From NCBI GenBank assembly GCA_000708525.1, contig JMRP01000001.1, positions 186,001 to 250,000 of the forward strand: DNA of 64,000 nucleotides, given 5' to 3'. This document shows, one piece after another, positions 1-64,000 of this stretch; the stretch's first letter is position 1; each line of letters starts with the position of its first letter. Origin of the DNA: Cyanobium sp. CACIAM 14 (lineage in GTDB: Bacteria; Cyanobacteriota; Cyanobacteriia; PCC-6307; Cyanobiaceae). The position numbers were made by a program, and so were the translations under genes. The notes below the pieces were generated by a model that saw nothing but the letters and a program-made list of their open reading frames with translations, had not been told where the DNA came from and did not search any database.

Positions 1-101
1 CCATGTCCCGGGCGGGCGGCCGCCCCCCGGGACGGCCGGAGCTGCGCTGGGAAGCGACGGCGGAGCGGGGGGCGGCAGGGGTCATGGTCGGCGGTGGGCG
101 A

Positions 102-1607
102 TCAGGCGCCGCCGCTGGCCCCGCTCGCCATCTTCGCCAGGACATCCTGCAGAGAGAAGCTGGCGGCCTTCTGGCGGGGAGGGAACTCCTGGAAGGTCTG
201 CAGGAACTCCCCGACGAGCCGCTGGGCCGGCACCAGGGCGAAGGCGTGGTCCAGCATCCAGTCCCAGTAGCTGTTGGAGGTGATGTCGGCCCGTTCGTAG
301 GGATCGGTGAGCAGGTTGAAGATCTTGGGCAGGCGCAGCACGGTGAACGGTTCGGCCCAGATCTGGCAGGTGCCGGGGCAGCGCTGCTCCATGAACACGA
401 ACTTCCAGTTGTCGTAGCGCAGGCCGGTGAGATCGCCGTCGTCGGAGAAGTAGAAGAACTCGATCCTTGGGCTCTTGTCGGTCTTGCCCGTCCAGTACTC
501 GAGCATGTTGTAGCCGTCGAGATGCACCCTGTAGTGACGGCTGCCCGCCTGATGGCCGGCCTTGAGCTTCTCCTTGATGTCCGGCTCGCCCGCCGCCGCC
601 AGGAGGGTGGGCAGCCAGTCGAGATGGCTGACGATGTCGGTGAAAAGGGTGCCGGGGGCGATGTGGCCCGGCCAGCGCACCAGGGCCGGAACGCGGTAGG
701 CCCCTTCCCAGTTGGTGTTCTTCTCGCTGCGGAACGGGGTCATGCCCGCATCCGGCCAGCTGTTCATGTGGGGGCCGTTGTCGGTGCTGTACATCACGAT
801 CGTGTCGTCGCTGACGCCCAGCTCATCGAGCAGATCGAGCATTTCGCCGATGCAGTCGTCGTGATAGAGCATCACGTCGTGATACTCCGACTGCCAGCGC
901 CCGCTGCGGCCCACGTCCTGGGGTCGGGCATGGGTGCGGAAGTGCATGTGGGTGGTGTTGAACCACACGAAGAAGGGCTCTCCCGAGGCGACCGCATCGC
1001 GGATGAACCGCTTGGCCTCCGCCAGGAACTCCTCGTCGCAGGTCTCCATCCGCTTCCTGGTGAGCGGGCCGGTGTTCTCGATCCGCTGGGTGCCGTCGGC
1101 GTTGGCCCAGCTGTGCAGCACGCCGCGGGGGCCGTAGTTCTTGCGGAACTCGGGGAAGTCGTGGGGATTGGGGTAATCCGGGAGTTCCGGTTCCTCCTCG
1201 GCATTGAGGTGGTAGAGGTTGCCGAAGAACTCATCGAAGCCCTGGTTGGTGGGCAGGTGCTCGTCGCGGTCGCCGAAATGGTTCTTGCCGAACTGGCCGG
1301 TGCGATAGCCCAGCGGCTTGAGCAGGCCGGCGATGGTGGGATCCTCGGTGCGGTAGCCCAGCTCGGCGCCGGGCAGGCCCACCTTGCTGAGGCCGGTGCG
1401 GAACACGCTCTGGCCGGAGATGAAGGCGGCCCTGCCGGCGGTGCAGCTCTGCTCGGCGTAGTAGTGGATGAAGCGGCCGCCTTCCCTGGCGACCCGGTCG
1501 ATGTTGGGGGTCTGATAGCCCATCAGACCGTCGCTGTAGCAACTCAGGTTGCTCTGGCCGATGTCGTCACCCCAGAGGATGAGGATGTTGGGTTTTCCGT
1601 TTGGCAT
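102..1607 (-). CDS. Type I sulfatase (arylsulfatase-like)
   Basis: This 501-residue protein belongs to the formylglycine-dependent sulfatase family, which hydrolyses sulfate esters. The N-terminus has the metal-binding acidic pair D14-D15. The active-site motif is C55-T-A-G-R59, a C-x-A-x-R form of the Cys-type signature whose cysteine is oxidised to formylglycine. Further metal-site motifs (the STDNGPH region) follow near the middle. I see no signal peptide, so it is probably cytoplasmic. The substrate cannot be read from the sequence. The ATG start gives the standard short lead into the first beta strand. It stands alone on the minus strand with a decayed esterase fragment upstream. Confidence 0.88.
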   Translation of the reverse strand: MPNGKPNILILWGDDIGQSNLSCYSDGLMGYQTPNIDRVAREGGRFIHYYAEQSCTAGRAAFISGQSVFRTGLSKVGLPGAELGYRTEDPTIAGLLKPLGYRTGQFGKNHFGDRDEHLPTNQGFDEFFGNLYHLNAEEEPELPDYPNPHDFPEFRKNYGPRGVLHSWANADGTQRIENTGPLTRKRMETCDEEFLAEAKRFIRDAVASGEPFFVWFNTTHMHFRTHARPQDVGRSGRWQSEYHDVMLYHDDCIGEMLDLLDELGVSDDTIVMYSTDNGPHMNSWPDAGMTPFRSEKNTNWEGAYRVPALVRWPGHIAPGTLFTDIVSHLDWLPTLLAAAGEPDIKEKLKAGHQAGSRHYRVHLDGYNMLEYWTGKTDKSPRIEFFYFSDDGDLTGLRYDNWKFVFMEQRCPGTCQIWAEPFTVLRLPKIFNLLTDPYERADITSNSYWDWMLDHAFALVPAQRLVGEFLQTFQEFPPRQKAASFSLQDVLAKMASGASGGA

Positions 1608-1749
1608 GGCTCGAACGGATCAGCGGGAGAAGCAGAGGGGGGGTCGGATCAGCGACCTGCCCCAATGCAGCAACGGTCATCTCCGGAGGCAGTCGGGGCG
1701 GCCGATTTCGTCACAAATGGTTCGCTGAGGCCTGCGGTCGCCTCGCCCC

Positions 1750-1932
1750 TCAGCGCTGGAGGAGGGCTCTCAGCCAGGCGTCCACCACCCCCGTCGCCGG
1801 TTCGTCGGGCCTGCCCGGCCAGGCCAGGGCGCTGGCCACATCGGCGGCCTGCTGCTCCACCGTCGCCGCCGGCACGAGGAGGTAGTTCATCGAGGCGAAG
1901 GCATAGCCCTGCGCCCGGAAGTGGCTGAGCTG
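1750..1932 (-). pseudogene. Alpha/beta-hydrolase (esterase/lipase) C-terminal remnant
   Basis: The minus strand here reads SHFRAQGYAFASMNY, then LLVPAATVEQQAADVASAL, and stops after about 60 residues. This resembles the strand that follows the oxyanion loop in BD-FAE-like carboxylesterases (GY-x-VAS-x-NY-RL-P followed by a helix). The catalytic serine region that should come next is absent, and no start or GHS-A-G elbow is present upstream in this frame. I read it as a short remnant of a deleted esterase gene. Chance similarity is possible but the motif run is long. Confidence 0.5.
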
Positions 1933-2326
1933 GCCCTGCCGGTGGCCGTGACCCGGTCGCCGATCCCCGCCACCATCAGGGAGCCGAGTGCCAGCCAGGC
2001 GAGGCCGGCATGGAGGGCGCCCCGGGAGGGCCGCTGCTTCGCCAGCTGGGCTCCCCAGGGGCGCCTCGCGGCCCGCACCGCCGCCGGCACAGGCCAGCGC
2101 AGCACCGATGGCGTCAACGATCGAACGGGCGTGGCCAATGGCGTCGTCGCTCTGCAGACGGCCGAGGCGACCGGCCGGGGCCCCATGGGGAGGCTATCGG
2201 GATGGCGCCAGGGGACGTAGAGGCTGTGGAGGAAGTGCCGGACCTCTGGACACCAGGCTGGCTGGATAGGCTCGGGTTCCGCCGATCCGCCGCGGTGATG
2301 CCAGCACCCATCGCCGGAGACGCCTG
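1933..2326. other. Gene-free interval
   Basis: About 390 bases without a convincing gene. Both strands have short open frames of 99-117 codons, but they are rich in Arg, Pro, Ala and Gly and show no domain, as expected of high-GC shadow frames. It probably holds the promoter of the NDH-2-like gene that begins at 2327. I could not identify a clear promoter. Confidence 0.4.
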
Positions 2327-3562
2327 ATGCCTGCCCAGCGGATCCTGGTGCTCGGCGGCGGTTTCGCCGGGCTGTGGAGTGCGCTCTCCGCGGCCCGTCA
2401 GCTCGACGCCTGCGGCATCGCTCCGGAAGCGGTGGAGGTGCTGCTGGTCAACCGCGATGGCTTCCATTCCATCCGGGTGCGGAATTACGAGTCCGATCTC
2501 TCACAGGCCCGGGTCCCGCTGGAGGTGGTGCTCGAGCCGGCCGGGGTCCGCAGCCTGATCGGCGAGGTGACCCACATCGACCTGCCGGCCAGGGTGGTCA
2601 GCGTCCGCAGCCAGGACGGGGTGCGGCAGCTCCCCTGGGACCGGCTGGTCTTCGCCCTCGGCAGCCAGCTGCGGCGACCGCCGATTCCCGGTCTGGCCAA
2701 CCATGGCTTCGACGTGGACACCTATGACACCGCCGCCCGGCTGGAGGGGCATCTGCAGTCCCTGGCCGACCGGCCGGAGTCGCCCGGCCGGTTCACGGCC
2801 GTGGTGGTGGGGGCCGGCCTCACCGGGATCGAAACCGCCTGCGAACTGCCGGCTCGCCTGCGGGCCGTCCGGGAGCGGGCCGTCCGGGGTCCATCTCCGC
2901 GGGTCGTGCTGGTGGATCACAATCCACAGGTGGGTTCCGACATGGGTGATTCGTCGCGCCCGGTGATCGAGACGGCCCTGGAGGGACTGGGGATCGAGCG
3001 GCGGCTGGGGGCGCGGGTGGTCGCGATCGATGCCGCGGGGATCCAGCTCGCTTCCGGAGAGACGATCCCGGCGCAGACGCTGATCTGGTGCGCGGGTCTG
3101 CAGGCCAGCCCGCTCACCGGGGCGTTTCCTGTCGCCCGCGATCCGCTCGGGCGCCTGCCGGTGGATGGGTTCCTGCGGGTCGAGGGGGTCGCGGACGTGT
3201 TCGCCGCCGGGGACGGGGCCCGCGCCCCGGTGGACGAGGGACACGACTCGGTCATGTCCTGTCAGCACAGCCGGCCCATGGGCCGTTTCGCCGGCCACAA
3301 CGCGGTCTGCGATCTGCTCGGCCTGCCGCTGCTGCCGCTGCGGATCGACTGGTACACCACGATCCTCGATCTCGGCCCCAGCGGAGCGCTCTACACCGAG
3401 GGCTGGGAGCGCCGGGTCGTCGCCAGCGGCGAAAGCGCCAAGCGCAGCAAGCGCCAGATCAACGGCCAGCGCATCTATCCGCCCCTGCGCGGGGATCGCG
3501 CCGAGATCCTCGCCGCCGCGGCGCCGGTGATCCAGCGCCCGCCGCCGATCCATCCCGCCTGA
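2327..3562 (+). CDS. NDH-2-like FAD/NAD(P) oxidoreductase
   Basis: A 411-residue two-dinucleotide-fold flavoprotein of the type II NADH dehydrogenase family, which passes electrons from NAD(P)H to quinone without pumping protons. The FAD motif GGGFAG lies at residues 10-15 and the second (NAD) motif VGAGLTG at 161-167. A C-terminal FAD-contact motif (FAAGDGA) is present near residue 290. The ATG sits just downstream of the gene-free interval, and the stop is 10 bases before the next gene, so the two are likely co-transcribed. The electron acceptor is inferred from the family. Confidence 0.85.
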   Translation: MPAQRILVLGGGFAGLWSALSAARQLDACGIAPEAVEVLLVNRDGFHSIRVRNYESDLSQARVPLEVVLEPAGVRSLIGEVTHIDLPARVVSVRSQDGVRQLPWDRLVFALGSQLRRPPIPGLANHGFDVDTYDTAARLEGHLQSLADRPESPGRFTAVVVGAGLTGIETACELPARLRAVRERAVRGPSPRVVLVDHNPQVGSDMGDSSRPVIETALEGLGIERRLGARVVAIDAAGIQLASGETIPAQTLIWCAGLQASPLTGAFPVARDPLGRLPVDGFLRVEGVADVFAAGDGARAPVDEGHDSVMSCQHSRPMGRFAGHNAVCDLLGLPLLPLRIDWYTTILDLGPSGALYTEGWERRVVASGESAKRSKRQINGQRIYPPLRGDRAEILAAAAPVIQRPPPIHPA

Positions 3563-3572
3563 GGCGCCAGCC

Positions 3573-5768
3573 ATGACCACACCCTCTCCCGAGGACACTC
3601 CGGCCGTTTCCCTGCGGCGGCTTCTGGCCATCGTCCTGGTGCTGGCCGCCGTGGCCCTGTTCTTCGGCCTGGGCTGGCAGCGCCAGCTCGATCTCGCCGC
3701 GCTGCAGGCCTCGCGCGAGCGGCTGCTGGCCTGGCGGGAGGCGTCGCCGCTCGCCGCCGGCTCGGCCTTCGTGCTGCTCTACGTGCTGGTGGCGGGCTTC
3801 TCCCTGCCCGGCGCCACCGTGCTCACGCTGGCGGGGGGCGCCGTCTTCGGCCTGCTCTGGGGCAGCGTGCTGGTGTCACTGGGTTCCACCGCCGGCGCCA
3901 CCGCGGCCTGCCTGCTGGCCCGCACCCTCCTGCGCGAGCCGGTGCGGCGCCGCTTCGGCCAGCGGCTGGCACCGATCGAGGATGGCTTCCGGCGCGATGG
4001 CGCCGCCTATCTGCTCAGCCTGCGGCTGGTGCCGGTGGTTCCGTTCTTCCTAGTGAACCTGCTGATGGGCCTCACCCCGATGCCGCTGCTCTCCTTCGCG
4101 CTCGTCTCCCAGTTGGGGATGCTGCCCGCCACCATCGTCTACGTGAACGCCGGCACCCAGCTGGGCCGGCTCACCGGCCTCAGCGGCATCCTCTCGCCCG
4201 CTCTGCTGGGGTCCTTCGCCCTGCTGGCGGCCCTGCCCTGGATCGGGCGGCTGCTGCTGCAGCGCTTGCGGCTCTGGCGCCTCTACCGGCGCTGGCCGCG
4301 TCCCCGTCGGTTCGACCGCAACCTGATCGTGATCGGCGCCGGTGCGGCCGGTCTGGTGACGGCCTACATCGCCGCCACGGTGCGGGCCAAGGTGACCCTG
4401 ATCGAGCGGGAGCGGATGGGTGGCGACTGTCTCAACACCGGCTGCGTGCCCAGCAAGGCCCTGATCAGCACGGCCCGGCTCGCCCACCGCCTGCGCCATG
4501 CCGACCGCTGGGGCCTCAGCCCCCAGGAGCCAGCGGTGGATCTGCGCCGGGTGCTGGCGCGGGTGCGCGCCAAGGTGGCGGCCGTCGCCCCCCACGACAG
4601 CGTGGAGCGCTACACCGCCCTGGGGGTGGACGTGCGCCTCGGCCATGCCCGCCTGCTCAGCCCCTGGGCGGTGGCGATCCGCGGCCCCGACGGAAGCGAG
4701 CAGGTGCTCACGGGCCGCGCGATCGTGCTGGCCACCGGTGCCGCGCCGGTGATCCCACCGATTCCCGGCATCGCGACGGTGCGGGTGCTCACCAGCGAGA
4801 CCCTCTGGGACGCGCTGGCCGAGCACCCGTCACCCCGCCCGTCCCTGGTGGTGCTGGGGGGCGGGCCGATCGGCTGCGAGCTGGCCCAGGCCCTGGCCCG
4901 GCTGGGCCTGCCGGTGACCCTGCTGCAGCGCAATCCGCGGCTGCTGCCCCGGGAGGACCCGGAGGCGGGCGATCTGGTGCGGCAGGTACTGGAGCGCGAT
5001 GGCGTGCGGGTGCGCACCGGCTGCCGGGTGGAGCGGCTGGAGCCCGCTCCGGCGGGCGGTGTGCGGGTGCTGTACGAGGACGGCGACGGCAGCGGCAGCG
5101 CAGAGGCCGACGACCTGCTCTGCGCCGTGGGTCGCCGCGCCCGGCTGGAGGGCTTTGGTCTCGAGGATCTGGGGATTCCCACCGACGGGCGCAGCCTCGA
5201 CACCAGCTCCCATCTACAGATCCTGTTCCCCAACATCCTGGCGGCCGGCGACGTGGCCGGCCCCTGGCAGTTCACCCACACCGCGGCCCACCAGGCCTGG
5301 TATGCGGCGGTGAACGGCCTGTTCGATCCGCTCCGCTTCGCCGTGGATGGCCGCGTGATCCCCCGCACCACCTTCACCGATCCGGAGGTGGCCCGGGTGG
5401 GGCTGAACGAAGCCGAGGCCAGGGCCCAGGGGGTGCCCTTCGAGGTCAGCCGCTTCGCGCTGGCCGATCTGGACCGGGCCATTGTGGAGTCGGCGGAGAC
5501 GGGCTTCGTGAAGGTGCTCACGGTGCCCGGCCGGGACACGCTCCTGGGGGTGACGATCGTGGCCGAGCATGCGGGCGAACTGCTGGCGGAATTCGTGCTG
5601 GCCATGAAGCACAACCTGGGCCTGGGCAAGGTGATGGGCACGATCCACGCCTATCCCACCCTGGCCGAAGCCAACAAGTACGTGGCCGGCGCCTGGAAGA
5701 AGGCCCACGCACCCCAGCGGACCCTGGCCCTGCTGGAGCGCTTCCACGCCTGGCGCCGCGGTGGATGA
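3573..5768 (+). CDS. TVP38/DedA-like membrane domain fused to mercuric reductase-like flavoprotein
   Basis: This 731-residue protein joins two families. Residues 1 to about 240 form a polytopic membrane domain of the TVP38/TMEM64 (SNARE-associated) type, with several hydrophobic segments and a typical amphipathic re-entrant region (RRFGQRLAPIEDGFRRDG then LRLVPVVPFF). Residues about 245-731 are a pyridine-nucleotide disulfide oxidoreductase: FAD motif GAGAAG, redox-active disulfide in CLNTGCVPSK, NAD motif GGGPIGCE, and a C-terminal dimerisation domain ending with HAYPTLAEA. There is no HMA metal-binding domain or C-terminal vicinal cysteine pair, so mercury reduction is unlikely. The reaction is unknown; the fusion implies a membrane-tethered electron-transfer role beside the NDH-2-like gene. 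Confidence 0.85.
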   Translation: MTTPSPEDTPAVSLRRLLAIVLVLAAVALFFGLGWQRQLDLAALQASRERLLAWREASPLAAGSAFVLLYVLVAGFSLPGATVLTLAGGAVFGLLWGSVLVSLGSTAGATAACLLARTLLREPVRRRFGQRLAPIEDGFRRDGAAYLLSLRLVPVVPFFLVNLLMGLTPMPLLSFALVSQLGMLPATIVYVNAGTQLGRLTGLSGILSPALLGSFALLAALPWIGRLLLQRLRLWRLYRRWPRPRRFDRNLIVIGAGAAGLVTAYIAATVRAKVTLIERERMGGDCLNTGCVPSKALISTARLAHRLRHADRWGLSPQEPAVDLRRVLARVRAKVAAVAPHDSVERYTALGVDVRLGHARLLSPWAVAIRGPDGSEQVLTGRAIVLATGAAPVIPPIPGIATVRVLTSETLWDALAEHPSPRPSLVVLGGGPIGCELAQALARLGLPVTLLQRNPRLLPREDPEAGDLVRQVLERDGVRVRTGCRVERLEPAPAGGVRVLYEDGDGSGSAEADDLLCAVGRRARLEGFGLEDLGIPTDGRSLDTSSHLQILFPNILAAGDVAGPWQFTHTAAHQAWYAAVNGLFDPLRFAVDGRVIPRTTFTDPEVARVGLNEAEARAQGVPFEVSRFALADLDRAIVESAETGFVKVLTVPGRDTLLGVTIVAEHAGELLAEFVLAMKHNLGLGKVMGTIHAYPTLAEANKYVAGAWKKAHAPQRTLALLERFHAWRRGG

Positions 5769-5771
5769 GCC

Positions 5772-6143
5772 TCAGACCTGGGAATGCAGCCCGATGGCGT
5801 TGCCCTCGCTGTCGAGCACCAGGCTCATGAAGCCGTAGGCGCCGATCGACATCTTCGGCTTGATCACCCGGCCGCCGGCCGCCTCCACCCGGGATTCCTC
5901 AAGGGCGCAGTCGGCGCAGGTGAAATACACCAGGGTGCCGCCGCCGCCGGGGGCCATCCCCTCCATCTTCGCCAGGGCGCCGCCGGCGCCCACCCCGTCG
6001 TCGTCCATCGGGAAGGTCCAGTACTCCATGCCCGCATCCGGCAGGGGCTCCAGCTTCAGGTCGAACACGGTTTCGTAGAACCGCCGGGCTCGATCCATGT
6101 CGGTCACGTAGAGCTCGAACCAGATGACGGGATTGGCGGCCAT
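5772..6143 (-). CDS. VOC (glyoxalase/bleomycin-resistance fold) family protein
   Basis: A 123-residue protein with a paired beta-alpha-beta-beta-beta fold signature: the start contains WFELYVTDMDRARRFYE, typical of VOC proteins that follow a -VxDxxRAxxFYE- pattern. The second half ends with the strand FMSLVLDSEGNAIGLHS, where the DSEGN loop precedes the last metal-site strand. These proteins bind a metal or small ligand; the substrate is not evident. It converges with the upstream flavoprotein gene, with stops only a few bases apart. Confidence 0.85.
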   Translation of the reverse strand: MAANPVIWFELYVTDMDRARRFYETVFDLKLEPLPDAGMEYWTFPMDDDGVGAGGALAKMEGMAPGGGGTLVYFTCADCALEESRVEAAGGRVIKPKMSIGAYGFMSLVLDSEGNAIGLHSQV

Positions 6144-6203
6144 GGTCTCAGGTGAATCCTGAGCTGAGACTAGGCCAGGTGGCTCGGGGCCGGGCTCCCG
6201 GAC

Positions 6204-7580
6204 TCAGCCCGCCACCCCCTGCTGCTGCCGCGCGAGGTCGGCGGTCCAGTTCTCCTTCACCAGCTGCCGTGCCCGGCCCAGGGCCAGGGCCCCGGAGGGC
6301 ACGTCCTTGGTGAGGGTGGAGCCTGCCCCCACCGTCACCCCCTCGCCGAGGGTGATCGGTGCCACCAGCACGGAATTGGCGCCGGTCTTGCTGCCGCTGC
6401 CGATCACGGTGCGGTGCTTGCGCACCCCGTCGAAATTGGCGGTGATCGTGCCGGCGCCGATGTTCACGTCGCTGCCCAGTTCGGCGTCGCCGAGATAACT
6501 GAGGTGGCTGGCCTTGCAGCCCTCCCCCAGCCGGCTGTGCTTCACCTCCACGAAGTTGCCGATCCGGCAGCCGGCCGCCACGTCGGTGCCGCCGCGCAGA
6601 TGGGCGAAGGGACCGATCAGACAGCCGCCGGCCACGCGGCTGTCGCGCAGCACCGAGTGGAGCACTTCCACTCCGTCGCCCAGGTGGCTGTCCTCGATCA
6701 GGCAGCCCGGTCCGATGCGGCAGCCGTCGCCCACCGTGGTGGCACCACGGAAGTGGCACTGGGGCTCCACCAGCACGTCGCGGCCGAAGCGGGTCTGCTC
6801 GCTCAGGGTGCAGCTGGCCGGATCGATGAAGGTCACGCCCTCCGCCATCCAGTGGCGCCGCAGCCGGTCCTGGAGCACCGCCTCGCAGTGGGCCAGCTGC
6901 TGACGGTCGTTGATGCCGGCCACTTCGTCGGGGTCGATCACCTCCAGATGCATGGCCGGCCGCAGCTGGGCGACCGTGTCGGTGAGATAGAGCTCCCCCT
7001 GGTCGTTGTCGCTGCTCAGCTGGGGCAGCACCGCCGCCAGCTTCGCCCAGTCGAAGCAGTAGATGCCGGCATTGGTGAGGTCGTTGCGGCGCTGCTCAGG
7101 GTTGCAGTCGCGATGCTCCACGATCGCCTCCACCTGCCCCGTCCAGTCGGCGAAGATGCGGCCGTAGCCGGTGGGATCGGCCAGCCTGGCGCTGAGCAGG
7201 GTCACCGCGGCGCCGCTCTCCCGGTGGCGGCTCAGGAGCTTGTCGAGGGTCTCGGGCCGCAGCAGCGGCACGTCGCCGTTGAGCACCAGGAGCTCCCCCT
7301 CGAAGCCCGCCAGCGGTTCCAGCAGCTGCTGCACGGCGTGGCCGGTGCCGTTCTGGGGCTCCTGCCGGATGAACTCCAGACCCTCCACACGCGCGAGGGT
7401 GCGCTCCACACGTTCGGCCTGGTGGCCCACCACCATCAGCTGCCGGTCGGGGGAGAGCAGGCGGCAGCTGTCCAGCACCCGCTCCACCAGCGTCGCGCCG
7501 GCCAGGGGCTGGAGCACCTTGGGCAGGGCGCTCTTCATGCGTGTCCCTTTCCCGGCGGCCAGGACGGCAACGGCGAGCAT
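6204..7580 (-). CDS. glmU: Bifunctional UDP-N-acetylglucosamine pyrophosphorylase / glucosamine-1-phosphate acetyltransferase
   Basis: GlmU makes UDP-GlcNAc for peptidoglycan and cell-surface glycans. The N-terminal uridylyltransferase domain has LAAGKGTRM at residues 7-15 and QPQ/GTGHA-type nucleotide contacts (QNGTGHAV). The C-terminal half is a left-handed beta helix of hexapeptide repeats (for example [24 protein letters not shown]). The start chosen is the ATG just before [11 protein letters not shown], giving 458 residues, the normal family length; the longer open frame upstream is spurious. It lies at the edge of the accessory patch. Confidence 0.95.
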
Positions 7581-7685
7581 CGGCGGCGGGGGACGACTGG
7601 GCCGGAATCTACCGGGACTCTCCCCTGTCGCCAGGGGCCTGGCGGACCGTCCCGCCCCAGCCCCAGCCAGCGGTCGGCTGAGCGC

Positions 7686-7745
7686 CTGGTCAATGTGCAT
7701 CAGGCCAAAACCCATCTCTCCCAGTTGCTCCAGCAGGTGGCTTCC
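7686..7745 (+). pseudogene. Phd-family antitoxin N-terminal fragment
   Basis: The plus strand encodes [19 protein letters not shown], the conserved N-terminal DNA-binding stretch of Phd/YefM antitoxins (VNVHEAK-x-x-LS-x-LL). The expected ATG reads CTG and the frame leaves the family after about 19 residues, where it enters the reverse complement of a VapB start. It is a truncated remnant with no toxin partner. Confidence 0.7.
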
Positions 7746-7783
7746 GCCAGCAGGTCGACGTTCTGATCGAGTGTGGTGCGCAA
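7740..7783 (-). pseudogene. VapB-type antitoxin N-terminal fragment
   Basis: Reading from the TTG at 7783, the minus strand gives [15 protein letters not shown], nearly identical to the start of the intact VapB at 10648-10908 (MRTTLDLNDDLLAEA). Similarity ends at GGCTTCC, where the sequence becomes the reverse complement of the Phd fragment. Only the N-terminal DNA-binding strand survives. Confidence 0.75.
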
Positions 7784-7795
7784 GAACCCAGCCAT

Positions 7796-7807
7796 GCAGA
7801 TTTCTGC
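7796..7807. promoter_or_regulatory. Inverted repeat GCAGA-TT-TCTGC (possible VapB operator, copy 1)
   Basis: A 5-base inverted repeat with a 2-base spacer lies 12 bases upstream of the VapB fragment start. The same element is found at the same distance upstream of the intact VapB gene (10921-10932). VapB proteins usually repress their own operon through such palindromes, so operator function is a reasonable inference. Confidence 0.4.
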
Positions 7808-7905
7808 AACCTGGATCCGCTGGGAGTCGGCGGCCCTCGGAATCGCTTCGCTGCCCACGGAGCCGATTGCCGCCCTTAGGCTCAGGGAAGGACGCCACCG
7901 CGCCG

Positions 7906-8556
7906 ATGACCCTGGCATCCGCGCCCCCACCACCAGCCCCATCCCCCCAGCCGGCGCCGGAGCTGGAGCCCCTGCGGCTGCCATGGGATCTGCGGCTCAC
8001 CCCGGCGCAATTCGAGCGGGTCTGCCAGGCCAACCCGGACGCGGTGCTGGAGCTGGATGCCGATGGCCATCTCATCGCCATGACGCCGACGGGAGGGGAG
8101 ACCAGCAGCCGCAACAGCGAGCTCCTGTTTCAGCTGCAGCGTTTCTCGAGGGCTTGCGGCGGCTGGAAAGTGTTCGACAGCTCCGGTGGGTTTCGTCTGC
8201 CGGATGGCTCGGTGCTCAGCCCCGATGCCTCCCTGGTGCGGGAGGAACGCTGGCGATCGCTCACGGCCCAGGAGCGTCGTGGGTTCCCGCCCTTGTGCCC
8301 GGACCTGGTGGTGGAGCTCGCAAGCCCCAGCGATCAAGGTCCGCGGGGGGTGGGCCACCTGCGGCGCAAGATGGGGCTGTATCAGGCCAATGGCGCCCGG
8401 CTGGGCTGGCTGCTGCTGCCCGAGGAGCGGGCGGTGGAGATCTGGCGGGGCGGCCGGAGTGGCATGGCGGAGCGTCTGGAGAACCCCGCCCGGCTGGAGG
8501 GTGGCGAAGACGTTGCCGGGTTGGCGCTGGAGATGAACGACCTCTGGGGGGTGTGA
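7906..8556 (+). CDS. Uma2 family (DUF820) putative restriction-endonuclease-fold protein
   Basis: A 216-residue member of the Uma2/DUF820 family, abundant and often multi-copy in cyanobacteria, with a PD-(D/E)xK nuclease-like fold of unclear role. Typical features seen are [15 protein letters not shown], the E[16 protein letters not shown] strand, the core motif [13 protein letters not shown], and [13 protein letters not shown]. The D in SPDAS and the E-L in VELASPSD fit the usual catalytic positions. The ATG at 7906 is the best start. A decayed second copy of its 5' end is at 11036-11127. Confidence 0.85.
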
Positions 8557-8783
8557 GGAACACCGAGGTGGCGTGGCTTTGGTCGCCTGCGCTTCCCGTG
8601 CAGCGCAGCGCTGCTTGAAGTCACTGGGGCACCGGCCGAGGGTTGTGGCATCGACGCGGCCCAGCCGCCGATCCTGGGGCTCGTGGTCGATGGGCTCTCC
8701 CCGGCCACCGCGCGTTCAGACCAGCAGACACATTTGTTACAAAGCAGGGACAGGCACCGCCAAGACTGAGAACTTGATGAACA
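8557..8783. other. Intergenic region between Uma2 and PEP-CTERM gene 1
   Basis: About 230 bases in which I see no gene. The last 70 bases are richer in A and T than the surroundings and probably hold the promoter of the PEP-CTERM-like gene. Confidence 0.35.
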
Positions 8784-9416
8784 ATGGGTGGAAATCAGAG
8801 GCATGAGCCACCCTCCTGCCGGCCCACGGCCACCAAAGATGCGCAAACCCTGCCCCTCCCCCTTGCCCTTGCCGGCGGCGCCGCTGCCACCCAACTGGTG
8901 GCGCCGCCTGAGGCTCATGCCCTGGATCTGGAGCCCTGCGTTCTTGTCGGCACCACCGCCGCGGCGGGCTGTAAAACCACAGACCGAGACTCGGGGGTCA
9001 CCTGGTTGATCAAAACGACCGCTGCTGCAGCGTTTGGGAATGGGACCAACGTGAATGGTCGAGATCTCACCAACCTGAATACGGCACCGTGGTGGGACCC
9101 CAGCGGGACAAGCGCCAATGCGCTCGCCTTTGCGCGATCGGTCAATTTGACCCTGGGGAGGCCGAACTTACTAGCGGTAATACCGGAGGGCCCTTACTTC
9201 GCCTGGAACGTGTCGAATATCGGGGTTGTTAGCTACACGCGCTGCTCGAGCCAATCTGGCTGTGCCTCCGCTCAGGGCATCGGCCAGACGGTACAATACG
9301 CCTACGCCCAACGCCTCCCGTCCCCAGCCTCCGTCCCCGGCCCCATGCCCTTCTTCGGTGCCGCCGCAGCCTTCGGCTACAGCCGTAGGTTAAGGAAGCG
9401 TATCAAAGCCAGTTGA
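8784..9416 (+). CDS. Secreted PEP-CTERM-like protein (VPGP variant), copy 1
   Basis: A 210-residue protein ending in a cyanobacterial sorting tail: VPGPMPFFGAAAAFGYSR followed by the basic cluster RLRKRIKAS. This three-part tail (VPxP motif, hydrophobic helix, Arg/Lys cluster) is recognised by exosortase-type enzymes. A hydrophobic stretch (LPLPLALAGGAAATQLVAP) followed by AHA-L suggests a signal peptide. The ATG at 8784 is uncertain because the N-terminus is long and polar before it. Four cysteines (CVLVG, GCKTT, RCSSQSGC) could form disulfides. It resembles the 11371 gene only in the tail. Confidence 0.7.
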   Translation: MGGNQRHEPPSCRPTATKDAQTLPLPLALAGGAAATQLVAPPEAHALDLEPCVLVGTTAAAGCKTTDRDSGVTWLIKTTAAAAFGNGTNVNGRDLTNLNTAPWWDPSGTSANALAFARSVNLTLGRPNLLAVIPEGPYFAWNVSNIGVVSYTRCSSQSGCASAQGIGQTVQYAYAQRLPSPASVPGPMPFFGAAAAFGYSRRLRKRIKAS

Positions 9417-9615
9417 ACCCCCGGCCCACGCTCCTGTTCAGTCATCATCGGCTGCAGAGATACCTGGTACCTTCCGGCCATCGGACCACCCTGTCGCCTG
9501 CCTCTGGCAGGCCTCATGCGCTGCGACGCAGGATTCCGCTCCAGTGCTCTTCTCGCCTGGCCGCCGCTGGCAGCAGCTCGCGTTTCCGCTTCACCTCAGA
9601 AGTCGTCCTTTCCTT

Positions 9616-9996
9616 TCAGATCCGTTCCCATTGGTTCCCTCGTGCTCCATTGGCCCGTCTGAACGCCTCCGCCCACCGGTGCCACTCCATCGGCAACGGC
9701 AACTCCCCTCCGCCGCTGGCCCACGGCAGCACCTGCTGGCCCACAGCCACCCGGTGGGCGGCGAACCCTCTCCCGCCACTGCCCCCATCCCGCTGCAGCA
9801 GCCTGCGCCCCCAGCGGCTTCTCGCTGCCGGCTTGGCGCGTGGCCGGTAACGCCGGCAGTAGTGCGCATACCGTCTGGCGCAGCCCTCCAGCGTGGTCGC
9901 CAACGCCAGAAAGGCCGGATGCCATTCACTCAGTCCATCCGCCTCCAGCCGCTCGTAGTGCCCGTCGTTGCTGGTCGGGTCATGGAATCCCTTGCG
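9616..9996 (-). pseudogene. C-terminal fragment of REP-associated (RAYT) transposase
   Basis: The minus strand reads VRKGFHDPTSN, DGLSEWHPAFLALATTLEGC, CRRYRPRAKP and QQVLPW before the stop. It matches the C-terminus of the second RAYT copy at 12099-12791 closely. The catalytic HUH (HxH) motif and tyrosine helix that precede this part in TnpA_REP proteins are missing. It is joined in frame to a HEPN fragment upstream, forming a chimeric open frame of 236 codons that is unlikely to be functional. Confidence 0.75.
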
Positions 9997-10016
9997 TACC
10001 ACGCTCGACCTGAACG
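9991..10016 (+). pseudogene. 26-base relic of a VapB antitoxin start
   Basis: Plus-strand bases 9991-10016 match the first bases of the intact VapB gene (minus strand, ending at 10911) at 24 of 26 positions, reading TTG then RTTLDLNE. The relic lies exactly where the RAYT fragment meets the HEPN fragment. The hexamer CTTGCG is shared by both partners at the junction, consistent with micro-homology recombination. Confidence 0.5.
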
Positions 10017-10021
10017 AACGG

Positions 10022-10188
10022 CCCAGCCCGTGGCCCCACACCTGCTGACCACTGTGCAGATGCAGAGCCTTCAGCGCCTTCTCCACCGCCTGGTGGCAGG
10101 CGAAGCAGGCCCACTCGGGATGGCCCGCGGAGGCGCTCACCCTGGCCAGATCCAGATCGGCCTGGGCCTGATGGTTGCGCCTTTCCAT
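10022..10188 (-). pseudogene. HEPN-domain toxin-like N-terminal fragment
   Basis: From the ATG at 10188 the protein starts MERRNHQAQADLDLARVSAS and continues with HPEWACFACHQAVEKALKAL, the first two helices of a HEPN domain (pattern W-x-C-F-x-x-H-Q-A-x-E-K-x-LKAL). The second half, with the R-x4-6-H nuclease motif, is replaced by the RAYT fragment. No partner nucleotidyltransferase (MNT) is next to it. A truncated remnant. Confidence 0.7.
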
Positions 10189-10216
10189 CGCGCCGCGCCC
10201 GCTCGGCCCGGGCCCC

Positions 10217-10651
10217 TCAGGTCTCCAGCAGCAGCAGCCGGCGCGGCGGCAGCAGCCGCAGGAAATCGCGATCGAAGGTGGCCAGACATTCCTGACGGGC
10301 CAGCACGGCGGCCGCGATCCAGGCATCGCTGATGGTGTTGCCCACCAGCTGGTGCCGTCGGCAGAGCGGATCCAGCAGGGGCCATTCCGATCCGAGCGGC
10401 AGCAGCTCCACGCCGTCAGCGGCCAGCACCGCCCCCAGAAACTCCTGGGCGGCCTCCAGCGGGGTGGGCTCCAGGAACACCCGCGGATGGGTCACCAGGC
10501 GCAGGAAGCCGGCCGTCACCATCGGCAGCAGGCGCAGACGGGTTCCCCGGGCACAGGCGTCGAGGGAGGCCTCCAGCCAGCTGAGGGCCGTGCGGTGGTG
10601 GGGATGGTCCGAGCGGGAGGCCGCCACCAGCACGTTCACGTCCGGGGTCAT
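10217..10651 (-). CDS. vapC: PIN-domain toxin VapC
   Basis: A 144-residue PIN ribonuclease. The first acidic residue is in TPDVNVLVAA, the second in the LEAAQEF region, and the C-terminal acidic positions are in NTISDAWIAAAVL and ATFDRDF, giving the usual four-acid metal site. TA-type PIN toxins cleave tRNA or rRNA. The start ATG overlaps the antitoxin stop by 4 bases (ATGA), the typical coupling of a VapBC operon. All key residues appear intact. Confidence 0.88.
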   Translation of the reverse strand: MTPDVNVLVAASRSDHPHHRTALSWLEASLDACARGTRLRLLPMVTAGFLRLVTHPRVFLEPTPLEAAQEFLGAVLAADGVELLPLGSEWPLLDPLCRRHQLVGNTISDAWIAAAVLARQECLATFDRDFLRLLPPRRLLLLET

Positions 10652-10908
10652 GGCGGCGGCAGTCCATCGGCCGCCTCCAGCAGGGAGCGGTTGCTGCGGG
10701 GGTCGCCGACGGCGGGGGCCAGACCACCCCTGCCTGCATGGACCGGGAGGGGTGGGCGAGCAGCGACGCCCGTGGCGGGAGCAGCGCCCTGGCGCAGGCG
10801 CAGGGCCAGGCCCTCCTCGATCAGGCGGGTGAGGGTGAGCCGCTCGCGGGCGGCCTGGGCCTTGGCTTCCGCCAGCAAATCGTCGTTCAGATCGAGCGTG
10901 GTGCGCAA
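10648..10908 (-). CDS. vapB: VapB-type antitoxin
   Basis: An 86-residue protein with the N-terminal ribbon-helix-helix-like stretch MRTTLDLNDDLLAEAKAQAA and ERLTLTRLIEEGLALRLR, typical of VapB antitoxins that bind DNA as dimers. The C-terminal tail, rich in Pro and Gly, would wrap the toxin. The start is a TTG, supported by the two partial copies that begin at the same codon. It overlaps vapC. A small inverted repeat upstream (10921-10932) is a likely operator for autoregulation. Confidence 0.85.
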   Translation of the reverse strand: MRTTLDLNDDLLAEAKAQAARERLTLTRLIEEGLALRLRQGAAPATGVAARPPLPVHAGRGGLAPAVGDPRSNRSLLEAADGLPPP

Positions 10909-10920
10909 GATCCCGGTCGT

Positions 10921-10932
10921 GCAGATTTCTGC
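10921..10932. promoter_or_regulatory. Inverted repeat GCAGA-TT-TCTGC upstream of vapBC
   Basis: A small palindrome 12 bases upstream of the vapB start, identical to the element at 7796-7807. It is a candidate binding site for VapB autoregulation. Confidence 0.4.
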
Positions 10933-11035
10933 AGCCTAGATCCGCTGGACGTCGGCGTCCCGTGGGATCGCTTCGCTGCCCACGGAGCCGATCGCCGCCC
11001 TTGGCATCAGGGGAGGACGGCGCCGCGCCGAAGAC

Positions 11036-11127
11036 CCTGGCATCCGCGCCCCCACCACCAGCCCCATCCCCAGCCGGCGCCGGAGCTGAAGCCTCTGCGG
11101 CTGCCCTGGGATCTGCGGCTCACCCCG
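11036..11127 (+). pseudogene. Uma2-family gene remnant
   Basis: The sequence aligns with the first 30 or so codons of the Uma2 gene at 7906, but the start codon is changed from ATG to AAG and two bases are missing from the CCCCCC run, so the frame is broken. Similarity stops just after the sequence for DLRLTP. It is a non-functional duplicate. Confidence 0.8.
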
Positions 11128-11370
11128 CCGTCGTTTCCCGCCCATCCCATGGCCGCGACCGGCGAACCGGACGGGGGGCTGTCTTGCCCCTCAGGGCCAA
11201 CTCGGAAGTCCCATGGGCGCTGGATGCGGCCACCGAGCATTGGGACAGGGAGGCTGCTTCCAGCACTCCTGATGCCTGGCAGTAGTTCATCGATCTGCAA
11301 ACCTTCTGCCATGGCCACGGCGCGGCCCATCCGCAAGGTGTAAATTCGGTGGGTGCACCGTTAACCGAAG
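11128..11370. other. Unassigned interval
   Basis: About 240 bases after the break in the Uma2 copy and before PEP-CTERM gene 2. No recognisable gene is present on either strand. It likely carries the promoter for the gene at 11371. Confidence 0.3.
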
Positions 11371-11926
11371 ATGAACCAGCCAAGGCTCCTCGGGTCTGTC
11401 GTCGCGGCCATGGGCGTCTCGGCAGCGTCCCTCCTGGCTCCCCAGGGCGCCTCCGCCATCGACTTTACCTTCTCTTTTGGGGGTTGTCTCGGGCCTGATC
11501 AGTGGCTTGGCCGTAGGGGACAACCCGTGTGACAATCGCCAACTCGACTGCATTGTCAGTTTGATCGATGCCGGCGCTACCGGAGCGCCCACAGGACAGT
11601 ACTCCTCTTTTAATCAAAATCTGCTGAATTATGGCTTTACAGTCTCTCCCGACGGCAATTCGTTGACTGTTCGATCAAACGGCTGGACAGGAACGCCGGC
11701 AATAGACCCAATCTGGAGATTATCATGGAACACATCGTTCGTTCGACTTCAAAGAGGTACTGGAACGCCAAATTATACTGGTGTCATCAGTTTTACGCGG
11801 GTTCCTGACTCCGTCCCAGGCCCGCTGCCAGTTCTCGGTGCCGCCGCTGCATTCGCTACCAGCCGCAGGCTTAGGAGACGAATCAAAGGTAGCAGCAACA
11901 CCGTTCCCACGGCTCCGTTCGCCTGA
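11371..11926 (+). pseudogene. PEP-CTERM-like secreted protein, copy 2, frameshifted at a G run
   Basis: From the ATG at 11371 a good signal peptide is encoded (MNQPRLLGSVVAAMGVSAAS, then SLLAPQGASA with AxA cleavage). After IDFTFSFG the frame hits a run of five G (11479-11483) and soon stops. If one G is removed the frame continues through VSGLISGLAVGDNPCDN to a sorting tail, VPGPLPVLGAAAAFATSR plus RLRRRIK. The intact product would be about 185 residues. The defect is either a true mutation, a phase-variable tract or a sequencing error. Its tail resembles copy 1. Confidence 0.7.
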
Positions 11927-12098
11927 TCAGCTTCAAAAGCGATACCTGGCACCTTCTTCGCAATCAGGGCCTCCTTCGCGAGCAGCGATCGGGGCCCTTT
12001 TCTTGATGCCAAACAGCCTCCACCAGCCTTCCGGCCGATCCCGTTGGTGAACGTTCTGCTTGGCCGCCAGTACTAGCGATCTCCCCCTTCTCTTCGCC

Positions 12099-12791
12099 TC
12101 AAAACCTATCCCATGGGCTTTCCCGGGCTTCATTGGCCCGCCGGAAATTCTCCGCCAACTGATGCCATTCCACCGGCAGTGGCAGATCCGCCCCAACACC
12201 CCACGGCAGCAACTGCTGGCACGCTGCCAGCCACTGCCTCCCAGCGACACCCTTGCCGCCACTGGCCCCATCCCGTTGCAGCAGCCTGCTCCCCCAGCGG
12301 CTTCCCGCTGCCGGCTTGGCGCGCGGCCGATAACGCCGGCAGTAGTGCGCCTACCGTCTGGCGCATCCCTCCAGCGTGGTCGCCAACGCCAGAAAGGCCG
12401 GATGCCATTCACTCAGTCCATCCGCCTCCAGCCGCTCGTCGTGCCCGTAGTTGCTGGTCGGGTCATGGAATCCCTTGCGGACCCCGGCGGCCTTCGGGTT
12501 GGCGTGGATGGTGCGCAGCGTGGCCAGCACACGCCGCGAATCGCCCGGCTCGATCGGGGTGGAGAAGTAGCGCGCTTCCCAGAAATGGCCGCAGCGCCCT
12601 GTGAGCCGGTTCAGCGCCATCGCCGAGTACCAGCCGATCCAGTGCATGATCCGCGGCAACTCCCGTGCCGCCTGCGGCTGCAGCAGCAGATCGCGGCGCA
12701 CCCCCCGGGCGATCAGGAACGCCCGGCTGTTGCAGCGCAGGGTGATGGGAAAGCTGCAGCCCTCCGGCAACTGACGTTTCCCCCGGCCCAT
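12099..12791 (-). pseudogene. REP-associated (RAYT) tyrosine transposase, degenerate
   Basis: Starting at the ATG at 12791 the product begins MGRGKRQLPEGCSFPITLR, continues after a deletion with ELPRIMHWIGWYSAMALNRL, GRCGHFWEARYFSTP and TIHANPKAAGVRKGF, and ends near 12099. Family members carry an HxH metal motif between these blocks; here it is deleted. A TAG stop interrupts the frame near 12355, where the first copy has TAT. These proteins of the IS200/TnpA_REP family act on REP-type repeats. This copy should be inactive. Confidence 0.8.
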
Positions 12792-12865
12792 GGCAGCAAA
12801 CCCCACGATCGCTGAGGGCCCTGCCTCGCCGGGCCAGGGGCGCCATCCACGGCCACACCAGGCAG

Positions 12866-12884
12866 GTAAGGCGAATGGCCTTAC
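12866..12884. promoter_or_regulatory. Inverted repeat GTAAGGC-N5-GCCTTAC upstream of AbrB-type antitoxin
   Basis: A perfect 7-base inverted repeat with a 5-base loop lies 9 bases before the ATG of the antitoxin gene. Its position suggests the operator of an autoregulated toxin-antitoxin operon. Confidence 0.55.
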
Positions 12885-12893
12885 AGTCGCTGG

Positions 12894-13139
12894 ATGACAA
12901 CCGTGACGCTCACCTCCAAGGGCCAGCTCACCATCCCTAGGGAGTTGCGCGATGCCCTCGGCCTGGCCTCCGGCGCCCGGCTCCAGGCCAGCATCGACAA
13001 CCAGGGCAGGTTGGTGCTGGTGCCCTCGAACTATGAACCCGAGGAGCTGTTTCAAGATCGGCCCCCGGTTCTGCGCACCATGAACCTGGCGGATATGGAG
13101 AACGCCATCGCCGCTGCCGCCGGTGCTGAAGACGCTTGA
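12894..13139 (+). CDS. AbrB/MazE-family antitoxin
   Basis: An 81-residue protein with the swapped-hairpin DNA-binding domain of AbrB/SpoVT antitoxins: VTLTSKGQLTIPRELRDALG and RLQASIDNQGRLVLVP. The C-terminal tail (ELFQDRPPVLRTMNLADME) would bind a PIN toxin. The toxin gene just downstream is broken, so this antitoxin may now be an orphan. It overlaps the toxin start by 17 bases. Confidence 0.88.
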   Translation: MTTVTLTSKGQLTIPRELRDALGLASGARLQASIDNQGRLVLVPSNYEPEELFQDRPPVLRTMNLADMENAIAAAAGAEDA

Positions 13140-13445
13140 CACCAACGTGGTGGTGAGGCTGCTGATCCGCGATGACCCGCAGCAGACACCGATCGCCGAA
13201 CGGGCCTTTCTCGAAGCCATTGCCGTTAGCGGGGTCTACATCCCCGACGTGGTGGTCGCTGAATCGATGCGGTGATCCACGCGCTGGAGAACTTCCGCCA
13301 GGGTGGCGACCTTGCGGACCAGCTGATCCTGGCCCGGGCCGCCAGGGCCGGAGCACTGCCGGTGCTGAGTTTCGACCAGCAATTCGCCAAGCACGAGGGC
13401 GTGGAGTGGCTCGGTGTCGCCCCACCCCCGGTGGCCGCCGAGTGA
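13123..13445 (+). pseudogene. PIN-domain toxin with internal deletion and frameshift
   Basis: From a GTG at 13123 the frame encodes VLKTLDTNVVVRLLIRDDPQ and then IPDVVVAESMR before a TGA at 13273. A second frame then continues with VIHALENFRQGGDLADQLIL and LSFDQQFAKHEGVEWL to 13445. Both pieces belong to one PIN-domain toxin, but about 30-35 residues between them, with the second acidic position, are missing. The first (D6) and last acidic motifs remain. The protein cannot be active as read. Confidence 0.8.
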
Positions 13446-13504
13446 GATCCTCCTCGGCGCATGGTGTCAGGCCAGAATCCGGACCCCATCGCCAGCCACC
13501 GCGC

Positions 13505-14284
13505 ATGGCCGTCATGAACGACAGCGCCACCAGCGAGATCGAACCCAGGATCTCCCTGGCCCGCTGGCTGTCGGTCTTCTCGATCTGCCTGTCGGTGGTG
13601 TTCCTCGCCGGCGTGCTCACCGCGGCGCTGCCGCCCCGGCTGATGGATCCCCAGTGGCAACTGTCCCTGGTGGCCGCCCTCGTCAACAATGCCCCCGTCG
13701 CCGTGCTGGCCGTTCTGCTGCTGGCCCTGGCGGTGTGGGTCCATCCCGCCAGCGATCGGTTGCGGGGTCGGCTGCGGCTGTTCCGCCGCTGGGCCCTGGC
13801 CGCCTGCCTCGGCTTCCTGCTGCTCGTGCCGCTGCAGGGCTACGCCGCCTGGCGCTTCTACAGCACCGTCACCGGCCAGCAGCAGCAGCAGAGCAGCGAA
13901 TCCACCCGCAGGCTGGCGGATCTGCGCGCCGCCATCGCCTCCGCCGCCAGCCACCAGGAGCTGCAGGCCGCCGTGCAGGAGATCTTCGGGCCCGGCGCCG
14001 GCCTTTCGCCGCAGGAGTTCCGCACACCCATGCCGGAGCTGCGGAGGCAGCTGCTCGCCAAGGCGGAGGCGGCCGCCCAGCAGATCATGCAGCAGATCGA
14101 GGCCCGCACCGCCACGACCAAACCCGATCTCCTGCTCAAGGACACCGTCCGCCTCGCGGTGGCGTCGGTGGCCTATGCGGTGGGCTTCGCCTTCTTCTGC
14201 GGCGTGCTGCCCCGCACCCAGAGAAAAGGACGTTCCCTGGGTAGCCAGGTGGACGAGGAGTACTTCAGGAGCCTGGCGAAGTAG
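13505..14284 (+). CDS. HpsJ-like membrane protein, probably cyanoexosortase-associated
   Basis: A 259-residue protein with about four membrane segments: ISLARWLSVFSICLSVVFLA near the start, two more by residue 115, and a last one near residue 225 (VASVAYAVGFAFFCGVL). Between them is a long polar, Gln/Ala-rich helical region (residues about 120-205). This matches the HpsJ-like family found with cyanoexosortase systems and hormogonium polysaccharide loci. PEP-CTERM-like substrates lie just upstream, but no exosortase is in the window. A second ATG at 13514 is possible. The 3' end overlaps the convergent methyltransferase gene by 20 bases. Confidence 0.65.
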   Translation: MAVMNDSATSEIEPRISLARWLSVFSICLSVVFLAGVLTAALPPRLMDPQWQLSLVAALVNNAPVAVLAVLLLALAVWVHPASDRLRGRLRLFRRWALAACLGFLLLVPLQGYAAWRFYSTVTGQQQQQSSESTRRLADLRAAIASAASHQELQAAVQEIFGPGAGLSPQEFRTPMPELRRQLLAKAEAAAQQIMQQIEARTATTKPDLLLKDTVRLAVASVAYAVGFAFFCGVLPRTQRKGRSLGSQVDEEYFRSLAK

Positions 14285-15191
14285 CCGCCGTCAGCCCCTC
14301 CCGCGATCCGTTCGCCGCTCGACGCCGCTCGATCCCCCAGCGGCGCTCCCAGGCGCTGGAGGGTTCGGCGCCGCTGCGGGCCTGGGCGCGGGCCCGGGCG
14401 GCCAGGATCTCCGCCGCGCTCGCCCTGCCGCTGGGATCCCGGTAGGGCTCCCCGGCACGGCTGGCCATGTGCTCCCGCTCCATCCGGCGGAGCGGCCGCA
14501 GCCGTCCCGTGGTGGGAAGGGGCGTGGGAGCGGCGACGGTGCCGGCACTCCAGCCCTGCCTGCCCGGCCCGGCGGGGGAGATCGACGGCAGCGCCACTGC
14601 CGCCAGCTGCAGGCCCGCCACCTCCAGGGCACGGCGCACGGCTGCCGCTGAGCTGTAGGTGATCAGCCGGCCGCCCGGGGCCAGCAGCCGGGCCAGCTCG
14701 CCCAGGAAGTCCAGGCTCCAGAGCTCGGGGCAGCGCCGCGGCGAAAAGGCATCCATCAGGATCAGATCGCAGCGGCCCGCCAGGGGCTCCACAAGCTCGC
14801 TCAGGCGGGTGCGGGCATCGCCCCACAGCAGCCGGTCGCTGCCGGCCAGCGCCGCCAGCCGCTGCAGCACCGCCGGGCTCCACTGGGCCCGGAAGCGCTC
14901 GTTGGCGAGGGCCATCGCCAGGGGGGCGGGGTCCAGCTCCAGGCCCCACCAGTGAAGGGCCAATCCCTGCCGCTCCACCGCCTCGATCAGCGCCGCGGTG
15001 TTGGTGCCCGTTCCCACCGCCACCTCCAGCACGGTGAGGGCCTGCCTTTGGGCGAACCGCTCCAGCTCGGCGGGGGCCACGAACACCTGGCGGGCTTCGT
15101 TCAGGGCGCCATCGGCGCAGTGGAAGCCCTCCCCGAAGCGGGCGCTCCAGAGGCTGTAGCTGCCATCGCGGGTGGGGCGGGGCTCGAGCAC
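14265..15191 (-). CDS. MnmC-type tRNA methyltransferase-domain protein
   Basis: A 308-residue S-adenosylmethionine-dependent methyltransferase. The AdoMet motif is LEVAVGTGTNTAAL, followed by the MnmC2 hallmark LILMDAFSPRRCPELWS. MnmC2 domains finish 5-methylaminomethyl-2-thiouridine in the tRNA wobble position; there is no FAD oxidoreductase domain here. The C-terminal 80 residues are Arg/Ala-rich and look disordered. The start is a GTG at 15191, 12 bases after the aroA stop, so the two are probably co-transcribed. Confidence 0.82.
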   Translation of the reverse strand: MLEPRPTRDGSYSLWSARFGEGFHCADGALNEARQVFVAPAELERFAQRQALTVLEVAVGTGTNTAALIEAVERQGLALHWWGLELDPAPLAMALANERFRAQWSPAVLQRLAALAGSDRLLWGDARTRLSELVEPLAGRCDLILMDAFSPRRCPELWSLDFLGELARLLAPGGRLITYSSAAAVRRALEVAGLQLAAVALPSISPAGPGRQGWSAGTVAAPTPLPTTGRLRPLRRMEREHMASRAGEPYRDPSGRASAAEILAARARAQARSGAEPSSAWERRWGIERRRAANGSREGLTAATSPGS

Positions 15192-15203
15192 GGCTCCGGG
15201 CGA

Positions 15204-16550
15204 TCAGCAGCGCAGCCGCGCCAGATCCTCCCAGAATCCCGGATAGGACACGGCCGCCGCCTCCGCGCCCTCCAACCGGCTGTCGCTGGCGGCCACCAGC
15301 GACGCCACCGCCAGGCTCATGGCCACCCGGTGGTCGGTCTCGCTGGCCAGCGCGGTGCCGGCCAGGGGGGAGGGGCCGGTGATCGTGAGGCCATCGGGGT
15401 GCTCCTCGAGGCGGGCGCCCATGGCGCCCAGCTGGCGGGCCATCACCGCCAGGCGGTCGGTTTCCTTCACCCGCAGCTCGGCCGCATCATTCACCCGGCT
15501 CACGCCCTCGGCGCAGCAGGCGGCCACCGCCAGGATCGGGATCTCGTCCACCAGCCGGGGGATCAGGTCGCCGCCGATGGCGAAGGCCCGCAGCGGCGAA
15601 TGCCGTACCCGCAGGTCGCCCACCGGCTCGCCGGCCACCTCGCGCGCGCGGAGCACCTCGATGGCGGCGCCCATCCCCAGCAGCACCTCGAGGATGCCGG
15701 TGCGGCTGGGGTTGAGGCCCACGTTCTCGATCGTGAGGTCGGCGCCGGGGGTGATCGCGCCGGCCACCAGCCAGAAGGCCGCCGAGCTGATGTCGCCGGG
15801 CACCACCACCCGCTGGCCGCGGAGCACCGCCCCGGGCCGCACGCGCACCTCGGTGCCGGCGGGCCCGTGCACGCTGAGGTCGGCGCCGAAGGCCCGCAGC
15901 ATCCGCTCGCTGTGGTCGCGGGAGTGGGCCGGCTCGATCACCGTGGTGGGCCCCTCGGCGCTGAGCGCCGCCAGCAGGAGCGCGCTCTTCACCTGGGCCG
16001 AGGCCACCGGCGTGCGGATCTCGGCTCCCCGCAGCGGCTGGCCTTCGATGGCCAGCGGGGCCAGGTTGCCGTGGTCGCGGCCGTGGATCTCGGCCCCCAT
16101 CAGTGCCAGCGGTCCGGCGACCCGGCGCATCGGCCGGCGCCGCAGGGAGGCGTCGCCCGTGAGCACGAAATGGCGCCCGGCCCTTCCCGCCAGCAGCCCC
16201 AGCATCAGCCGCATGGTGGTGCCGGAGTTGCCGCAGTCGAGCACGTCGTCCGGCTCGGCCAGGCCATCGAGGCCCACGCCGCGGACGGTCACGGGCCGGC
16301 CCGCCTCGATCGCCGACACCTCCACCCCCATGGCCCGCAGGCAGGCGGCGGTGCTGAGGGGATCCTCGGCCGGCAGCAGGCCCTCGATCACCGTTTCGCC
16401 CTCGGCGATGGCGCCGAACAGCAGGGCCCGGTGGGAGATCGACTTGTCGCCCGGCACCCGCACGGTGCCTCGCAGGCTGCCGCCGGCGGTGAGGATCAAC
16501 GGCGCAGGCTGGGCGGCCACACTCCCATCGATGCTGGTGGTGACGGACAA
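15204..16550 (-). CDS. aroA: 3-phosphoshikimate 1-carboxyvinyltransferase (EPSP synthase)
   Basis: This 448-residue enzyme joins PEP to shikimate-3-phosphate in aromatic amino acid synthesis. It shows [14 protein letters not shown] near residues 34-47, the PEP-binding [19 protein letters not shown], and the C-terminal [17 protein letters not shown] with [10 protein letters not shown]. Length and motifs fit the bacterial enzyme. Gene order with MnmC-like protein downstream suggests a small operon. Confidence 0.96.
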
Positions 16551-16606
16551 GAGGAGGCCGGCCGACTGGCGCCGATCCTATGGAGTGGCCCGTTCCGGGC
16601 TCCTGC

Positions 16607-16936
16607 TCAGGGGCGGATGCCGGCGGCGCGCAGGCGGGCCGAAAGCGTCCAGACCTCCACCACCAGCCGGTGCCAGGGGGTGAGTGTCTCCATCGCCAGC
16701 CCCATGGGGCTGGGGGCCGCCGCCCGCAGGGCCCGGGCCGCCGCCAGCGAACGGCGGGCCTCCTCGAGGCGCTCCCGCAGCAACTCCCTCTGCTCGTAGG
16801 CCATCACGCTGTCCGGGCAGTGCTCCAGCAGCAGCAGGCCCCGATCGAACGACTCCTCGTAGTCCTTGAGCAGCGGCACCAGCAGTTGCTCCAGCAGCGG
16901 GCCTGTGGGATCGGGCAGGGAGGGAGCGGGAACCAT
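16607..16936 (-). CDS. DUF2605 family protein
   Basis: A 109-residue, mostly helical acidic protein with LLEQLLVPLLKDYEESFDRG near the start and LTPWHRLVVEVWTLSARLR at the end, which matches the cyanobacteria-specific DUF2605 family. The function is unknown. No membrane segment or catalytic motif is visible. Confidence 0.75.
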   Translation of the reverse strand: MVPAPSLPDPTGPLLEQLLVPLLKDYEESFDRGLLLLEHCPDSVMAYEQRELLRERLEEARRSLAAARALRAAAPSPMGLAMETLTPWHRLVVEVWTLSARLRAAGIRP

Positions 16937-17010
16937 GACTCAACCGTAGGAACCATCCGCGGCGGCCCCTGGGTACGGATCACCCGACGCGCCGGGATCC
17001 GGCAGGGGCC

Positions 17011-17418
17011 TCAGAGGGCTGGCGTCACGTCGGTGGCGGGGAAATCGTTCCCCTTGAACAGCAGCGGAGCCGACAGGGCCATGGCCAGGCCATAGCTGAA
17101 ACAATCGCCGAGATTCAGACCGGCCGGATGGTTCCCCTTCCCGAAGCGCCGCCAGCCCAGAAGGGCCCACTCCACGTGCTGGAGTTCAAGGTTCAGAGGG
17201 CTTATGCCGCCCTTGCGGAGCAGCAGATCCAGAGCGCTTTCTCCGGCTTCGCCCAGCTGGCGATCGAGCACGATCCTGGTTTCCAGCAACGTGGCGGTGG
17301 AGATCAGCTTGTCGCCAGGTCGGCTCAGGCAGGTGAGCAGAGCCGTGGCCTCCGCCTCCACCTTGAGGATGGCGATCAGGGCTGAGGTGTCGATCACCAT
17401 CAGACGCGAAGAAGCCAT
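17011..17418 (-). CDS. vapC: PIN-domain toxin VapC
   Basis: A 135-residue PIN ribonuclease with VIDTSALIAIL at the N-terminus (first Asp), SAATLLET-type second acid in STATLLETRIVL, and NLGDCFSYGLA plus LLFKGNDFPATDV at the C-terminus. All four acidic positions are present. The start codon overlaps the antitoxin stop (TGATG), so translation is coupled. Confidence 0.9.
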   Translation of the reverse strand: MASSRLMVIDTSALIAILKVEAEATALLTCLSRPGDKLISTATLLETRIVLDRQLGEAGESALDLLLRKGGISPLNLELQHVEWALLGWRRFGKGNHPAGLNLGDCFSYGLAMALSAPLLFKGNDFPATDVTPAL

Positions 17419-17687
17419 CAGGCGGGCAGACCGAAGGCGTCGTAGAGATCGTTCTGCAGGTCGTCGCTGGAGCGCCGGTCCGGCCAGGGCAGTTGCTCGA
17501 ACCGGGGCAGCAGACCCAGGAGCTCCCTGCGTCTGGTCTCGATGCTCCTGGCCTCGGCCCCCTCGGCGCTGCGCTCCAGTTCGGCGCGAAGGGCCTGGCG
17601 GACGGCATCGGTCACGCTGGTACCCCTCAGGGCGGCCAGCTCGCGGGCCATGGCGTGCACTTCCGCGTCCTTGATGTTCATCCCCAT
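17418..17687 (-). CDS. vapB: VapB-type antitoxin (Rv0623-like)
   Basis: An 89-residue antitoxin beginning MGMNIKDAEVHAMARELAAL and TSVTDAVRQALRAELE, the pattern of the Rv0623-type VapB family. The tail SSDDLQNDLYDAFGLPA is typical and binds the toxin. It is translationally coupled to the vapC downstream and has a palindrome just upstream. Confidence 0.88.
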   Translation of the reverse strand: MGMNIKDAEVHAMARELAALRGTSVTDAVRQALRAELERSAEGAEARSIETRRRELLGLLPRFEQLPWPDRRSSDDLQNDLYDAFGLPA

Positions 17688-17695
17688 GGCGGCTA

Positions 17696-17720
17696 GGTAG
17701 AAAGCCTTTACGATTCTACC
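17696..17720. promoter_or_regulatory. Palindrome GGTAGAA-N11-TTCTACC upstream of vapBC
   Basis: A perfect 7-base inverted repeat with an 11-base spacer lies 8 bases before the antitoxin start. Its A/T-rich spacer contrasts with the GC-rich surroundings. It is a good candidate operator and promoter for this toxin-antitoxin operon. Confidence 0.6.
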
Positions 17721-17865
17721 CTGGAGGTTTCGTGGTGGGCCTGGCGTTGTTCCTTCGGCCCCACAGGAGCGCTCCAGGCGAATGGGGCGTCCGGTGCCGG
17801 CCGGATCGCTCCGGGCGCTCCCTCAGGACAGGCTTCGGCCACCCCATCCGAGCCGACCTGCGGCC

Positions 17866-18312
17866 TCACCCCAGCAGCAGGCCGCCCTCCGCGCTCAGCG
17901 CCGCCCGGGCGCTGCGCAGGTCGAAGAGGAGATCCTCCAGGGTGAGGCTCTCCAGTTCCCGCTCCAGCGCCTTCAGCAGCCGTCGCTCGAGCACCCGTGT
18001 CACCCGGTCGCTGGGCAGCGAATCCTCCTCGTCCGCCGCCAGGTGCACCAGGCCGGCGGCCGGCGCCTCCACCGCCGCCAGGATCGCCGCCAACGGCAGC
18101 TCCGAGGGCAGGCGCTTCAGCCGGTAGCCCCCCTGCCGCCCCCGGCGGGCCTCCACCAGGCCGGCCCGCCGCAGCCGCAGCATCAGCTGCTCCAGCATCG
18201 GCGCCGGCAGATCCTGCGCCTCGGCCAGGGCGCTCACCGACTGCCAGCGGGGCGGATCCAGCGCCAGCTCCAGCAGGGCCTTGAGGGCGTAGGTGCCGCT
18301 GCGGCGCAGCAT
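17866..18312 (-). CDS. Rrf2 family transcriptional regulator
   Basis: A 148-residue winged-helix regulator: [37 protein letters not shown] and a wing with RRGRQGGYRLKR. It has no cysteines, so it cannot hold the [2Fe-2S] cluster of IscR-type members. The start overlaps the stop of the UbiD-like gene (TGATG), so the two are co-transcribed and translation is coupled. The longer upstream frame is inside the UbiD gene and is discarded. Confidence 0.85.
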   Translation of the reverse strand: MLRRSGTYALKALLELALDPPRWQSVSALAEAQDLPAPMLEQLMLRLRRAGLVEARRGRQGGYRLKRLPSELPLAAILAAVEAPAAGLVHLAADEEDSLPSDRVTRVLERRLLKALERELESLTLEDLLFDLRSARAALSAEGGLLLG

Positions 18313-19892
18313 CAGTGGCTGGCCGCGAGGCGCTCCAGCACGTGCTCGAGGGTGTAGCCGAACAGGGCCGGGTCCGGTTCGCCGCCGCCCAGGTCGGCCA
18401 GGCCCAGCTCGGCCCAACGGGCGTCCACCCGCCCTTCCAGGTCCGCGTCGCGTCGCAGCGGCTCCCCCCACGCGTGCCGTTTCTCCGGGCCGATCTTGGT
18501 GGTGGCATCGATCGCCAGCCGGCCCCCCAGCCCCAGCCGCTCGCTGGCGAAATCAAGCGAATCGAACGGCGTGTCCTCCAGCACGAACAGATCCCTCTGC
18601 GGATCCACCTGAGCACTGATCGCCCAGATCACCTGGCGCGGATCTCGGATGTTGATCGCCTTGTCGACCACCACCACGAACTTGGTGTAGGTGAACTGGG
18701 GCAGGGCGCTCCAGAACGCCATCGCCGCCCGTTTCGCCTGCCCTGGGTAGGCCTTGTCGATGGCGAGCACCGCCAGCTTGTAGCTCAGCCCCTCCATCGG
18801 CAGGAAGAAATCGACGATCTCCGGGATCTGCTGACGCAGGATCGGCGTGTAGATCCGGTTCAGGGCGATCGCCAGCATCGCCTCCTCCTTCGGCGGCCGG
18901 CCGCTGAAGGTGGTGAGGTATATCGGGTCACGGCGCTGGGTGACGCAGTGGAAGCGCACCAGGGGTGACTCCTCCTCGCCGCCGTAGAAGCCCATGTGGT
19001 CGCCGCAGGGGCCGTCGGGGAGGGTTTCGCCGGGGGTGATCGTTCCCTCCAGCACCAGCTCGCTGTGGGAGGGCACCTCCAGATCCAGGGTTTTGCAGCC
19101 GGTGAGCCGCACCCCCTCGCCGGCGTAGAGCCCGGCGAACAGCCACTCGCTCAGCTGCACCGGGATCGGCGTGGCCGCCGCCATCACCAGCAGCGGATGG
19201 ACGCCGATGGCCACCGCCACCTCCAGCTTGCGGCCCAGGGCCGCCGCCTTGCGCAGGTGCCGCGCCCCGCCCCGCACGCTCAGCCAGTGCACGGTGGCGC
19301 TGCTGCGTGACTGGCGCTGCAGCCGGTAGACCCCCACGTTGGGAACGCCCGTCTCCGGGTCCTTGGTGATCACCAGCCCCAGGGTGATCACGCCTCCCGC
19401 ATCGCCGGGCCAGGGGCGCAGCAGCGGAAGGGCGTCCAGATCCACCGCCTCGCCCTTCAGCACCCGCTGGTGGCAGGGCGGCGTCAGGTCGCGGTCGGGA
19501 CGGGCCCGCAACAGATCCCAGACCACCTCCCCGAAACGCCTCAGCTCCTGCAGGCCCTTGGGCGGGCGGGGCTGCTGCAGCAGGGCCAGCCGCTCCCCCA
19601 GGGCCTCGAGCTCCTCCGGCCGCTCCATGCCCATGCTCCACAGCACCCGCTCCACGGTGCCCAGCAGGTTCACGGCCACGGGCAGGGGCGAGCCGATCAC
19701 GTTCTCGAACAGCAGGGCCGGCCCGCCCATGGCCAGCACCCGGTCGGCGATCGCCGCCAGCTCCAGATCCGGATCCACCGGCGCCGTGATCCGCCGCAGC
19801 TGACCGCGCCGCTCGAGCAGGGTCAGGAAGTCGCGCAGGTTGGGCTGCCGCCCGACCCTGCCGCCGGCTTGCTTCGCCTCCAGCGTCCCCAC
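18312..19892 (-). CDS. UbiD family decarboxylase
   Basis: A protein of about 526 residues in the UbiD family, which decarboxylates aromatic or alpha-beta-unsaturated acids using prenylated FMN. The N-terminal domain begins [18 protein letters not shown]. The family core includes [18 protein letters not shown], a prFMN-site region, and [32 protein letters not shown] and [15 protein letters not shown]. In cyanobacteria it is thought to serve quinone biosynthesis. No ATG exists near the start; a GTG at 19892 is proposed and is uncertain. Confidence 0.85.
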
Positions 19893-19952
19893 GTGGTCCT
19901 GTGCCGTCGTGCCGCTGCCTACTGTGACGCACCTCCCCGGCGAACGCGTTCC

Positions 19953-20708
19953 GTGCAGCTCTTCTATTTCCATACCTCCGAAGCGGTTCCACCCCTGCGG
20001 CCCGTCGACGAGGGCGGCCCCGATGCGGCCGTCGTGATCGACGTGCTGCGGGCCACCACCACCATCGCCTGGGCGCTGCAGAACGGGGCCGAGGCCATCC
20101 AGGCCTTCGCCGATCTCGACGCCCTCGAGGCCGCTGCCGCCGCGTGGCCGGAGGCCCGGCGGTTGCGGGCCGGCGAGCGTGGCGGCCGGCGGCTGGAGGG
20201 CTACGACCTGGGCAACTCCCCCCTGGCCGTGAACCCGGAGCGGGTGGAGAGCAAGCGGATCTTCCTGAGCACCACCAACGGCACCCGCTCCCTCGACCGC
20301 GTCCGGGACGTGCCGCTGCTGGTCACCGCCTGCCTGCCGAACCGCTCCGCCGTGGCCCGGCGGCTGATCGAGCGCCAGGCCCTGCGGGTCTGGATCGTCG
20401 GCAGCGGCTGGGAGGGGGCCTATTCGCTCGAGGACAGCCTGGCGGCAGGGGCGGTGGCCTCGGCGGCGATCGAGCAGGCGGTGGCGCCCCACATGGGCGT
20501 GCGCTGCGCCAACGACGAGATGCTGGCGGCCCTGGCGCTGTGGCAGCAGTGGCGCCACGACACCGAGACCTGCCTGCGCAGCGCCAGCCACGGCCAGCGC
20601 CTGATCGGGCTGGGCAACCACGACGCCGACTTCGCCTGCTGCGCCGCCGTGGACAGCCTCACGATCGTGCCGATCCAGTCGGAGCCGGGGGTTCTCCGCG
20701 CCAGCTGA
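19953..20708 (+). CDS. 2-phosphosulfolactate phosphatase family protein (ComB-like)
   Basis: A 251-residue protein with [20 protein letters not shown] near the start, EGYDLGNSP in the middle, and [12 protein letters not shown], the conserved blocks of the ComB family (Mg-dependent 2-phosphosulfolactate phosphatase). ComB is a coenzyme M step in archaea; cyanobacteria do not make coenzyme M, so the true substrate is open. The start is a GTG at 19953; it is divergent from the UbiD gene, with 60 bases between. Confidence 0.85.
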
Positions 20709-20764
20709 AGGCGCATTGCCCCCCTTGGCAGCACCCTTACGATTCGCCGGTCTCGAGGGGTCCG

Positions 20765-21586
20765 GTGGTGGGCAGTTTTCTGGCAGCGGCGCTGCAACTC
20801 ACCAGCACCCCGGATCCGGACGCCAATTTCGCGGCCGCCGAGGAGCTGATCGACCTGGCGGCCCGGCGTGGTGCCGAGCTGGTGGGCCTGCCGGAGAACT
20901 TCGCCTTCATGGGGGAAGACGCCCGCCGCCTGGAGCTGGCGCCCACCCTGGCGGAGCGCTGCAGCCGCTTCCTCGTCACCATGGCGCGCCGCTACCAGGT
21001 GACCCTGCTGGGCGGCGGCTTCCCGGTGCCGGCCGGTGAAGGCCAGACCTTCAACCGCTCCGAGCTGGTGGGCCGGGAGGGCCAGCTGCTCGCCCGCTAC
21101 GACAAGATCCACCTCTTCGACGTGGACATCCCCGACGGCATCACCTACCGGGAGTCGGCAACGGTGCAGCCCGGCCAGACGCTGCCCCCCGTGGTCGACG
21201 TGCCGGGCCTCTGCCGGATCGGTCTGTCGATCTGCTACGACGTGCGCTTCCCCGAGCTCTACCGCCAGCTGGCCGGTGCCGGGGCCGAACTCCTGATGAT
21301 CCCGGCGGCCTTCACCGCCTACACCGGCAAGGACCACTGGCAGGTGCTGCTGCAGGCGCGGGCCATCGAGAACACCGCCTACGTGCTCGCCCCCGCCCAG
21401 ACCGGCATCCATTACGGCCGCCGCCAGACCCACGGCCATGCCCTGGTCATCGATCCCTGGGGCACGGTGATCGCCGATGCGGGCGTGGAGCCGGGCCTGG
21501 CGATGGCGCCGGTGGACACGGCCCACGTGGTCAGGGTCCGCGCCCAGATGCCCAGCCTGCAGCACCGTCATCCCTCCCTGTTCTGA
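20765..21586 (+). CDS. Carbon-nitrogen hydrolase (nitrilase/omega-amidase family)
   Basis: A 273-residue enzyme with the Glu-Lys-Cys triad of the nitrilase superfamily: E in [12 protein letters not shown] in [12 protein letters not shown] and C in [14 protein letters not shown]. The motifs resemble the Nit/omega-amidase branch, which hydrolyses 2-oxoglutaramate-like or deaminated glutathione amides; the substrate is inferred only. Two GTG codons (20765, 20768) compete as start. It is followed after 5 bases by the amidase gene. Confidence 0.85.
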
Positions 21587-21591
21587 GGGTG

Positions 21592-22707
21592 ATGGGAGTG
21601 CGTCCGGCCCGATTCGCCTGGTTGCTGGCCCTGCCCCTGCTGATGGCGGCGCTGCCGGCCCGGGCAGCCAGCGCACTCTCCGCCTGGCGGCTCAGCCGTG
21701 AGGGCGTCCTGGAGCTGCGCACCGCCCCGGGGGTGCGCCTCCAGGCCTACTTCGAGGAGGGGTACGGTCCCACCGGCCCCAGGGTCTGGGTGGATCTGCC
21801 CGGCGCTCCCCAGCGCAGCCGCTCCCTCTCCGTCGGCGGGCTGGTGCAGGAGGTCCGCATCGGCCGGCCCGATCCCGGCACCACCCGGCTGGTGCTGGAG
21901 TTCCGCCCCGGCACCCGCGTCGACCCCCGCCAGCTGCGGCTGGTGGGCACGGCCCGCGATCGCTGGCGCCTGGCCCTCACCGGCCTGCCGCTCAGCGGTT
22001 TCGTCCGCACCGTCGGCGAGGGAGACATGGAAGCGACCCCCTCCAGCTGGACCCCCTCCAGCTGGACCGCCTCCAGTTCCGGCGGCTTCCGCAGCAGTGG
22101 CCGGGCCACCTCCGGCCGGCCGCTCTCCCCCGATGGATTGCCGGTGGTGCCCCGGGGCCGCTTCAAGGTGGTGATCGATCCCGGCCATGGCGGACCGGAC
22201 CCCGGAGCCGTCGGCATCGGCGGTCTGCGGGAGACCGACATCGTGCTGGACGTCGGTCTGCAGGTCGCCCAGCTGCTCCAGGCGCGGGGGGTGCAGGTGC
22301 TGATGACCCGCACCTCGGAGGTGGACGTCGACCTGCCGCCGCGGGTGTCCCTCGCCAACAACAGCAACGCCGACGTGTTCGTGAGCATCCATGCCAATGC
22401 CCTGAGCATGGCCCGTCCCGACGTCAACGGTGTCGAGACCTTCTATTTCCAGGCGGGCAATTCCCTGCGGCTGGCCGAGGCGATCCAGTCCCAGATCTTG
22501 GCCATCTCGCCCGGCACCCCCGACCGGGGCGCGCGGCCGGGCCGCTTCTTCGTGATCCGCCGCACGGTGATGCCGTCGGTGCTCACGGAGATGGGCTTCG
22601 TCACCGGCAGCATCGATGCTCCCCGGCTGGCCGACCCCAACTTCCGGCGCCGCCTGGCCCTCTCGATCAGCGCCGGCATTCTCAGCTATCTGCGGGGGGA
22701 CTCTTGA
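21592..22707 (+). CDS. N-acetylmuramoyl-L-alanine amidase with AMIN domain
   Basis: A 371-residue cell-wall hydrolase. A signal peptide (FAWLLALPLLMAALPARA then AS) is followed by a divergent AMIN-type domain (to about residue 150) that localises to the septum. After a Ser/Gly-rich linker comes the Amidase_3 domain: zinc ligands H in IDPGHGGPDPGAV, E in LRETDIVLDVG and H in SIHANALS, and catalytic E in LTEMGFVTG. It cleaves the peptide stem from glycan for daughter-cell separation. The stop overlaps murI. Confidence 0.92.
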   Translation: MGVRPARFAWLLALPLLMAALPARAASALSAWRLSREGVLELRTAPGVRLQAYFEEGYGPTGPRVWVDLPGAPQRSRSLSVGGLVQEVRIGRPDPGTTRLVLEFRPGTRVDPRQLRLVGTARDRWRLALTGLPLSGFVRTVGEGDMEATPSSWTPSSWTASSSGGFRSSGRATSGRPLSPDGLPVVPRGRFKVVIDPGHGGPDPGAVGIGGLRETDIVLDVGLQVAQLLQARGVQVLMTRTSEVDVDLPPRVSLANNSNADVFVSIHANALSMARPDVNGVETFYFQAGNSLRLAEAIQSQILAISPGTPDRGARPGRFFVIRRTVMPSVLTEMGFVTGSIDAPRLADPNFRRRLALSISAGILSYLRGDS

Positions 22708-23528
22708 GCCTGCTCGTGGGTCTGTTCGACAGTGGTCTGGGCGGGCTCACCGTGCTCCGCCAGATCCATGCCCTCTATCCCCACTCCCCCTGTCTCTATC
22801 TGGGGGATACGGCCCGGGTCCCCTATGGCCAGCGCTCCACCGAGGAGATCCGCGCCATCGCCTCGGAGGTGGTGCACTGGCTGCGGCTGCAGGGGGTGGG
22901 GGTGCTGGTGATGGCCTGCAACACCTCCAACGCCCTGGCCCTCGATGTGGCGGTGGCCGAGGCGGGGGTGCCGGTGGTGGGGCTGATCGACAGCCTGGCC
23001 AGCGAACTGGCCAGCGACCATGTGGGCGTGCTGGCCACGCCCGCCACCGCCGCCAGCGGGGCCTACCGGCGTTCGATCCAGGCCTGCCGGCCCTCGGCCC
23101 GGGTGCTGGAGGTGGGCTGTCCCGCCTTCGTGCCCTTCATCGAGGCCGGTGACCTGGAGGATCCCGACCTGCGCGCGGCGGCGGCCCGCTATCTGGCACC
23201 GCTGCTGGAGGCGGAGGTGGACACGATCGTGCTGGGCTGCACCCACTACCCCCTGCTGCGGGCCCTGCTGGCCCAGCTGCTCCCCCCCGACGTGCAGCTG
23301 GTGGATCCGGCGTTGGCGGCGGCCCAGCGGCTCGGCCCCCTGCTGGCGAGCCTGGGGGATGCGCCGGAGGTGGATCAGGCCGGGGAGTCGGTGCGGCCGC
23401 CCCTGGAGCGCACCCGCTTCTGCGTCACCGGCCCAGCCGACGACTTCGCCGTCGCCGCCTCCACCTGGCTGGGCAGCCGGCCGGCGGTGCGCAGCGTCAG
23501 CCTGCAGTCGCCCACCCGCGCCTACTGA
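22704..23528 (+). CDS. murI: Glutamate racemase
   Basis: This 274-residue enzyme makes D-glutamate for peptidoglycan. Catalytic cysteines lie in VMACNTSNALAL and LGCTHYPLLRALL; the N-terminus has LFDSGLGGLTVLRQ. The TTG start overlaps the amidase stop; a GTG 12 bases later (giving MGLFDSGLGG) is an equally good start. The pairing with the amidase links cell-wall synthesis and remodelling. Confidence 0.95.
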   Translation: MSLLVGLFDSGLGGLTVLRQIHALYPHSPCLYLGDTARVPYGQRSTEEIRAIASEVVHWLRLQGVGVLVMACNTSNALALDVAVAEAGVPVVGLIDSLASELASDHVGVLATPATAASGAYRRSIQACRPSARVLEVGCPAFVPFIEAGDLEDPDLRAAAARYLAPLLEAEVDTIVLGCTHYPLLRALLAQLLPPDVQLVDPALAAAQRLGPLLASLGDAPEVDQAGESVRPPLERTRFCVTGPADDFAVAASTWLGSRPAVRSVSLQSPTRAY

Positions 23529-23565
23529 GCCATGGCCCCTAGGATCGAGCCATCGTGGAGGTGAC

Positions 23566-24537
23566 GTGGCGACGGTTGCAGAGCTGCTCCAGCCGGTGGA
23601 GTCCGACCTCGATGCCCTGCTGGCCGACCTGCGCAGCCTGATCGGTGCCGGCCATCCGATCCTCCAGGCCGCCGCGGAGCACCTCTTCGCCGCCGGCGGC
23701 AAGCGGCTGCGGCCCGGCATCGTGCTGCTCCTCTCCCGGGCCATCGCCCCCGACGGCGGGCTCAGCCCGCGCCACCGGCGCCTGGCGGAGATCACCGAGA
23801 TGATCCACACCGCCTCGCTCGTCCACGACGACGTGGTCGACGAGGCCGCCACCCGCCGCGGCGTGGCCACCGTGCACAGCCGCTTCAACCACCGGGTGGC
23901 CGTGCTCGCCGGCGACTTCCTGTTCGCCCAGGCCAGCTGGCATCTCGCCAACCTCGACGACCTCGAGGTTGTGAAGCTGCTCTCCCGGGTGATCATGGAC
24001 CTGGCCGATGGTGAGGTGCGCCAGGGCCTGTTCCGCTACGACACGGGCCAGAGCTTCCAGACCTACCTGGAGAAGAGCTACTGCAAGACGGCCTCCCTGA
24101 TCGCCAACAGCGCCCGCGCCGCCGGTGTGCTCTCCGGCCTCAGTGAACCGAGGCTCGACGCCCTCTACCGCTTCGGCCGTCAGCTTGGTCTGGCCTTCCA
24201 GGTGGTCGACGACATCCTCGACTTCACAGCCAGCGACCAGCAGCTGGGCAAACCCGCCGCCAGCGATCTGGCCTCGGGGTATCTCACTGCTCCCGTGCTC
24301 TACGCCCTGGAGGAGCGTCCCGCCCTGGCGGGCCTGATCGACCGCGAGTTCTCCGAGGAGGGCGATCTGGAGCAGGCCCTCTCCCTGGTGCGCGGCTGCG
24401 AGGCCATTCCCCGGGCCCGGGCCCTGGCCGAGGGCTTCGCCCGCGAGGCCCACGAAGCGATCGACTGGCTGCCCTCCTCGGAGCCCCGCAGCGCCCTGCG
24501 GGCCCTGCCGGAGTTCGTCCTCAGCCGTCTCTACTGA
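23566..24537 (+). CDS. sds: All-trans-polyprenyl (solanesyl) diphosphate synthase
   Basis: A 323-residue trans-isoprenyl diphosphate synthase. The first Asp-rich motif D88-D-V-V-D92 is in VHDDVVDEAATRR and the second is DDILDFTASD near residue 222. GKRLRPGIV is the diphosphate-binding loop. In cyanobacteria this enzyme makes the C45 side chain of plastoquinone-9. The start is a GTG, well spaced from a GGAGGTG ribosome-binding site (overlapping 23557-23563). Confidence 0.93.
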   Translation: MATVAELLQPVESDLDALLADLRSLIGAGHPILQAAAEHLFAAGGKRLRPGIVLLLSRAIAPDGGLSPRHRRLAEITEMIHTASLVHDDVVDEAATRRGVATVHSRFNHRVAVLAGDFLFAQASWHLANLDDLEVVKLLSRVIMDLADGEVRQGLFRYDTGQSFQTYLEKSYCKTASLIANSARAAGVLSGLSEPRLDALYRFGRQLGLAFQVVDDILDFTASDQQLGKPAASDLASGYLTAPVLYALEERPALAGLIDREFSEEGDLEQALSLVRGCEAIPRARALAEGFAREAHEAIDWLPSSEPRSALRALPEFVLSRLY

Positions 24538-24571
24538 CCGGCTCCGCCCAAAGGCCGCGACCCGTCAGCCC

Positions 24572-25228
24572 CTACGGCTCCAGACGCACCTCCTCGAGGG
24601 AGCGGAGGCAGTTCACCCCATCCGGGTAGGCCTCGCATCCCACCCCCGGCGGCAGCAGCACATGCACCCGGCAGCCGGCGGCCAGGGCGGCGGCCACGCC
24701 GGCGACGGAATCCTCGAAGGCCCAGCAGCCATCCGGGGCCACCCCCAGCCGCCGGGCCGCCAGCAGGAAGGGATCGGGGGCGGGTTTGCCATCCACCAAT
24801 TCGGGATCATCCCCATGCACCCTCACCTCGATCAACTCCAGCCAGGGGTGGGGGGCTGCCTTCAGGGCCACCGCCTCCCGGGAGCTGCTGGTGGCCAGGG
24901 CCATCGGCACCGCCTTCCGGCGGCAGCGTGCCACCAGTTCCGGAGCCCCAGGCATCGGGGGGGCCTGGACGAGCAGAGCTTCGGCGATCGGCTGACGCAC
25001 GGCCAGCAGTTCCTCGAGGCTGGGGACGGCACCGACGTCCTGGGCCATCCAGCCCAGCACCTGACGGGCACAGTCGAACCGTCGGCGGCCGCGCAGTCGC
25101 AGCAACTGCTCGGCCGCGAGGGTATGGCCGAAGTGTGCGGCAGCCTCCCGCCAGGCATGGGCATGCAGCGGCTCAGTGTCGAGCAGCAGGCCGTCGAGAT
25201 CGAACAGACAGGCTGCCGGTGGGTTCAT
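24572..25228 (-). CDS. HAD family hydrolase, beta-phosphoglucomutase-like
   Basis: A 218-residue haloacid-dehalogenase phosphatase. Motif I is FDLDGLLLDTE (nucleophile D10), motif II is MALATSSSRE, the Lys is in DGKPAPDPFLLAARRLG and motif IV is WAFEDSVAG. The helical cap is of the beta-phosphoglucomutase/phosphatase subgroup. The substrate is not identifiable. Confidence 0.9.
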   Translation of the reverse strand: MNPPAACLFDLDGLLLDTEPLHAHAWREAAAHFGHTLAAEQLLRLRGRRRFDCARQVLGWMAQDVGAVPSLEELLAVRQPIAEALLVQAPPMPGAPELVARCRRKAVPMALATSSSREAVALKAAPHPWLELIEVRVHGDDPELVDGKPAPDPFLLAARRLGVAPDGCWAFEDSVAGVAAALAAGCRVHVLLPPGVGCEAYPDGVNCLRSLEEVRLEP

Positions 25229-25298
25229 CCACTCATCCTCTCAGCAGGCCCGGCAGACGTTCCACACTGGCGCAGGAAGCCCTCGTGAACCTGCGCCG

Positions 25299-26327
25299 AT
25301 GCCTGCCTACCCGGTGCCGGAGAATGAATCCGAGCGTCAGCGGGTGCTTGAGGACTTCCACGTTCTCGATGGCCCCACCGATGAGGATCTCGACCGCCTC
25401 ACACGGCTCGCCAGCCAGATGCTCGGTCTGCCGATCGCCTTGATTTCCTTCGTCGATCGCGAGCGGCAGTGGTTCCTCTCCCGGGTCGGGCTGGCCTCCA
25501 CGGGCACCGGTCGTGACGTGGCTTTCTGCGCCCACGCCATCTGCGGGGACGAGGTACTGGTGGTGGAGGATGCCCTCCTGGATGAGCGGTTCCGCGACAA
25601 TCCCCTGGTGCGGGGTGACCCCCACATCCGCTTCTACGCCGGGGCGCCTCTGCGGAGCCGGGAGGGGCAGAACCTCGGCACCCTCTGCGTGATCGGCCAG
25701 GAACCGCGGCGGATCGGCGGCAACGAACGCCAGCTGCTGGAGGATCTCGCCGGGCTCGTGATGCAGCACCTGGAGGGGAGGCGACGCAGCTGGCGCTGCC
25801 CCCTGACGGGCCTGTTGAACCGCCGGCCGTTCTTCGAGGAAGGGGAACGTGAGGTGGCCCGTTCCCGTCAGCAGAACTCCCCGCTCTCCCTGGCCCTGCT
25901 GGATCTGGACGCCTTCGCCACCCTCAACGAACGCTTCGGGCGCCCCTTCGGCGACCGGGTGTTGCGCCAGGTGGCCGCACTCGTGACGGCGGAGTGCAAG
26001 GCCAGCGACCTCGTCGGCAGGGTGGCAGACGACGAGTTCGCGGTGCTGATGCCCGACGCCGCTCTGACGGGAGTCAGCGACGTGGCCGCGGCGATCGCCC
26101 GACGGGTCGCGTCGACCGTGTTCGCCGTTGATGGCCTTTCGACCCCCCTGACGGTGAGCGGCGCCGCGGCCCAGCTGGAGGACGGGGACGGGAGCTTCGC
26201 CGATCTCTACTATCGCGCCGAAGCCGCCCTGGAACTGGCCCGGCACCGGGGACGCAACCAGATCGTCACGGCGCCGCCGCTCGCCGGGAGCGAAGGGCGT
26301 CCCGGGCCCGATCCAGAGCCCGGCTGA
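25299..26327 (+). CDS. GAF domain protein with degenerate GGDEF domain
   Basis: A 342-residue protein. Residues about 20-160 form a GAF domain (LDRLTRLASQMLGLPIALIS, CAHAICGDEVLVVEDALLDE). Residues about 165-325 form a GGDEF-type domain (CPLTGLLNRRPFFEE, DLDAFATLNERFG). The active-site motif reads A243-D-D-E-F247 instead of GGDEF, and the inhibitory RxxD site reads KASD, so cyclic di-GMP synthesis is doubtful. It may have become a sensor or receptor. The C-terminus overlaps the convergent hybrid kinase gene by 62 bases. Confidence 0.85.
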   Translation: MPAYPVPENESERQRVLEDFHVLDGPTDEDLDRLTRLASQMLGLPIALISFVDRERQWFLSRVGLASTGTGRDVAFCAHAICGDEVLVVEDALLDERFRDNPLVRGDPHIRFYAGAPLRSREGQNLGTLCVIGQEPRRIGGNERQLLEDLAGLVMQHLEGRRRSWRCPLTGLLNRRPFFEEGEREVARSRQQNSPLSLALLDLDAFATLNERFGRPFGDRVLRQVAALVTAECKASDLVGRVADDEFAVLMPDAALTGVSDVAAAIARRVASTVFAVDGLSTPLTVSGAAAQLEDGDGSFADLYYRAEAALELARHRGRNQIVTAPPLAGSEGRPGPDPEPG

Positions 26328-28260
26328 GGTCCTCCAGCAGGACCGGTTTGGCGAGGAAGTCGTCCATGCCGCTCTCCAGCGCGGCGGCGCGATCGCTCGG
26401 CAGGGCGTTGGCCGTCATCGCCACGATCCACGGCCGCGGACCCGTGGCCCGGAGAGCGCGGATGCGCCGCGTCGCCTCGAGACCGTCCACATGGGGCATG
26501 CGCACATCCATCAGGATCAGGTCGGGAACCCGGCGTTCCACCGCCGCCACCGCTTCCTCCCCGTCGCGGGCCACGGTGGCGCCGTAGCCGAGCCGCTGCA
26601 GCATCAGGGCGCACACCCGGGCATTCACGGGGTTGTCCTCGGCGATCAGGATCTGCAGAGGAGGGCGGCGGGCGGCGGGGTCCTGGGGACGCGCTGAGGA
26701 AGATGCGATCACCGCGGACTCCGCTCCCGAAGGCTCCGGGACCGAAGCCGCCGCCGCCGGGGCATCGGCGCGAGCGGCCGCCGGGAGGGGCAACAGCACC
26801 GTGAAGGTGCTCCCCACGCCACCCTCGCTCACCACCGTGAGCGCCCCGCCGAGGGCGGCCGTCAGACCGCGGCTGAGGGTGAGCCCCAGGCCCACGCCCT
26901 CCTGCAGGCGGGTGGGGGAGGCGTCCCCCTGGGCGAAGGGAACCGAAAGCCGCTCGAGCAGCTCCGGCGCCAGACCCGGCCCCGAGTCGCGCACGGTGAT
27001 GACGAGGCCGCCCCCGCCATCGCATGTGGCAGGGACCAGCGAGGCCGCCACCCGCACCTGGCCGTGGGGGGAGAACTTGATGGCATTGCCGATCAGGTGG
27101 CGGAGGATCTGGCGCAGTCGCAGCGGATCGCACACCACCGTCGCCGGCAGCCCGGGGTCGGCCCGCAGCTCCAGGGCGACGCCCCGGGCCTCCGCCTGGG
27201 GCCGCAGCCGGGCCACCTCCTCCCCCAGAAGGGATCGCAGGCCGCAGGCGGCGGGCTGCACCTCCAGCGCGCCGGACTCCAGCCGCGACACGTCGAGCAG
27301 GTCGCAGAGCAACTGCAGCAGCGACTCCCCGGACGCCTTCAGGGTCTGCAGGGAATCGCGCTGCGAGGGAGTGAGGGAGGTGCCGAGGAGAAGGTCGCTC
27401 AGACCGATCACGGCGTTGAGGGGGGTGCGGAGCTCATGGCTCATCGCGGCCAGGAAGCTGCTCTTGGCCCGGTTCGCCTGCTCCGAGGCGACGGCGGCCT
27501 GGCGGGCCATCTCCTCGGCCGCGGCGATCTCCCGGAAGGCCCTGGCCTGAGAGCACAGGGTTCGCCAGCGGCCGAACGCTACCGCGGCGGCCAGGGCGGC
27601 GCTGCCGGCCAGGGCCACGACGAGGGCGATCCGCAGGGGCCTCAGGAACCCATTGAGGCTCGCCAGGGACAGGTCCACCCCCACCAGACCCACGATCCGG
27701 CCAGCACCATCCCGGAGGGGGGCGTAGGCGCTCAGGAACGTTCCCCACTTGTCGGTGTAGGGGGTGGTGCTGACCACCACACGGCCACGGTGGAAGGCCT
27801 CGGCGACGGCGGCCGGGGCATCGTCATAGAGCTCGCCCGGCTGGGCCACGGGGCTGGTGTCGCCGGGATTGCGGATGAAGGCGGTGGTGTCGATGCCGAA
27901 GCGGAAACCGGCCGGCGAGGGCACCAGGGTGTAGGCGTACGTGACCTCCGGAACGGAACGGCGCAGACGCAGCAGGGGTTCGGAGGCCCGCCGATAGGCG
28001 GCACTGTCCGGCGGGCCCGGCGCCAGGACACCGCCGCCGGCGCGGGTGTCGAGGGAGGCGGCGGCGATGTCGGCCACATCGTCGAGATGGTTGCGGATCT
28101 GAATCTGCAGGGACTCGTTCGCGACGCGGTAGGTGACCACCAGGGCGCCGGCGCTGATGGCGAAGATGGCCAGGCCGGTGAGCAGAGCCTCCCTGCGGAT
28201 CCGCCCCGGCGTCAGGGGCAGCGCGGTAGGCCCCGGGGGCCTCGCCTCCGGGCCGCTCAC
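26266..28260 (-). CDS. Hybrid sensor histidine kinase with periplasmic sensor and receiver
   Basis: A protein of about 664 residues. A first membrane helix lies at residues 27-45 and a second at about 209-230, enclosing a Cache-like extracellular sensor (TYAYTLVPSP, GLVGVDLSLASL). Then come a dimerisation domain with H275 in AAMSHELRTPLN, an ATPase domain (LIGNAIKFS, DSGPGLAPE, GVGLGLTLSRG) and a receiver domain with LILMDVRMPHVDG. The GTG start at 28260 is preferred, since the longer frame runs into the divergent STAS gene. Its partner may be in the neighbouring EPS-linked signalling set. Confidence 0.85.
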   Translation of the reverse strand: MSGPEARPPGPTALPLTPGRIRREALLTGLAIFAISAGALVVTYRVANESLQIQIRNHLDDVADIAAASLDTRAGGGVLAPGPPDSAAYRRASEPLLRLRRSVPEVTYAYTLVPSPAGFRFGIDTTAFIRNPGDTSPVAQPGELYDDAPAAVAEAFHRGRVVVSTTPYTDKWGTFLSAYAPLRDGAGRIVGLVGVDLSLASLNGFLRPLRIALVVALAGSAALAAAVAFGRWRTLCSQARAFREIAAAEEMARQAAVASEQANRAKSSFLAAMSHELRTPLNAVIGLSDLLLGTSLTPSQRDSLQTLKASGESLLQLLCDLLDVSRLESGALEVQPAACGLRSLLGEEVARLRPQAEARGVALELRADPGLPATVVCDPLRLRQILRHLIGNAIKFSPHGQVRVAASLVPATCDGGGGLVITVRDSGPGLAPELLERLSVPFAQGDASPTRLQEGVGLGLTLSRGLTAALGGALTVVSEGGVGSTFTVLLPLPAAARADAPAAAASVPEPSGAESAVIASSSARPQDPAARRPPLQILIAEDNPVNARVCALMLQRLGYGATVARDGEEAVAAVERRVPDLILMDVRMPHVDGLEATRRIRALRATGPRPWIVAMTANALPSDRAAALESGMDDFLAKPVLLEDLSRALDRARDALRSRRAAAP

Positions 28261-28399
28261 GGTGGACCGGAGCGCGTGCAGACCAGAGCCATCCACCTGC
28301 CGCCGCGACCCTCGGACGAACCTAGCCAGCCCATGGTCAGCACTGCCCGTGCTGGGGCAGGATGCAGGTCCGTGAAGCCATCGGGGGCAGCCGGAAGGC

Positions 28400-28750
28400 A
28401 TGGAGGATCTCTACGTGCTGCGTCCCTCCGGGTTCATCGATGCGGAGAAGGGACTGGAGCTTCGCCACACCATCGGCGACCTGGTCGCGGCCCGCCCCCA
28501 GGACATCCTGATCGACTGCGCCGGAGTCGACTTCATGGACAGCAGCGGCTTCGGGTGTCTGGTGGCCACTCTCAAGCGGGTGCGGGAACAGGGACGCCAG
28601 CTCTATCTGTGCAGCCTCAGCTCCCAGCTCCGCATGGTCCTCGAGCTCACCGGCACCGACCGGGTCTTCACCGTCTTCCCCGGTTACGAGGAGTGCCTCG
28701 CCCATCTGCGCTCGGCCCGCCCGCTCACACCTCCGCCTCCGGCACGCTGA
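28400..28750 (+). CDS. STAS domain protein (anti-sigma-factor antagonist-like)
   Basis: A 116-residue single STAS domain like SpoIIAA/RsbV. The phosphorylation loop is VDFMDSSGFG (S48/S49). Such proteins are phosphorylated by RsbW-type kinases and dephosphorylated by PP2C-type phosphatases in partner switching. It converges with the phosphatase gene (28725-29399) and overlaps it by 26 bases, so the pair forms a natural regulatory unit with the RsbW-like gene at 44597. Confidence 0.9.
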   Translation: MEDLYVLRPSGFIDAEKGLELRHTIGDLVAARPQDILIDCAGVDFMDSSGFGCLVATLKRVREQGRQLYLCSLSSQLRMVLELTGTDRVFTVFPGYEECLAHLRSARPLTPPPPAR

Positions 28751-29399
28751 CCAGTAGGAGGGAATAGTCGTCGGGGAACCCGTCACCGGCCGCGCGGCGC
28801 CTCACCTGCTCCACCAGATGGTCGAGGGCCCGTGGACCCTGGAGCTGGGCACGGCACTCCTCCACCAGGGCGAGGAACTCCGGCAGCGTCCCCATTGCCC
28901 CACCGGCCTGGGGGAGTTCGTAGATGCCGTCGCTGTAGACCAGCAGGGAGAAGGGACCGCGCAGATCCACGTTGGTGGTCCCGTAGGTGGCGTCCTCGAA
29001 GAGCCCCAGGGCCAGCCCATGGCCCGAGAGCCGGCTCAGAGGCGCCCCGCTGCCGGGGGACCAGAGCAGGGCCGGGGGATGGCCGGCACTGGCGTAACGG
29101 AGCCGGCGCCGATCCCTCGCATACACCCCGTACCACATCGTGAGGTAGCGGCCCTGCTGGCGCTCCATCGCGAAGGCGGTGTTAAGCGCCGCCAGGACGG
29201 CGTCGGGTTGGCGCAGATCCACCCGCAGCGAGCCGGAGCGAAGCACGTTGTGCAGGGAGATGGAGGGGAAGGCCGCCGCGAGGCCATGGCCCGAGGCATC
29301 GGCGAGGTAGAGCGCGAAGTGATCCTCGTCGATCCAGAAATGGTCGAACACATCTCCCCCCAGCTCATGGGAGGGGACGAAGCGGGAGTGGACGGTCAT
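28725..29399 (-). CDS. SpoIIE/RsbU-type PP2C serine phosphatase
   Basis: A 224-residue phosphatase domain. The metal-binding acids are present in SHELGGDVFDHFW, LADASGHGLAAAF, LVYSDGIYEL and DDYSLLLVSV. These enzymes dephosphorylate STAS proteins. The ATG overlaps the stop of the upstream response regulator by 4 bases. In typical RsbU-like regulators a receiver, a coiled coil and this domain are on one chain, so the two genes look like one protein split at this point. Confidence 0.88.
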   Translation of the reverse strand: MTVHSRFVPSHELGGDVFDHFWIDEDHFALYLADASGHGLAAAFPSISLHNVLRSGSLRVDLRQPDAVLAALNTAFAMERQQGRYLTMWYGVYARDRRRLRYASAGHPPALLWSPGSGAPLSRLSGHGLALGLFEDATYGTTNVDLRGPFSLLVYSDGIYELPQAGGAMGTLPEFLALVEECRAQLQGPRALDHLVEQVRRRAAGDGFPDDYSLLLVSVPEAEV

Positions 29400-29920
29400 T
29401 CCGCCCGCCGAAGGGGGCTCGAGGGCGGGGGGAGGAGCGAGCGCACGTAGTCGGCCGCCTCGGCCAGCTCCGCATCCAGCCGCGATTTCTGCCGCTGCAG
29501 CTCCGCGGCGAGGTCCTGCAGACGTTCGTTCGCCTGGAAGAGGCGCACCCCGGCGCGCACCCGCGCCAGCAGCTCCTCCTGGTCGACGGGCTTGCTGAGG
29601 AAGTCGTCGGCGCCGGAGTCCAGGCCCAGCACGCGATCCTCGACCCGGGAGCGGGAGGTGAGGAGAATGAAATAGGTGGCTGCGAGATCGGCATCGGCCC
29701 GCAGGGCCCGGCAGACCTCCACCCCGTCCATGCCCTCCATCAGCCAGTCGCAGAGAACCACCACGGGGCGCTGCTGCCGGGCCAGCGCCAGCCCCTCCTC
29801 CCCGGAGGAGGCCATCGCCACCCCATAGCCCTCCCGCTGGAGCCGCGCCTGCAGAAGACGGGAGTGGATGCGGTCGTCATCCACCAGCAGGATCGTGAGC
29901 GGGGGAGGGGAGGACCCCAT
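29396..29920 (-). CDS. Response regulator with coiled coil, N-terminal half of a split RsbU-like protein
   Basis: A 174-residue protein with a receiver domain (VDDDRIHSRLLQARL, phospho-acceptor Asp in LCDWLMEGMDG, Thr in LLTSRSR, Lys in SKPVDQ) and a helix from about residue 128 (ERLQDLAAELQRQKSRLD). It ends with SLLPPPSSPLRRAE. PP2C-linked regulators carry SLLPPP at just this point, before the phosphatase domain, so the stop interrupts an expected fusion. Confidence 0.9.
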   Translation of the reverse strand: MGSSPPPLTILLVDDDRIHSRLLQARLQREGYGVAMASSGEEGLALARQQRPVVVLCDWLMEGMDGVEVCRALRADADLAATYFILLTSRSRVEDRVLGLDSGADDFLSKPVDQEELLARVRAGVRLFQANERLQDLAAELQRQKSRLDAELAEAADYVRSLLPPPSSPLRRAE

Positions 29921-29946
29921 GGCGATGGGCGGCGGGAGTGGGGAGG

Positions 29947-32460
29947 TCAGACGTCCGCGGGCCGGAGCCGACGCAGGGCCTCGCTGACCCGGCCGGATTC
30001 GATCAGCAGCTCGTCGATGCCCTCCTGGGGCCAGGGAGCCGCAGGTGTGCGAAGGGTCTCCTCGATGCGGGTGCAGAGTCCGGACAGGGGCTTGGCGCCC
30101 AGGCTGGCGCTCGGGGAGCGCAGGGAATGGACGGCGGCGATCATGGCCGCCCGGTCACCGTTCTGCTGGGCCACCACCACCGCGGACACCAGCCGCAGGG
30201 CGTCCTCGAGGTAGAGATCCACGAGCTCCCGCAGCCCGGCATCGGCCTCCTCCCCGAGCACGCTGCGGAGTTCGTCCCATGCGGCCGGATCGATCGTCGA
30301 CGGCCGATCGCTGCCATCGTCCCCAGGCAGGGGGACAGTCACCGGCGGCCCGGAGCGTCCCGTCTGGGGCCGGTAGTGATCGAGGGCGTGGGCGAGGTCG
30401 GCCGGAGCGATGGGCTTGGCGAGGAAGTCGTCCATGCCGGCCTCCCGACTGGCCTGTCGATCCTCGCTGCGGGCGTGGGCCGTCATGGCGATGATCCAGG
30501 GGCGCACCGTCAGGCCCGGGAGCTCGCGGATGGCGCGGGTGGTGGCGTAGCCGTCGAGCCCCGGCATCTGGACGTCCATGAAGATCAGGTCGAAGGCGTG
30601 GAGTTGCACCAGACGGATCGCCTCCTCCCCCGAGGAGGCCACGTCGGCGCGATACCCCAGACGCAGGAGAAGCTGCAGCGCCAGCTTCTGATTCACCGGG
30701 ATGTCGTCGACCACCAGGATGCGCAGGGGCAGACGATCGGCGAGCCGGGGGACGGAGGGCGTCTCCAGCGGGACGGGAGGGGCTCCCGCGCCCCCGCCCT
30801 CAGGACCGTCCAGGAGCAGCTGAGCCAGGGCCGAGCGCAGCTGATAGGCCCGCACGGGCCGGGAGAGCACCTGGGCACGGAGCCCCACGGGCCAAGGCGT
30901 CGAGACACCCTGCCGGCCACGATCCAGCAGGAGTATCCAGGGGGCGCGGGCCCAGCGGGGGTCGCTCTGCCAGAGGGGGAACGCGGGTCCCTCACCGGCC
31001 AGGAAGGGGTGCCCATCGGCGACCACCGCTGCGAACGGCCCGGCCGCGGCCCCATCGCTGAGGTCCGAGGGCTGCTCCCCCAGGGGATCGGCGGCGGTGA
31101 CCGCCAGACCCAGCGCCTCCAGCTGGCGCCGGAGCACCCGGCGGAGGGTGGCGCCGGCGACCAGAAGGAGGAGGTGCGCACCGCCGGGGATGGGCGGGGC
31201 CTGAAGATCCGTCGGTCCCTGGGGATCGATCTCCAGGGGAAGGGTGAGGTGGAAGCAGCTGCCAGCCCCCTCCGCGCTGGAGACCTCGATGGCGCCTCCC
31301 ATCAGCTCGCAGAGCCGTCGGGTGATGGCCAGACCCAGTCCCGTACCCCCGTAGCGGCGGGCCATGGAGGGATCTCCCTGGTGGAACGGCTCGAAGAGGC
31401 GGGGCAGGCGTTCCGCAGGAATGCCGATGCCCGTGTCGCGGACGTCGATTCGGTAGAGGCGACCGCCCGTCTCCCGATCAGCGGAGGGACAGGACACGCC
31501 CACGACGATCTCCCCCCGCGGGGTGAACTTGACGGCGTTGCTCAGCAGGTTCCAGAGGATCTGCCGCAGGCGCGTGCGATCGCCGATCACGGCGGTCGGC
31601 AGGTCGGGATCGAGATCCAGGATCAGGTCCACGTCCTTGTCCGTCGCGCGGGTGGCCATCAGGTCGAGGGCCTCCTCCAGACACACGCCCAGATCGAAGA
31701 CCTGGCGATCCAGCTCCATGGAACCGGCCTCGATCTTGGAGAAATCAAGGATGTCGTTGATGATCGTCAGCAGGGAACCGGTGCTGCTGTTGATGATCTC
31801 CACATATTCCTTCTGCACCGGATCCAGAGACGTCTCCTGCAGCAATCCCGCCATTCCCATGATGGCATTCATAGGTGTTCGGATCTCGTGACTCATGGTG
31901 GCCAGGAAGGTGTCCTTGGCCGAGCTGGCTTCCTCGGCGGCCTGCTTCGCCTCCCGGAGCTCGGCACGCTGCTCCTTGAGAATGGCATTCAGCTGCTCAC
32001 TCTCCGCCAGAGCCACATTGCGGGCCTGGAGAAGGAAGAGATAATCCACCAGCGAATCCTGCAGGGCGAAATCGTTCACCTTCAGGCCCAGGCGGCCCAG
32101 TTCCTCGAGATCGGTGATCCAGGGCGATCCAACGAACAGCAAGGTGCCGCAGGGTTCCTCGCCCTCCCCCAGATCCTGCGGAAGATCGCAGATCTGTCCC
32201 TTCAGCTGCAGGGGGATCGCCAGTGCCTCGAGCATCACCATCTGGCCGATCGTGTCCCGCAGGATCTCGGCACTCAGGGGGGCCTCGGGGCGGTGCAGGC
32301 GAAAATGGTCGGCCAGGGGCGATCCCTCCAGGGCAGGGGCTGCAAGCAGACGGGCCAAGACGCTCCCGCTGCCGGCGATGCGCAGCTCCGCATCGAGCCG
32401 GAGATGGAACGGAAAGAGACGATCCACCAGTGTCGGCGGCAGTCGGAGGGGGAGACCCAT
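29947..32460 (-). CDS. H-NOX-associated hybrid histidine kinase (HNOBA, HisKA, HATPase, two REC, Hpt)
   Basis: A protein of about 837 residues. Residues 1-150 match the H-NOX-associated sensor domain ([19 protein letters not shown], then [11 protein letters not shown] and [14 protein letters not shown]). A coiled coil leads to the kinase, with H191 in [13 protein letters not shown]-box [18 protein letters not shown] and [13 protein letters not shown] degenerate receiver (about 427-550) lacks a clear acceptor. A second receiver has D629 in [13 protein letters not shown]. The C-terminal Hpt has H778 in AAVHSLRS. The ATG at 32460 lies 17 bases after the H-NOX stop. This is a full phosphorelay kinase. 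Confidence 0.9.
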
Positions 32461-32476
32461 CAGACGGAAGCCGGCC

Positions 32477-33043
32477 TCACGACGGGGAGGCGTCCTCGCC
32501 GTAGCGGATGTGGAATAGATCCTGGCCGTCGCCATGGTCGCGGGAGGCGGTCTGCTCCACCTGCACCGGGGTGCTGAAGCGGCGTCCCAGCCCGTGAAGC
32601 AGGCCCACCACCATCGGGGCCAGCCCCTGACGGCGGGAGCGGTATTCCAGGTCGAGGGAGCGCCCATCCGCGTGGCGGCAGCGGAAGGAGGGAGGCTGGA
32701 GCTGGGGGAAGGCCAGGCCGGCCCGGGCGTGCATCGTGTCGAGGTGGTCGAGGAATTCCGGCAGGGTTTCGCCGGTGCTCTCCAGGAGCTGCTCGTAGCC
32801 CTCGGTGGCGGTGTAGGTGATCCAGTACTCGCCGAAGGCGTGCATGATCTCTGCAGCCGTGAGCCCTAGTTCCTCTGAGGCGGCCGCCACCAGCCGGTGG
32901 GTCACGTCGTCGGGATAGGCCTGATAGGTGGAGAAGAAGTCAAGATCCGCCAGATTCGCCTTCTCCTTGATCCGTTGCCAGATGTCTACCCCATGGTGCG
33001 TGCATACCATCTGCTGGATGGCCCGGTTGACGAGGCCGTACAT
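32477..33043 (-). CDS. H-NOX heme-based NO/O2 sensor
   Basis: A 188-residue H-NOX domain protein ([20 protein letters not shown]). The proximal heme ligand is H105 in [16 protein letters not shown], and the heme-propionate motif YxSxR is Y134-R-S-R-R138. Family members bind nitric oxide, some also oxygen, and regulate a partner kinase. Distal-pocket polar residues for oxygen binding were not resolved. It sits 6 bases from the upstream polysaccharide gene and 16 bases from the HNOBA kinase, so it is in the same operon as both. Confidence 0.95.
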
Positions 33044-33049
33044 CGGCGG

Positions 33050-34399
33050 TCAGGGAGGTGTAACGGCCACTATGGCAGAGGACGGATCCTCCTTTGACGG
33101 TTCTTCGGAATTGCTTTTCTCGACAACCCGCTCCTGCAGGGCAAGTCCCATGATCACCATGCCAGGCCAGTAGAGATAGATCAACACCTCGAGGTTTTCC
33201 CCAAACGTATACATGAGAAGAATCAGTGTGATGCTGAGCCCCACGCCTGCTGTCTTGTAGTTCCGGGACGAGGAGGCTTTCGCCAGCAACACCACCAGTG
33301 TGCTGGCCATCGGCACTAGCAGGGAGACGAATCCCGTGAGACCCTTGACGAAAAGCAGCCCTGCCCAGGTGTGATGGGATCCGATCGGCATTCCCTCGAC
33401 CACGTGTGGACCCCGTTCCACGATTCCGTGTCCCCAGATCGGCGCCTCCGTCTGCCAGCGATAGAAGGCAATCCTCTTCAGGGCGAACCGCACCCGTGTG
33501 GAACTGGCGCGGCCGGACTTGAAGCCACTCCACCATTCGTCGAAGAAAATGGTGAGTGTCGGCATCAGAATTCCGCCAAGGAAACTCAGGATTCCAAAGC
33601 TGATCAGGGTGACCGGGCGCCGCAGGCTGGCGAGGATGAAGGTGATCAAAGGGATCAGAAGAAGGCAGAGTTGGGCAAGTCTTGACTTGCAGACCAGGCA
33701 CATGATGATGGCGCCACCAAGACCGGCTGACTTCCATGCCAGGCTCTTCTCCTGCAGCGACAGCATGAAATAGACATTGCCAACGAATCCAAGAGCTGGC
33801 CCCCAGGGCGTGAAGAGACGCCAACGCAATTCGCCTGTGGTATCGATTTCATACAAAGGTACATCGAAGAACTCGTTCCCAGGTCCACCGACGGCGCGCA
33901 GAGGCGAAATATAGAGAACCTGGGGTAGATGGAGGCTGGGTGCAACCAGGAGAAGAGGCGTGATCAGGAGGGTGTGAAGCCCCACGATGCAGGCAGCACG
34001 ATAGATCAACTGGCTGCGGATCTTCAGGCAACCAGCCAGTGGATAGAGGGCCAGTGCTGCCCATCCCTTGGCCCAGCCGATCGATGATTTGAGCAGCATT
34101 CCGGCGCCGAGATCATAATCGAGGTGGCCGATGATCAGGGAGACTTCCATGAAGAGCATGCCCGCGATCCAGATCCAGAGACACCAGTGAAGATGGACTT
34201 TCTGCTCCTCTGGCATCTGGGGTTCCTGGGCGAGAACCTTGATCAGTAGACAAAGAAGCAGCAGCCAGCCCAGAAAGGCGCCGACGACATAGAGGCCACC
34301 GATGGCCCAGATGACATAGGTCAAGGTCATCGACCACCAGATCAGCCACTCTGGGACGTTTTCAGGACGGATCCTGTGCTTTCGAAAATAGGACTGCAT
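33050..34399 (-). CDS. Wzy/O-antigen ligase-like membrane protein
   Basis: A 449-residue polytopic protein with about ten to twelve hydrophobic segments, for example WSMTLTYVIWAIGGLYVVGA and LISFGILSFLGGILMPTL. A large loop between late membrane segments contains RFALKRIAFYRWQTEAPIWG, then HGIVERG and IGSHHTWAGLLFVKG, the typical polymerase/ligase region. It probably polymerises or ligates repeat units of an exopolysaccharide. Its base composition is visibly lower in GC than the neighbouring housekeeping genes. It shares a tight operon with the Wzz- and Wza-like genes. Confidence 0.82.
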   Translation of the reverse strand: MQSYFRKHRIRPENVPEWLIWWSMTLTYVIWAIGGLYVVGAFLGWLLLLCLLIKVLAQEPQMPEEQKVHLHWCLWIWIAGMLFMEVSLIIGHLDYDLGAGMLLKSSIGWAKGWAALALYPLAGCLKIRSQLIYRAACIVGLHTLLITPLLLVAPSLHLPQVLYISPLRAVGGPGNEFFDVPLYEIDTTGELRWRLFTPWGPALGFVGNVYFMLSLQEKSLAWKSAGLGGAIIMCLVCKSRLAQLCLLLIPLITFILASLRRPVTLISFGILSFLGGILMPTLTIFFDEWWSGFKSGRASSTRVRFALKRIAFYRWQTEAPIWGHGIVERGPHVVEGMPIGSHHTWAGLLFVKGLTGFVSLLVPMASTLVVLLAKASSSRNYKTAGVGLSITLILLMYTFGENLEVLIYLYWPGMVIMGLALQERVVEKSNSEEPSKEDPSSAIVAVTPP

Positions 34400-34423
34400 G
34401 GAATCCTGGAATCGGCTGTCGGC

Positions 34424-35854
34424 TCAGGAGGAAACCCAGCGTGAAACCCTCTTCATCCAGGGCTTTCTCAGCCATAGCAACCAGAGGCCCAGGGAGGTGA
34501 ACAGAGATCCGGCTGTTGCTCCAGCCAGAATGAATTTTTTCTTCGGGGCGGCGGGGCTGTCTGGCAGGGAGGGTTCCACGGCGAGCTGCACGAGTGGAAA
34601 GGCCGCGAAAAGGTCCCCCTGGCCCAGATCGAGCTTGGTGAGGGTCGAAGCGAACACCGCTTCGGCGATCTGCTCGTCTCGCTTGAGGCTCTCCAGGTTG
34701 GACTGCGGTTTGGCTACACGCTTGAGTCTCTGTTCCAGATTGGCGATCTGGAATTCCAGGGCGCTGGCCTGGGCATGGAGCCCCTTCTCCTGTACCTGGA
34801 AGTTGAGAAGATTCTGAAACAGGATATCTCTACCGCCAGTCTTGCTGCTGTCTGAAAGGGCCAGCTTGTTGATGGCCTGGGAGGTCAGGCTCTGACCGAG
34901 GAGAGTACGACTGCGATCGATCAGGTAGCGGTAGGACGACTGTCTTTTGTTTCGCTCCTTGAGAACCCTGGGGTGATTATTTCCATACTTTGCCTCCAGC
35001 AGCTTCAGGGTAGCTGTGGATTCACTGTAGTCCTTGAGATACTGCTGAAAAATCTGATCTACCTGCAGTTGGAAGGCTGAGGACGCTTGCGCCGGGGTCA
35101 GACCCAGGCTGCTGGTGAGTTGCGCCAGTTGCTGGGAAGCCTGTTCCCGGCTGGCGATGATCTCAGCGTGCTGCCTTCGAAGCTGCTCGATGCTGGAGGA
35201 GAGATCCTTGACCTGATCCGGAGAACTCAGACCGGAGCGGAACTTGTAATCTGTCACCTTCTGTTGGGCCCGTTCCAGTTTCTTCTGAGCCGCCAAGAGG
35301 ATCCTCTGGCTGGGCCCCTCTCGCTGGCGGATCTCACCCTCGCGAAGCTGGTTGAGCCGTTGCTGAGCGGCCCGATAGAGAGCGATGGATTTCTGTTGAG
35401 CCTCCTTGGGGGACCTGCCGGAGACCTCAAACTGCATCAGCGTGGTGTTGTCGATCAGCTTGATGCGGGGCTTTCCATAGCGATGAGGCTCGATCCCGGC
35501 AAGGCGCGCTGCCTCCCTGAGGACTTGATCGCTGGTGAAGATGTATTCATAATTGGCCCGAGTATCGTAAGTCGTGCCGCCGATTCCCGAGCCACTCGAA
35601 GAGGTGGCCTTACCTATTTCCGGAAGGTTGACATCCACCGCTGTGGAATTGCTGGGCAGGATCAGAGCCCATTTGCTGGTGTAGACCGGCTTGGTGACCA
35701 GCAGAAAGAGGATTGAAGTCATCCAGATGAATGCGTTCGCCACTGCCATGGTCAGCAGATAACGATTCCAACGGTTCTGGGAGAAAGGTCGCCAGAGCGC
35801 AGGGATTTCCTTCAGCTGCCGTCGAATGTTTATGGCGATGGCATGGCTTTCCAT
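34424..35854 (-). CDS. Polysaccharide chain-length / co-polymerase (Wzz/GumC-like)
   Basis: A 476-residue protein with membrane helices near residue 40 (YLLTMAVANAFIWMTSILFL) and near the end (FILAGATAGSLFTSLGLWLL). Between them is a long coiled-coil region (for example EQLRRQHAEIIASREQASQQ). It controls chain length and export, usually together with the Wza channel. There is no tyrosine kinase domain. The ATG at 35854 follows the Wza stop closely; the longer frame overlaps that gene. Confidence 0.85.
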   Translation of the reverse strand: MESHAIAINIRRQLKEIPALWRPFSQNRWNRYLLTMAVANAFIWMTSILFLLVTKPVYTSKWALILPSNSTAVDVNLPEIGKATSSSGSGIGGTTYDTRANYEYIFTSDQVLREAARLAGIEPHRYGKPRIKLIDNTTLMQFEVSGRSPKEAQQKSIALYRAAQQRLNQLREGEIRQREGPSQRILLAAQKKLERAQQKVTDYKFRSGLSSPDQVKDLSSSIEQLRRQHAEIIASREQASQQLAQLTSSLGLTPAQASSAFQLQVDQIFQQYLKDYSESTATLKLLEAKYGNNHPRVLKERNKRQSSYRYLIDRSRTLLGQSLTSQAINKLALSDSSKTGGRDILFQNLLNFQVQEKGLHAQASALEFQIANLEQRLKRVAKPQSNLESLKRDEQIAEAVFASTLTKLDLGQGDLFAAFPLVQLAVEPSLPDSPAAPKKKFILAGATAGSLFTSLGLWLLWLRKPWMKRVSRWVSS

Positions 35855-35861
35855 CGTTGGA

Positions 35862-36938
35862 TCACCAGTTCTGAATGATTCCCACAGGCGTAACAACTTC
35901 GCCGATGGTGCGGATGATATCCCGTAACGTTGTGTATCCCGAATCATAGCAGGCAACAGAGTCGTTGTTCATGAGGTAGGGATTGTCAGCGTCGTTCCTG
36001 GAGTGCATGAGAAGAGAATCCACCTTTCGCTCTAGATATTTCGTCTCGCCTGTCCTCTCATTGGTCCGAACCAGGATGGCATATCGGCCTGCATTGGTGA
36101 AGCGGGTCCCTCCGGCACAGTTTCCTGCCACGACTGCCTGGGAGAATCGTGAGCCATAGGAGAAGGAGGTCGCGTCCCGGCTAATCCCGGAAATGGCATT
36201 TCCTGTTGCCGGAACGGTGAGGTTCGATATGAAGATCTTCACGCCAGTCATCGTGATCGGTGAAGGCCTCACCAATGCATTGTTCACCTGCCCGGTGGAT
36301 GGGACCACCACCTGATCGCCGGCAATGAGCGGAACATCCTGCGTCGGTTCGCCGGTGAAGAAACCCGAGAAGTCATAGGATGTCTCTTTGCCATTGCGGA
36401 TGAGCCGGATCGACGCCACGTCAGCCGTGGGCTTGATGCCGCCGGCGAAGCGAAGGGCAACCGAAAGGAAGCGGTTGGGGGAGTATTGCCCAGTCACGGC
36501 GATCGGGGGGGGCTCGGCTTCCTCGGGTGCTTTCTCGTTGATCATCACGCGCCCCGGCAGAAAGACCTCACCGGCGATGAAGACGCCAATCGGGGCCCAC
36601 TTGACGACATTCACGCCGATTCGCAGGAACGAGGGCTGAAAGAAGCGGCCGCTGATCAGCTCCCTCCGCAGTTTCTCCTTGACCTTCTCCGGCTCCAGCC
36701 CCACCACGGACAGGGGTGCGAGGTAGGGGATCTCGATCTTTCCATCGATCGATACCTCGTAGATGCCGCTGAACTCCTCGCCATCCACGATGCTGATCTT
36801 GATGCGGTCTCCCGGAGAGAGGGGCAGTGCCGAGGCTCCGCTAGCCAGAATCGTCCCCTGCAGGACCGCGCCAGCAATGCATTGGAGCCCCCTTCGGCCG
36901 AGGGAACGCACGCGAGTGACCCGTTTCCATGTCTGCAT
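35862..36938 (-). CDS. Polysaccharide export protein (Wza-like, SLBB)
   Basis: A 358-residue protein with a signal-like N-terminus (AGAVLQGTILASGASALPLS), then the PES domain (GDRIKISIVDGEEFSGIYEV, IEIPYLAPLSVVGL) and SLBB-type strands. Wza-type proteins form the outer-membrane channel for capsule and exopolysaccharide. No lipobox cysteine is evident. It is the first gene of the minus-strand operon and is divergent from the pyruvyl transferase gene. Confidence 0.88.
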   Translation of the reverse strand: MQTWKRVTRVRSLGRRGLQCIAGAVLQGTILASGASALPLSPGDRIKISIVDGEEFSGIYEVSIDGKIEIPYLAPLSVVGLEPEKVKEKLRRELISGRFFQPSFLRIGVNVVKWAPIGVFIAGEVFLPGRVMINEKAPEEAEPPPIAVTGQYSPNRFLSVALRFAGGIKPTADVASIRLIRNGKETSYDFSGFFTGEPTQDVPLIAGDQVVVPSTGQVNNALVRPSPITMTGVKIFISNLTVPATGNAISGISRDATSFSYGSRFSQAVVAGNCAGGTRFTNAGRYAILVRTNERTGETKYLERKVDSLLMHSRNDADNPYLMNNDSVACYDSGYTTLRDIIRTIGEVVTPVGIIQNW

Positions 36939-37124
36939 GAATCTTACCGGAGCGCCTAGCCAAGGCGAACCCCGCGGAGTCGCATCACCCGTTCTGCAGG
37001 TCCACCGTAGGTGCGCCGGCGGGGTTCATGATCCTTTCGGCCCACCGGGGGGCTCTCTCTGCAGGCGGAACCTGATGAAGATAGCATTCTATGGAAGACA
37101 AATCTCACCCCTCATTCTGACGCG
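36939..37124. promoter_or_regulatory. Divergent promoter region of the exopolysaccharide locus
   Basis: The 186 bases separate the two divergent arms of the locus. They must contain both promoters. A short plus-strand open frame of 25 codons (37075-37152) starts MKIAFYGRQISP and overlaps the next gene; it could be a leader or a relic of a glycosyltransferase start. Exact promoter elements could not be assigned. Confidence 0.4.
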
Positions 37125-38222
37125 ATGCCGGTGCGAGCACACCTCGGTTTGATCAATACCTATTCTTCCCTCAATATCGGGGACGCTGCTATCTATTCTG
37201 CCCTGGCGGCTCTGCTGGGGAAGGAGTACGAGATTCTGGCTGCCGTGGGAGACGATCCGCCGCGGATGATGCCTGGCCTCGTCCTATGCCCTGCTCTTCC
37301 CGTTTGCGATGTCTATCTGAGTGTCGGTGGCGACATCTTCAACAATTCTCGTGAATGGTTCCTCACCCGCCGCTTTCTTGGCAATCTCTCTGCACTCATG
37401 CGCTATCCGGATCGGACCATTCTCTTCGGTCAGTCCATCCCCGCCTCCTGCCATGGGTTCAGCTTCCAGTTGCTTGTCCGCTGTCTGCGGCGACTACCGG
37501 CGATCTGCGTACGGGATGCCCTGAGCCATCGTCGCCTGCTCGCGGCCGGGATCCAGGCACGGCTCTCCTACGACACCGCTTTCGCACTGCAGGGGTCGGC
37601 CCCGGCTCGCGAACACGCCCGTTCCCTGCTCCGCCAGGAGGAGATCGACCCCACCCAGTCCGCCCTGATCTCCGTCCGACCCTTCAGCTCCATGTACCGG
37701 CACAACAACGAGCGCTTCGTCGCTGGCCTGGCCCGGCTCTGTCGGCTTCTCGCAGATGCCGGGCTGCGCCCGCTGCTGCTGCTGCAGTCCCTGGCCCATG
37801 GTCCTGATCATGATGCCGCCGTCGCCGCGGAGATCGCGGCCCGGGAACCAAGGGCCAGGCTCGTCGATCCCTTCCACTGGGCCGGTGGAGAGGTAGCCGA
37901 CTGGGATCTTCTGATGGCGATCTTTCAGCTCGTCGGCCTCATCATCGGCGTCCGCTACCACACCTGTGTCCTGGCCCTGGCGGCGGGCCGCTTGCCCTAC
38001 AACCTCCACTATTCGAACAAGGGAAGAGATCTCAGCGAACGCCTGGGAATCCCGGGGATCGGCGTGGAGCACTTCGATCCCGATGCCCAGTTCCAGGACA
38101 TTCTCCGCACGGCGGAGAGGCGTTGGGATCCGGCTGCTGTGCGCGACCATGTGGGCAGATCACTCCGGGAGTGCCTCCGGATCCTTGAGGAGCCCGGTGT
38201 CTCGGGCCGTCACCATCAGTAG
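37125..38222 (+). CDS. Polysaccharide pyruvyl transferase family protein
   Basis: A 365-residue protein beginning GLINTYSSLNIGDAAIYSAL, the conserved start of the pyruvyl-transferase fold (also in CsaB). Further blocks are GGDIFNNSREWF, LFGQSIPASCHGF and IGVRYHTCVLALAAG. It adds a ketal-linked pyruvate from PEP to sugars of the exopolysaccharide, making it acidic. It leads the plus-strand operon. Confidence 0.85.
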   Translation: MPVRAHLGLINTYSSLNIGDAAIYSALAALLGKEYEILAAVGDDPPRMMPGLVLCPALPVCDVYLSVGGDIFNNSREWFLTRRFLGNLSALMRYPDRTILFGQSIPASCHGFSFQLLVRCLRRLPAICVRDALSHRRLLAAGIQARLSYDTAFALQGSAPAREHARSLLRQEEIDPTQSALISVRPFSSMYRHNNERFVAGLARLCRLLADAGLRPLLLLQSLAHGPDHDAAVAAEIAAREPRARLVDPFHWAGGEVADWDLLMAIFQLVGLIIGVRYHTCVLALAAGRLPYNLHYSNKGRDLSERLGIPGIGVEHFDPDAQFQDILRTAERRWDPAAVRDHVGRSLRECLRILEEPGVSGRHHQ

Positions 38223-38265
38223 AGTCGAGCCTGCCCATGGATGTTCCCCTGGCCCACTCGCCTTC

Positions 38266-39264
38266 ATGAAGGTTCTCCACATCTTGCCGCCGGGGGGCAT
38301 GAGCTGGGGGGGTGGCATTCCGGCGACCTTGACGAGTCTTGCCGAAGCGCCTGAACTGGCCTGGGTCTCGTTCCGTCAGGTTCCCCTGGAGGAAGCCGAG
38401 GTCGAAATCCGGACCTGGGCTCCCGATCTGTTCCTCTGGCATCCTGCCTGCAGCTGGCGACTGCTGCCGGGGCTCTTCCGCCTCGGCAGGGGGCGCTCTC
38501 TTCCCGGCATCGGCCTAGAACATCATTACTGCGAGGGGTTCGAGCGTCTCAAGGTTCCGAGCCAGCGCCGGTTCCGGACCCTGCTCCGCTTGTCCTACGG
38601 CTGCCTGGATCGGCTGGTCTGCGTCTCCCATGGGCAGGCTCGCTGGGTCACGGCGGCTCGGCTGGCGGATCCCAACCGGGTGCGCGTCATCCCCTTCAGC
38701 CGCACCCTGGATGACTTTTTCCAGCTCCCACTGGATCGGGAGGAGCACCGGCCCTTCCGACTCGGCGCCTACGGCCGGTTCGTGGAGCAGAAGGGCTTCC
38801 AGGCGTTGATCGAGGCGGTGCTGTTATTGCCGCGGGGCACGGTGGAACTCCGGCTGGGGGGTGGTGGCGAACTTGACTCCTCGTTGCGTCAGAAGGCTGA
38901 CCGCCACCCGGACATCCATTTCCATGGCCCCCTCACCGACGTGCCGGCCTTCCTCGCCGCCTGCGATGCCGTCGCCGTTCCCTCCCTCTGGGAGCCCTGG
39001 GGGAATGTCTGCCTCGAGGCCAGGGCGGCCGGGCGGCCGGTGATCGTCACCGCCGTGGATGGGCTGAGCGAGCAGGTGGACGGGGAGCGGGGCCTGCTGG
39101 TCCCCTCCGGGTCCCCGCAGGACCTGGCAGAGGCCATCGCCGATCTGGCGGCGCGGCCGCCGGAGCGTCTTCGCGCCATGGCGGAAGCGGCCCGCCGGAG
39201 TGCCCTTCCCTCCTGGTCCGACTTCACCGGTTCCTGGAACCACCTGCTGCGCGAATACCGGTGA
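38266..39264 (+). CDS. Glycosyltransferase family 4 protein
   Basis: A 332-residue GT-B glycosyltransferase. It begins MKVLHILPPGGMSWGGGIPA and has the phosphate-binding EX7E motif in PSLWEPWGNVCLEARAAG. It probably transfers a sugar from a nucleotide donor during repeat-unit assembly at the inner face of the membrane. The start ATG is 44 bases after the previous gene. The stop overlaps the flippase start by 4 bases. Confidence 0.88.
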   Translation: MKVLHILPPGGMSWGGGIPATLTSLAEAPELAWVSFRQVPLEEAEVEIRTWAPDLFLWHPACSWRLLPGLFRLGRGRSLPGIGLEHHYCEGFERLKVPSQRRFRTLLRLSYGCLDRLVCVSHGQARWVTAARLADPNRVRVIPFSRTLDDFFQLPLDREEHRPFRLGAYGRFVEQKGFQALIEAVLLLPRGTVELRLGGGGELDSSLRQKADRHPDIHFHGPLTDVPAFLAACDAVAVPSLWEPWGNVCLEARAAGRPVIVTAVDGLSEQVDGERGLLVPSGSPQDLAEAIADLAARPPERLRAMAEAARRSALPSWSDFTGSWNHLLREYR

Positions 39265-40535
39265 GGTTCCCATTCCTGCTCCGCCGTTTGCGTCCAGAGG
39301 ATCGGTTCGTCCGCAACGTCGGCTGGATGGGGCTCTCGGAGGTGGGCATTCGCCTCTCCCGGCTACTCGCCACGGTCATCCTGGCGCGTCTGCTGACGCC
39401 CCACGACTATGGCCTGGCAGCGCTCGTGCTGACGACGCATGAATTCATCCGCGTATTCACGAAAAACGGGATCGGCGAGAAGCTGGTGCAGGCCGGTGCC
39501 GACGAGGTGGCCGAGCTCTGCGACACCGCCTTCACCCTGAGTTGGGCGCTCGGTGGCGTCCTGTTTCTGGTGCAGTGCCTGGGATCCTTTGCGGTAGCGC
39601 ACTTCTACCGTCAACCGGAACTGGTGACCCCGATCGTTCTGATCGCCTTCACCTATCTGATCTACCCCCTCGGCTCCGTGCAGACGTCCCTGATCCTCAG
39701 GGAGAACCGGATGAACGTCTTCGGGCTCACCAACCTGGCATCGGTGGTGACCGACAACCTGCTGATTGCCATCTTGGCCCTGCGGGGATTCGGCATGTGG
39801 TCGATCATCATCCCGAAATTTCTCATTGCACCGATCTGGGTAATCATGGTTTACAGATTCCACTCCTGGCGTCCAAGCTGGCATTTCACTCTCAGACACT
39901 GGCGACGCATTCTCGGTTTCGGATCTAGAATCCTCGGTGTGGAGATGCTTAATACTCTGAGGGAAAACATCGATTACCTTCTGATCGGCCGCTTCCTCGG
40001 GGTTGTCCCTCTCGGTACCTATTACTTCGCCTTCAACGCCGGACTGGGCTTGAGCCTCAGTGCCGTCAATGCAATGGGGGTGTCCCTCTACTCCGACCTC
40101 TGCGATGTGCGGCATGACCTTGATCTTCTGCGACAGAAATATCAGCGGAACCTATCCACCATCGCCAAGGTGATCTTCCCCCTGGTGGTCCTTCAGTCTT
40201 CCCTGGCTCCCTTCTACGTCCCCCTCGTCTTCGGTCAAAAATGGGTGGAACGGGGCGCGGTTCCCATCCTGATCCTGATCTGTCTGTCCGCCCTCTCCCG
40301 CCCCTTCGCCGGCGCCGCGTCGATGCTGTTCCGTGCCATCGGCCTTCCCCAGGTGGACCTCTGGTGGAACCTGGGATTCACCCTGGTCCTGGCCTTTGCC
40401 GTGCTGGCCGGAACCCAGTTCGGCATCGTCGGCGTCGCCTTGGCCGTGCTGCTCACCCATCTGCTGCTGCAGCCCGTGTTCGCCCTCTGGGCGAGGCAGG
40501 TGGTGCTGATCCGGCCGGCGGCCTGGATCCGATGA
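39261..40535 (+). CDS. Wzx-type polysaccharide flippase (oligosaccharide transporter)
   Basis: A 424-residue membrane protein of the MATE-like polysaccharide transporter family. The N-terminus has NVGWMGLSEVGIRLSRLLAT and ILARLLTPHDYGLAAL, typical of Wzx/RfbX-like flippases. It has about twelve membrane segments. It would move lipid-linked repeat units to the periplasmic side. The start is a GTG overlapping the previous stop. Its middle part is AT-richer than its ends. Confidence 0.88.
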   Translation: MRFPFLLRRLRPEDRFVRNVGWMGLSEVGIRLSRLLATVILARLLTPHDYGLAALVLTTHEFIRVFTKNGIGEKLVQAGADEVAELCDTAFTLSWALGGVLFLVQCLGSFAVAHFYRQPELVTPIVLIAFTYLIYPLGSVQTSLILRENRMNVFGLTNLASVVTDNLLIAILALRGFGMWSIIIPKFLIAPIWVIMVYRFHSWRPSWHFTLRHWRRILGFGSRILGVEMLNTLRENIDYLLIGRFLGVVPLGTYYFAFNAGLGLSLSAVNAMGVSLYSDLCDVRHDLDLLRQKYQRNLSTIAKVIFPLVVLQSSLAPFYVPLVFGQKWVERGAVPILILICLSALSRPFAGAASMLFRAIGLPQVDLWWNLGFTLVLAFAVLAGTQFGIVGVALAVLLTHLLLQPVFALWARQVVLIRPAAWIR

Positions 40536-40538
40536 TCC

Positions 40539-41504
40539 ATGTCCTGCGCTGAGATCTCCATCGTGTTGCCGGCCTACAACGCCGGCGCCTTTCTGCGCTC
40601 CACCCTCGCCAGCGTCCGCCGCCAGTCCTTCCGGGATTGGCAGCTGCTCGTGGTCGACGATGGCTCGACGGACGACACGGCCGCCATCGTGCGGGAGATC
40701 CAGGCCGAGGATCCCCGCATCGAAGTGCTCTCGGTGGCCAACGGCGGCGTCTCCCGTGCGCGCAATCTGGGTATCGGCCACAGCCGTGCTCCCCTGATCG
40801 CCTTCCTCGACGCCGACGACCTCTGGGCCAGCGACTGCCTCGCGGTCCACCGGGAGCACCTGCGGCAGGATCCGGATCTGGGTGTCAGCTTCGGACTCGT
40901 CGAACTGCTCACCCCCGGAGGTGTACCTACGGGCAAGATCTGCCGGGCCCCCAGGGCGCCCCTGAGCGCCGCCCAGCTGCTCGCCGAGAACCTCACGATC
41001 ACCACCTCGAACTGGGTGGTCCGGCGACGGCTGTTCGAGGAGATCGGTGGGTTCGACCCCGACCTCAGACACTGTGAGGACCTCGAGTGGCTCCTGCGGC
41101 TCCGCTGCCGCTCCTCCTGGCGCATCCAGGCGGTTCCCAGGGTGACCACCTTCTACCGCAGCAGCGAAGGCGGACTCTCTTCCCAGTTGCCCCGCATGGA
41201 GGAGGGCTGGCTGCGGATGGCGGACCACGTCCGTTCCTACGCCCCGGACCTGATCGCGCGGGAGGGGGCGCTGGCGCACGCCATCCAGCTTCGCTACTTG
41301 GCGCTGCGGGCGACGCGGCTGGGTCTCCCCCTGCCCCTGGCCTGGGGGTATCTGCGGCGCGCGGTGCGCCGGGACGGACGCCTCCTGGTACGCCAGCCCA
41401 GGCCTACCCTCGGAGCCGTGATGACGCTCCTGCGCCGCACCCTCACCGGCGTGTTCCATCGCCGCGGACCCGCCGCCCCGGGACGTTCCTCCGGACGCCG
41501 CTGA
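40539..41504 (+). CDS. Glycosyltransferase family 2 protein
   Basis: A 321-residue GT-A enzyme: IVLPAYNAGAFLRSTLASV, VVDDGSTDDTAAI and the DxD-type AFLDADDLW. The ED-x-EW acceptor-site motif is in HCEDLEWLLRLRC. It adds one sugar of the repeat unit. The 3' part (after about residue 240) resembles that of the next gene, suggesting the two arose by duplication. Confidence 0.9.
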   Translation: MSCAEISIVLPAYNAGAFLRSTLASVRRQSFRDWQLLVVDDGSTDDTAAIVREIQAEDPRIEVLSVANGGVSRARNLGIGHSRAPLIAFLDADDLWASDCLAVHREHLRQDPDLGVSFGLVELLTPGGVPTGKICRAPRAPLSAAQLLAENLTITTSNWVVRRRLFEEIGGFDPDLRHCEDLEWLLRLRCRSSWRIQAVPRVTTFYRSSEGGLSSQLPRMEEGWLRMADHVRSYAPDLIAREGALAHAIQLRYLALRATRLGLPLPLAWGYLRRAVRRDGRLLVRQPRPTLGAVMTLLRRTLTGVFHRRGPAAPGRSSGRR

Positions 41505-41514
41505 TGCCCTTCTG

Positions 41515-42618
41515 ATGCCGCCCCTCGTCTCCGTCGTCGTCCCCGTCTACAACGCCGCCGCCACGGTGGTGGCGGCCGTTGAGTCGGTGCTGGCCCAGAC
41601 CCATCGCGATCTGGAGGTGCTGATCGTCGACGACGGCTCCCCCGACGACAGCATCGAGCGCTGCCGCCGCCTCGGCGACCCCCGCATCCTGATCCTGCAG
41701 CAGGCCAACCGCGGCCTGGCCGGAGCCCGCAACACCGGCATCCGGCACTGCCACGGCGCCTTCATCGGCTTCCTCGACAGCGATGATCTCTGGGATCCCG
41801 CCAAGGTGGAGCGCCACCTGGAGCATTTCCGCCGCCGTCCGGAGGTGGGCCTGAGCTTCTCCTGTTCCCGCTTCATCGACGAGGCGGGGGAACCGCTCGG
41901 GATCCTGCAGCTAGGGCGCCTCACCGACATCACCCCTCAATACCTGTTCTGCCGCAATCCCATCGGCAACGGTTCCTCCGTCCTGATGCGGCGCGAGGCC
42001 CTCGAGGCGATCGCCTTCCGGGCGAATGTCCATGGGGAGGAAGAAACCTTCTACTTCGACGACACCTTCCGCCAGTCCGAGGACGTGGAGTGCTGGCTGC
42101 GCCTGGCGCTCACCACCGACTGGCGGATCGAGGGCATCCCCGACGTGCTCACCTCCTACCGGGTGAACAACAGCGGACTCTCGGCCAACGTGATGAAGCA
42201 GTACGAATCATGGCAAAGAGTGCTGGCCAAGGCCTCCTCCTACGCGCCCGACTTCGTGCGGCTCCACGGCGACCAGGCCCGCGCCTACCAGCTCCGCTAC
42301 CTGGCCCGCCGGGCCACACAGCTGCGCCTGCCCGCTCTGGCGCTGCGCCTGATCCACCGGGCTCTGCTGCTGCACTGGCAGCTGCTGCTCGAGGAGCCCC
42401 GGCGCACGCTGATCACCCTGCTGGCGGCCTGGCTGCTGCTGCTCCTGCCGCCACCGCTCTATCGCCGCCTGGAGGCGGCGATGTTCTCCTTCACAGGCGC
42501 CAGCCAGCGCCGCACCATCGCGCGCAGCCAGAGGCGTGGCGCCCGCTCGGCGGAGGCGGCGCTGCCACCGGGAAGCGCCGGGGAAAACGGTTCGATCGGA
42601 GGTTGGTCCAGGCGATGA
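41515..42618 (+). CDS. Glycosyltransferase family 2 protein
   Basis: A 367-residue GT-A enzyme with VVVPVYNAAATVVAAVESVL, IVDDGSPDDSIE, FLDSDDLWDPAK and the acceptor motif QSEDVECWLRLAL. A hydrophobic stretch near residues 302-320 (ITLLAAWLLLLLPPPLY) may anchor it to the membrane. The product is a likely paralogue of the previous gene. The stop overlaps the pssD start (ATGA). Confidence 0.9.
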   Translation: MPPLVSVVVPVYNAAATVVAAVESVLAQTHRDLEVLIVDDGSPDDSIERCRRLGDPRILILQQANRGLAGARNTGIRHCHGAFIGFLDSDDLWDPAKVERHLEHFRRRPEVGLSFSCSRFIDEAGEPLGILQLGRLTDITPQYLFCRNPIGNGSSVLMRREALEAIAFRANVHGEEETFYFDDTFRQSEDVECWLRLALTTDWRIEGIPDVLTSYRVNNSGLSANVMKQYESWQRVLAKASSYAPDFVRLHGDQARAYQLRYLARRATQLRLPALALRLIHRALLLHWQLLLEEPRRTLITLLAAWLLLLLPPPLYRRLEAAMFSFTGASQRRTIARSQRRGARSAEAALPPGSAGENGSIGGWSRR

Positions 42619-43070
42619 AGATCCTCCTGGTCGCCTCCGCCGACGCCAACCTGCGGGGCCTCCGTCTGCTGGAACCGTTCTGGTCGCGGCATCGCCGCCT
42701 CTGGGTGACCGGCCAGGGGGTCGCGGTGCCTCCCGAACTGGCAGGTGAGAGCATGATCCGCGCCCACGGCCCCACCCACCGCAATCTTCCGAACCTGCTG
42801 CGCAACGCCCTGCTGGCCCTGAGCCTGCTGCTGCGCGAACGGCCGCGGCTGATCGTCGCCACAGGAGCCGGCGTCGCCGTGCCGTTCCTGATCCTGGGCC
42901 GCCTTCTCGGCGCCAGCACCGTGTACATCGAATCGATCACCCGCACCGAGAGTCTGAGCCTCACCGCCCGTCTTTCGCTGCCGTTCCTCAGCGTGATCTA
43001 CGTGCACTGGCCCCAGCTGCAGCGCCGGGTTCCCTGGGCGGAACTGATCGTTCCCGAGGAAGCATCGTGA
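42615..43070 (+). CDS. PssD/Alg14-like N-terminal glycosyltransferase subunit
   Basis: A 151-residue protein with MKILLVASADANLRGLRLL and ATGAGVAVPFLILGRLLGAS, typical of the acceptor half of split GT28 (Alg14/PssD) enzymes. A membrane-associated helix is likely near residues 50-80. It works only together with the PssE-like donor half encoded next. Start and stop codons overlap on both sides. Confidence 0.82.
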   Translation: MKILLVASADANLRGLRLLEPFWSRHRRLWVTGQGVAVPPELAGESMIRAHGPTHRNLPNLLRNALLALSLLLRERPRLIVATGAGVAVPFLILGRLLGASTVYIESITRTESLSLTARLSLPFLSVIYVHWPQLQRRVPWAELIVPEEAS

Positions 43071-43597
43071 TCCTCGTGCACCTCGGCGAGGAGCCGTTCC
43101 GCTTCGATCGTCTGCTGGGATGGCTGGAGCTGTTCCTGCGGAGGGGCTTCCTGGCGGAGGAGCTGCTCGTGGTGGGTGGCGACGGGCAGGCACTGCCGGC
43201 CCAGCTGCGGGACCACCGCGCGCCGGCGGGAGCCGCGTTCGCGCCCCTGGCCGCCCGGGCCCGCGCCGTCATCGCCGATGCCGGCGAGTCGACCCTGCAG
43301 CGGCTCGAGGACGTGGAGACCCCCTTCCTTCTGGTGCCCCGCTCCCAGCGCTTCGGAGAACAGGTAGACGATCACCAGGTGGAGCTGGCGCTGGTCCTCG
43401 GCGACCTGGGTGTGCCGATCGCCTGGGGGCCGGGGGATCTGCTGCGGTTCCTCGCCGCGCCTCGCCGCGCTGCCCTCGCCGATCTCTCCGGCGGCTCGGC
43501 CCGGGCCCTATGCCAGGCCCTGGAGCGGCGGTTCCCTGCTCCGGTGCCCCAGGTCAACTCCCCAGAGCGCCACCAGGGAAGGGGGGAGCGGCGATGA
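43067..43597 (+). CDS. PssE/Alg13-like C-terminal glycosyltransferase subunit
   Basis: A 176-residue protein: MILVHLGEEPFRFDRLLGWL, then ADAGESTLQRLEDVETPFLL and RSQRFGEQVDDHQVELA, the donor-binding GT28 C-terminal domain. Together with the PssD-like protein it forms one active glycosyltransferase. The stop overlaps the start of the sugar transferase gene. Confidence 0.85.
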   Translation: MILVHLGEEPFRFDRLLGWLELFLRRGFLAEELLVVGGDGQALPAQLRDHRAPAGAAFAPLAARARAVIADAGESTLQRLEDVETPFLLVPRSQRFGEQVDDHQVELALVLGDLGVPIAWGPGDLLRFLAAPRRAALADLSGGSARALCQALERRFPAPVPQVNSPERHQGRGERR

Positions 43598-44592
43598 GCG
43601 ACGCCCTCCCGAGCAGCCAGCACTTGGAGCGGACGCAGCTCCCGACCGGAGCCCTTCTGGTGCGTCTGCCGGAACGCCTCACAGTGCGCGAGGCAGTGCC
43701 GTTCCGCGAGGCCTTCGAATCCCTGCTGAGGGACGATCCCGCCACGGTGATCCTCGACTGCGCCGGCCTGACCCTGATCGACAGCAGCGGCATCGGCGCG
43801 TTGGTCGGCGCGCTCAAGGCGGGCCGCCATACCGGGATCCCGCTGGAGGCCTGGAGCGTGGGCGGACAGGTCCGCCTGGCGCTGGAGCTGGCGGGGCTCG
43901 AGCGGATCCTGCCCATCGAACCCCGCACCGAGGCGCTGCCCGCCCGCAGCGACCAGCGCCCGACGGCCCGACCGCCCCTCACCCATCCCTCCGTGCGCTG
44001 CCGGCCGAAGCGCCTGCTCGACGTGGTGGGGGCGCTGGTGGGCCTGGCGATCACGGCGGTGCTGTTCCTGCCGATCGTTCTCGCCATCCGGCTCGACTCG
44101 CCGGGGCCGATTCTCTTCGGCCAGGTCCGCTGCGGCTGGATGGGACGGCGCTTCCGGCTGTGGAAGTTCCGCTCGATGGTGAGCAACGCCGAGGCCCTGC
44201 GAGCCAGCGTCCCCAACCAGGCCAGCGGGGCGATCTTCAAGAACGACGCCGATCCGCGCATCACCCGCGTCGGTCGCCTCCTGCGCCGCACCAGCCTCGA
44301 CGAGCTGCCCCAGTTCTGGAACGTGCTGGTCGGCGACATGAGCCTGATCGGCACCCGCCCGCCCACTCCCGACGAGGTGGAGCGCTACGCGATCCCCAGC
44401 TGGCAGCGGTTCGACGTGCGCCCGGGGATGTCGGGCGAATGGCAGGTGAGCGGTCGCTCCAGCATCCGCGACTTCGAGGATGTGATCGCCCTTGATCTCC
44501 GTTACCAGGAGCGCTGGAGCTTCCTCTACGACCTGAAGCTGATCCTGCGCACCCTGCGGGTGATCTTCAGCCGAGAATCGGGAGCCGCCTGA
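43594..44592 (+). CDS. STAS domain fused to initiating sugar transferase (polyprenyl glycosylphosphotransferase)
   Basis: A 332-residue protein with an unusual domain order. Residues about 12-115 form a STAS domain with the phosphorylation loop TLIDSSGIGAL (S64/S65). Residues about 145-330 form the bacterial sugar transferase: KRLLDVVGALVGLAIT, LDSPGPILFGQVRCGWMG, RLWKFRSMV, RRTSLDELPQFWNVL, and RPGMSGEWQVSGRS. That enzyme moves the first sugar phosphate onto undecaprenyl phosphate. The usual CoA-binding or multi-helix N-terminus is absent. The ATG overlaps the previous stop; an RsbW-like kinase gene follows after 4 bases. The STAS domain is probably a regulatory switch. Confidence 0.92.
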   Translation: MSDALPSSQHLERTQLPTGALLVRLPERLTVREAVPFREAFESLLRDDPATVILDCAGLTLIDSSGIGALVGALKAGRHTGIPLEAWSVGGQVRLALELAGLERILPIEPRTEALPARSDQRPTARPPLTHPSVRCRPKRLLDVVGALVGLAITAVLFLPIVLAIRLDSPGPILFGQVRCGWMGRRFRLWKFRSMVSNAEALRASVPNQASGAIFKNDADPRITRVGRLLRRTSLDELPQFWNVLVGDMSLIGTRPPTPDEVERYAIPSWQRFDVRPGMSGEWQVSGRSSIRDFEDVIALDLRYQERWSFLYDLKLILRTLRVIFSRESGAA

Positions 44593-44596
44593 ACCG

Positions 44597-45067
44597 GTGG
44601 ACACGCCCCCCCCCGTTGCGAGCCAGCGGCTCCGCGTCGCCAGTTCCCTGGATCGGCTGGAGGAGGTGCTGGCCTGGTTCGCGCGCCTGCGCCACCCGCC
44701 GCTGCCCGAGATGCTGTGGGTGCAGGGGGAGACTGCGCTGGTGGAGGCCTTCTCCAACGCCGTGCGCCATGCCCACGGGCCCCTGGCCGATCCGCCGCCG
44801 GTGGAGCTGGAGGCCTGGCTGGGCGAGGCCGAGTTCGGCCTGGTGATCAGCGATCACGGCCCCCCCTTTGATCTCCGCCAGGCCCTCGACGACCTGCAGG
44901 GCCTGGTGGACTCCCCGGACTTCGACCCGCTGGAGCGCGGCGAGCACTGGGGGCTGATCTTCCTGCTCCGCCTGCGCGACGAGCATGGCTGGTCGATCGG
45001 TCTGGAGCGGACCCGCGAAGGCCGCAACCGCCTTCGGGTGAGCCACCCCCTGGGTACGGCCAGCTAG
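44597..45067 (+). CDS. RsbW-like serine kinase / anti-sigma-type ATPase
   Basis: A 156-residue GHKL ATPase of the HATPase_c_2 class. The N-box is ALVEAFSNAVRHAHGP (E50, N54), and the G1-like motif is VISDHGPPFDL. The family phosphorylates the DSSG serine of STAS partners. The nearby candidate partners are the STAS domain of the sugar transferase just upstream and the STAS protein at 28400. The G2 lid is short (GEHWGLIFL). The stop overlaps the next, convergent gene by 4 bases. Confidence 0.88.
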   Translation: MDTPPPVASQRLRVASSLDRLEEVLAWFARLRHPPLPEMLWVQGETALVEAFSNAVRHAHGPLADPPPVELEAWLGEAEFGLVISDHGPPFDLRQALDDLQGLVDSPDFDPLERGEHWGLIFLLRLRDEHGWSIGLERTREGRNRLRVSHPLGTAS

Positions 45068-46716
45068 ACGGTCCTGGCCTGGCCGGCGTTGCGTTCGTCC
45101 CGCCAGCGGCGACAGCGCGTGATGGCCCCGCGGAGATCCTCGAGCCGCACCGGCTTGGAGAGGAAGTCGTTCATCCCCGCGTCAGCGCAGGCCTGCCGCT
45201 GGGTGTCGAAGGAGAAGGCGGTGAGCGCCACGATGTAGGGCTGGGGGCCGCCGCGGGCGCGGATCCGGCGGGTGGCCTCCAGCCCGTCGATGACGGGCAT
45301 CTCCACGTCCATGAAGATCAGGTCGAACCCACCGGCGCCGGCCTTGTCCACTGCCTCCCCGCCATCCCCCGCGAAGACGGCCGTCAGCTCCAGCTTGGCC
45401 AGCATCAGTTCCAGCAGCCGCTGGTTGACACGGTTGTCCTCGGCCACCAGCAGACGGATCTCGCCCTCTGCAGGGGACTGGCCCGGCAAGGCAGGGGCCA
45501 CGGGATGGGCAGGGGCTTTGGCGGTCAGCACAGGAAGGTGAACTCGGAAGCGGCTGCCTTTCCCTTGCACGCTCTCCACCGTGATGGATCCCCCCATCAG
45601 ATCGCATAAACGGCGACAGATGGCCAGTCCGAGGCCGCTGCTGCTGCTCCGGGAACTGCCCTCCTCGAGGGGATGGCGGACGAAGGCCTCGAAGATCTTG
45701 GGGAGACGGTCCTCGGAGATGCCGATCCCCGTGTCCTCCACAACAATCTCCAGGAATGTGGAGTCCTCTGTGGTCGAAAGGGGCCGCAGGTTGAGGCTGA
45801 TCGATCCCCATTCGGTGTACTTCACAGCATTGCCGAGCAGATTCATCAGGATCTGGCGCAGTTTCTGATCGTCGCCTCCCAGCCATTCGGGGATCTCGGC
45901 AGCGATCCGGTGATCCAGTGTCAGCCCTTTTGACTCCGCCCCGTGCCTCATCTGTCGGCAGACTTCTTCCACCAGGGCCCGGATCCGGAAGCGGCGGAGC
46001 CGCAGTTCCATGCGGTTGGCCTCGATCCGTGTGATGTCGAGGATGTCGTTGATCAGGGCGAGCAGATGATCGCCGCTTTCGTGGATGGTGTTCACAAGTT
46101 CTCTCTGCTGGGAATCGAGGGCCGTATCGCGCAACAGCTCCGCCATGCCTATCACCGCATTCATGGGGGTGCGGATGTCGTGGCTCATGTTGGCCAGGAA
46201 CACACTCTTGGCCTGACTGGCGGCGAGGGCCTCATCGCGAGCCTCGACTAGCTCCCGGGTGCGCTCGGCCACCTGCTCCTCAAGCCGTTCGCGGGCTTCG
46301 ATCAAGCGGTCCTGGGCCTCCACGGTCGGGGTGAGGTCGCGGAAGGTGAAGATCAGCGAGGATTGTTGAGGGATCTGGACCGAGGCCCAGCTCACTTCCA
46401 TCACCAGCCGGGGAGCCTCGGGCCGCAGATCCCAGGTGGTGCGACCAGGCCCCAGCCGCGCCCAGGCCAGCAGGCAATCGGTGGGTTCGGGTCGGCCCTC
46501 CTGGTAGCGGTTAGGGAGCACCTTCGGGAGACGCTGACCCAGCAGGAGCAGGCGTGGCCGTCCGATCAGGCGGTCGAATGCGGCATTGGTCCATTCGATG
46601 GTCCCTTCGGCATCGGTGAAGACCATTGCTTCGGACACCACTCCCAGTGCGGCTTCGAGGCGTCCGAGCGTGCGGCGCAGCTGCTCGATCAGGTCGTCGG
46701 TTCGCTCCGGCGTCAT
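45064..46716 (-). CDS. PAS-containing hybrid histidine kinase
   Basis: A 550-residue cytoplasmic sensor. A PAS domain (about 23-130; EAMVFTDAEGTIEWTNAAFD) is followed by a coiled coil, a kinase core with H179 in ANMSHDIRTPMNAV, ATPase motifs LLGNAVKYTEWG, EDTGIGISEDR and SSGLGLAICRR, and a receiver with LIFMDVEMPVIDG. No membrane segment is present. It lies 6 bases from a small PAS protein, so the signal may be sensed by that partner. The target response regulator is unknown. Confidence 0.88.
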   Translation of the reverse strand: MTPERTDDLIEQLRRTLGRLEAALGVVSEAMVFTDAEGTIEWTNAAFDRLIGRPRLLLLGQRLPKVLPNRYQEGRPEPTDCLLAWARLGPGRTTWDLRPEAPRLVMEVSWASVQIPQQSSLIFTFRDLTPTVEAQDRLIEARERLEEQVAERTRELVEARDEALAASQAKSVFLANMSHDIRTPMNAVIGMAELLRDTALDSQQRELVNTIHESGDHLLALINDILDITRIEANRMELRLRRFRIRALVEEVCRQMRHGAESKGLTLDHRIAAEIPEWLGGDDQKLRQILMNLLGNAVKYTEWGSISLNLRPLSTTEDSTFLEIVVEDTGIGISEDRLPKIFEAFVRHPLEEGSSRSSSSGLGLAICRRLCDLMGGSITVESVQGKGSRFRVHLPVLTAKAPAHPVAPALPGQSPAEGEIRLLVAEDNRVNQRLLELMLAKLELTAVFAGDGGEAVDKAGAGGFDLIFMDVEMPVIDGLEATRRIRARGGPQPYIVALTAFSFDTQRQACADAGMNDFLSKPVRLEDLRGAITRCRRWRDERNAGQARTV

Positions 46717-46722
46717 ACCGCC

Positions 46723-47070
46723 TCAGCCAAGCGGCTCGAGCGTGGCGGCGAAGACCCAGACATCCCCCCGGCGCTGGGCAACGATGTAGTGCTCCGATTC
46801 GATCTGACGGCCGTCCTTGCAGACGGTCATCAGCCGCAAAGGGTGGTTGAGCACCACCGACTCGCCTGTGATCTGAAACCGGGAAAAACCGAGGTGATGG
46901 GCATCGCGGAAGGCGCCCGGCAGGATCAGAGAGAGCGATTGGCCCAGCAGATCCTCCGGTAACCAGCCATAGGCCTGTTCGAACTGTGCATTGACCTCCT
47001 CGATCAGACCTTGATGATCCGCCAGAACGAAGGGCAGGTCGCGGCTTCGCAGCTCCTCGATGGTGACCAT
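46723..47070 (-). CDS. Stand-alone PAS domain protein
   Basis: A 115-residue protein that is a single PAS domain: VTIEELRSRDLPFVLADHQG, NAQFEQAYGWLPEDLLGQSL and KDGRQIESEHYIVAQRRGDV. The arrangement suits a small soluble sensor or adaptor. It is coupled with the hybrid kinase 6 bases downstream. The ATG at 47070 is preferred over 47088 because it leads directly into the domain. Confidence 0.75.
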   Translation of the reverse strand: MVTIEELRSRDLPFVLADHQGLIEEVNAQFEQAYGWLPEDLLGQSLSLILPGAFRDAHHLGFSRFQITGESVVLNHPLRLMTVCKDGRQIESEHYIVAQRRGDVWVFAATLEPLG

Positions 47071-47146
47071 GGGTGGACCGGTGACCAAGGGCCTGGAACG
47101 AGAACGGAGGTTGATCCTCGAGGAGGCCGCGGGATCCTAGGAAAAT

Positions 47147-47674
47147 CTAGGTAGCCCGTCTGCCGGAGCCAACATCGCTGGCCTGCCTGCGCGGCGGGCG
47201 GTAATGCAGTTCAAAGCGTTCGGGGTGGGCGAAGGCAAGGTGCTGCAGGGACCAGCGGGTCCAGATGGAGAGATAGAAATTGGTGCCCTCAGGCCCATGC
47301 CCCCAGCCCCCGCCGACATGATCCCCCCAGCGGATGGGACGGACCGCCATCCCTCTCGGGGAGCGCCAGTCGGCCCCATCGCTGATGTGCAGGATCGGCC
47401 GGCCGGCGTAGCTGAAGCCGTGGGGGAACGCCTGCCCGTAGGGCACGTCATCGATTCGAAACCACACCTTCTTGCTCTTGGTCAGGAGCCAGAATCCCAG
47501 CCCGGCAGGAGCCACCTCCCGGCCGCCGGGGGTCGAGTACACAACCCCCGCCCGGTGGCGGTTCAGCTCTCCCCCCTCCCCATAGGGCTGGTTGGGCACG
47601 AGCGCGGCGCTGCTCTGGGCTGCCATCAGAGGGAGCATCGAGAAGAGCACCAGGCTCGAAAAGCGCTTTGCCAT
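47147..47674 (-). CDS. Secreted hypothetical protein
   Basis: A 175-residue protein with a good signal peptide (MAKRFSSLVLFSMLPLMAAQ then SSA-AL). The mature part is rich in Gly, Trp and aromatic residues (YSTPGGREVAPAGLGFWLL, GGGWGHGPEG) and I do not recognise the family. It could be exported in the context of the surface-polysaccharide locus. The longer frame starts inside the divergent promoter and is not used. Confidence 0.6.
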   Translation of the reverse strand: MAKRFSSLVLFSMLPLMAAQSSAALVPNQPYGEGGELNRHRAGVVYSTPGGREVAPAGLGFWLLTKSKKVWFRIDDVPYGQAFPHGFSYAGRPILHISDGADWRSPRGMAVRPIRWGDHVGGGWGHGPEGTNFYLSIWTRWSLQHLAFAHPERFELHYRPPRRQASDVGSGRRAT

Positions 47675-47704
47675 TCCCTTAACGTTCCTGACATGCACCC
47701 GTGG

Positions 47705-47735
47705 TTGCGAAACCCATCTCAAGTGATCCTATACA
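47705..47735 (+). promoter_or_regulatory. Candidate sigma-70 promoter of the WecG-family gene
   Basis: The sequence TTGCGA (47705-47710) and TATACA (47730-47735) are separated by 19 bases, close to a housekeeping promoter, and lie 27 bases before the ATG. The region is AT-richer than the flanks. Confidence 0.4.
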
Positions 47736-47761
47736 GTCCGGGCACCCGAGGATCCGGCACC

Positions 47762-48562
47762 ATGGATCAGAGGCCTCTCCTGGATCGCGTTCGCCTCCTG
47801 AATCTCGACATCGACAATCTGACGATGGACGAACTCCTGGAGCGTCTCGATCGCGGTGTTGTCTATACCCCCAACGTTGATCATCTGCTGCAGCTGCAGG
47901 ACGATCCCTCCTTCTTTGTAGCTTACGAGGACGCTGATTTCCGTGTCTGCGACAGTCAACTTCTGATTTTTGCGGCGCGTGTCCTCGGTACCCCACTGCG
48001 CCAGAAACTCTCAGGATCGGATCTGTTTCCGGCATTCTGCCGCTTTCATCGCAACCATTCCAATGTCACGATCTTTCTGCTTGGTGCTCGCGAGGGCGTG
48101 GCCGCCCAGGCCCAGGGACGGATCAACGCCCGCATTGGCCGTCAGATCGTCGTAGGAACCTACTCCCCTCCGTTCGGCTTTGAGAACGACCAGGGCGAAT
48201 GCGAGCACATCCTGCAGCAGGTGGAACGCTCAGGTGCCACGGTGCTCGCGGTGGGTCTCGGAGCCCCCAAGCAGGAACGCTTCATTCATCGCTTTCGCTC
48301 CCGTTTGTCCTCGGTGCGTATCTTCCTGGCGATCGGAGCCACAATCGACTTCGAGGCAGGTACCCTGAGCCGTTCACCGGGCCTCCTGAGCAGCCTTGGG
48401 CTGGAGTGGTTCTACCGCCTCTGTCGCGAGCCTCGGCGCCTGTGGAGACGCTATCTCTGGAAGGGTCCCCGCTTCTTCTGGCTGCTGCTGCTGCAGCGTC
48501 TTGGCCTCTACCGAGATCCTTGGAAACGTCAGCTCCGAGCCGCTGTGGAGCCAGAGGACTGA
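47762..48562 (+). CDS. WecG/TagA/CpsF family glycosyltransferase
   Basis: A 266-residue GT26 enzyme. Family blocks are YTPNVDHLLQLQDDPSFFVA (catalytic Asp region), FRVCDSQLLIFAARVLG, FLLGAREGVA, and AVGLGAPKQERFIHRF. It usually adds the second sugar (ManNAc/ManNAcA-like) to the lipid-linked precursor after the initiating transferase. It is separated from the main plus-strand operon and has its own promoter. Its GC content is lower than its neighbours. Confidence 0.88.
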   Translation: MDQRPLLDRVRLLNLDIDNLTMDELLERLDRGVVYTPNVDHLLQLQDDPSFFVAYEDADFRVCDSQLLIFAARVLGTPLRQKLSGSDLFPAFCRFHRNHSNVTIFLLGAREGVAAQAQGRINARIGRQIVVGTYSPPFGFENDQGECEHILQQVERSGATVLAVGLGAPKQERFIHRFRSRLSSVRIFLAIGATIDFEAGTLSRSPGLLSSLGLEWFYRLCREPRRLWRRYLWKGPRFFWLLLLQRLGLYRDPWKRQLRAAVEPED

Positions 48563-48591
48563 GAGGCGATGACCACCCTCGACTGCGGCCG

Positions 48592-48903
48592 TTACGACGG
48601 TTCGCTGCCGGGGTAGCGCTCTTCGAGGGCTGTTTCCAGCGTGGTGAGCAGCAGCACCAGGGCGGCCCGCCCGTCCAGTTCCGTGCCGCTCACTTCGTGG
48701 ATCCAGCGGTGGCAGAGCACTTCGATCTCCTGGAACAGGGCGCTGCCGCTCCGCAGCAGCGTCATCACCTTCTCGACGCTGTCCTCGTCGATCTCCGGCG
48801 GCAGTCCCACCACGTAGCGGCGTCCGTCGTCCCCCACATAGGTGAGGTTGCCATCGGCGTCGACGGTGGGGCCGGCATGGGGCGTGATCGGTTGCTCGTC
48901 CAT
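48592..48903 (-). CDS. Small conserved hypothetical protein
   Basis: A 103-residue acidic protein: MDEQPITPHAGPTVDADGNL, YVVGLPPEIDEDSVEKVMTL and LFQEIEVLCHRWIHEVSG. Mostly helical after a beta-rich start, with no membrane segment. I do not recognise the family. The ATG at 48903 has a suitable coding start; the very long frame upstream is antisense to acs and is not real. Confidence 0.55.
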   Translation of the reverse strand: MDEQPITPHAGPTVDADGNLTYVGDDGRRYVVGLPPEIDEDSVEKVMTLLRSGSALFQEIEVLCHRWIHEVSGTELDGRAALVLLLTTLETALEERYPGSEPS

Positions 48904-49007
48904 GACCTTCCGCCCCTGCTCGTGCGTTCCTCCCCTGGCTAACGCCACCAGCCGATCTTGCCAAGTGCCGTGAGCCGCCCCGATCGCGCCCCCCTGGCCG
49001 TTGCTTT

Positions 49008-49454
49008 TCAGCGGTTGAGCCTCTGCATGCGCCAGGTCACGAAGGTGCCGATGGGGCTCCAGAGCAGGAAGGGCACCAGCAGCAGGCCGGCGCTGGGCGC
49101 CAGGGGGAGCACCCGCGATGCCAGGACCACGCCCCAGAGCCAGCCTGCCAGGCCTGCCGCCGTGCCCCAGGCCAGGCGACGGGTGCGGCAGATCAGCAGG
49201 GTGTAGCTCTGCACCAGCAGGAGCAGCAGCAGGTAGCCGAGCATCGGCGCCCCCGAGCCGCCGGCCTGCCAGCTGAGCAGGGCCGAGGCGTAGAAGCAGA
49301 GGTAGATCAGGCTCCAGATCAGCGGAATCCAGCGCTCGAAGGTGAGCCAGGCAGGGCGCCGCAGCTGCAGGAACCAGCCGAACTCCCGGCGGGTCGGGGT
49401 GAGGGCGGCGATCACCAGCGCCATCACCAGCAGGATCGTCAGCCAGGCGGGCAC
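49008..49454 (-). CDS. TspO/MBR-like tryptophan-rich membrane protein
   Basis: A protein of about 148 residues with five hydrophobic segments and many tryptophans ([36 protein letters not shown]). The pattern fits the TspO/MBR family that binds tetrapyrroles. A GTG at 49454 is the proposed start; a longer start would overlap the divergent acs gene. Function in porphyrin sensing or transport is inferred. Confidence 0.7.
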
Positions 49455-49533
49455 GGGGACGTTGCGGCTCTGTTTCCAGCGTGCCCGTCTGCGGTTGAAT
49501 GCACCATGCCCGAGCCTCCCGCCAGGCCTTTCC

Positions 49534-51507
<1,974 letters not shown>

Positions 51508-51512
51508 AGGTC

Positions 51513-52253
51513 TCAGGCCCCGGTGCGGCTCCACGCCAGCACCGTCTCCGCCAGGCGCTCGATCTGACGCTGGCGGGCCGGATCGTCGGCCCAGTCGCCC
51601 AGCAGCTGGCGGCGCACGCCGGCGCTGGCGGGGGTGAGGTGGTCCCCGGGCAGCTCCAGCAGCTCGCTGGCATCCCCGGGCCGCGCCTGCAGGGCCGCCA
51701 GCAGCGGTCCGCTCTCGTCGAGACCGTCGCGGCGGAAGCGCACCAGCAGGTTGCGCGGCTGCCGGTAGGTCTCGCTCACCTGCCGCAGGGTCTGCCGGGG
51801 TGAGGGGCTGAACTCGCTGCGGAAGCCGAACTGCTGGCCCATCTCCGCCAGCAGCGGCACGGAACGCTCGGCCGAGAAGTTGTTGAAGCTCAGGGCCACG
51901 AGACCGTCGCAGCCGCGGCCGCCGTCGGGGGCCAGCAGGTGCAGCTTGCAGCCGAGGCTGTGGCCGAGCCGCAGGCGCTGGAGACGATCCCCGCTGGCCG
52001 GCTCGCTCGCGCGGGCGGCGCGGAAGGCACGCCAGGCCTCGTTGGCCTGGCTCTGGTGGTCGAACCCCGGCACGTAGCTCCAGGCCAGGATCCGACAGCC
52101 CCGGGCCGCCAGGGCCTCCAGCAGCCGGCGATAGCTGAGCTGGGGCGTGGCGGCCAGGTAGCTGCCGCCGATGAACTCCACCAGCCCGCGATCGCCGCTG
52201 CCGGGGGCGGGCAGGAGACTCCAGAGCGGACCGCGTTGCCGCCAGAGGGCCAT
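51513..52253 (-). CDS. DUF1350 family protein (alpha/beta-hydrolase-like)
   Basis: A 246-residue protein with VEFIGGSYLAATPQLSYRRL near the start and the nucleophile-elbow-like GHSLGCKLHLLAP in the middle. Both are hallmarks of the cyanobacterial and plastid DUF1350 family, which has an alpha/beta-hydrolase fold and unknown function. The stop is only a few bases from the acs stop (convergent). Confidence 0.8.
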   Translation of the reverse strand: MALWRQRGPLWSLLPAPGSGDRGLVEFIGGSYLAATPQLSYRRLLEALAARGCRILAWSYVPGFDHQSQANEAWRAFRAARASEPASGDRLQRLRLGHSLGCKLHLLAPDGGRGCDGLVALSFNNFSAERSVPLLAEMGQQFGFRSEFSPSPRQTLRQVSETYRQPRNLLVRFRRDGLDESGPLLAALQARPGDASELLELPGDHLTPASAGVRRQLLGDWADDPARQRQIERLAETVLAWSRTGA

Positions 52254-52254
52254 C

Positions 52255-52722
52255 TCAGCGGCTGGCGGCCAGCTGCTGCAGGATCGCGATCGCCTCGCGC
52301 CGGTGGGCCGGACCGTCGAGCAGGTTGTTGAACACGTGGCGGATCACCCCCTGCCCGTCGATCACGTAGGTGACCCTGCCCGGAAGCAGGCCCAGCACGC
52401 TGGGGACGCCGAACGCCTTGCGCAGCCGGTTGTCCGCATCCACCAGCAGCGGGTAGGGCAGCTGATGCCGGGCCGCAAAACGCCGGTGGCTGGCGGCATC
52501 GTCGCCGCTGACGCCCCACACCTCGGCGCCCAGCGCCTGCAGGTCCGCATAGCTGTCGCGGAAGGCACAGGCCTCCATGGTGCAGCCAGGGGTGTCGTCC
52601 TTCGGATAGAAGAAGAGCACCAGTGCCCGCCCTTCCAGCTGGTCGCTGCGCCGTTCGACCCCGTCGGCATCCGGCAGGGCGATCGGGGGGGCGGGATCGC
52701 CGGGGGCGAGGGCAGCAGCCAC
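52255..52722 (-). CDS. Thioredoxin-dependent peroxiredoxin (PrxQ/BCP type)
   Basis: A 155-residue peroxiredoxin. The peroxidatic cysteine is in DDTPGCTMEACAFRD with the resolving cysteine five residues on, the PrxQ arrangement. It reduces hydrogen peroxide and organic hydroperoxides. The GTG start at 52722 gives the normal family length; no ATG is present in frame before it. It may share a transcript with the DUF1350 gene. Confidence 0.92.
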   Translation of the reverse strand: MAAALAPGDPAPPIALPDADGVERRSDQLEGRALVLFFYPKDDTPGCTMEACAFRDSYADLQALGAEVWGVSGDDAASHRRFAARHQLPYPLLVDADNRLRKAFGVPSVLGLLPGRVTYVIDGQGVIRHVFNNLLDGPAHRREAIAILQQLAASR

Positions 52723-52844
52723 GGGGCGGGACAGGCCATGGGACTGCTCAACCCTAGGCAGCGCGTCCGGTGAGGGTCGGGGGTGGGCGAAGCGGGTGGC
52801 CCTTGCCCGACTTGCGACCATGGGGGAACCGGAGCGCGCCGCCG

Positions 52845-53777
52845 ATGCCCGAGCAACCCGTTCTCTGGCAGCAGAACGACCTGCTCGACCTGGCCGAGGT
52901 CGGGGTCGCCGCTGCGCCCGCCGCAGCCTCCGGGGAGGCCGCCGATCCAGCCCCTGCGGCTCCGCCCGCTGCCCTGCATTCGGCGCCGGCCCGCCCCACG
53001 CCGCCGCCGGCCATCTCCCTGCCGGCCTGGTCGGCGGCGCCATCGGCCGGGAAGCCTCCGATTCCCGAGACGCTGCTGATCCTCGACACCGAGACCACCG
53101 GACTGTCGAGTCAGGAAGGCCAGTGCATCGAGGTGGGAGCGGTCCTGTTCCACGTGCCGCTCAGGGCCGTGCTCACCCAGGTCTCGTTCCTGATGCCCTG
53201 TGCGAGCAACGCCGCCGAGGCCATCAACGGCATTCCCGCCGCGGTCACCCGGCTGAAGCAGCCCTGGCAGGAGGCCCTGGCCTGCTTCCTGGCGATGGTG
53301 GCGGCCTGCGACGCCCTGGTGGCCCACAACGCAGGCTTCGATCGCCAGTGGTTCGGCGTGGGGGCTCTGCCCGCGCTGGACCGCCCCTGGATCTGCTCCA
53401 TGGAGGACATCCGCTGGCCCACGGATCGCCAGCTGCGCAGCACCCCTTCGGTGCGGGATCTGGCCCTGGCGTACGGCGTGCCGGTCTGGGCCGCCCATCG
53501 CGCCCTCACCGACTGCATCTATCTGGCTCAGGTGTTCGAGCGCTGCGCTGATCTCGAAGCTCTGCTCCAGGCGGCCCTGGAGCCCCGCAGCCTCTACCGC
53601 GCCGAACTTCCGTACGCCGAACGGCACCGGGCGAAGGCCGCGGGCTTCCGCTGGAACGATCCGCTGCCGCGGGCCTGGAGCCGCCGCCTCAGCCGGCGCG
53701 AGGCCGAGGCGCTCCCCTTCCCCGTTCAGCTGGTGGAGGACCCTGCACCGGAGCGGCTCCTGGCCCGCACGGCCTGA
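52845..53777 (+). CDS. DEDDh 3'-5' exonuclease (DnaQ-like) with C-terminal extension
   Basis: A 310-residue protein. Residues 1-70 are Pro/Ala-rich and probably disordered. The exonuclease domain has D and E in LILDTETTGLSSQEGQCIEV, D in AHNAGFDRQWFG, and H and D in HRALTDCIYLAQVF (DEDDh set). A C-terminal extension (KAAGFRWNDPLPRAWSRRLS) is common in DnaQ-like cyanobacterial proteins. It resembles exonucleases linked to DNA repair; the partner is unknown. Confidence 0.85.
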   Translation: MPEQPVLWQQNDLLDLAEVGVAAAPAAASGEAADPAPAAPPAALHSAPARPTPPPAISLPAWSAAPSAGKPPIPETLLILDTETTGLSSQEGQCIEVGAVLFHVPLRAVLTQVSFLMPCASNAAEAINGIPAAVTRLKQPWQEALACFLAMVAACDALVAHNAGFDRQWFGVGALPALDRPWICSMEDIRWPTDRQLRSTPSVRDLALAYGVPVWAAHRALTDCIYLAQVFERCADLEALLQAALEPRSLYRAELPYAERHRAKAAGFRWNDPLPRAWSRRLSRREAEALPFPVQLVEDPAPERLLARTA

Positions 53778-53887
53778 GCGGCGCCCGGTGCTTCCGTTTC
53801 TGTTCCGATCGTTGAAGCGGATCCGCTGAACCGCCAGGCCCGGCCCTGGCGATCCCACCCTGGGGTGGTCCGCCAGGCAGGGTTCCG

Positions 53888-54142
53888 ATGCTCACCCGGC
53901 AGCCCACCAGCCCCGGTGCGCAAGCTGAACCCGCCCTGCGGCGGGTCCGCCGCTGGCAGACGGTGCGGACCTGGGCGCGGCTGATCAGGGAAGCGGAAGC
54001 CCTCTGGCGGGTGGATGTCCGCGCACTGCACCGACTGGCGTCCCAGGAGCTGTTCCAGCTGGTTCAGGAGGTGCCGCCGCGGTTGCGGCGGCGCGTCAAC
54101 CTGTGGCTGGTGCGCTTCAACGTCATGACCCGGCTGCACTGA
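53888..54142 (+). CDS. Small conserved basic protein
   Basis: An 84-residue protein, Arg- and Leu-rich: RRVRRWQTVRTWARLIREAE and HRLASQELFQLVQEVPPRLR. Predicted helical, no known domain. It may be a small cyanobacterial protein; the family is not recognised. Confidence 0.5.
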   Translation: MLTRQPTSPGAQAEPALRRVRRWQTVRTWARLIREAEALWRVDVRALHRLASQELFQLVQEVPPRLRRRVNLWLVRFNVMTRLH

Positions 54143-54271
54143 GGCGTCTCGACTGGCCTGCCTGCGTTGCGCCGCCCCGGGGGTGGACAGTGAACAACAG
54201 CTGATGGCTTCAGCTGAAGTGAAGGAGGAAGGCAGACGATCGGCGATGCGATCGGACTGCGGCCGGATGAA

Positions 54272-54345
54272 TCGGAGCGGCGGGATTTGAACCCACGACC
54301 CCCACTACCCCAAAGTGGTGCGCTACCAAGCTGCGCTACGCCCCG
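54272..54345 (-). tRNA. tRNA-Pro (anticodon TGG)
   Basis: The minus strand folds into a cloverleaf. The 7-base acceptor stem starts CGGGGCG and ends CGCTCCG with discriminator A. The D arm has GCGCAGCTTGGTAGCGC, the anticodon loop CTTTGGG has TGG at 34-36, and the T arm has GGTTCAAATCC. CCA is not encoded. A full standard tRNA. Confidence 0.93.
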
Positions 54346-54359
54346 GCGGAACGAAGTTA

Positions 54360-54674
54360 TCACAGCGTCCTGGAGCCCCGGGACCGACGGGAGAGCCGGC
54401 GCAGCAGGCGGTTCGTCAGCCGTTGCCGGTTCATCGCGGCGTAGCCGCAGATGTGCTCCCGGCGGGCCAGCAGGCGGAGTTCCGCCAGCCCCATCGTGGC
54501 CAGCTGCAGCTCCGGCAACCGCTGCCAGGCCATCGACGGCAGGGGCAGCTCGGATCCCTCGCGGGCGTCCCGGAAGCCGCTCAGCGCCCCGTTCGCCATC
54601 CATTCCGGCACGAGCACGAACAGCACGGCCAGCAGGCCATACAACTCCACCAGCCCCTTGGGCAGGGGATGCAT
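54360..54674 (-). CDS. Small conserved membrane protein
   Basis: A 104-residue protein that starts with a hydrophobic helix (LVELYGLLAVLFVLVPEWMA) and continues with a soluble C-terminal region (LPELQLATMGLAELRLLARR). No family is recognised. The ATG at 54674 is preferred since upstream residues belong to an overlapping small gene. Confidence 0.55.
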   Translation of the reverse strand: MHPLPKGLVELYGLLAVLFVLVPEWMANGALSGFRDAREGSELPLPSMAWQRLPELQLATMGLAELRLLARREHICGYAAMNRQRLTNRLLRRLSRRSRGSRTL

Positions 54675-54712
54675 CTGGCGCCGTGGCCGCTCCGAGTTCT
54701 CGACGGGGTCTC

Positions 54713-54874
54713 TCACGAAGCGACCGCGGGCAGCCGGGCGCTCGGTCCCTGGCGCCACTGCAGCGGCGGCTCCCCGGATGGATGCAGCCGCACGGTCCAG
54801 AAGGCCAGCGCGAAGCAGAGTCCTACGGTCGCGATCAGGGCCACGATCACCACCCGGTCGGGAAGCGGTGTCAT
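54713..54874 (-). CDS. 53-residue single-pass membrane peptide
   Basis: A small open frame with MTPLPDRVVIVALIATVGLC then FALAFWTVRLHPSGEPPLQW. It has one hydrophobic helix (residues about 8-28) and a proline-rich C-terminus. Its ATG overlaps the stop of the gene upstream (54871) by four bases, so the gene is likely real and translated by coupling. No family known. Confidence 0.55.
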   Translation of the reverse strand: MTPLPDRVVIVALIATVGLCFALAFWTVRLHPSGEPPLQWRQGPSARLPAVAS

Positions 54875-55179
54875 ACCTCCTCGGTGCGGACGCAGACGCG
54901 CCGGACGGGCAACTGCTCGAGGGTGAGTTCGTCTCCCCGCAGGATCACCCGCAGGGATTCGTTCTGATACCGGAGGCCGGGAGCGTCCGACTCCTCCCGG
55001 AACAGGGTGGCGCGGGCGTCGCCGGCGATCAGCGAGGCCTGGGAGGCATTGCGCTCCAGCACCACCGAGAGCCGGTCACTGCAGAGGAATCGCTCCCTCA
55101 GGTCGTAGTTCTCCCACCACGGAGACTGCATCGCCAGCAATGGCAGGAGCCCGAGCGTCAGCAGGGGGACGGCGGCCAT
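54871..55179 (-). CDS. Secreted small hypothetical protein
   Basis: A 102-residue protein with an N-terminal hydrophobic signal-like stretch (MAAVPLLTLGLLPLLAMQSP) and a mature part containing two cysteines (RFLCSDRL, RRVCVRTEEV). I do not recognise it. It sits 12 bases downstream of msrA and is coupled to the small membrane peptide gene, so the three may be one transcript. Confidence 0.55.
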   Translation of the reverse strand: MAAVPLLTLGLLPLLAMQSPWWENYDLRERFLCSDRLSVVLERNASQASLIAGDARATLFREESDAPGLRYQNESLRVILRGDELTLEQLPVRRVCVRTEEV

Positions 55180-55191
55180 GGACGGGGGCGC

Positions 55192-55926
55192 TCAGGCGAT
55201 GGAGATCGGCGCATTGTCGCCGCGAAGGACGCAATGGGGAATCGACCAGTCATAGCTTTCCCACACAACGGGGGGCAGCAGGTAGGTGGCCCCGGGGAAC
55301 GCACCGAGCAGGGCTCCGGTGGGCTGGGCGGAGCAGTAGGGACGGCTGCCGGGTTTCGCCAGGTACTGCTGGTGGTAGGGCTCGGCGAAATGGAAGGATC
55401 TGCCGCTGGCGATCTCCGTGGTGATCCTGCCTCTGCCGGAGGCGGTGAGGGCGTCCTGGTAGGCCTGGCGGCTGGCTTCCGCCTGGGCGAGCAGCTCGGG
55501 ATCGTCGACGAAGATCGCCGAGCGGTACTGGCTGCCCCGGTCGTTGCCCTGCCGGTCCCCCTGGGTGGGGTCGTGGCATTCCCAGAACAGCTTGAGCAGG
55601 TCGGCGAAGGACACCCTGGCGGTGTCCCAGACCACCCGCACCACCTCGGCGTGGCCGGTGCGGCCGCTGCACACCTGCTCGTAGCTGGGGGAAGGCAACT
55701 GACCCCCGGCGTAGCCCACCGCGGTGGTCACCACCCCGGGAAGCCGCCAGAAGCCCTTCTCCGCCCCCCAGAAGCAGCCGCAGCCGAACAGGGCTTCGGC
55801 CTGTCCTTCCTGCAGCGGAGCCGCCAGGGGAGTGCCGAGGACGGCGTGGGTCAGTCCGGCCCGGGCGTCACTGGTTGTCGCCTGGCCGCCTTTGCTACCC
55901 GTGGGGTTGCTGAAGAGTCCGAACAC
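55192..55926 (-). CDS. msrA: Peptide methionine-S-sulfoxide reductase
   Basis: A 244-residue MsrA enzyme that repairs methionine S-sulfoxide. The catalytic motif is FGCGCFWGAEKGFW, with VGYAGG, DTARVSFADLL, and HDPTQGDRQGNDRGSQYRS. The N-terminal 40-45 residues are an extension. Likely thioredoxin-dependent. Confidence 0.94.
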   Translation of the reverse strand: MFGLFSNPTGSKGGQATTSDARAGLTHAVLGTPLAAPLQEGQAEALFGCGCFWGAEKGFWRLPGVVTTAVGYAGGQLPSPSYEQVCSGRTGHAEVVRVVWDTARVSFADLLKLFWECHDPTQGDRQGNDRGSQYRSAIFVDDPELLAQAEASRQAYQDALTASGRGRITTEIASGRSFHFAEPYHQQYLAKPGSRPYCSAQPTGALLGAFPGATYLLPPVVWESYDWSIPHCVLRGDNAPISIA

Positions 55927-55954
55927 CGCTCGTGCCGCGATCAGGCCGGCCAGC

Positions 55955-56233
55955 CTAGGGAGCGCTCTGGCGGTCTGCCTGCGGGACCAGGGCGATGTGG
56001 TTGAGCAGGGTGGTGGTGAAGGCGAACAGCAGGAAGGGGAGCGACAGCACCAGGATCAGGCCCACCCCCACCAGGGCGAACAGGGGCCGGCTGGCTCCCA
56101 TCAGGGCCAGACCCGCCGCCAGGCTCACGAAGATCACCCCCATCCAGATCAGGATCTGCCCGTAGATGTCACCGAAGGTCAGGGTGCAGCGCAGGTTGTA
56201 GGCCTGGCTGGCGGGCGAAGGGGTGGGGGCCAT
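55955..56233 (-). CDS. Small conserved cyanobacterial membrane protein
   Basis: A 92-residue protein with two membrane helices: ILIWMGVIFVSLAAGLALMG and LFALVGVGLILVLSLPFLLF. No known function. The ATG at 56233 is the plausible start; the longer frame is antisense to the downstream ABC transporter. Confidence 0.6.
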   Translation of the reverse strand: MAPTPSPASQAYNLRCTLTFGDIYGQILIWMGVIFVSLAAGLALMGASRPLFALVGVGLILVLSLPFLLFAFTTTLLNHIALVPQADRQSAP

Positions 56234-56397
56234 GGGGACGGCGTGGCAGGCAGCGTTGCAGGCGGTGTCGCCTTGGGTGGCGCGGAAGATGGGGCGGGCT
56301 GCGATGTGCCCACGGCCTTTCCAGCTAAGCCGAGTCTCCGGCGCTGCATCGGCCTGCTCAACATCTGTTGAGGCTGTCCCTGCCGTGGCAGCGAAGC

Positions 56398-58146
56398 TCA
56401 GACCGCCTGGAGCTGGCGGGCGGCCTCCTCCCGATCCCAGAGACGTCTGTAGGTGCCCTCCTGCTGCAGCAGCTCGCTGTGGTGGCCCTCCTGTACCAGT
56501 CGGCCCCCCTCGAGCACCAGGATCCTGTCGCAGGCTGCCGCCGCGGAGAGCTGGTGGCTGATCATCAGCACGGTGCGTCGCTGCTCCTCCCGCACCGAGC
56601 GGAGAATGCCGGCGGCGGTGGTGTTGTCCACGCTGGCCAGGGCATCGTCGAGCACCAGCAGCGGGGCCTCCACCAGGAGCGCGCGACCGAGGGCCGTGCG
56701 TTGGCGCTGGCCGCCGCTGAGGGTGATGCCCCGCTCCCCCACCAGGGTGCGATAGCCGTCGGGGAACCCCTTGATGTCGCCCTCCAGCCTGGCCTGGCGG
56801 GCGGCGGTCCGGACCCGCTCCATGGCGGCGTCGGGATCGCCGTAGCGGAGGTTGTCGGCCAGGGTGGCGGTGAACAGGTAGCCCTCCTGGGGCACCAGGG
56901 AAACCTGACGACGCAGATCGGGGAGGCGCATCCTCGTCACGTCCACGCCGTCGAGGAACAGCTGCCCCGGCGGAACCTCCACCATCCGGCCCAGGGCCCG
57001 GGCGAGGGTGGTCTTGCCGCAACCCACCGGTCCCACCACCGCCACCAGCTCGCCGGGGTGGAGCTCGAAGCTGAGATCCACCAGGGCGGGACGTTCCGCC
57101 CCGGGGTAGCGCACCGTCAGCCCACGGGCTTCCACGGCCCCCAGGGCAGGCTTGCCGGGAGGCAGAGGGTGGGCGGGAGAGACGATGGCGGGGCGCTGGG
57201 CCAGCAGGCTCTCCACCCGCTCCAGGCTGACCTGGCCGGTCTGGAAGGTGTTGAGGGTGAAGCCCAGCAGCGCCGTGGGGAAGACGAGCCGCTCCACGAA
57301 GAGGATCAGGGCCACCAGATCGCCGATGCTCAGCCGTCCGCTCTCCAGCTGACCGCTGCCGAGGGCCAGCAGCAGCAGCAGGCTGAGGGAGGCGATTCCC
57401 TCCAGCAGCGGAAACAGGGTGCTGCGGGTGCGGGCGAGGGAGAGCTGGGCGTCGAGGTAGACCCGGTTGAGCTCGTCGAATGCCTTTTCCTCGTTGGCTT
57501 CCTGGCCGTAGATCTTGATGGCGCCGATGCCGCAGAGGTCTTCCTGCACCAGGTCGCTGAGCTCGGCCAGCGCCTCCTGCTGCCGGCGTTGCTGCTTCAT
57601 CATGCGGCCGCCGAACAGACGCACCACCATCAGCATGCCAGGGTAGAGGGACACCGCCGCCAGGCTGAGCCAGGGGTTGATCGCCAGCATCGGCGGCAGG
57701 GTCAGGGCGTAGGCCAGAACGGTGTTGGTGAGACTCAGCAGGGCGAAGCCCAGCAGCCGGCGGATGTTCTCCACATCACTGGTGGCGCGGCTGATCACCT
57801 CGCCGCTGCCGGTGGTCTGGACCCAGCCCGGGTCCTGGGTGAGCACATGGGCGAAGATCCGCTCCTTGAGGCTCGCCTCCACCTGGCGCCCCACCCCGAA
57901 CACCAGCATCCGCGACCAGAGCCGGCTCAGGCCCATCACCGTCGCCATCAGGACGATCAGGCCGGACACCCCGAGCACGTCCCCCAGCACGAACCCCGGC
58001 TTGAGGTCGTTGATCGCCTGCCGCACCACCAGAGGGATGGCCACGCCGAGCAGGTTCACCACCACCAGGGCGCCGGCGCCCAGCAGCACCGTGCGTCGGT
58101 GGGGCCGGAGGTAGCGCCCGATCAGATCCAGCCGCAGGGCGCTCAT
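56398..58146 (-). CDS. ABC exporter, fused membrane and ATPase domains
   Basis: A 582-residue half-transporter of the MsbA/MdlB type with six membrane helices and an ATPase with Walker A VGPVGCGKTTLA, signature LSGGQRQRTALG and Walker B LLVLDDALASVDN. The catalytic glutamate after Walker B is aspartate (D-D-A-L), as in the degenerate half of heterodimeric exporters such as the BmrC/YheI group. A second subunit may therefore exist elsewhere. The substrate is unknown. Confidence 0.92.
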   Translation of the reverse strand: MSALRLDLIGRYLRPHRRTVLLGAGALVVVNLLGVAIPLVVRQAINDLKPGFVLGDVLGVSGLIVLMATVMGLSRLWSRMLVFGVGRQVEASLKERIFAHVLTQDPGWVQTTGSGEVISRATSDVENIRRLLGFALLSLTNTVLAYALTLPPMLAINPWLSLAAVSLYPGMLMVVRLFGGRMMKQQRRQQEALAELSDLVQEDLCGIGAIKIYGQEANEEKAFDELNRVYLDAQLSLARTRSTLFPLLEGIASLSLLLLLALGSGQLESGRLSIGDLVALILFVERLVFPTALLGFTLNTFQTGQVSLERVESLLAQRPAIVSPAHPLPPGKPALGAVEARGLTVRYPGAERPALVDLSFELHPGELVAVVGPVGCGKTTLARALGRMVEVPPGQLFLDGVDVTRMRLPDLRRQVSLVPQEGYLFTATLADNLRYGDPDAAMERVRTAARQARLEGDIKGFPDGYRTLVGERGITLSGGQRQRTALGRALLVEAPLLVLDDALASVDNTTAAGILRSVREEQRRTVLMISHQLSAAAACDRILVLEGGRLVQEGHHSELLQQEGTYRRLWDREEAARQLQAV

Positions 58147-58212
58147 GCCGGGGATTGGCCGCAGGGGCTCCTAACCTAGGCAGCGCTGCTCAGGGCCCAT
58201 GGGCCTTCCCCC

Positions 58213-58521
58213 ATGGACGAACAGAACCACCCTCTCCATGCCATCGACCGGGAGACGGTCGACAGACTCCTCGCCGTGGAACGGCCCCTGGATGAACACC
58301 TGGTGGATGTGGCGCGGCTGCGGATGCGGTATCTGGGCTTCCCTGGAGCCGATGACATCCGCGACGACCTGGAGCGGCTCCTGAGGCTCTGGGATCTCGA
58401 CCCGGAGCGCCTCCACGAGCGCACCCGGGCCATCTGGGCGGCGGGTTTCCGGCCCGGTCGCCACGGCGTGCCCGAAGCGGTGGGATCGGGATTCGACACC
58501 GCCTCCGACGAAGGAACCTGA
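58213..58521 (+). CDS. DUF3288 family protein
   Basis: A 102-residue protein resembling the cyanobacterial DUF3288 family: HPLHAIDRETVDRLLAVERP, LVDVARLRMRYLGFPGADDI, RDDLERLLRLWDL. It is soluble and helical, of unknown function. It is divergent from the ABC transporter gene. Confidence 0.8.
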   Translation: MDEQNHPLHAIDRETVDRLLAVERPLDEHLVDVARLRMRYLGFPGADDIRDDLERLLRLWDLDPERLHERTRAIWAAGFRPGRHGVPEAVGSGFDTASDEGT

Positions 58522-58609
58522 AGCAGCCCGCTTGGACTAACCGTCGCGTCAGCGGCGTGTCCTTCTGAGCGGCGTGCGCTTCGCCTGTGACGGCGCCCTG
58601 TTGGTCAGA

Positions 58610-58681
58610 ATCCCCCTCTTCGGGGGATAGTAGGAAGGTCCCCATCACCCGGCCCGGTGTGCTCTGCACCCGGGCTTTTTT
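58610..58681 (+). terminator. Two hairpins ending in a T run
   Basis: A first hairpin (58610-58628, ATCCCCC/GGGGGAT with a TCTTC loop) is followed by a second with a GCCCGG-GTGC stem (58652-58675, with one bulge) and TTTTTT (58676-58681). The second is a textbook intrinsic terminator for the DUF3288 transcript. The intervening 65-100 bases could also be a small RNA or a leader of trpD; no Trp-codon leader peptide is seen. Confidence 0.75.
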
Positions 58682-58746
58682 CTTGGCGCCCTTCTACCCG
58701 TTCCGGGCTCCCCTCTAGCTTTCCCGGATCGGTTCAGCTTCCGGTG

Positions 58747-59790
58747 ATGAACGCGCCCCCAGCCTGGCCCCTGCTGCTGGAGCAGCTGCTGAGCGGAGTG
58801 GATCTGCGGGCCGAACAGGCCGAGGCCCTGATGCGGGGCTGGCTGGCCTCCGCCATCGAGCCGGTGCTCACCGGTGCCCTGCTCGCGGCTCTGCGGGCCA
58901 AGGGAACCACCGGTGAGGAACTGGCGGCCATGGCCGCGGTGCTGCGGGAAGCCTGCTCCCTGCCGGAGGGAGCGCGACCGGCGCTGGAGCTGATCGACAC
59001 CTGCGGCACCGGCGGGGCCGGCGCGGACAGCTTCAACATCTCCACCGCCGTGGCCTTCACCGCCGCCGCCTGCGGCGCCCATGTGGCCAAGCACGGCAAC
59101 CGCAGCGCCAGCGGCCGGGTGGGATCGGCCGACGTGCTCGAGGCTCTCGGTCTCAGGCTGGATGCCCCTCCGGAGCGGGTGGTGGAGGCCCTCTCTCACG
59201 CCGGGGTGACCTTTCTGTTCGCCCCGGGCTGGCATCCGTCCCTGGTGGGGCTGGCACCGCTGCGCCGGACCCTCGGGGTGCGCACCGTCTTCAACCTGCT
59301 GGGCCCGCTCGTCAATCCCCTGATCCCCCAGGCGCAGGTGCTCGGCGTGGCCCGTCCCGATCTGCTCGATCCCATGGCCGACGCCCTGCGGCGCCTCGGG
59401 CAGCGGCGGGCGGTCGTGGTCCACGGCCATGGCGGGCTGGATGAGGCCACGCTTTCCGGTCCCAGCGAGCTGCGCCTGCTGGAGCACGGCGAAGTGCGCA
59501 GCGAGCGGCTGGACCCGCGGGAACTGGGGCTGGCGGAAGCGGATCTCGACGCCCTCAGGGGCGGGGATGTGGCCGTCAACCGTTCCATCCTCGAAGCGGT
59601 TCTGCAGGGGCGAGGCACCCGGGCCCAGGCCGACGTCGTGGCCCTCAACACGGCTCTAGTGCTCTGGGCGGCGGGGCTGGCCGATTCGATCGCTGGTGCG
59701 CTGCCGCGAGCCCGCCGGGCCCTGGAGGATGGCAGCGCCTGGGCCAGGGTGGAAGCCCTGCGGGACGCCCTGGCGGGGTCTGAAGGATGA
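58747..59790 (+). CDS. trpD: Anthranilate phosphoribosyltransferase
   Basis: A 347-residue enzyme of tryptophan synthesis. The PRPP loop is [17 protein letters not shown], followed by [18 protein letters not shown] and [10 protein letters not shown]. The ATG at 58747 is preferred. It overlaps carA by 4 bases, so the two genes are translated together. Confidence 0.94.
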
Positions 59791-60995
59791 TCGGGGTTCC
59801 TGCCGGCATGACCCTGCCCGATCCCGCCATCACCGCCCAGAGCCTCACCCCGGCGCCCGGAACCGGTCACGCGGACGCCGCCCTGCTGGTGCTGGCCGAC
59901 GGCACCGTTCTGCGGGGCCAGGCCTGCGGAGCCCGGGGAAGCGTCTGCGGGGAGGTGGTCTTCAACACCGGCATGACGGGCTATCAGGAGGTGCTCACGG
60001 ATCCGAGCTATGCCGGTCAGCTGATCACCTTCACCTACCCGGAACTCGGCAACACCGGTGTCAACGGTCAGGATCTGGAGGCGGATCGCCCCCACGCCCG
60101 GGGCCTGATCTCCCGTCAGCTCGCCCCCCGCGCCAGCAGCTGGCGCGCCGAGGAGGATCTCGATCCCTGGCTGGCCCGCCATGGAGTGGTGGGCATCGTC
60201 GGCGTCGACACCCGTGCCCTGGTGCGTCACCTGCGCGAGGGCGGCGCCATCAACGGCGCCATCGCCAGTGACGGCACGTCCGCGGCCGCGCTCCTCGAGC
60301 GGGTCAGGGCCACCCCTGCCATGGATGGCCTGAATCTCGCGGCCCAGGTCAGCACCCGCGAGCCGTACCACTGGAGCCGGCCCTGCGCCGCTGGCTTCGA
60401 TGCCCGGCTTCAACCCCGCCCCGAGCCTCCCTTTCGCGTGGTGGCGATCGATTTCGGCATCAAGCGCGCCATCCTCGAGCGGCTGGTGGCCCATGGCTGC
60501 GACGTCACCGTCCTGCCTGCCACGGCCACGCTGGAGCAGGTGCTGGAGCAGCGGCCGGAGGGCGTGTTCCTCTCCAACGGGCCGGGGGATCCAGCCGCGG
60601 TGACCGAGGGCATCACGCTGGCCAGGGGGCTGCTCGAGCAGTCCGATCTGCCGGTCTTCGGCATCTGCCTGGGGCATCAGATCCTGGGTCTGGCCCTGGG
60701 GGGGCGCAGCTTCAAGCTGGCCTATGGCCATCGCGGTCTCAACCATCCCTGCGGCTCGCCGGGATCGGTGGAGATCACCAGTCAGAACCATGGCTTCGCG
60801 ATCGACGCCGCCTCTCTTCCCGCCGACCGCGTGCGGATCACCCACCGCAACCTCAACGACCGCACCGTGGCAGCCCTGGCCCTGAGGGATCAGCCGGTCT
60901 TCGGGGTCCAGTACCACCCCGAGGCCAGCCCCGGACCCCATGACGCCGACCATCATTTCGCCCGGTTCGTGGCGCTGATGCGGCAACGCCGCTGA
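59787..60995 (+). CDS. carA: Carbamoyl-phosphate synthase small subunit
   Basis: A 402-residue glutamine amidotransferase subunit that supplies ammonia for carbamoyl phosphate. The N-terminal domain has [20 protein letters not shown]; the amidotransferase has Cys in [16 protein letters not shown] and His/Glu in YHPEASPG. The overlap with trpD is the same as in other picocyanobacteria. Confidence 0.95.
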
Positions 60996-61079
60996 ATTCC
61001 GCACGTTTCGTTGCGGATTCCTGAATCGGGATCCGGGTCTCTACACTTCGGGCCGTCAACACGACCGGGGGCAGAGGCC

Positions 61080-61448
61080 ATCACCGACCTGCAGCGACTG
61101 ACCGTCTCCCTGAGAGGGGGCTGCGAACGGCAGGAGCAGTGCCTGCTGTTCGGGTTCACAGGCCAACTCGACGCCTACTCCGACAAGCAGTTCACCGATT
61201 TCGTCAGCGACCACGCCCAGGGCGAGAGCCTTCCCGTCGTGATCGACCTCAGTCGCATCGATTTCATCGACTCCTCCGGTCTCGGTGCTCTGGTCCAGCT
61301 GGCCAAGCAGTTCAACGAAAGCTCCCGTCAGTTCCTCGTGGTCGGCAACGCCCGCGTCGTCCAGACCGTCAAGCTGGTGCGCCTGGAGTCCTTCCTGCAC
61401 CTGCAGCCCGATCTGGAGTCCGCCCTTGGCAGCCTCGCCACCGCCTGA
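61080..61448 (+). CDS. STAS domain protein (anti-sigma-factor antagonist-like)
   Basis: A protein of about 122 residues, one STAS domain: TDLQRLTVSLRGG, FTGQLDAYSDKQF and the phosphorylation loop IDFIDSSGLGALV. No ATG, GTG or TTG lies close before the domain; ATC at 61080, after AGAGG, is the best-placed codon, and a TTG at 61011 is the only standard alternative. A TACACT box at 61042-61047 would leave the TTG upstream of transcription start. Candidate partner for the PP2C phosphatase and RsbW-like kinase. Confidence 0.75.
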   Translation: MTDLQRLTVSLRGGCERQEQCLLFGFTGQLDAYSDKQFTDFVSDHAQGESLPVVIDLSRIDFIDSSGLGALVQLAKQFNESSRQFLVVGNARVVQTVKLVRLESFLHLQPDLESALGSLATA

Positions 61449-61464
61449 GGGCCCTGGCTGCTGG

Positions 61465-61872
61465 CTGGCTTCTCTTCCCGCGCAGGCCTCCGGCAGGCCC
61501 CTGGCCACCGCCCAGCTCGCCTGGCTCGGCGACGCGGTCTGGGAACTGCATCAGCGTCTGCGTCAGTGCCAGACGCCCGGCCGGGCCGCCGATCTCCATC
61601 GGGCGGTGGTGGCGGAGGTGCAGGCCGAAGCGCAGGCCCAGGCCCTGCGGCGTCTGGAACCCCTGCTGCGTGAGGAGGAGCGTCGCCTGGTCCTGAGGGG
61701 CCGCAACCAGGCCGGTCGCGGACCCCGCCGGGGCTCCTCGGCCGCCTATGGGCAGGCCACGGGGTTTGAGACGATGCTGGGATGGCTCTTTCTGCAGAAC
61801 CCCAGACGGCTGGCTGAGCTGCTGGACCATCTCGAGAAGACCGAACCCTGTCCCCCGTCCGCCAGCCCATGA
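61465..61872 (+). CDS. mrnC: Mini-ribonuclease III-like protein
   Basis: A protein of about 135 residues with TAQLAWLGDAVWELHQRLR, LVLRGRNQAGRGPRRG and TGFETMLGWLFLQNP. It is the catalytic part of RNase III without a dsRNA-binding domain; MrnC acts in 23S rRNA maturation. No ATG, GTG or TTG is in frame between the STAS stop and the domain; a CTG at 61465 is the nearest candidate, with a GTG at 61285 inside the STAS gene as alternative. The stop overlaps the rRNA methyltransferase start by 4 bases. Confidence 0.75.
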   Translation: MASLPAQASGRPLATAQLAWLGDAVWELHQRLRQCQTPGRAADLHRAVVAEVQAEAQAQALRRLEPLLREEERRLVLRGRNQAGRGPRRGSSAAYGQATGFETMLGWLFLQNPRRLAELLDHLEKTEPCPPSASP

Positions 61873-63512
61873 GCCCCTCCCCCGACCGCCGCAGCGACCG
61901 TCGCTCCGACCGCCGCTTCGACCGCGGTCCCGATCGCCGTCCCCAGCCCGGGTCCGCCGGCCCCTCCTTCCGACCCGGTGCCGGAGGCGGGAGCCGTCCG
62001 GGCAGCCGCGGATCCGCCGCCGCCCGCCCCCGCCGTCCCGGCGGGACCTACGGGCGGGAGAAGCCTGCCTACGACCGCGACGAGCGCCGCGGCGAGCGGC
62101 CGGGCGTCAATCCCTACGGGCGGCGTTCCTACCAAGGCCGTCCCGATGCGGACGGCCCCTCACCCTGGCGTGATGGCGAGGGCCGGCAGGCGGGCGAGCG
62201 CCGAGGCGGAGACCGTTTTCCGGCGCCACGTCCCTCCTTCGGCCGTCCCGGCACGGGTGCCCCGCGCCCCGGCAGCGGCCGCCCGACGGCGACCCGGCCC
62301 GGTGGCGCCCGGCGCGGCCCCGCGCCCTTCCGGGAGTCGGACCGCGGGCCCCGCTTCCTTCAGGGCCGCAGATCTCCGGACGGGCCGGCTCCCGCCGGGT
62401 CGGCCACGGACGTCCGGGCTGAGGGCGACGTCTTCGCCGCCGCTGCTCCCAGCGACCTGATCTGGGGTCGTCACTCCTGCCAGGCGACGCTCGAGAGCGG
62501 TCGCCCGATCCATCGGGTGTGGTGCACTCCCGAGATGCGCTTCAGTCCACGGTTCCTGCAGTTGCTGCGCGAAGCGAAGGCCTCCGGCGTCCTCGTGGAG
62601 GAGGTCACCTGGGCCCGCCTGGGGCAGATCAGCGGCGGCGCCGTCCATCAGGGAATCGTGCTGCAACCCGCCGCCGCCGAGACCCTCGATCTGGCAAGCC
62701 TGATCGAAGGTTGCCGCGAGATCGGCGAGGCGCCCCTGCTGATCGCCGTGGATGGCCTCACCGATCCCCAGAATCTCGGCGCGATCGTGCGCAGCGCCGA
62801 GGCCCTCGGCGCCCATGGCATGGTGCTGCCCCAGCGGCGCAATGCCGGACTCACCGGTTCTGTGGCGAAGGTGGCCGCCGGAGCCCTCGAGCACCTGCCG
62901 GTGGCCCGGGTGGTGAATCTCAACCGGTCGCTCGAGGCCCTCAAGCAGGAGGGCTACCGGGTGGTGGGCCTGGCCGAGGAGGGCACGGTGAGCCTGGAGG
63001 AGGCGGATCTGGAGGGCCCCCTGGTGGTGGTGACCGGCTCCGAGGGGGATGGTCTCTCCCTGCTCACCCGCCGCTCCTGTGACCAGCTGGTGCGCATTCC
63101 CCTGCGGGGGGCCACCCCCAGCCTGAACGCCTCGGTGGCCACCGCCCTGCTGCTCTACGAAGTGGCGCGCCGCGGCTGGATGCGGGGGCTGCGGGGCGCC
63201 GCCCCGGCGCCCAGGATCGTGCGCCCTTCGATGCCCGCCCCACCCGATCCCTACCCGGAGGACGCCGAGACCGCCGCTGCGGTACCGCCGATGGAGGCGG
63301 AGCCGGCTGCGGCAGCGGCGATGGCCCCGGAGCCGCAGCCCGCTGACGCCGCCGAAGCCGAGCGGCCCGAAGTGCAGCCGCCTCCGTCCGAACCGGCCCC
63401 TCCTCAGGCGGTGGCACCCGCAGGCGAGGAGCCTGCGTCTCCGGCAACCGGCGAGCCGCTGCCCTATTCCTTCGCTCCTCCCGCCGGTTTCGATGGCGAC
63501 ATCCGCCTCTGA
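61869..63512 (+). CDS. rlmB: TrmH-family 23S rRNA 2'-O-methyltransferase (RlmB-like) with disordered tails
   Basis: A 547-residue SPOUT methyltransferase. Residues 1 to about 195 are an Arg/Gly/Pro-rich, probably disordered RNA-binding tail. A substrate-binding domain (DLIWGRHSCQATLESGRP) and the knotted domain follow (DPQNLGAIVRSAEALGAHG, VVTGSEGDGLSLLTR, SLNASVATALLLYE). The last 120 residues are a Pro/Ala/Glu tail. The core enzyme methylates G2251 of 23S rRNA. Tail length is unusual. It is coupled with mrnC, fitting rRNA maturation. Confidence 0.9.
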   Translation: MSPSPDRRSDRRSDRRFDRGPDRRPQPGSAGPSFRPGAGGGSRPGSRGSAAARPRRPGGTYGREKPAYDRDERRGERPGVNPYGRRSYQGRPDADGPSPWRDGEGRQAGERRGGDRFPAPRPSFGRPGTGAPRPGSGRPTATRPGGARRGPAPFRESDRGPRFLQGRRSPDGPAPAGSATDVRAEGDVFAAAAPSDLIWGRHSCQATLESGRPIHRVWCTPEMRFSPRFLQLLREAKASGVLVEEVTWARLGQISGGAVHQGIVLQPAAAETLDLASLIEGCREIGEAPLLIAVDGLTDPQNLGAIVRSAEALGAHGMVLPQRRNAGLTGSVAKVAAGALEHLPVARVVNLNRSLEALKQEGYRVVGLAEEGTVSLEEADLEGPLVVVTGSEGDGLSLLTRRSCDQLVRIPLRGATPSLNASVATALLLYEVARRGWMRGLRGAAPAPRIVRPSMPAPPDPYPEDAETAAAVPPMEAEPAAAAAMAPEPQPADAAEAERPEVQPPPSEPAPPQAVAPAGEEPASPATGEPLPYSFAPPAGFDGDIRL

Positions 63513-63572
63513 GGCCCGCGGCGACAGGGTGCCGATGGCCCCTCAGAATGGCCTCTTCGCCGCTCCCGCCCC

Positions 63573-63824
63573 ATGAATCCCCTGCTCTGGTCCGCGCGCG
63601 GCATCGCCAATGCGTTGGGCCTGGCCTGGTGGGCGCGTGTGGAGACCCGTTCCCCGGATGCTGTCTACTGGTTCGGCCCGTTCGTGCGGCGTCGCACCCT
63701 GGAGGCGGCCCTGCCGGCCTTTCTCGACGATCTGCGCGGCGAATCCCCGGCCTCCCTCGAGCACCACTGTCTGCGCACCCGACGGGGGGAGCCGCTCACC
63801 GAAGCCCCCGATCTGGCCGACTGA
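63573..63824 (+). CDS. DUF1816 family protein
   Basis: An 83-residue protein: NALGLAWWARVETRSPDAVY, YWFGPFVRRRTLEAALPAFL, with a short acidic tail. It matches the cyanobacterial DUF1816 family, sometimes linked to phycobilisome proteins; function unknown. Confidence 0.85.
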   Translation: MNPLLWSARGIANALGLAWWARVETRSPDAVYWFGPFVRRRTLEAALPAFLDDLRGESPASLEHHCLRTRRGEPLTEAPDLAD

Positions 63825-63854
63825 TAGCGTCCAACACAGCTGGCAAGCGGTTGG

Positions 63855-64000
63855 ATGGGCATCGCCGAATGGCGGGAGCGGCTGCGGCGGGGCGAGGTGT
63901 CGGCCCGGGAGATCACCGATCAGCACCTGGCGCGAATCGCTGCGGTGGACCCCACGGTGCACGCCTTCCTCGAGGTGACCGCGGAGCGGGCCCGCTCCGA
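63855..64000 (+). CDS. gatA: Glutamyl-tRNA(Gln) amidotransferase subunit A (partial, N-terminus)
   Basis: The window ends inside this gene. The first 48 residues read MGIAEWRERLRRGEVSAREI and then ITDQHLARIAAVDPTVHAFL, typical of GatA before the amidase signature. GatA hydrolyses glutamine to supply ammonia for converting Glu-tRNA(Gln) to Gln-tRNA(Gln). The start is the ATG at 63855. Confidence 0.88.
   Translation, partial: MGIAEWRERLRRGEVSAREITDQHLARIAAVDPTVHAFLEVTAERARS

Follow-up and report, generated by a model that had tools for sequence, protein, structure and literature searches.

Genes at the locus

The window analysed here is a stretch of 64,000 nt (186001-250000) from the 3.2 Mb draft genome of a freshwater-type cyanobacterium, and it carries the only H-NOX gene of that genome (Table 1). 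The gene lies in an exopolysaccharide (EPS) cluster, putatively of the Wzx/Wzy type, for which PF02397 and PF02563 were matched, the Wzc match is weak, and Wzy and the flippase are recognised by similarity among relatives and by position only. The name 'Wzy' for the 449-aa protein, which has no Pfam or NCBIfam match, likewise reflects membrane-protein character and position only; the match to this gene at L096 (genome G001) has a single in-frame TGA.

Seven genes form a chain on the minus strand, in the order Wza, Wzc, Wzy, H-NOX, hybrid kinase, REC and PP2C, with successive gaps of 7, 24, 6, 16, 26 and -4 nt. The coordinates of the Wzy-like stop (TGA, 33052-33050) and of the H-NOX ATG (33043) agree with the 6 nt spacing given in a preliminary description of this DNA. 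Within 32001-38000 the GC content of the Wza/Wzc/Wzy genes is lower (56-62%) than that of the sequence from H-NOX onward (66-71%).

Table 1. Features of the H-NOX locus and of the distal part of the EPS cluster (window coordinates).
Feature	Position	Strand	Evidence and remarks
STAS anti-sigma-antagonist-like protein, DSSG motif	28400..28750	+	PF01740 70 bits; TIGR00377 above cut-off; convergent with PP2C
SpoIIE/PP2C phosphatase, C-terminal half of split REC-PP2C	28725..29399	-	PF07228 141 bits; overlaps REC by 4 nt (ATGA)
REC and coiled linker, N-terminal half of split REC-PP2C	29396..29920	-	PF00072; fused in relatives
H-NOX-associated hybrid histidine kinase, 837 aa	29947..32460	-	Pfam: HNOBA, HisKA, HATPase_c, REC, Hpt
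Hpt domain of kinase	30004..30228	-	PF01627 37 bits; His conserved
Degenerate receiver-like domain of kinase	30781..31197	-	AlphaFold and Foldseek
H-NOX gas sensor, 188 aa	32477..33043	-	PF07700 175 bits, over cut-off
Wzy-like membrane protein, 449 aa	33050..34399	-	ORF, hydrophobic segments
Wzc-like chain-length protein	34424..35854	-	Weak TIGR03007 match, below cut-off; position conserved
Wza-like export protein	35862..36938	-	PF02563 44 bits
STAS domain (DSSG) fused to priming sugar transferase	43594..44592	+	PF01740 51 bits and PF02397 210 bits, one ORF
RsbW-like serine kinase (HATPase_c_2)	44597..45067	+	PF13581 53 bits, over cut-off; 4 nt after STAS-transferase
PAS hybrid histidine kinase without Hpt	45064..46716	-	Pfam; relatives (L111-L114) in post-wzy slot where H-NOX absent
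Small PAS-like protein upstream of PAS kinase	46723..47070	-	Translation; PAS in relatives L111 and L112

The H-NOX protein aligns end to end and without gaps with Nostoc Alr2278 H-NOX (E 1e-75), has close relatives in Cyanobium sp. Prado107, Synechococcus sp. CCY 0621, Synechococcus sp. BO 8801 and Aphanothece saxicola, and retains W74, the proximal H105, P118, the Y134-x-S136-x-R138 heme motif and M144. A distal tyrosine marks O2-binding H-NOX proteins. Since the window protein has no tyrosine at that position, by the usual rule it should sense NO and not O2, and NO is its predicted ligand.

The adjoining gene encodes a hybrid kinase with an HNOBA domain (PF07701, 78 bits). Its first in-frame ATG, at 32667, falls within H-NOX, and homology places the true start near 32460. 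Comparison with 15 relatives shows that the H-box histidine (H191) and the Hpt histidine (H778) are conserved. The same chain had been described as carrying a degenerate first receiver and an Hpt, and both assignments hold. The receiver-like domain, which lies between the ATPase and the REC domain, has no Pfam match and lacks the acidic pair. Its AlphaFold model, although weak (mean pLDDT only 60), nonetheless shows beta and alpha elements in receiver order, and Foldseek placed receivers first among its PDB matches (probability 1.00, TM about 0.55). The second receiver is normal.

The two ORFs that follow the kinase are halves of one protein. The GGD, SGHG, SDG and DD catalytic motifs are present in the PP2C ORF, and almost every relative checked has REC and PP2C joined in a single open frame of about 390-425 codons (425 in Prado107, with 72% identity to the window PP2C); for that reason we rejected 29396-29920 as a stand-alone regulator. 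The relay proposed earlier to a regulator at 29396 is plausible, but its supposed end point is the receiver half of a phosphatase, so that a partner switch would take the place of a DNA-binding regulator as the output. The change of frame in the window falls inside a C-rich stretch (29380-29450); this run is all that supports a programmed frameshift, and a one-base difference or an assembly error is equally likely. Unless it is an assembly error, control of the phosphatase by REC may be impaired in the window because the two halves are separate ORFs, and this counts against the relay proposed below. One further genome (G032) has an internal TAG in its REC-PP2C gene.

A STAS domain occurs twice, in the small protein convergent with PP2C and at the priming transferase, each time with the phosphorylatable-serine motif DSSG. 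The STAS-transferase and the RsbW-like gene stand together in 14/14 complete family clusters checked, the window included, and a phylum-wide search found an RsbW-like frame within 1.5 kb in 21 of the 28 best STAS-transferase loci. Two observations weigh on the other side: RsbW NCBIfam models match the kinase-like protein weakly (20 bits), and the STAS-transferase sits at the far end of the EPS cluster, 15 kb from PP2C. Neither the REC-PP2C nature of the phosphatase nor the STAS-transferase with its RsbW-like kinase (43.6-45.1 kb) had been mentioned in the preliminary description.

Conservation of the block and of the sequence before H-NOX

H-NOX occurs in 22 of 400 genomes of the family, 16 times with an Hpt-type kinase as partner and six times as a second type (L030, L031, L040-L043), in which H-NOX is followed by an HNOBA-GGDEF protein. 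No wzy match was found in any of the six genomes with the second type, and the statement that H-NOX always goes with the kinase and EPS was rejected, as this type has neither. At all 16 kinase-type loci a polysaccharide gene of the same strand precedes H-NOX, or what is left of it, and REC-PP2C and the convergent STAS gene come after it wherever the contig extends. Across the family wzy is present in 26/400 genomes and kinase-type H-NOX in 16, with both in 15 (Fisher p 2e-19, not corrected for kinship). Synteny inside one family is largely inherited, and this counts against a functional reading of the linkage. The gene before H-NOX is a pyruvyl transferase (PPT) in 9/16 loci, where the segment [PPT <- -> wza wzc wzy], corresponding to 33050-37125 in the window, is inverted; this requires at least two changes on the kinase tree, where the window and L035 sit on long branches. 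On the other side of the block, a GAF-GGDEF protein (about 25293-26327) and a hybrid kinase, HK2 (26266-28401), are kept as neighbours beside the STAS gene in most relatives.

Three genomes (G019, G003 and G088; loci L033, L034 and L120) have an intact HNOBA kinase next to an H-NOX that is frameshifted, decayed or truncated. H-NOX is thus dispensable there, which counts against a relay driven by NO.

EPS genomes that have no H-NOX show what else can occupy the slot behind wzy. Four of them (G002, G075, G215 and G226) have a PAS protein, a PAS-kinase and a separate Hpt, G108 has a GAF-like kinase with an Hpt, and G031 has an Hpt only. In G006 (L118, 9248-10822) the slot gave no H-NOX match; transposase-like DNA lies at the place of H-NOX, followed by an HNOBA-PAS-GAF kinase with an Hpt. 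REC-PP2C and the convergent STAS gene are kept in every one of these genomes. In G091 an ammonium transporter takes the place of the sensor genes. The constant part of the locus is therefore Hpt, REC-PP2C and STAS, and the variable part is the sensor. A PAS-protein/PAS-kinase unit changes place within the cluster: it adjoins RsbW in the window and in Prado107, follows STAS in other genomes that have H-NOX, and stands behind wzy in genomes without H-NOX (window 45064-47070; L024, L035, L037 and L120; L111-L114).

The arrangement recurs in another family, where one genome (G477, locus L208) has, contiguously, EPS genes, the STAS-transferase, RsbW, STAS, a convergent REC-PP2C of 415 codons, the HNOBA kinase and H-NOX. 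Two more loci (L217 in G441 and L221 in G423) have the same block with the HNOBA kinase and no adjacent H-NOX; in these genomes H-NOX is found elsewhere. Elsewhere among the cyanobacteria, the H-NOX loci examined fall outside EPS clusters, and their kinases are for the most part more remote: identity to the window kinase is mostly 22-29%, as against 42-45% between the window type and its own distant relatives.

The sequence before H-NOX was compared between the window and 14 relatives. A TANNNT box lies 27-35 nt before the H-NOX ATG in 14 of the 15 upstream regions, the window alone being without it. Exactly TAGATT, at -27 to -29, is found in 11 relatives, while TAAATT, TAATAT and TAGGTT make up the remaining three. 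In 5000 shuffles, a control that ignores kinship, no hexamer exceeded 3/15. Between the wzy-led and the PPT-led groups the hexamer is 98% identical, compared with 36% for the 20 nt before it and 25% for the spacer after it. Because the flanks have diverged while the hexamer was kept, its conservation does not come from kinship alone. TAGATT is also rare: three of these loci have no more than one or two copies of it per 20 kb. The relatives therefore probably have a dedicated H-NOX promoter with TAGATT as a -10-like element, which the window lineage would have lost, and dependence of the window H-NOX on the wzy transcript is probably a derived state.

It had been proposed that H-NOX is expressed together with the export genes and has no promoter of its own. 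For the window this is well in line with the sequence: a consensus scan between the Wzy-like gene and H-NOX found no internal promoter or terminator, match numbers in the region being near shuffled expectation, and no TANNNT lies within 160 nt upstream of H-NOX (the nearest is at -166). Given this and the 6 nt gap, co-expression with wzy is plausible here. The proposal probably does not carry over to the relatives, with their TANNNT boxes, and the idea of a conserved 6-nt operon was rejected because the other gaps range from 32 to 135 nt.

A possible route from NO to polysaccharide initiation

Based on these comparisons we can present a rough proposal for what the locus does. NO-bound H-NOX would alter the activity of the hybrid kinase through HNOBA, and phosphate would pass from the kinase REC to the Hpt and on to the REC-PP2C phosphatase, which in the window is encoded by two ORFs. 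This phosphatase would then remove phosphate from the STAS protein and, if the proposal is taken to its full extent, also from the STAS domain on the priming sugar transferase, while the RsbW-like kinase encoded beside the transferase would rephosphorylate STAS. NO would in this way set the amount of polysaccharide that is started, after transcription, and by analogy it would lower EPS. The window H-NOX and kinase probably share the wzy transcript as well. That an NO-sensing phosphorelay controls polysaccharide initiation through PP2C and a STAS partner switch is a proposition to which we give about an even chance. The stronger form, in which the switch acts directly on the STAS domain of the priming transferase and the sensor (H-NOX, PAS or GAF) has been exchanged between lineages, is more tentative, and we would sooner bet against it than for it; the separate STAS protein could act on another target, which counts against the model.

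The alternative that survives best is a partner switch of the canonical kind, in which STAS and the RsbW-like kinase control a sigma factor for the EPS genes and the transferase has its STAS domain for docking or stability only. STAS, PP2C and HATPase_c_2 make up the classical Rsb set, other bacteria use Rsb-like sets to regulate sigma factors, and the role of STAS domains in larger proteins is often unknown (PMC8256260). However, no sigma-factor gene was recognised, by eye and among the families scanned, in the genes adjacent to the partner-switch components in the window or in L208, and the RsbW gene adjoins the STAS-transferase here as it does in most of the best loci of the phylum. The STAS protein is moreover itself the output in the Nostoc HmpU/V/W (PMC6495340) and Vibrio SypE/SypA (PMC8256260) systems. 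We consider a sigma-factor output unlikely.

It is rather unlikely, too, that H-NOX and its kinase are merely co-expressed with the export genes, with the relay output lying elsewhere and no special role in EPS. The tight junction in the window, with neither terminator nor promoter, is what such transcript sharing would look like. The promoter-like TAGATT before H-NOX in relatives nevertheless implies that the neighbourhood is kept together by something other than a shared transcript, and the linkage outlasts the inversions of the upstream segment, of which there were at least two, and recurs in another family behind a different upstream gene.

Least probable, and in our view quite improbable, is a cyclic-di-GMP output, with the relay acting on the GAF-GGDEF protein and HK2, in the way that many H-NOX systems act on c-di-GMP: these genes are conserved neighbours in most relatives and the second H-NOX type of the family goes with HNOBA-GGDEF proteins, but the partners that stay constant through the sensor swaps are Hpt, REC-PP2C and STAS, and the GGDEF gene has no match in several swapped loci (L111-L114) or in L208.

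If the proposed relay is correct, it gives cyanobacterial H-NOX an output, and the locus forms a natural series in which sensors are exchanged while the output stays constant.

Relation to known systems

Our literature search found no paper joining a STAS domain, a sugar transferase and exopolysaccharide, and, in the papers searched, nothing that ties a STAS-transferase fusion to both a gas sensor and a partner switch. The fusion as such is not new, since Anabaena all4160, a glycosyltransferase with an N-terminal STAS domain, is listed as needed for heterocyst envelope polysaccharide (PMC8256260, PMC4390870). By that description it resembles the window protein in its STAS-glycosyltransferase fusion and differs in that the portions of these sources dealing with it describe no partner-switch or gas-sensor link. 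Nostoc Alr2278 is alike on the sensor side, where, besides the gapless H-NOX alignment, an HNOBA kinase follows H-NOX in both.

Among partner switches, B. subtilis RsbU/RsbV/RsbW shares with the window a PP2C phosphatase, a STAS protein with a DSSG-type serine and a HATPase_c_2 kinase, in the window a putative one. The window differs in that its phosphatase has a REC domain, predicted to be fed by a phosphorelay, in that no sigma-factor gene was recognised adjacent to the set, and in that STAS is also fused to an enzyme. The HmpU/HmpV/HmpW system of Nostoc punctiforme, as described, is alike in combining a phosphatase, a STAS protein and an anti-sigma-type kinase, in its link to motility and polysaccharide, and in having STAS as its output; it differs in that, within the passages of these sources that treat it, neither an H-NOX input nor a STAS-transferase fusion is reported (PMC6495340, PMC8256260).

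A parallel along the whole route is that of Vibrio fischeri, where HnoX inhibits HahK, upstream of SypE-SypA and the syp polysaccharide; SypE exerts its control over the STAS protein SypA below the level of syp transcription (PMC12369376). HnoX-HahK-SypF-SypE/SypA and the window both have an H-NOX with a cognate hybrid kinase, an Hpt relay, a regulator that sets, or in the window would set, STAS phosphorylation, and a polysaccharide output, likewise proposed for the window (PMC12369376, PMC8256260). Unlike its Vibrio counterpart, the window REC-PP2C lacks a kinase domain, and a separate RsbW-like kinase is encoded; the window H-NOX genes lie inside the EPS cluster, and STAS is fused to the priming transferase. 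The target of SypA is described as unknown (PMC8256260), as is the way in which SypA and the Nostoc HmpV act on polysaccharide or motility (PMC8256260, PMC6495340). A STAS domain within the priming transferase, with a kinase gene 4 nt behind it and a phosphatase nearby, would present a concrete and testable target.

Follow-up and report, generated by a model that had tools for sequence, protein, structure and literature searches.

A STAS domain fused to a priming sugar transferase across the cyanobacteria, and the predicted partner switch around it in Cyanobium sp. CACIAM 14

In Cyanobium sp. CACIAM 14 a gene within a polysaccharide cluster encodes a STAS domain joined in frame to a priming sugar transferase (PGT). 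This is a real regulatory fusion that occurs throughout the phylum, in public genomes and in one protein that has been studied; no published description of such a switch, nor of a STAS-sugar transferase fusion or its regulation, was found in the open-access literature. We consider it likely that the locus encodes a partner switch that does without a sigma factor and has the EPS priming enzyme as its output. A sequence-only reading of the same DNA had proposed that a regulator normally acting on sigma factors serves here as an enzyme switch, an interpretation that is partly supported overall; that reading was silent on the free STAS and REC/PP2C genes at 28.4-29.9 kb and on the studied relative, XssP. 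All coordinates below are those of the window, the whole 64-kb stretch of DNA analysed.

The fusion protein and its polysaccharide locus

The open reading frame of the fusion starts with ATG, with GGGGAG just 5' of the start, and both of its domains score above their Pfam cut-offs, residues 17-112 matching STAS (51.5 bits, cut-off 22.6) and residues 139-325 matching Bac_transf (PF02397, 210.1 bits, cut-off 27), the monotopic PGT core. The protein is a PF02397-family PGT with an RsbV-like STAS domain, and the proposal that a STAS domain is fused to the initiating sugar transferase within one 332-residue ORF is correct. The linker between the two parts (residues ~113-137) contains an HPSV motif. 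The phosphorylation loop that the sequence-only reading had called intact is present as D63-S64-S65-G66, in which S64 sits at the position of the serine that is phosphorylated in SpoIIAA/RsbV. With TIGR00377 (ant_ant_sig) the fusion scores 39.7 bits, short of the curated cut-off of 53.45. The enzyme is predicted to move sugar-1-phosphate onto undecaprenyl phosphate; its relative XssP is needed for EPS.

The models for large PGTs (WbaP/WcaJ, TIGR03025/03023/03022) match the fusion over its C-terminal ~190 residues only and below every curated cut-off, and we therefore describe the protein as a small (PglC-type) PGT core to which a cytosolic domain of the RsbV type is joined, rather than as a large PGT. 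Replacement of the usual N-terminus, as had been claimed, is seen in that a phospho-acceptor STAS domain sits where large PGTs have their large N-terminal region. An AlphaFold2 model of the fusion, built from 52 orthologues (mean pLDDT 85.8, with the linker at ~111-130 poorly modelled), was compared with known structures using Foldseek. Its C-terminal half matches PglC (8e37, 8g1n; best E 3e-14), with helix 137-168 as the membrane-inserting helix found in the PglC-like fold, and its N-terminal half matches SpoIIAA and RsbV as bound to their kinases (1tid, 6m36). The catalytic core and its DE dyad are common to the fusion, to PglC among the small PGTs and to WbaP/WcaJ among the large ones, but PglC is without a regulatory domain and WbaP carries membrane and other N-terminal domains where the fusion has STAS. 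A STAS domain of the SulP type was also considered and rejected, as both the fold and the loop are RsbV/SpoIIAA-like.

The fusion is the third gene in an operon-like run of Alg14-like, Alg13/PssE-like, fusion and GHKL genes (Table 1). An Alg14/Alg13-type pair just 5' of a priming enzyme is typical of a second transferase, one that works on the lipid once it has been primed. Because Wzx, Wza-like, GT2, GT4, pyruvyl transferase and WecG-type genes surround the fusion, we assign the region to Wzx-dependent exopolysaccharide or capsule synthesis.

Table 1. Features of the window that bear on the fusion and its predicted regulation
Feature	Position	Strand	Basis or remark
Free STAS protein, MDSSG loop	28400-28750	+	Candidate antagonist competing for the GHKL protein
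PP2C phosphatase, SpoIIE/RsbU-type	28725-29399	-	
Response-regulator receiver (REC)	29396-29920	-	Directly upstream of PP2C, ATGA overlap
Hybrid histidine kinase, HNOBA region and Hpt	29947-32667	-	Candidate input
Wza-type polysaccharide export protein	35862-36938	-	
Pyruvyl transferase, GT4 and two GT2 genes	37125-42618	+	Remainder of the cluster
Wzx-type flippase	39261-40535	+	Polysaccharide cluster
Alg14/PssD-like glycosyltransferase half	42618-43070	+	Same operon as fusion
PssE/Alg13-like glycosyltransferase half	43067-43597	+	ATGA overlap with fusion start
STAS-PGT fusion, 332 aa	43594-44592	+	ORF, Pfam, fold model
Predicted phospho-acceptor loop, D63-S64-S65-G66 codons	43780-43791	+	Loop invariant in orthologue alignment
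Catalytic D236-E237 codons, SLDELPQ motif of monotopic PGTs	44299-44304	+	Invariant in both orthologue alignments
RsbW/SpoIIAB-type GHKL protein, predicted Ser kinase and STAS partner	44597-45067	+	Pfam, profile, fold
WecG/TagA/CpsF-type glycosyltransferase	47729-48562	+	

Distribution of the fusion and conservation of the serine loop

Across the order, 299 genomes yielded 22 full-length fusions and one with a frameshift that separates STAS from PGT, none with an E-value poorer than 1e-109; the next-best transferases in these genomes lie at 1e-45, so that the fusion group is clearly separate. One of the 22 contains a stop codon in frame within the matched region, and one further fusion is truncated by a contig end. 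The frameshifted copy (L226/L047 in genome G010), in which the STAS and PGT parts are in different frames, is possibly a natural split or a sequencing error. Exceptions to the intact fusion are found in two genomes, G142 (L222) and G291 (L223), where a deletion has left the last ~45 PGT codons beside an intact GHKL gene, giving natural cases of a GHKL gene without its PGT.

The search across cyanobacteria that had been suggested for this domain order shows it to be phylum-wide and not peculiar to Cyanobium sp. CACIAM 14, with about 90 fusions in 386 genomes and Nostoc, Richelia, Microseira, Laspinema, Pseudanabaena and Synechocystis among the carriers. With ~90 distinct in-frame fusions across the phylum, a frameshift, a chance ORF or an assembly join was rejected as the source of the gene. 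A STAS profile detected no STAS domain on non-cyanobacterial PGTs among the best 80 loci, and of 1036 plasmid records those of Synechocystis are the only ones in which the match was traced into a STAS domain.

A lack of conservation of the DSSG serine among orthologues had been named beforehand as refuting the proposal, as had a missing STAS part in relatives; neither test went against it. The loops of the 92 distinct fusions are DSSG in 90, DSAG in one and DSAA in one (XssP), hence the first serine, like the Asp-Ser pair as a whole, is kept in 92/92. Relatives with the same operon in which the STAS part is absent were also looked for and none was seen, both Pfam domains being matched in 52/52 aligned members of the family.

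The GHKL gene and other putative parts of the switch

The gene that follows the fusion, which the sequence-only reading had called a GHKL kinase, is of the RsbW/SpoIIAB type by Pfam, profile and fold, and its product is a predicted kinase. It begins with GTG, 4 bases past the stop codon of the fusion. The protein matches HATPase_c_2 with 52.6 bits, its profile finds RsbW (6m36) by sequence at 2e-12, and its model (pLDDT 93.5) has structure matches to SpoIIAB (1til), to RsbW (6m37) and also to the SiaB-SiaC structure 6kko; against the NCBIfam RsbW equivalog models it scores ~20 bits, below their cut-offs of 145-155. Identity as a histidine kinase was rejected, as HATPase_c_2 is matched in 32/32 cases and HATPase_c as well in only 6. 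The N-box residues E50 and N54 and the glycine G119 are invariant, and D86 and G88 of the G1 Asp-x-Gly are nearly so. The ATP lid reads GRG in many relatives and HWG here, the first glycine of GxG being lost in HWG, and therefore kinase activity cannot be assumed; the protein may bind without phosphorylating.

It had been proposed that co-occurrence with RsbW-like genes be checked, and within the order this association is complete. The GHKL gene lies immediately 3' of the fusion in 23/23 loci, and an independent search for the GHKL protein found it in 26/299 genomes, always beside a fusion or its remnant (26/26), these being the 23 fusion loci and three others, where only a remnant of the fusion is left or the contig ends within it. 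Phylum-wide, a GHKL gene is found <1 kb from 52/92 distinct fusions; the other 40, mainly the ordinary Nostocaceae copy, are without an adjoining GHKL gene in the available sequence, and the genomes with this ordinary copy have RsbW-like GHKL genes elsewhere, some of them adjoining PP2C and STAS genes. Since the genome holds other STAS, GHKL and PP2C sets, a general RsbW/RsbV system might by chance have come to adjoin a sugar transferase whose STAS domain has decayed, but the conservation of the arrangement in many cyanobacterial families, the invariant loop and the perfect co-occurrence in the order make such a coincidence extremely improbable.

The two proteins also vary together. In a pairwise-distance (mirror-tree) comparison of 51 linked fusion-GHKL pairs, a form of correlation that shared ancestry and similar rates may inflate, STAS distances followed GHKL distances with r 0.83, and the partial correlation was 0.53 for STAS-GHKL after control for PGT compared with 0.23 for PGT-GHKL after control for STAS. 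The STAS-GHKL partial correlation was reached in 0/2000 permutations, and outside the order the corresponding values were 0.64 for STAS-GHKL and 0.12 for PGT-GHKL. Where the STAS domain has a W-S motif following the DSSG helix, the lid of the GHKL protein reads HWG (or QWG); the other STAS domains almost all go with lids of the RG type. This co-variation fits an interacting STAS-GHKL pair and, because related sequences are not independent, falls short of proof. It also bears on a structural explanation, by which the STAS domain would serve dimerisation or the recruitment of glycan enzymes in place of the large-PGT N-terminal region, its serine loop being kept for folding or partner contact and not for phosphorylation. 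Such a module would agree with the function of XssP with a DSAA loop and with the many Nostocaceae copies that have no linked GHKL gene, but the near-invariant DSSG, the tight GHKL linkage and the co-variation would be unexpected of a purely structural domain, and we regard this explanation as rather unlikely. We think it quite likely instead that the phosphorylation state of S64, set by the adjoining GHKL protein, controls the PGT.

Further candidate parts lie ~14 kb upstream of the fusion, where a free STAS gene and REC/PP2C genes are found, such that a partner-switch set of GHKL protein, serine-bearing STAS and PP2C is encoded entirely within the window. In some loci of the Nostoc/Richelia type the fusion, GHKL, free STAS and PP2C genes all fall within ~3 kb, and loci of the Laspinema type hold the same four parts within a few kb (together L055-L058, L082, L083, L092, L101 and L208); within the order, PP2C lies within ~10 kb of the fusion in only a few loci. 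The REC and PP2C genes of the window (28725-29920) are two ORFs and the PP2C ORFs of relatives are single, of ~390-415 codons, which points to a split or a frameshift. The heme-NO-binding-associated (HNOBA) region of the hybrid kinase suggests a possible gas or redox input. A second free STAS gene with an FIDSSGLG loop is present at 61125-61424 (+), and a separate STAS-GHKL-PP2C set lies elsewhere in the same genome, on contig C27 (15386-17368), its STAS loop reading LASIG, without the acceptor DSSG.

No sigma-70 gene was found in the window, the nearest on the contig being >100 kb off; the genome has seven sigma-70-type loci and free STAS proteins. Judged from its genes, the system appears partner-switch-like without the feature of a sigma output, and an anti-sigma role is not implied. 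Information could nevertheless flow the other way, with the membrane-bound STAS-PGT, as sensor or anchor, keeping the GHKL protein at the membrane according to the state of the lipid carrier or of assembly, so that the enzyme reports flux and the true output of the GHKL protein, a sigma factor or a free STAS, lies elsewhere. The sigma-70-type loci and free STAS proteins of the genome would provide such outputs, the altered lid suits binding more than catalysis, and the GHKL gene persists beside the PGT remnants of G142 and G291. Those remnants, however, resemble recent deletions, the GHKL gene is otherwise never without the PGT in the order, and no sigma factor is linked, all of which makes this reverse flow unlikely.

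Comparison with known systems and a proposed mechanism

RsbV-RsbW and SpoIIAA-SpoIIAB of Bacillus resemble the two proteins here in the fold of each partner and in the DSSG loop but differ in having a sigma factor as output, a free-standing STAS protein and another GHKL lid. In the known RsbW/RsbV chemistry, the GHKL protein binds and phosphorylates the serine of the STAS protein. A partner switch that acts directly on an enzyme is provided by SiaA/SiaB/SiaC/SiaD of Pseudomonas aeruginosa, where the target is the diguanylate cyclase SiaD. The likeness to the present locus extends to the SiaB-SiaC structure among the fold matches of the GHKL protein, but SiaC and SiaD are separate proteins, and the target is a cyclase rather than a PGT.

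The studied relative, XssP (sll5057) of Synechocystis sp. PCC 6803, has the same STAS-PGT architecture, with 50.9% identity over 85% of the query. Synthesis of synechan is primed by XssP, and cells from which it has been deleted form no blooms and have suppressed EPS (PMC8205485). It differs from the Cyanobium fusion in its DSAA loop and in having no GHKL gene in its 30-kb locus, and no mention of its STAS domain was found in the XssP literature searched. The Synechocystis-type loci L004, L258-L260 and L262 form an XssP-like subclade with DSAA, DSSA or DSSG loops and no GHKL gene nearby; in L260 and L262 a free STAS gene adjoins the fusion.

In function the nearest systems, along with SiaABCD, are two whose STAS proteins are tied to polysaccharide. 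SypA of Vibrio fischeri, the STAS protein of a polysaccharide locus, is phosphorylated by SypE on the equivalent serine and exerts post-transcriptional control on a target that is unknown (PMC4517449). SypA is a free protein and SypE combines kinase and phosphatase in one, whereas here the STAS domain is fused to its candidate target. HmpU/HmpV/HmpW of Nostoc punctiforme, a set of STAS, RsbW and PP2C proteins, is tied to motility and polysaccharide, with the STAS effector undefined (PMC6495340, PMC8256260). HmpV is a free STAS protein, unlike the fused domain here, and no link between HmpV and a PGT was found in either of these two papers.

We propose a scheme in which the STAS-PGT would occupy the place that the sigma factor holds in SpoIIAB/RsbW systems. 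The GHKL protein would bind the PGT through its STAS domain while this is unphosphorylated, phosphorylate S64, or do both, and so turn the transferase off. A signal passing through hybrid kinases and the REC protein would activate the PP2C phosphatase, which would dephosphorylate the free STAS protein, and this in turn would capture the GHKL protein. The STAS-PGT, thus freed (or dephosphorylated), would begin glycan synthesis by placing sugar-1-phosphate on undecaprenyl phosphate. That the enzyme is on when unphosphorylated and free of the GHKL protein is a direction to which we give even chances, proposed by analogy because the unphosphorylated STAS protein is the active form in SypA and HmpV.

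We hold it somewhat more probable than its opposite that a partner switch present throughout the cyanobacterial phylum directly targets the enzyme of the first committed step in EPS synthesis, the STAS-PGT standing in for the sigma factor, and that, by the argument from fusion, SypA and HmpV may likewise have their priming transferases as targets. Several bacterial STAS switches, SypA and HmpV among them, control polysaccharide or biofilm without a known target; a natural fusion that is found phylum-wide and often with a kinase gene names a concrete one, the priming transferase, together with a single residue, S64, and XssP of Synechocystis 6803 offers a tractable relative. EPS shapes the blooms, biofilms and motility of cyanobacteria. 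If the proposal is true, its production would be set at the first enzymatic step, with no new transcription, and the switch could offer a means of controlling EPS yield.
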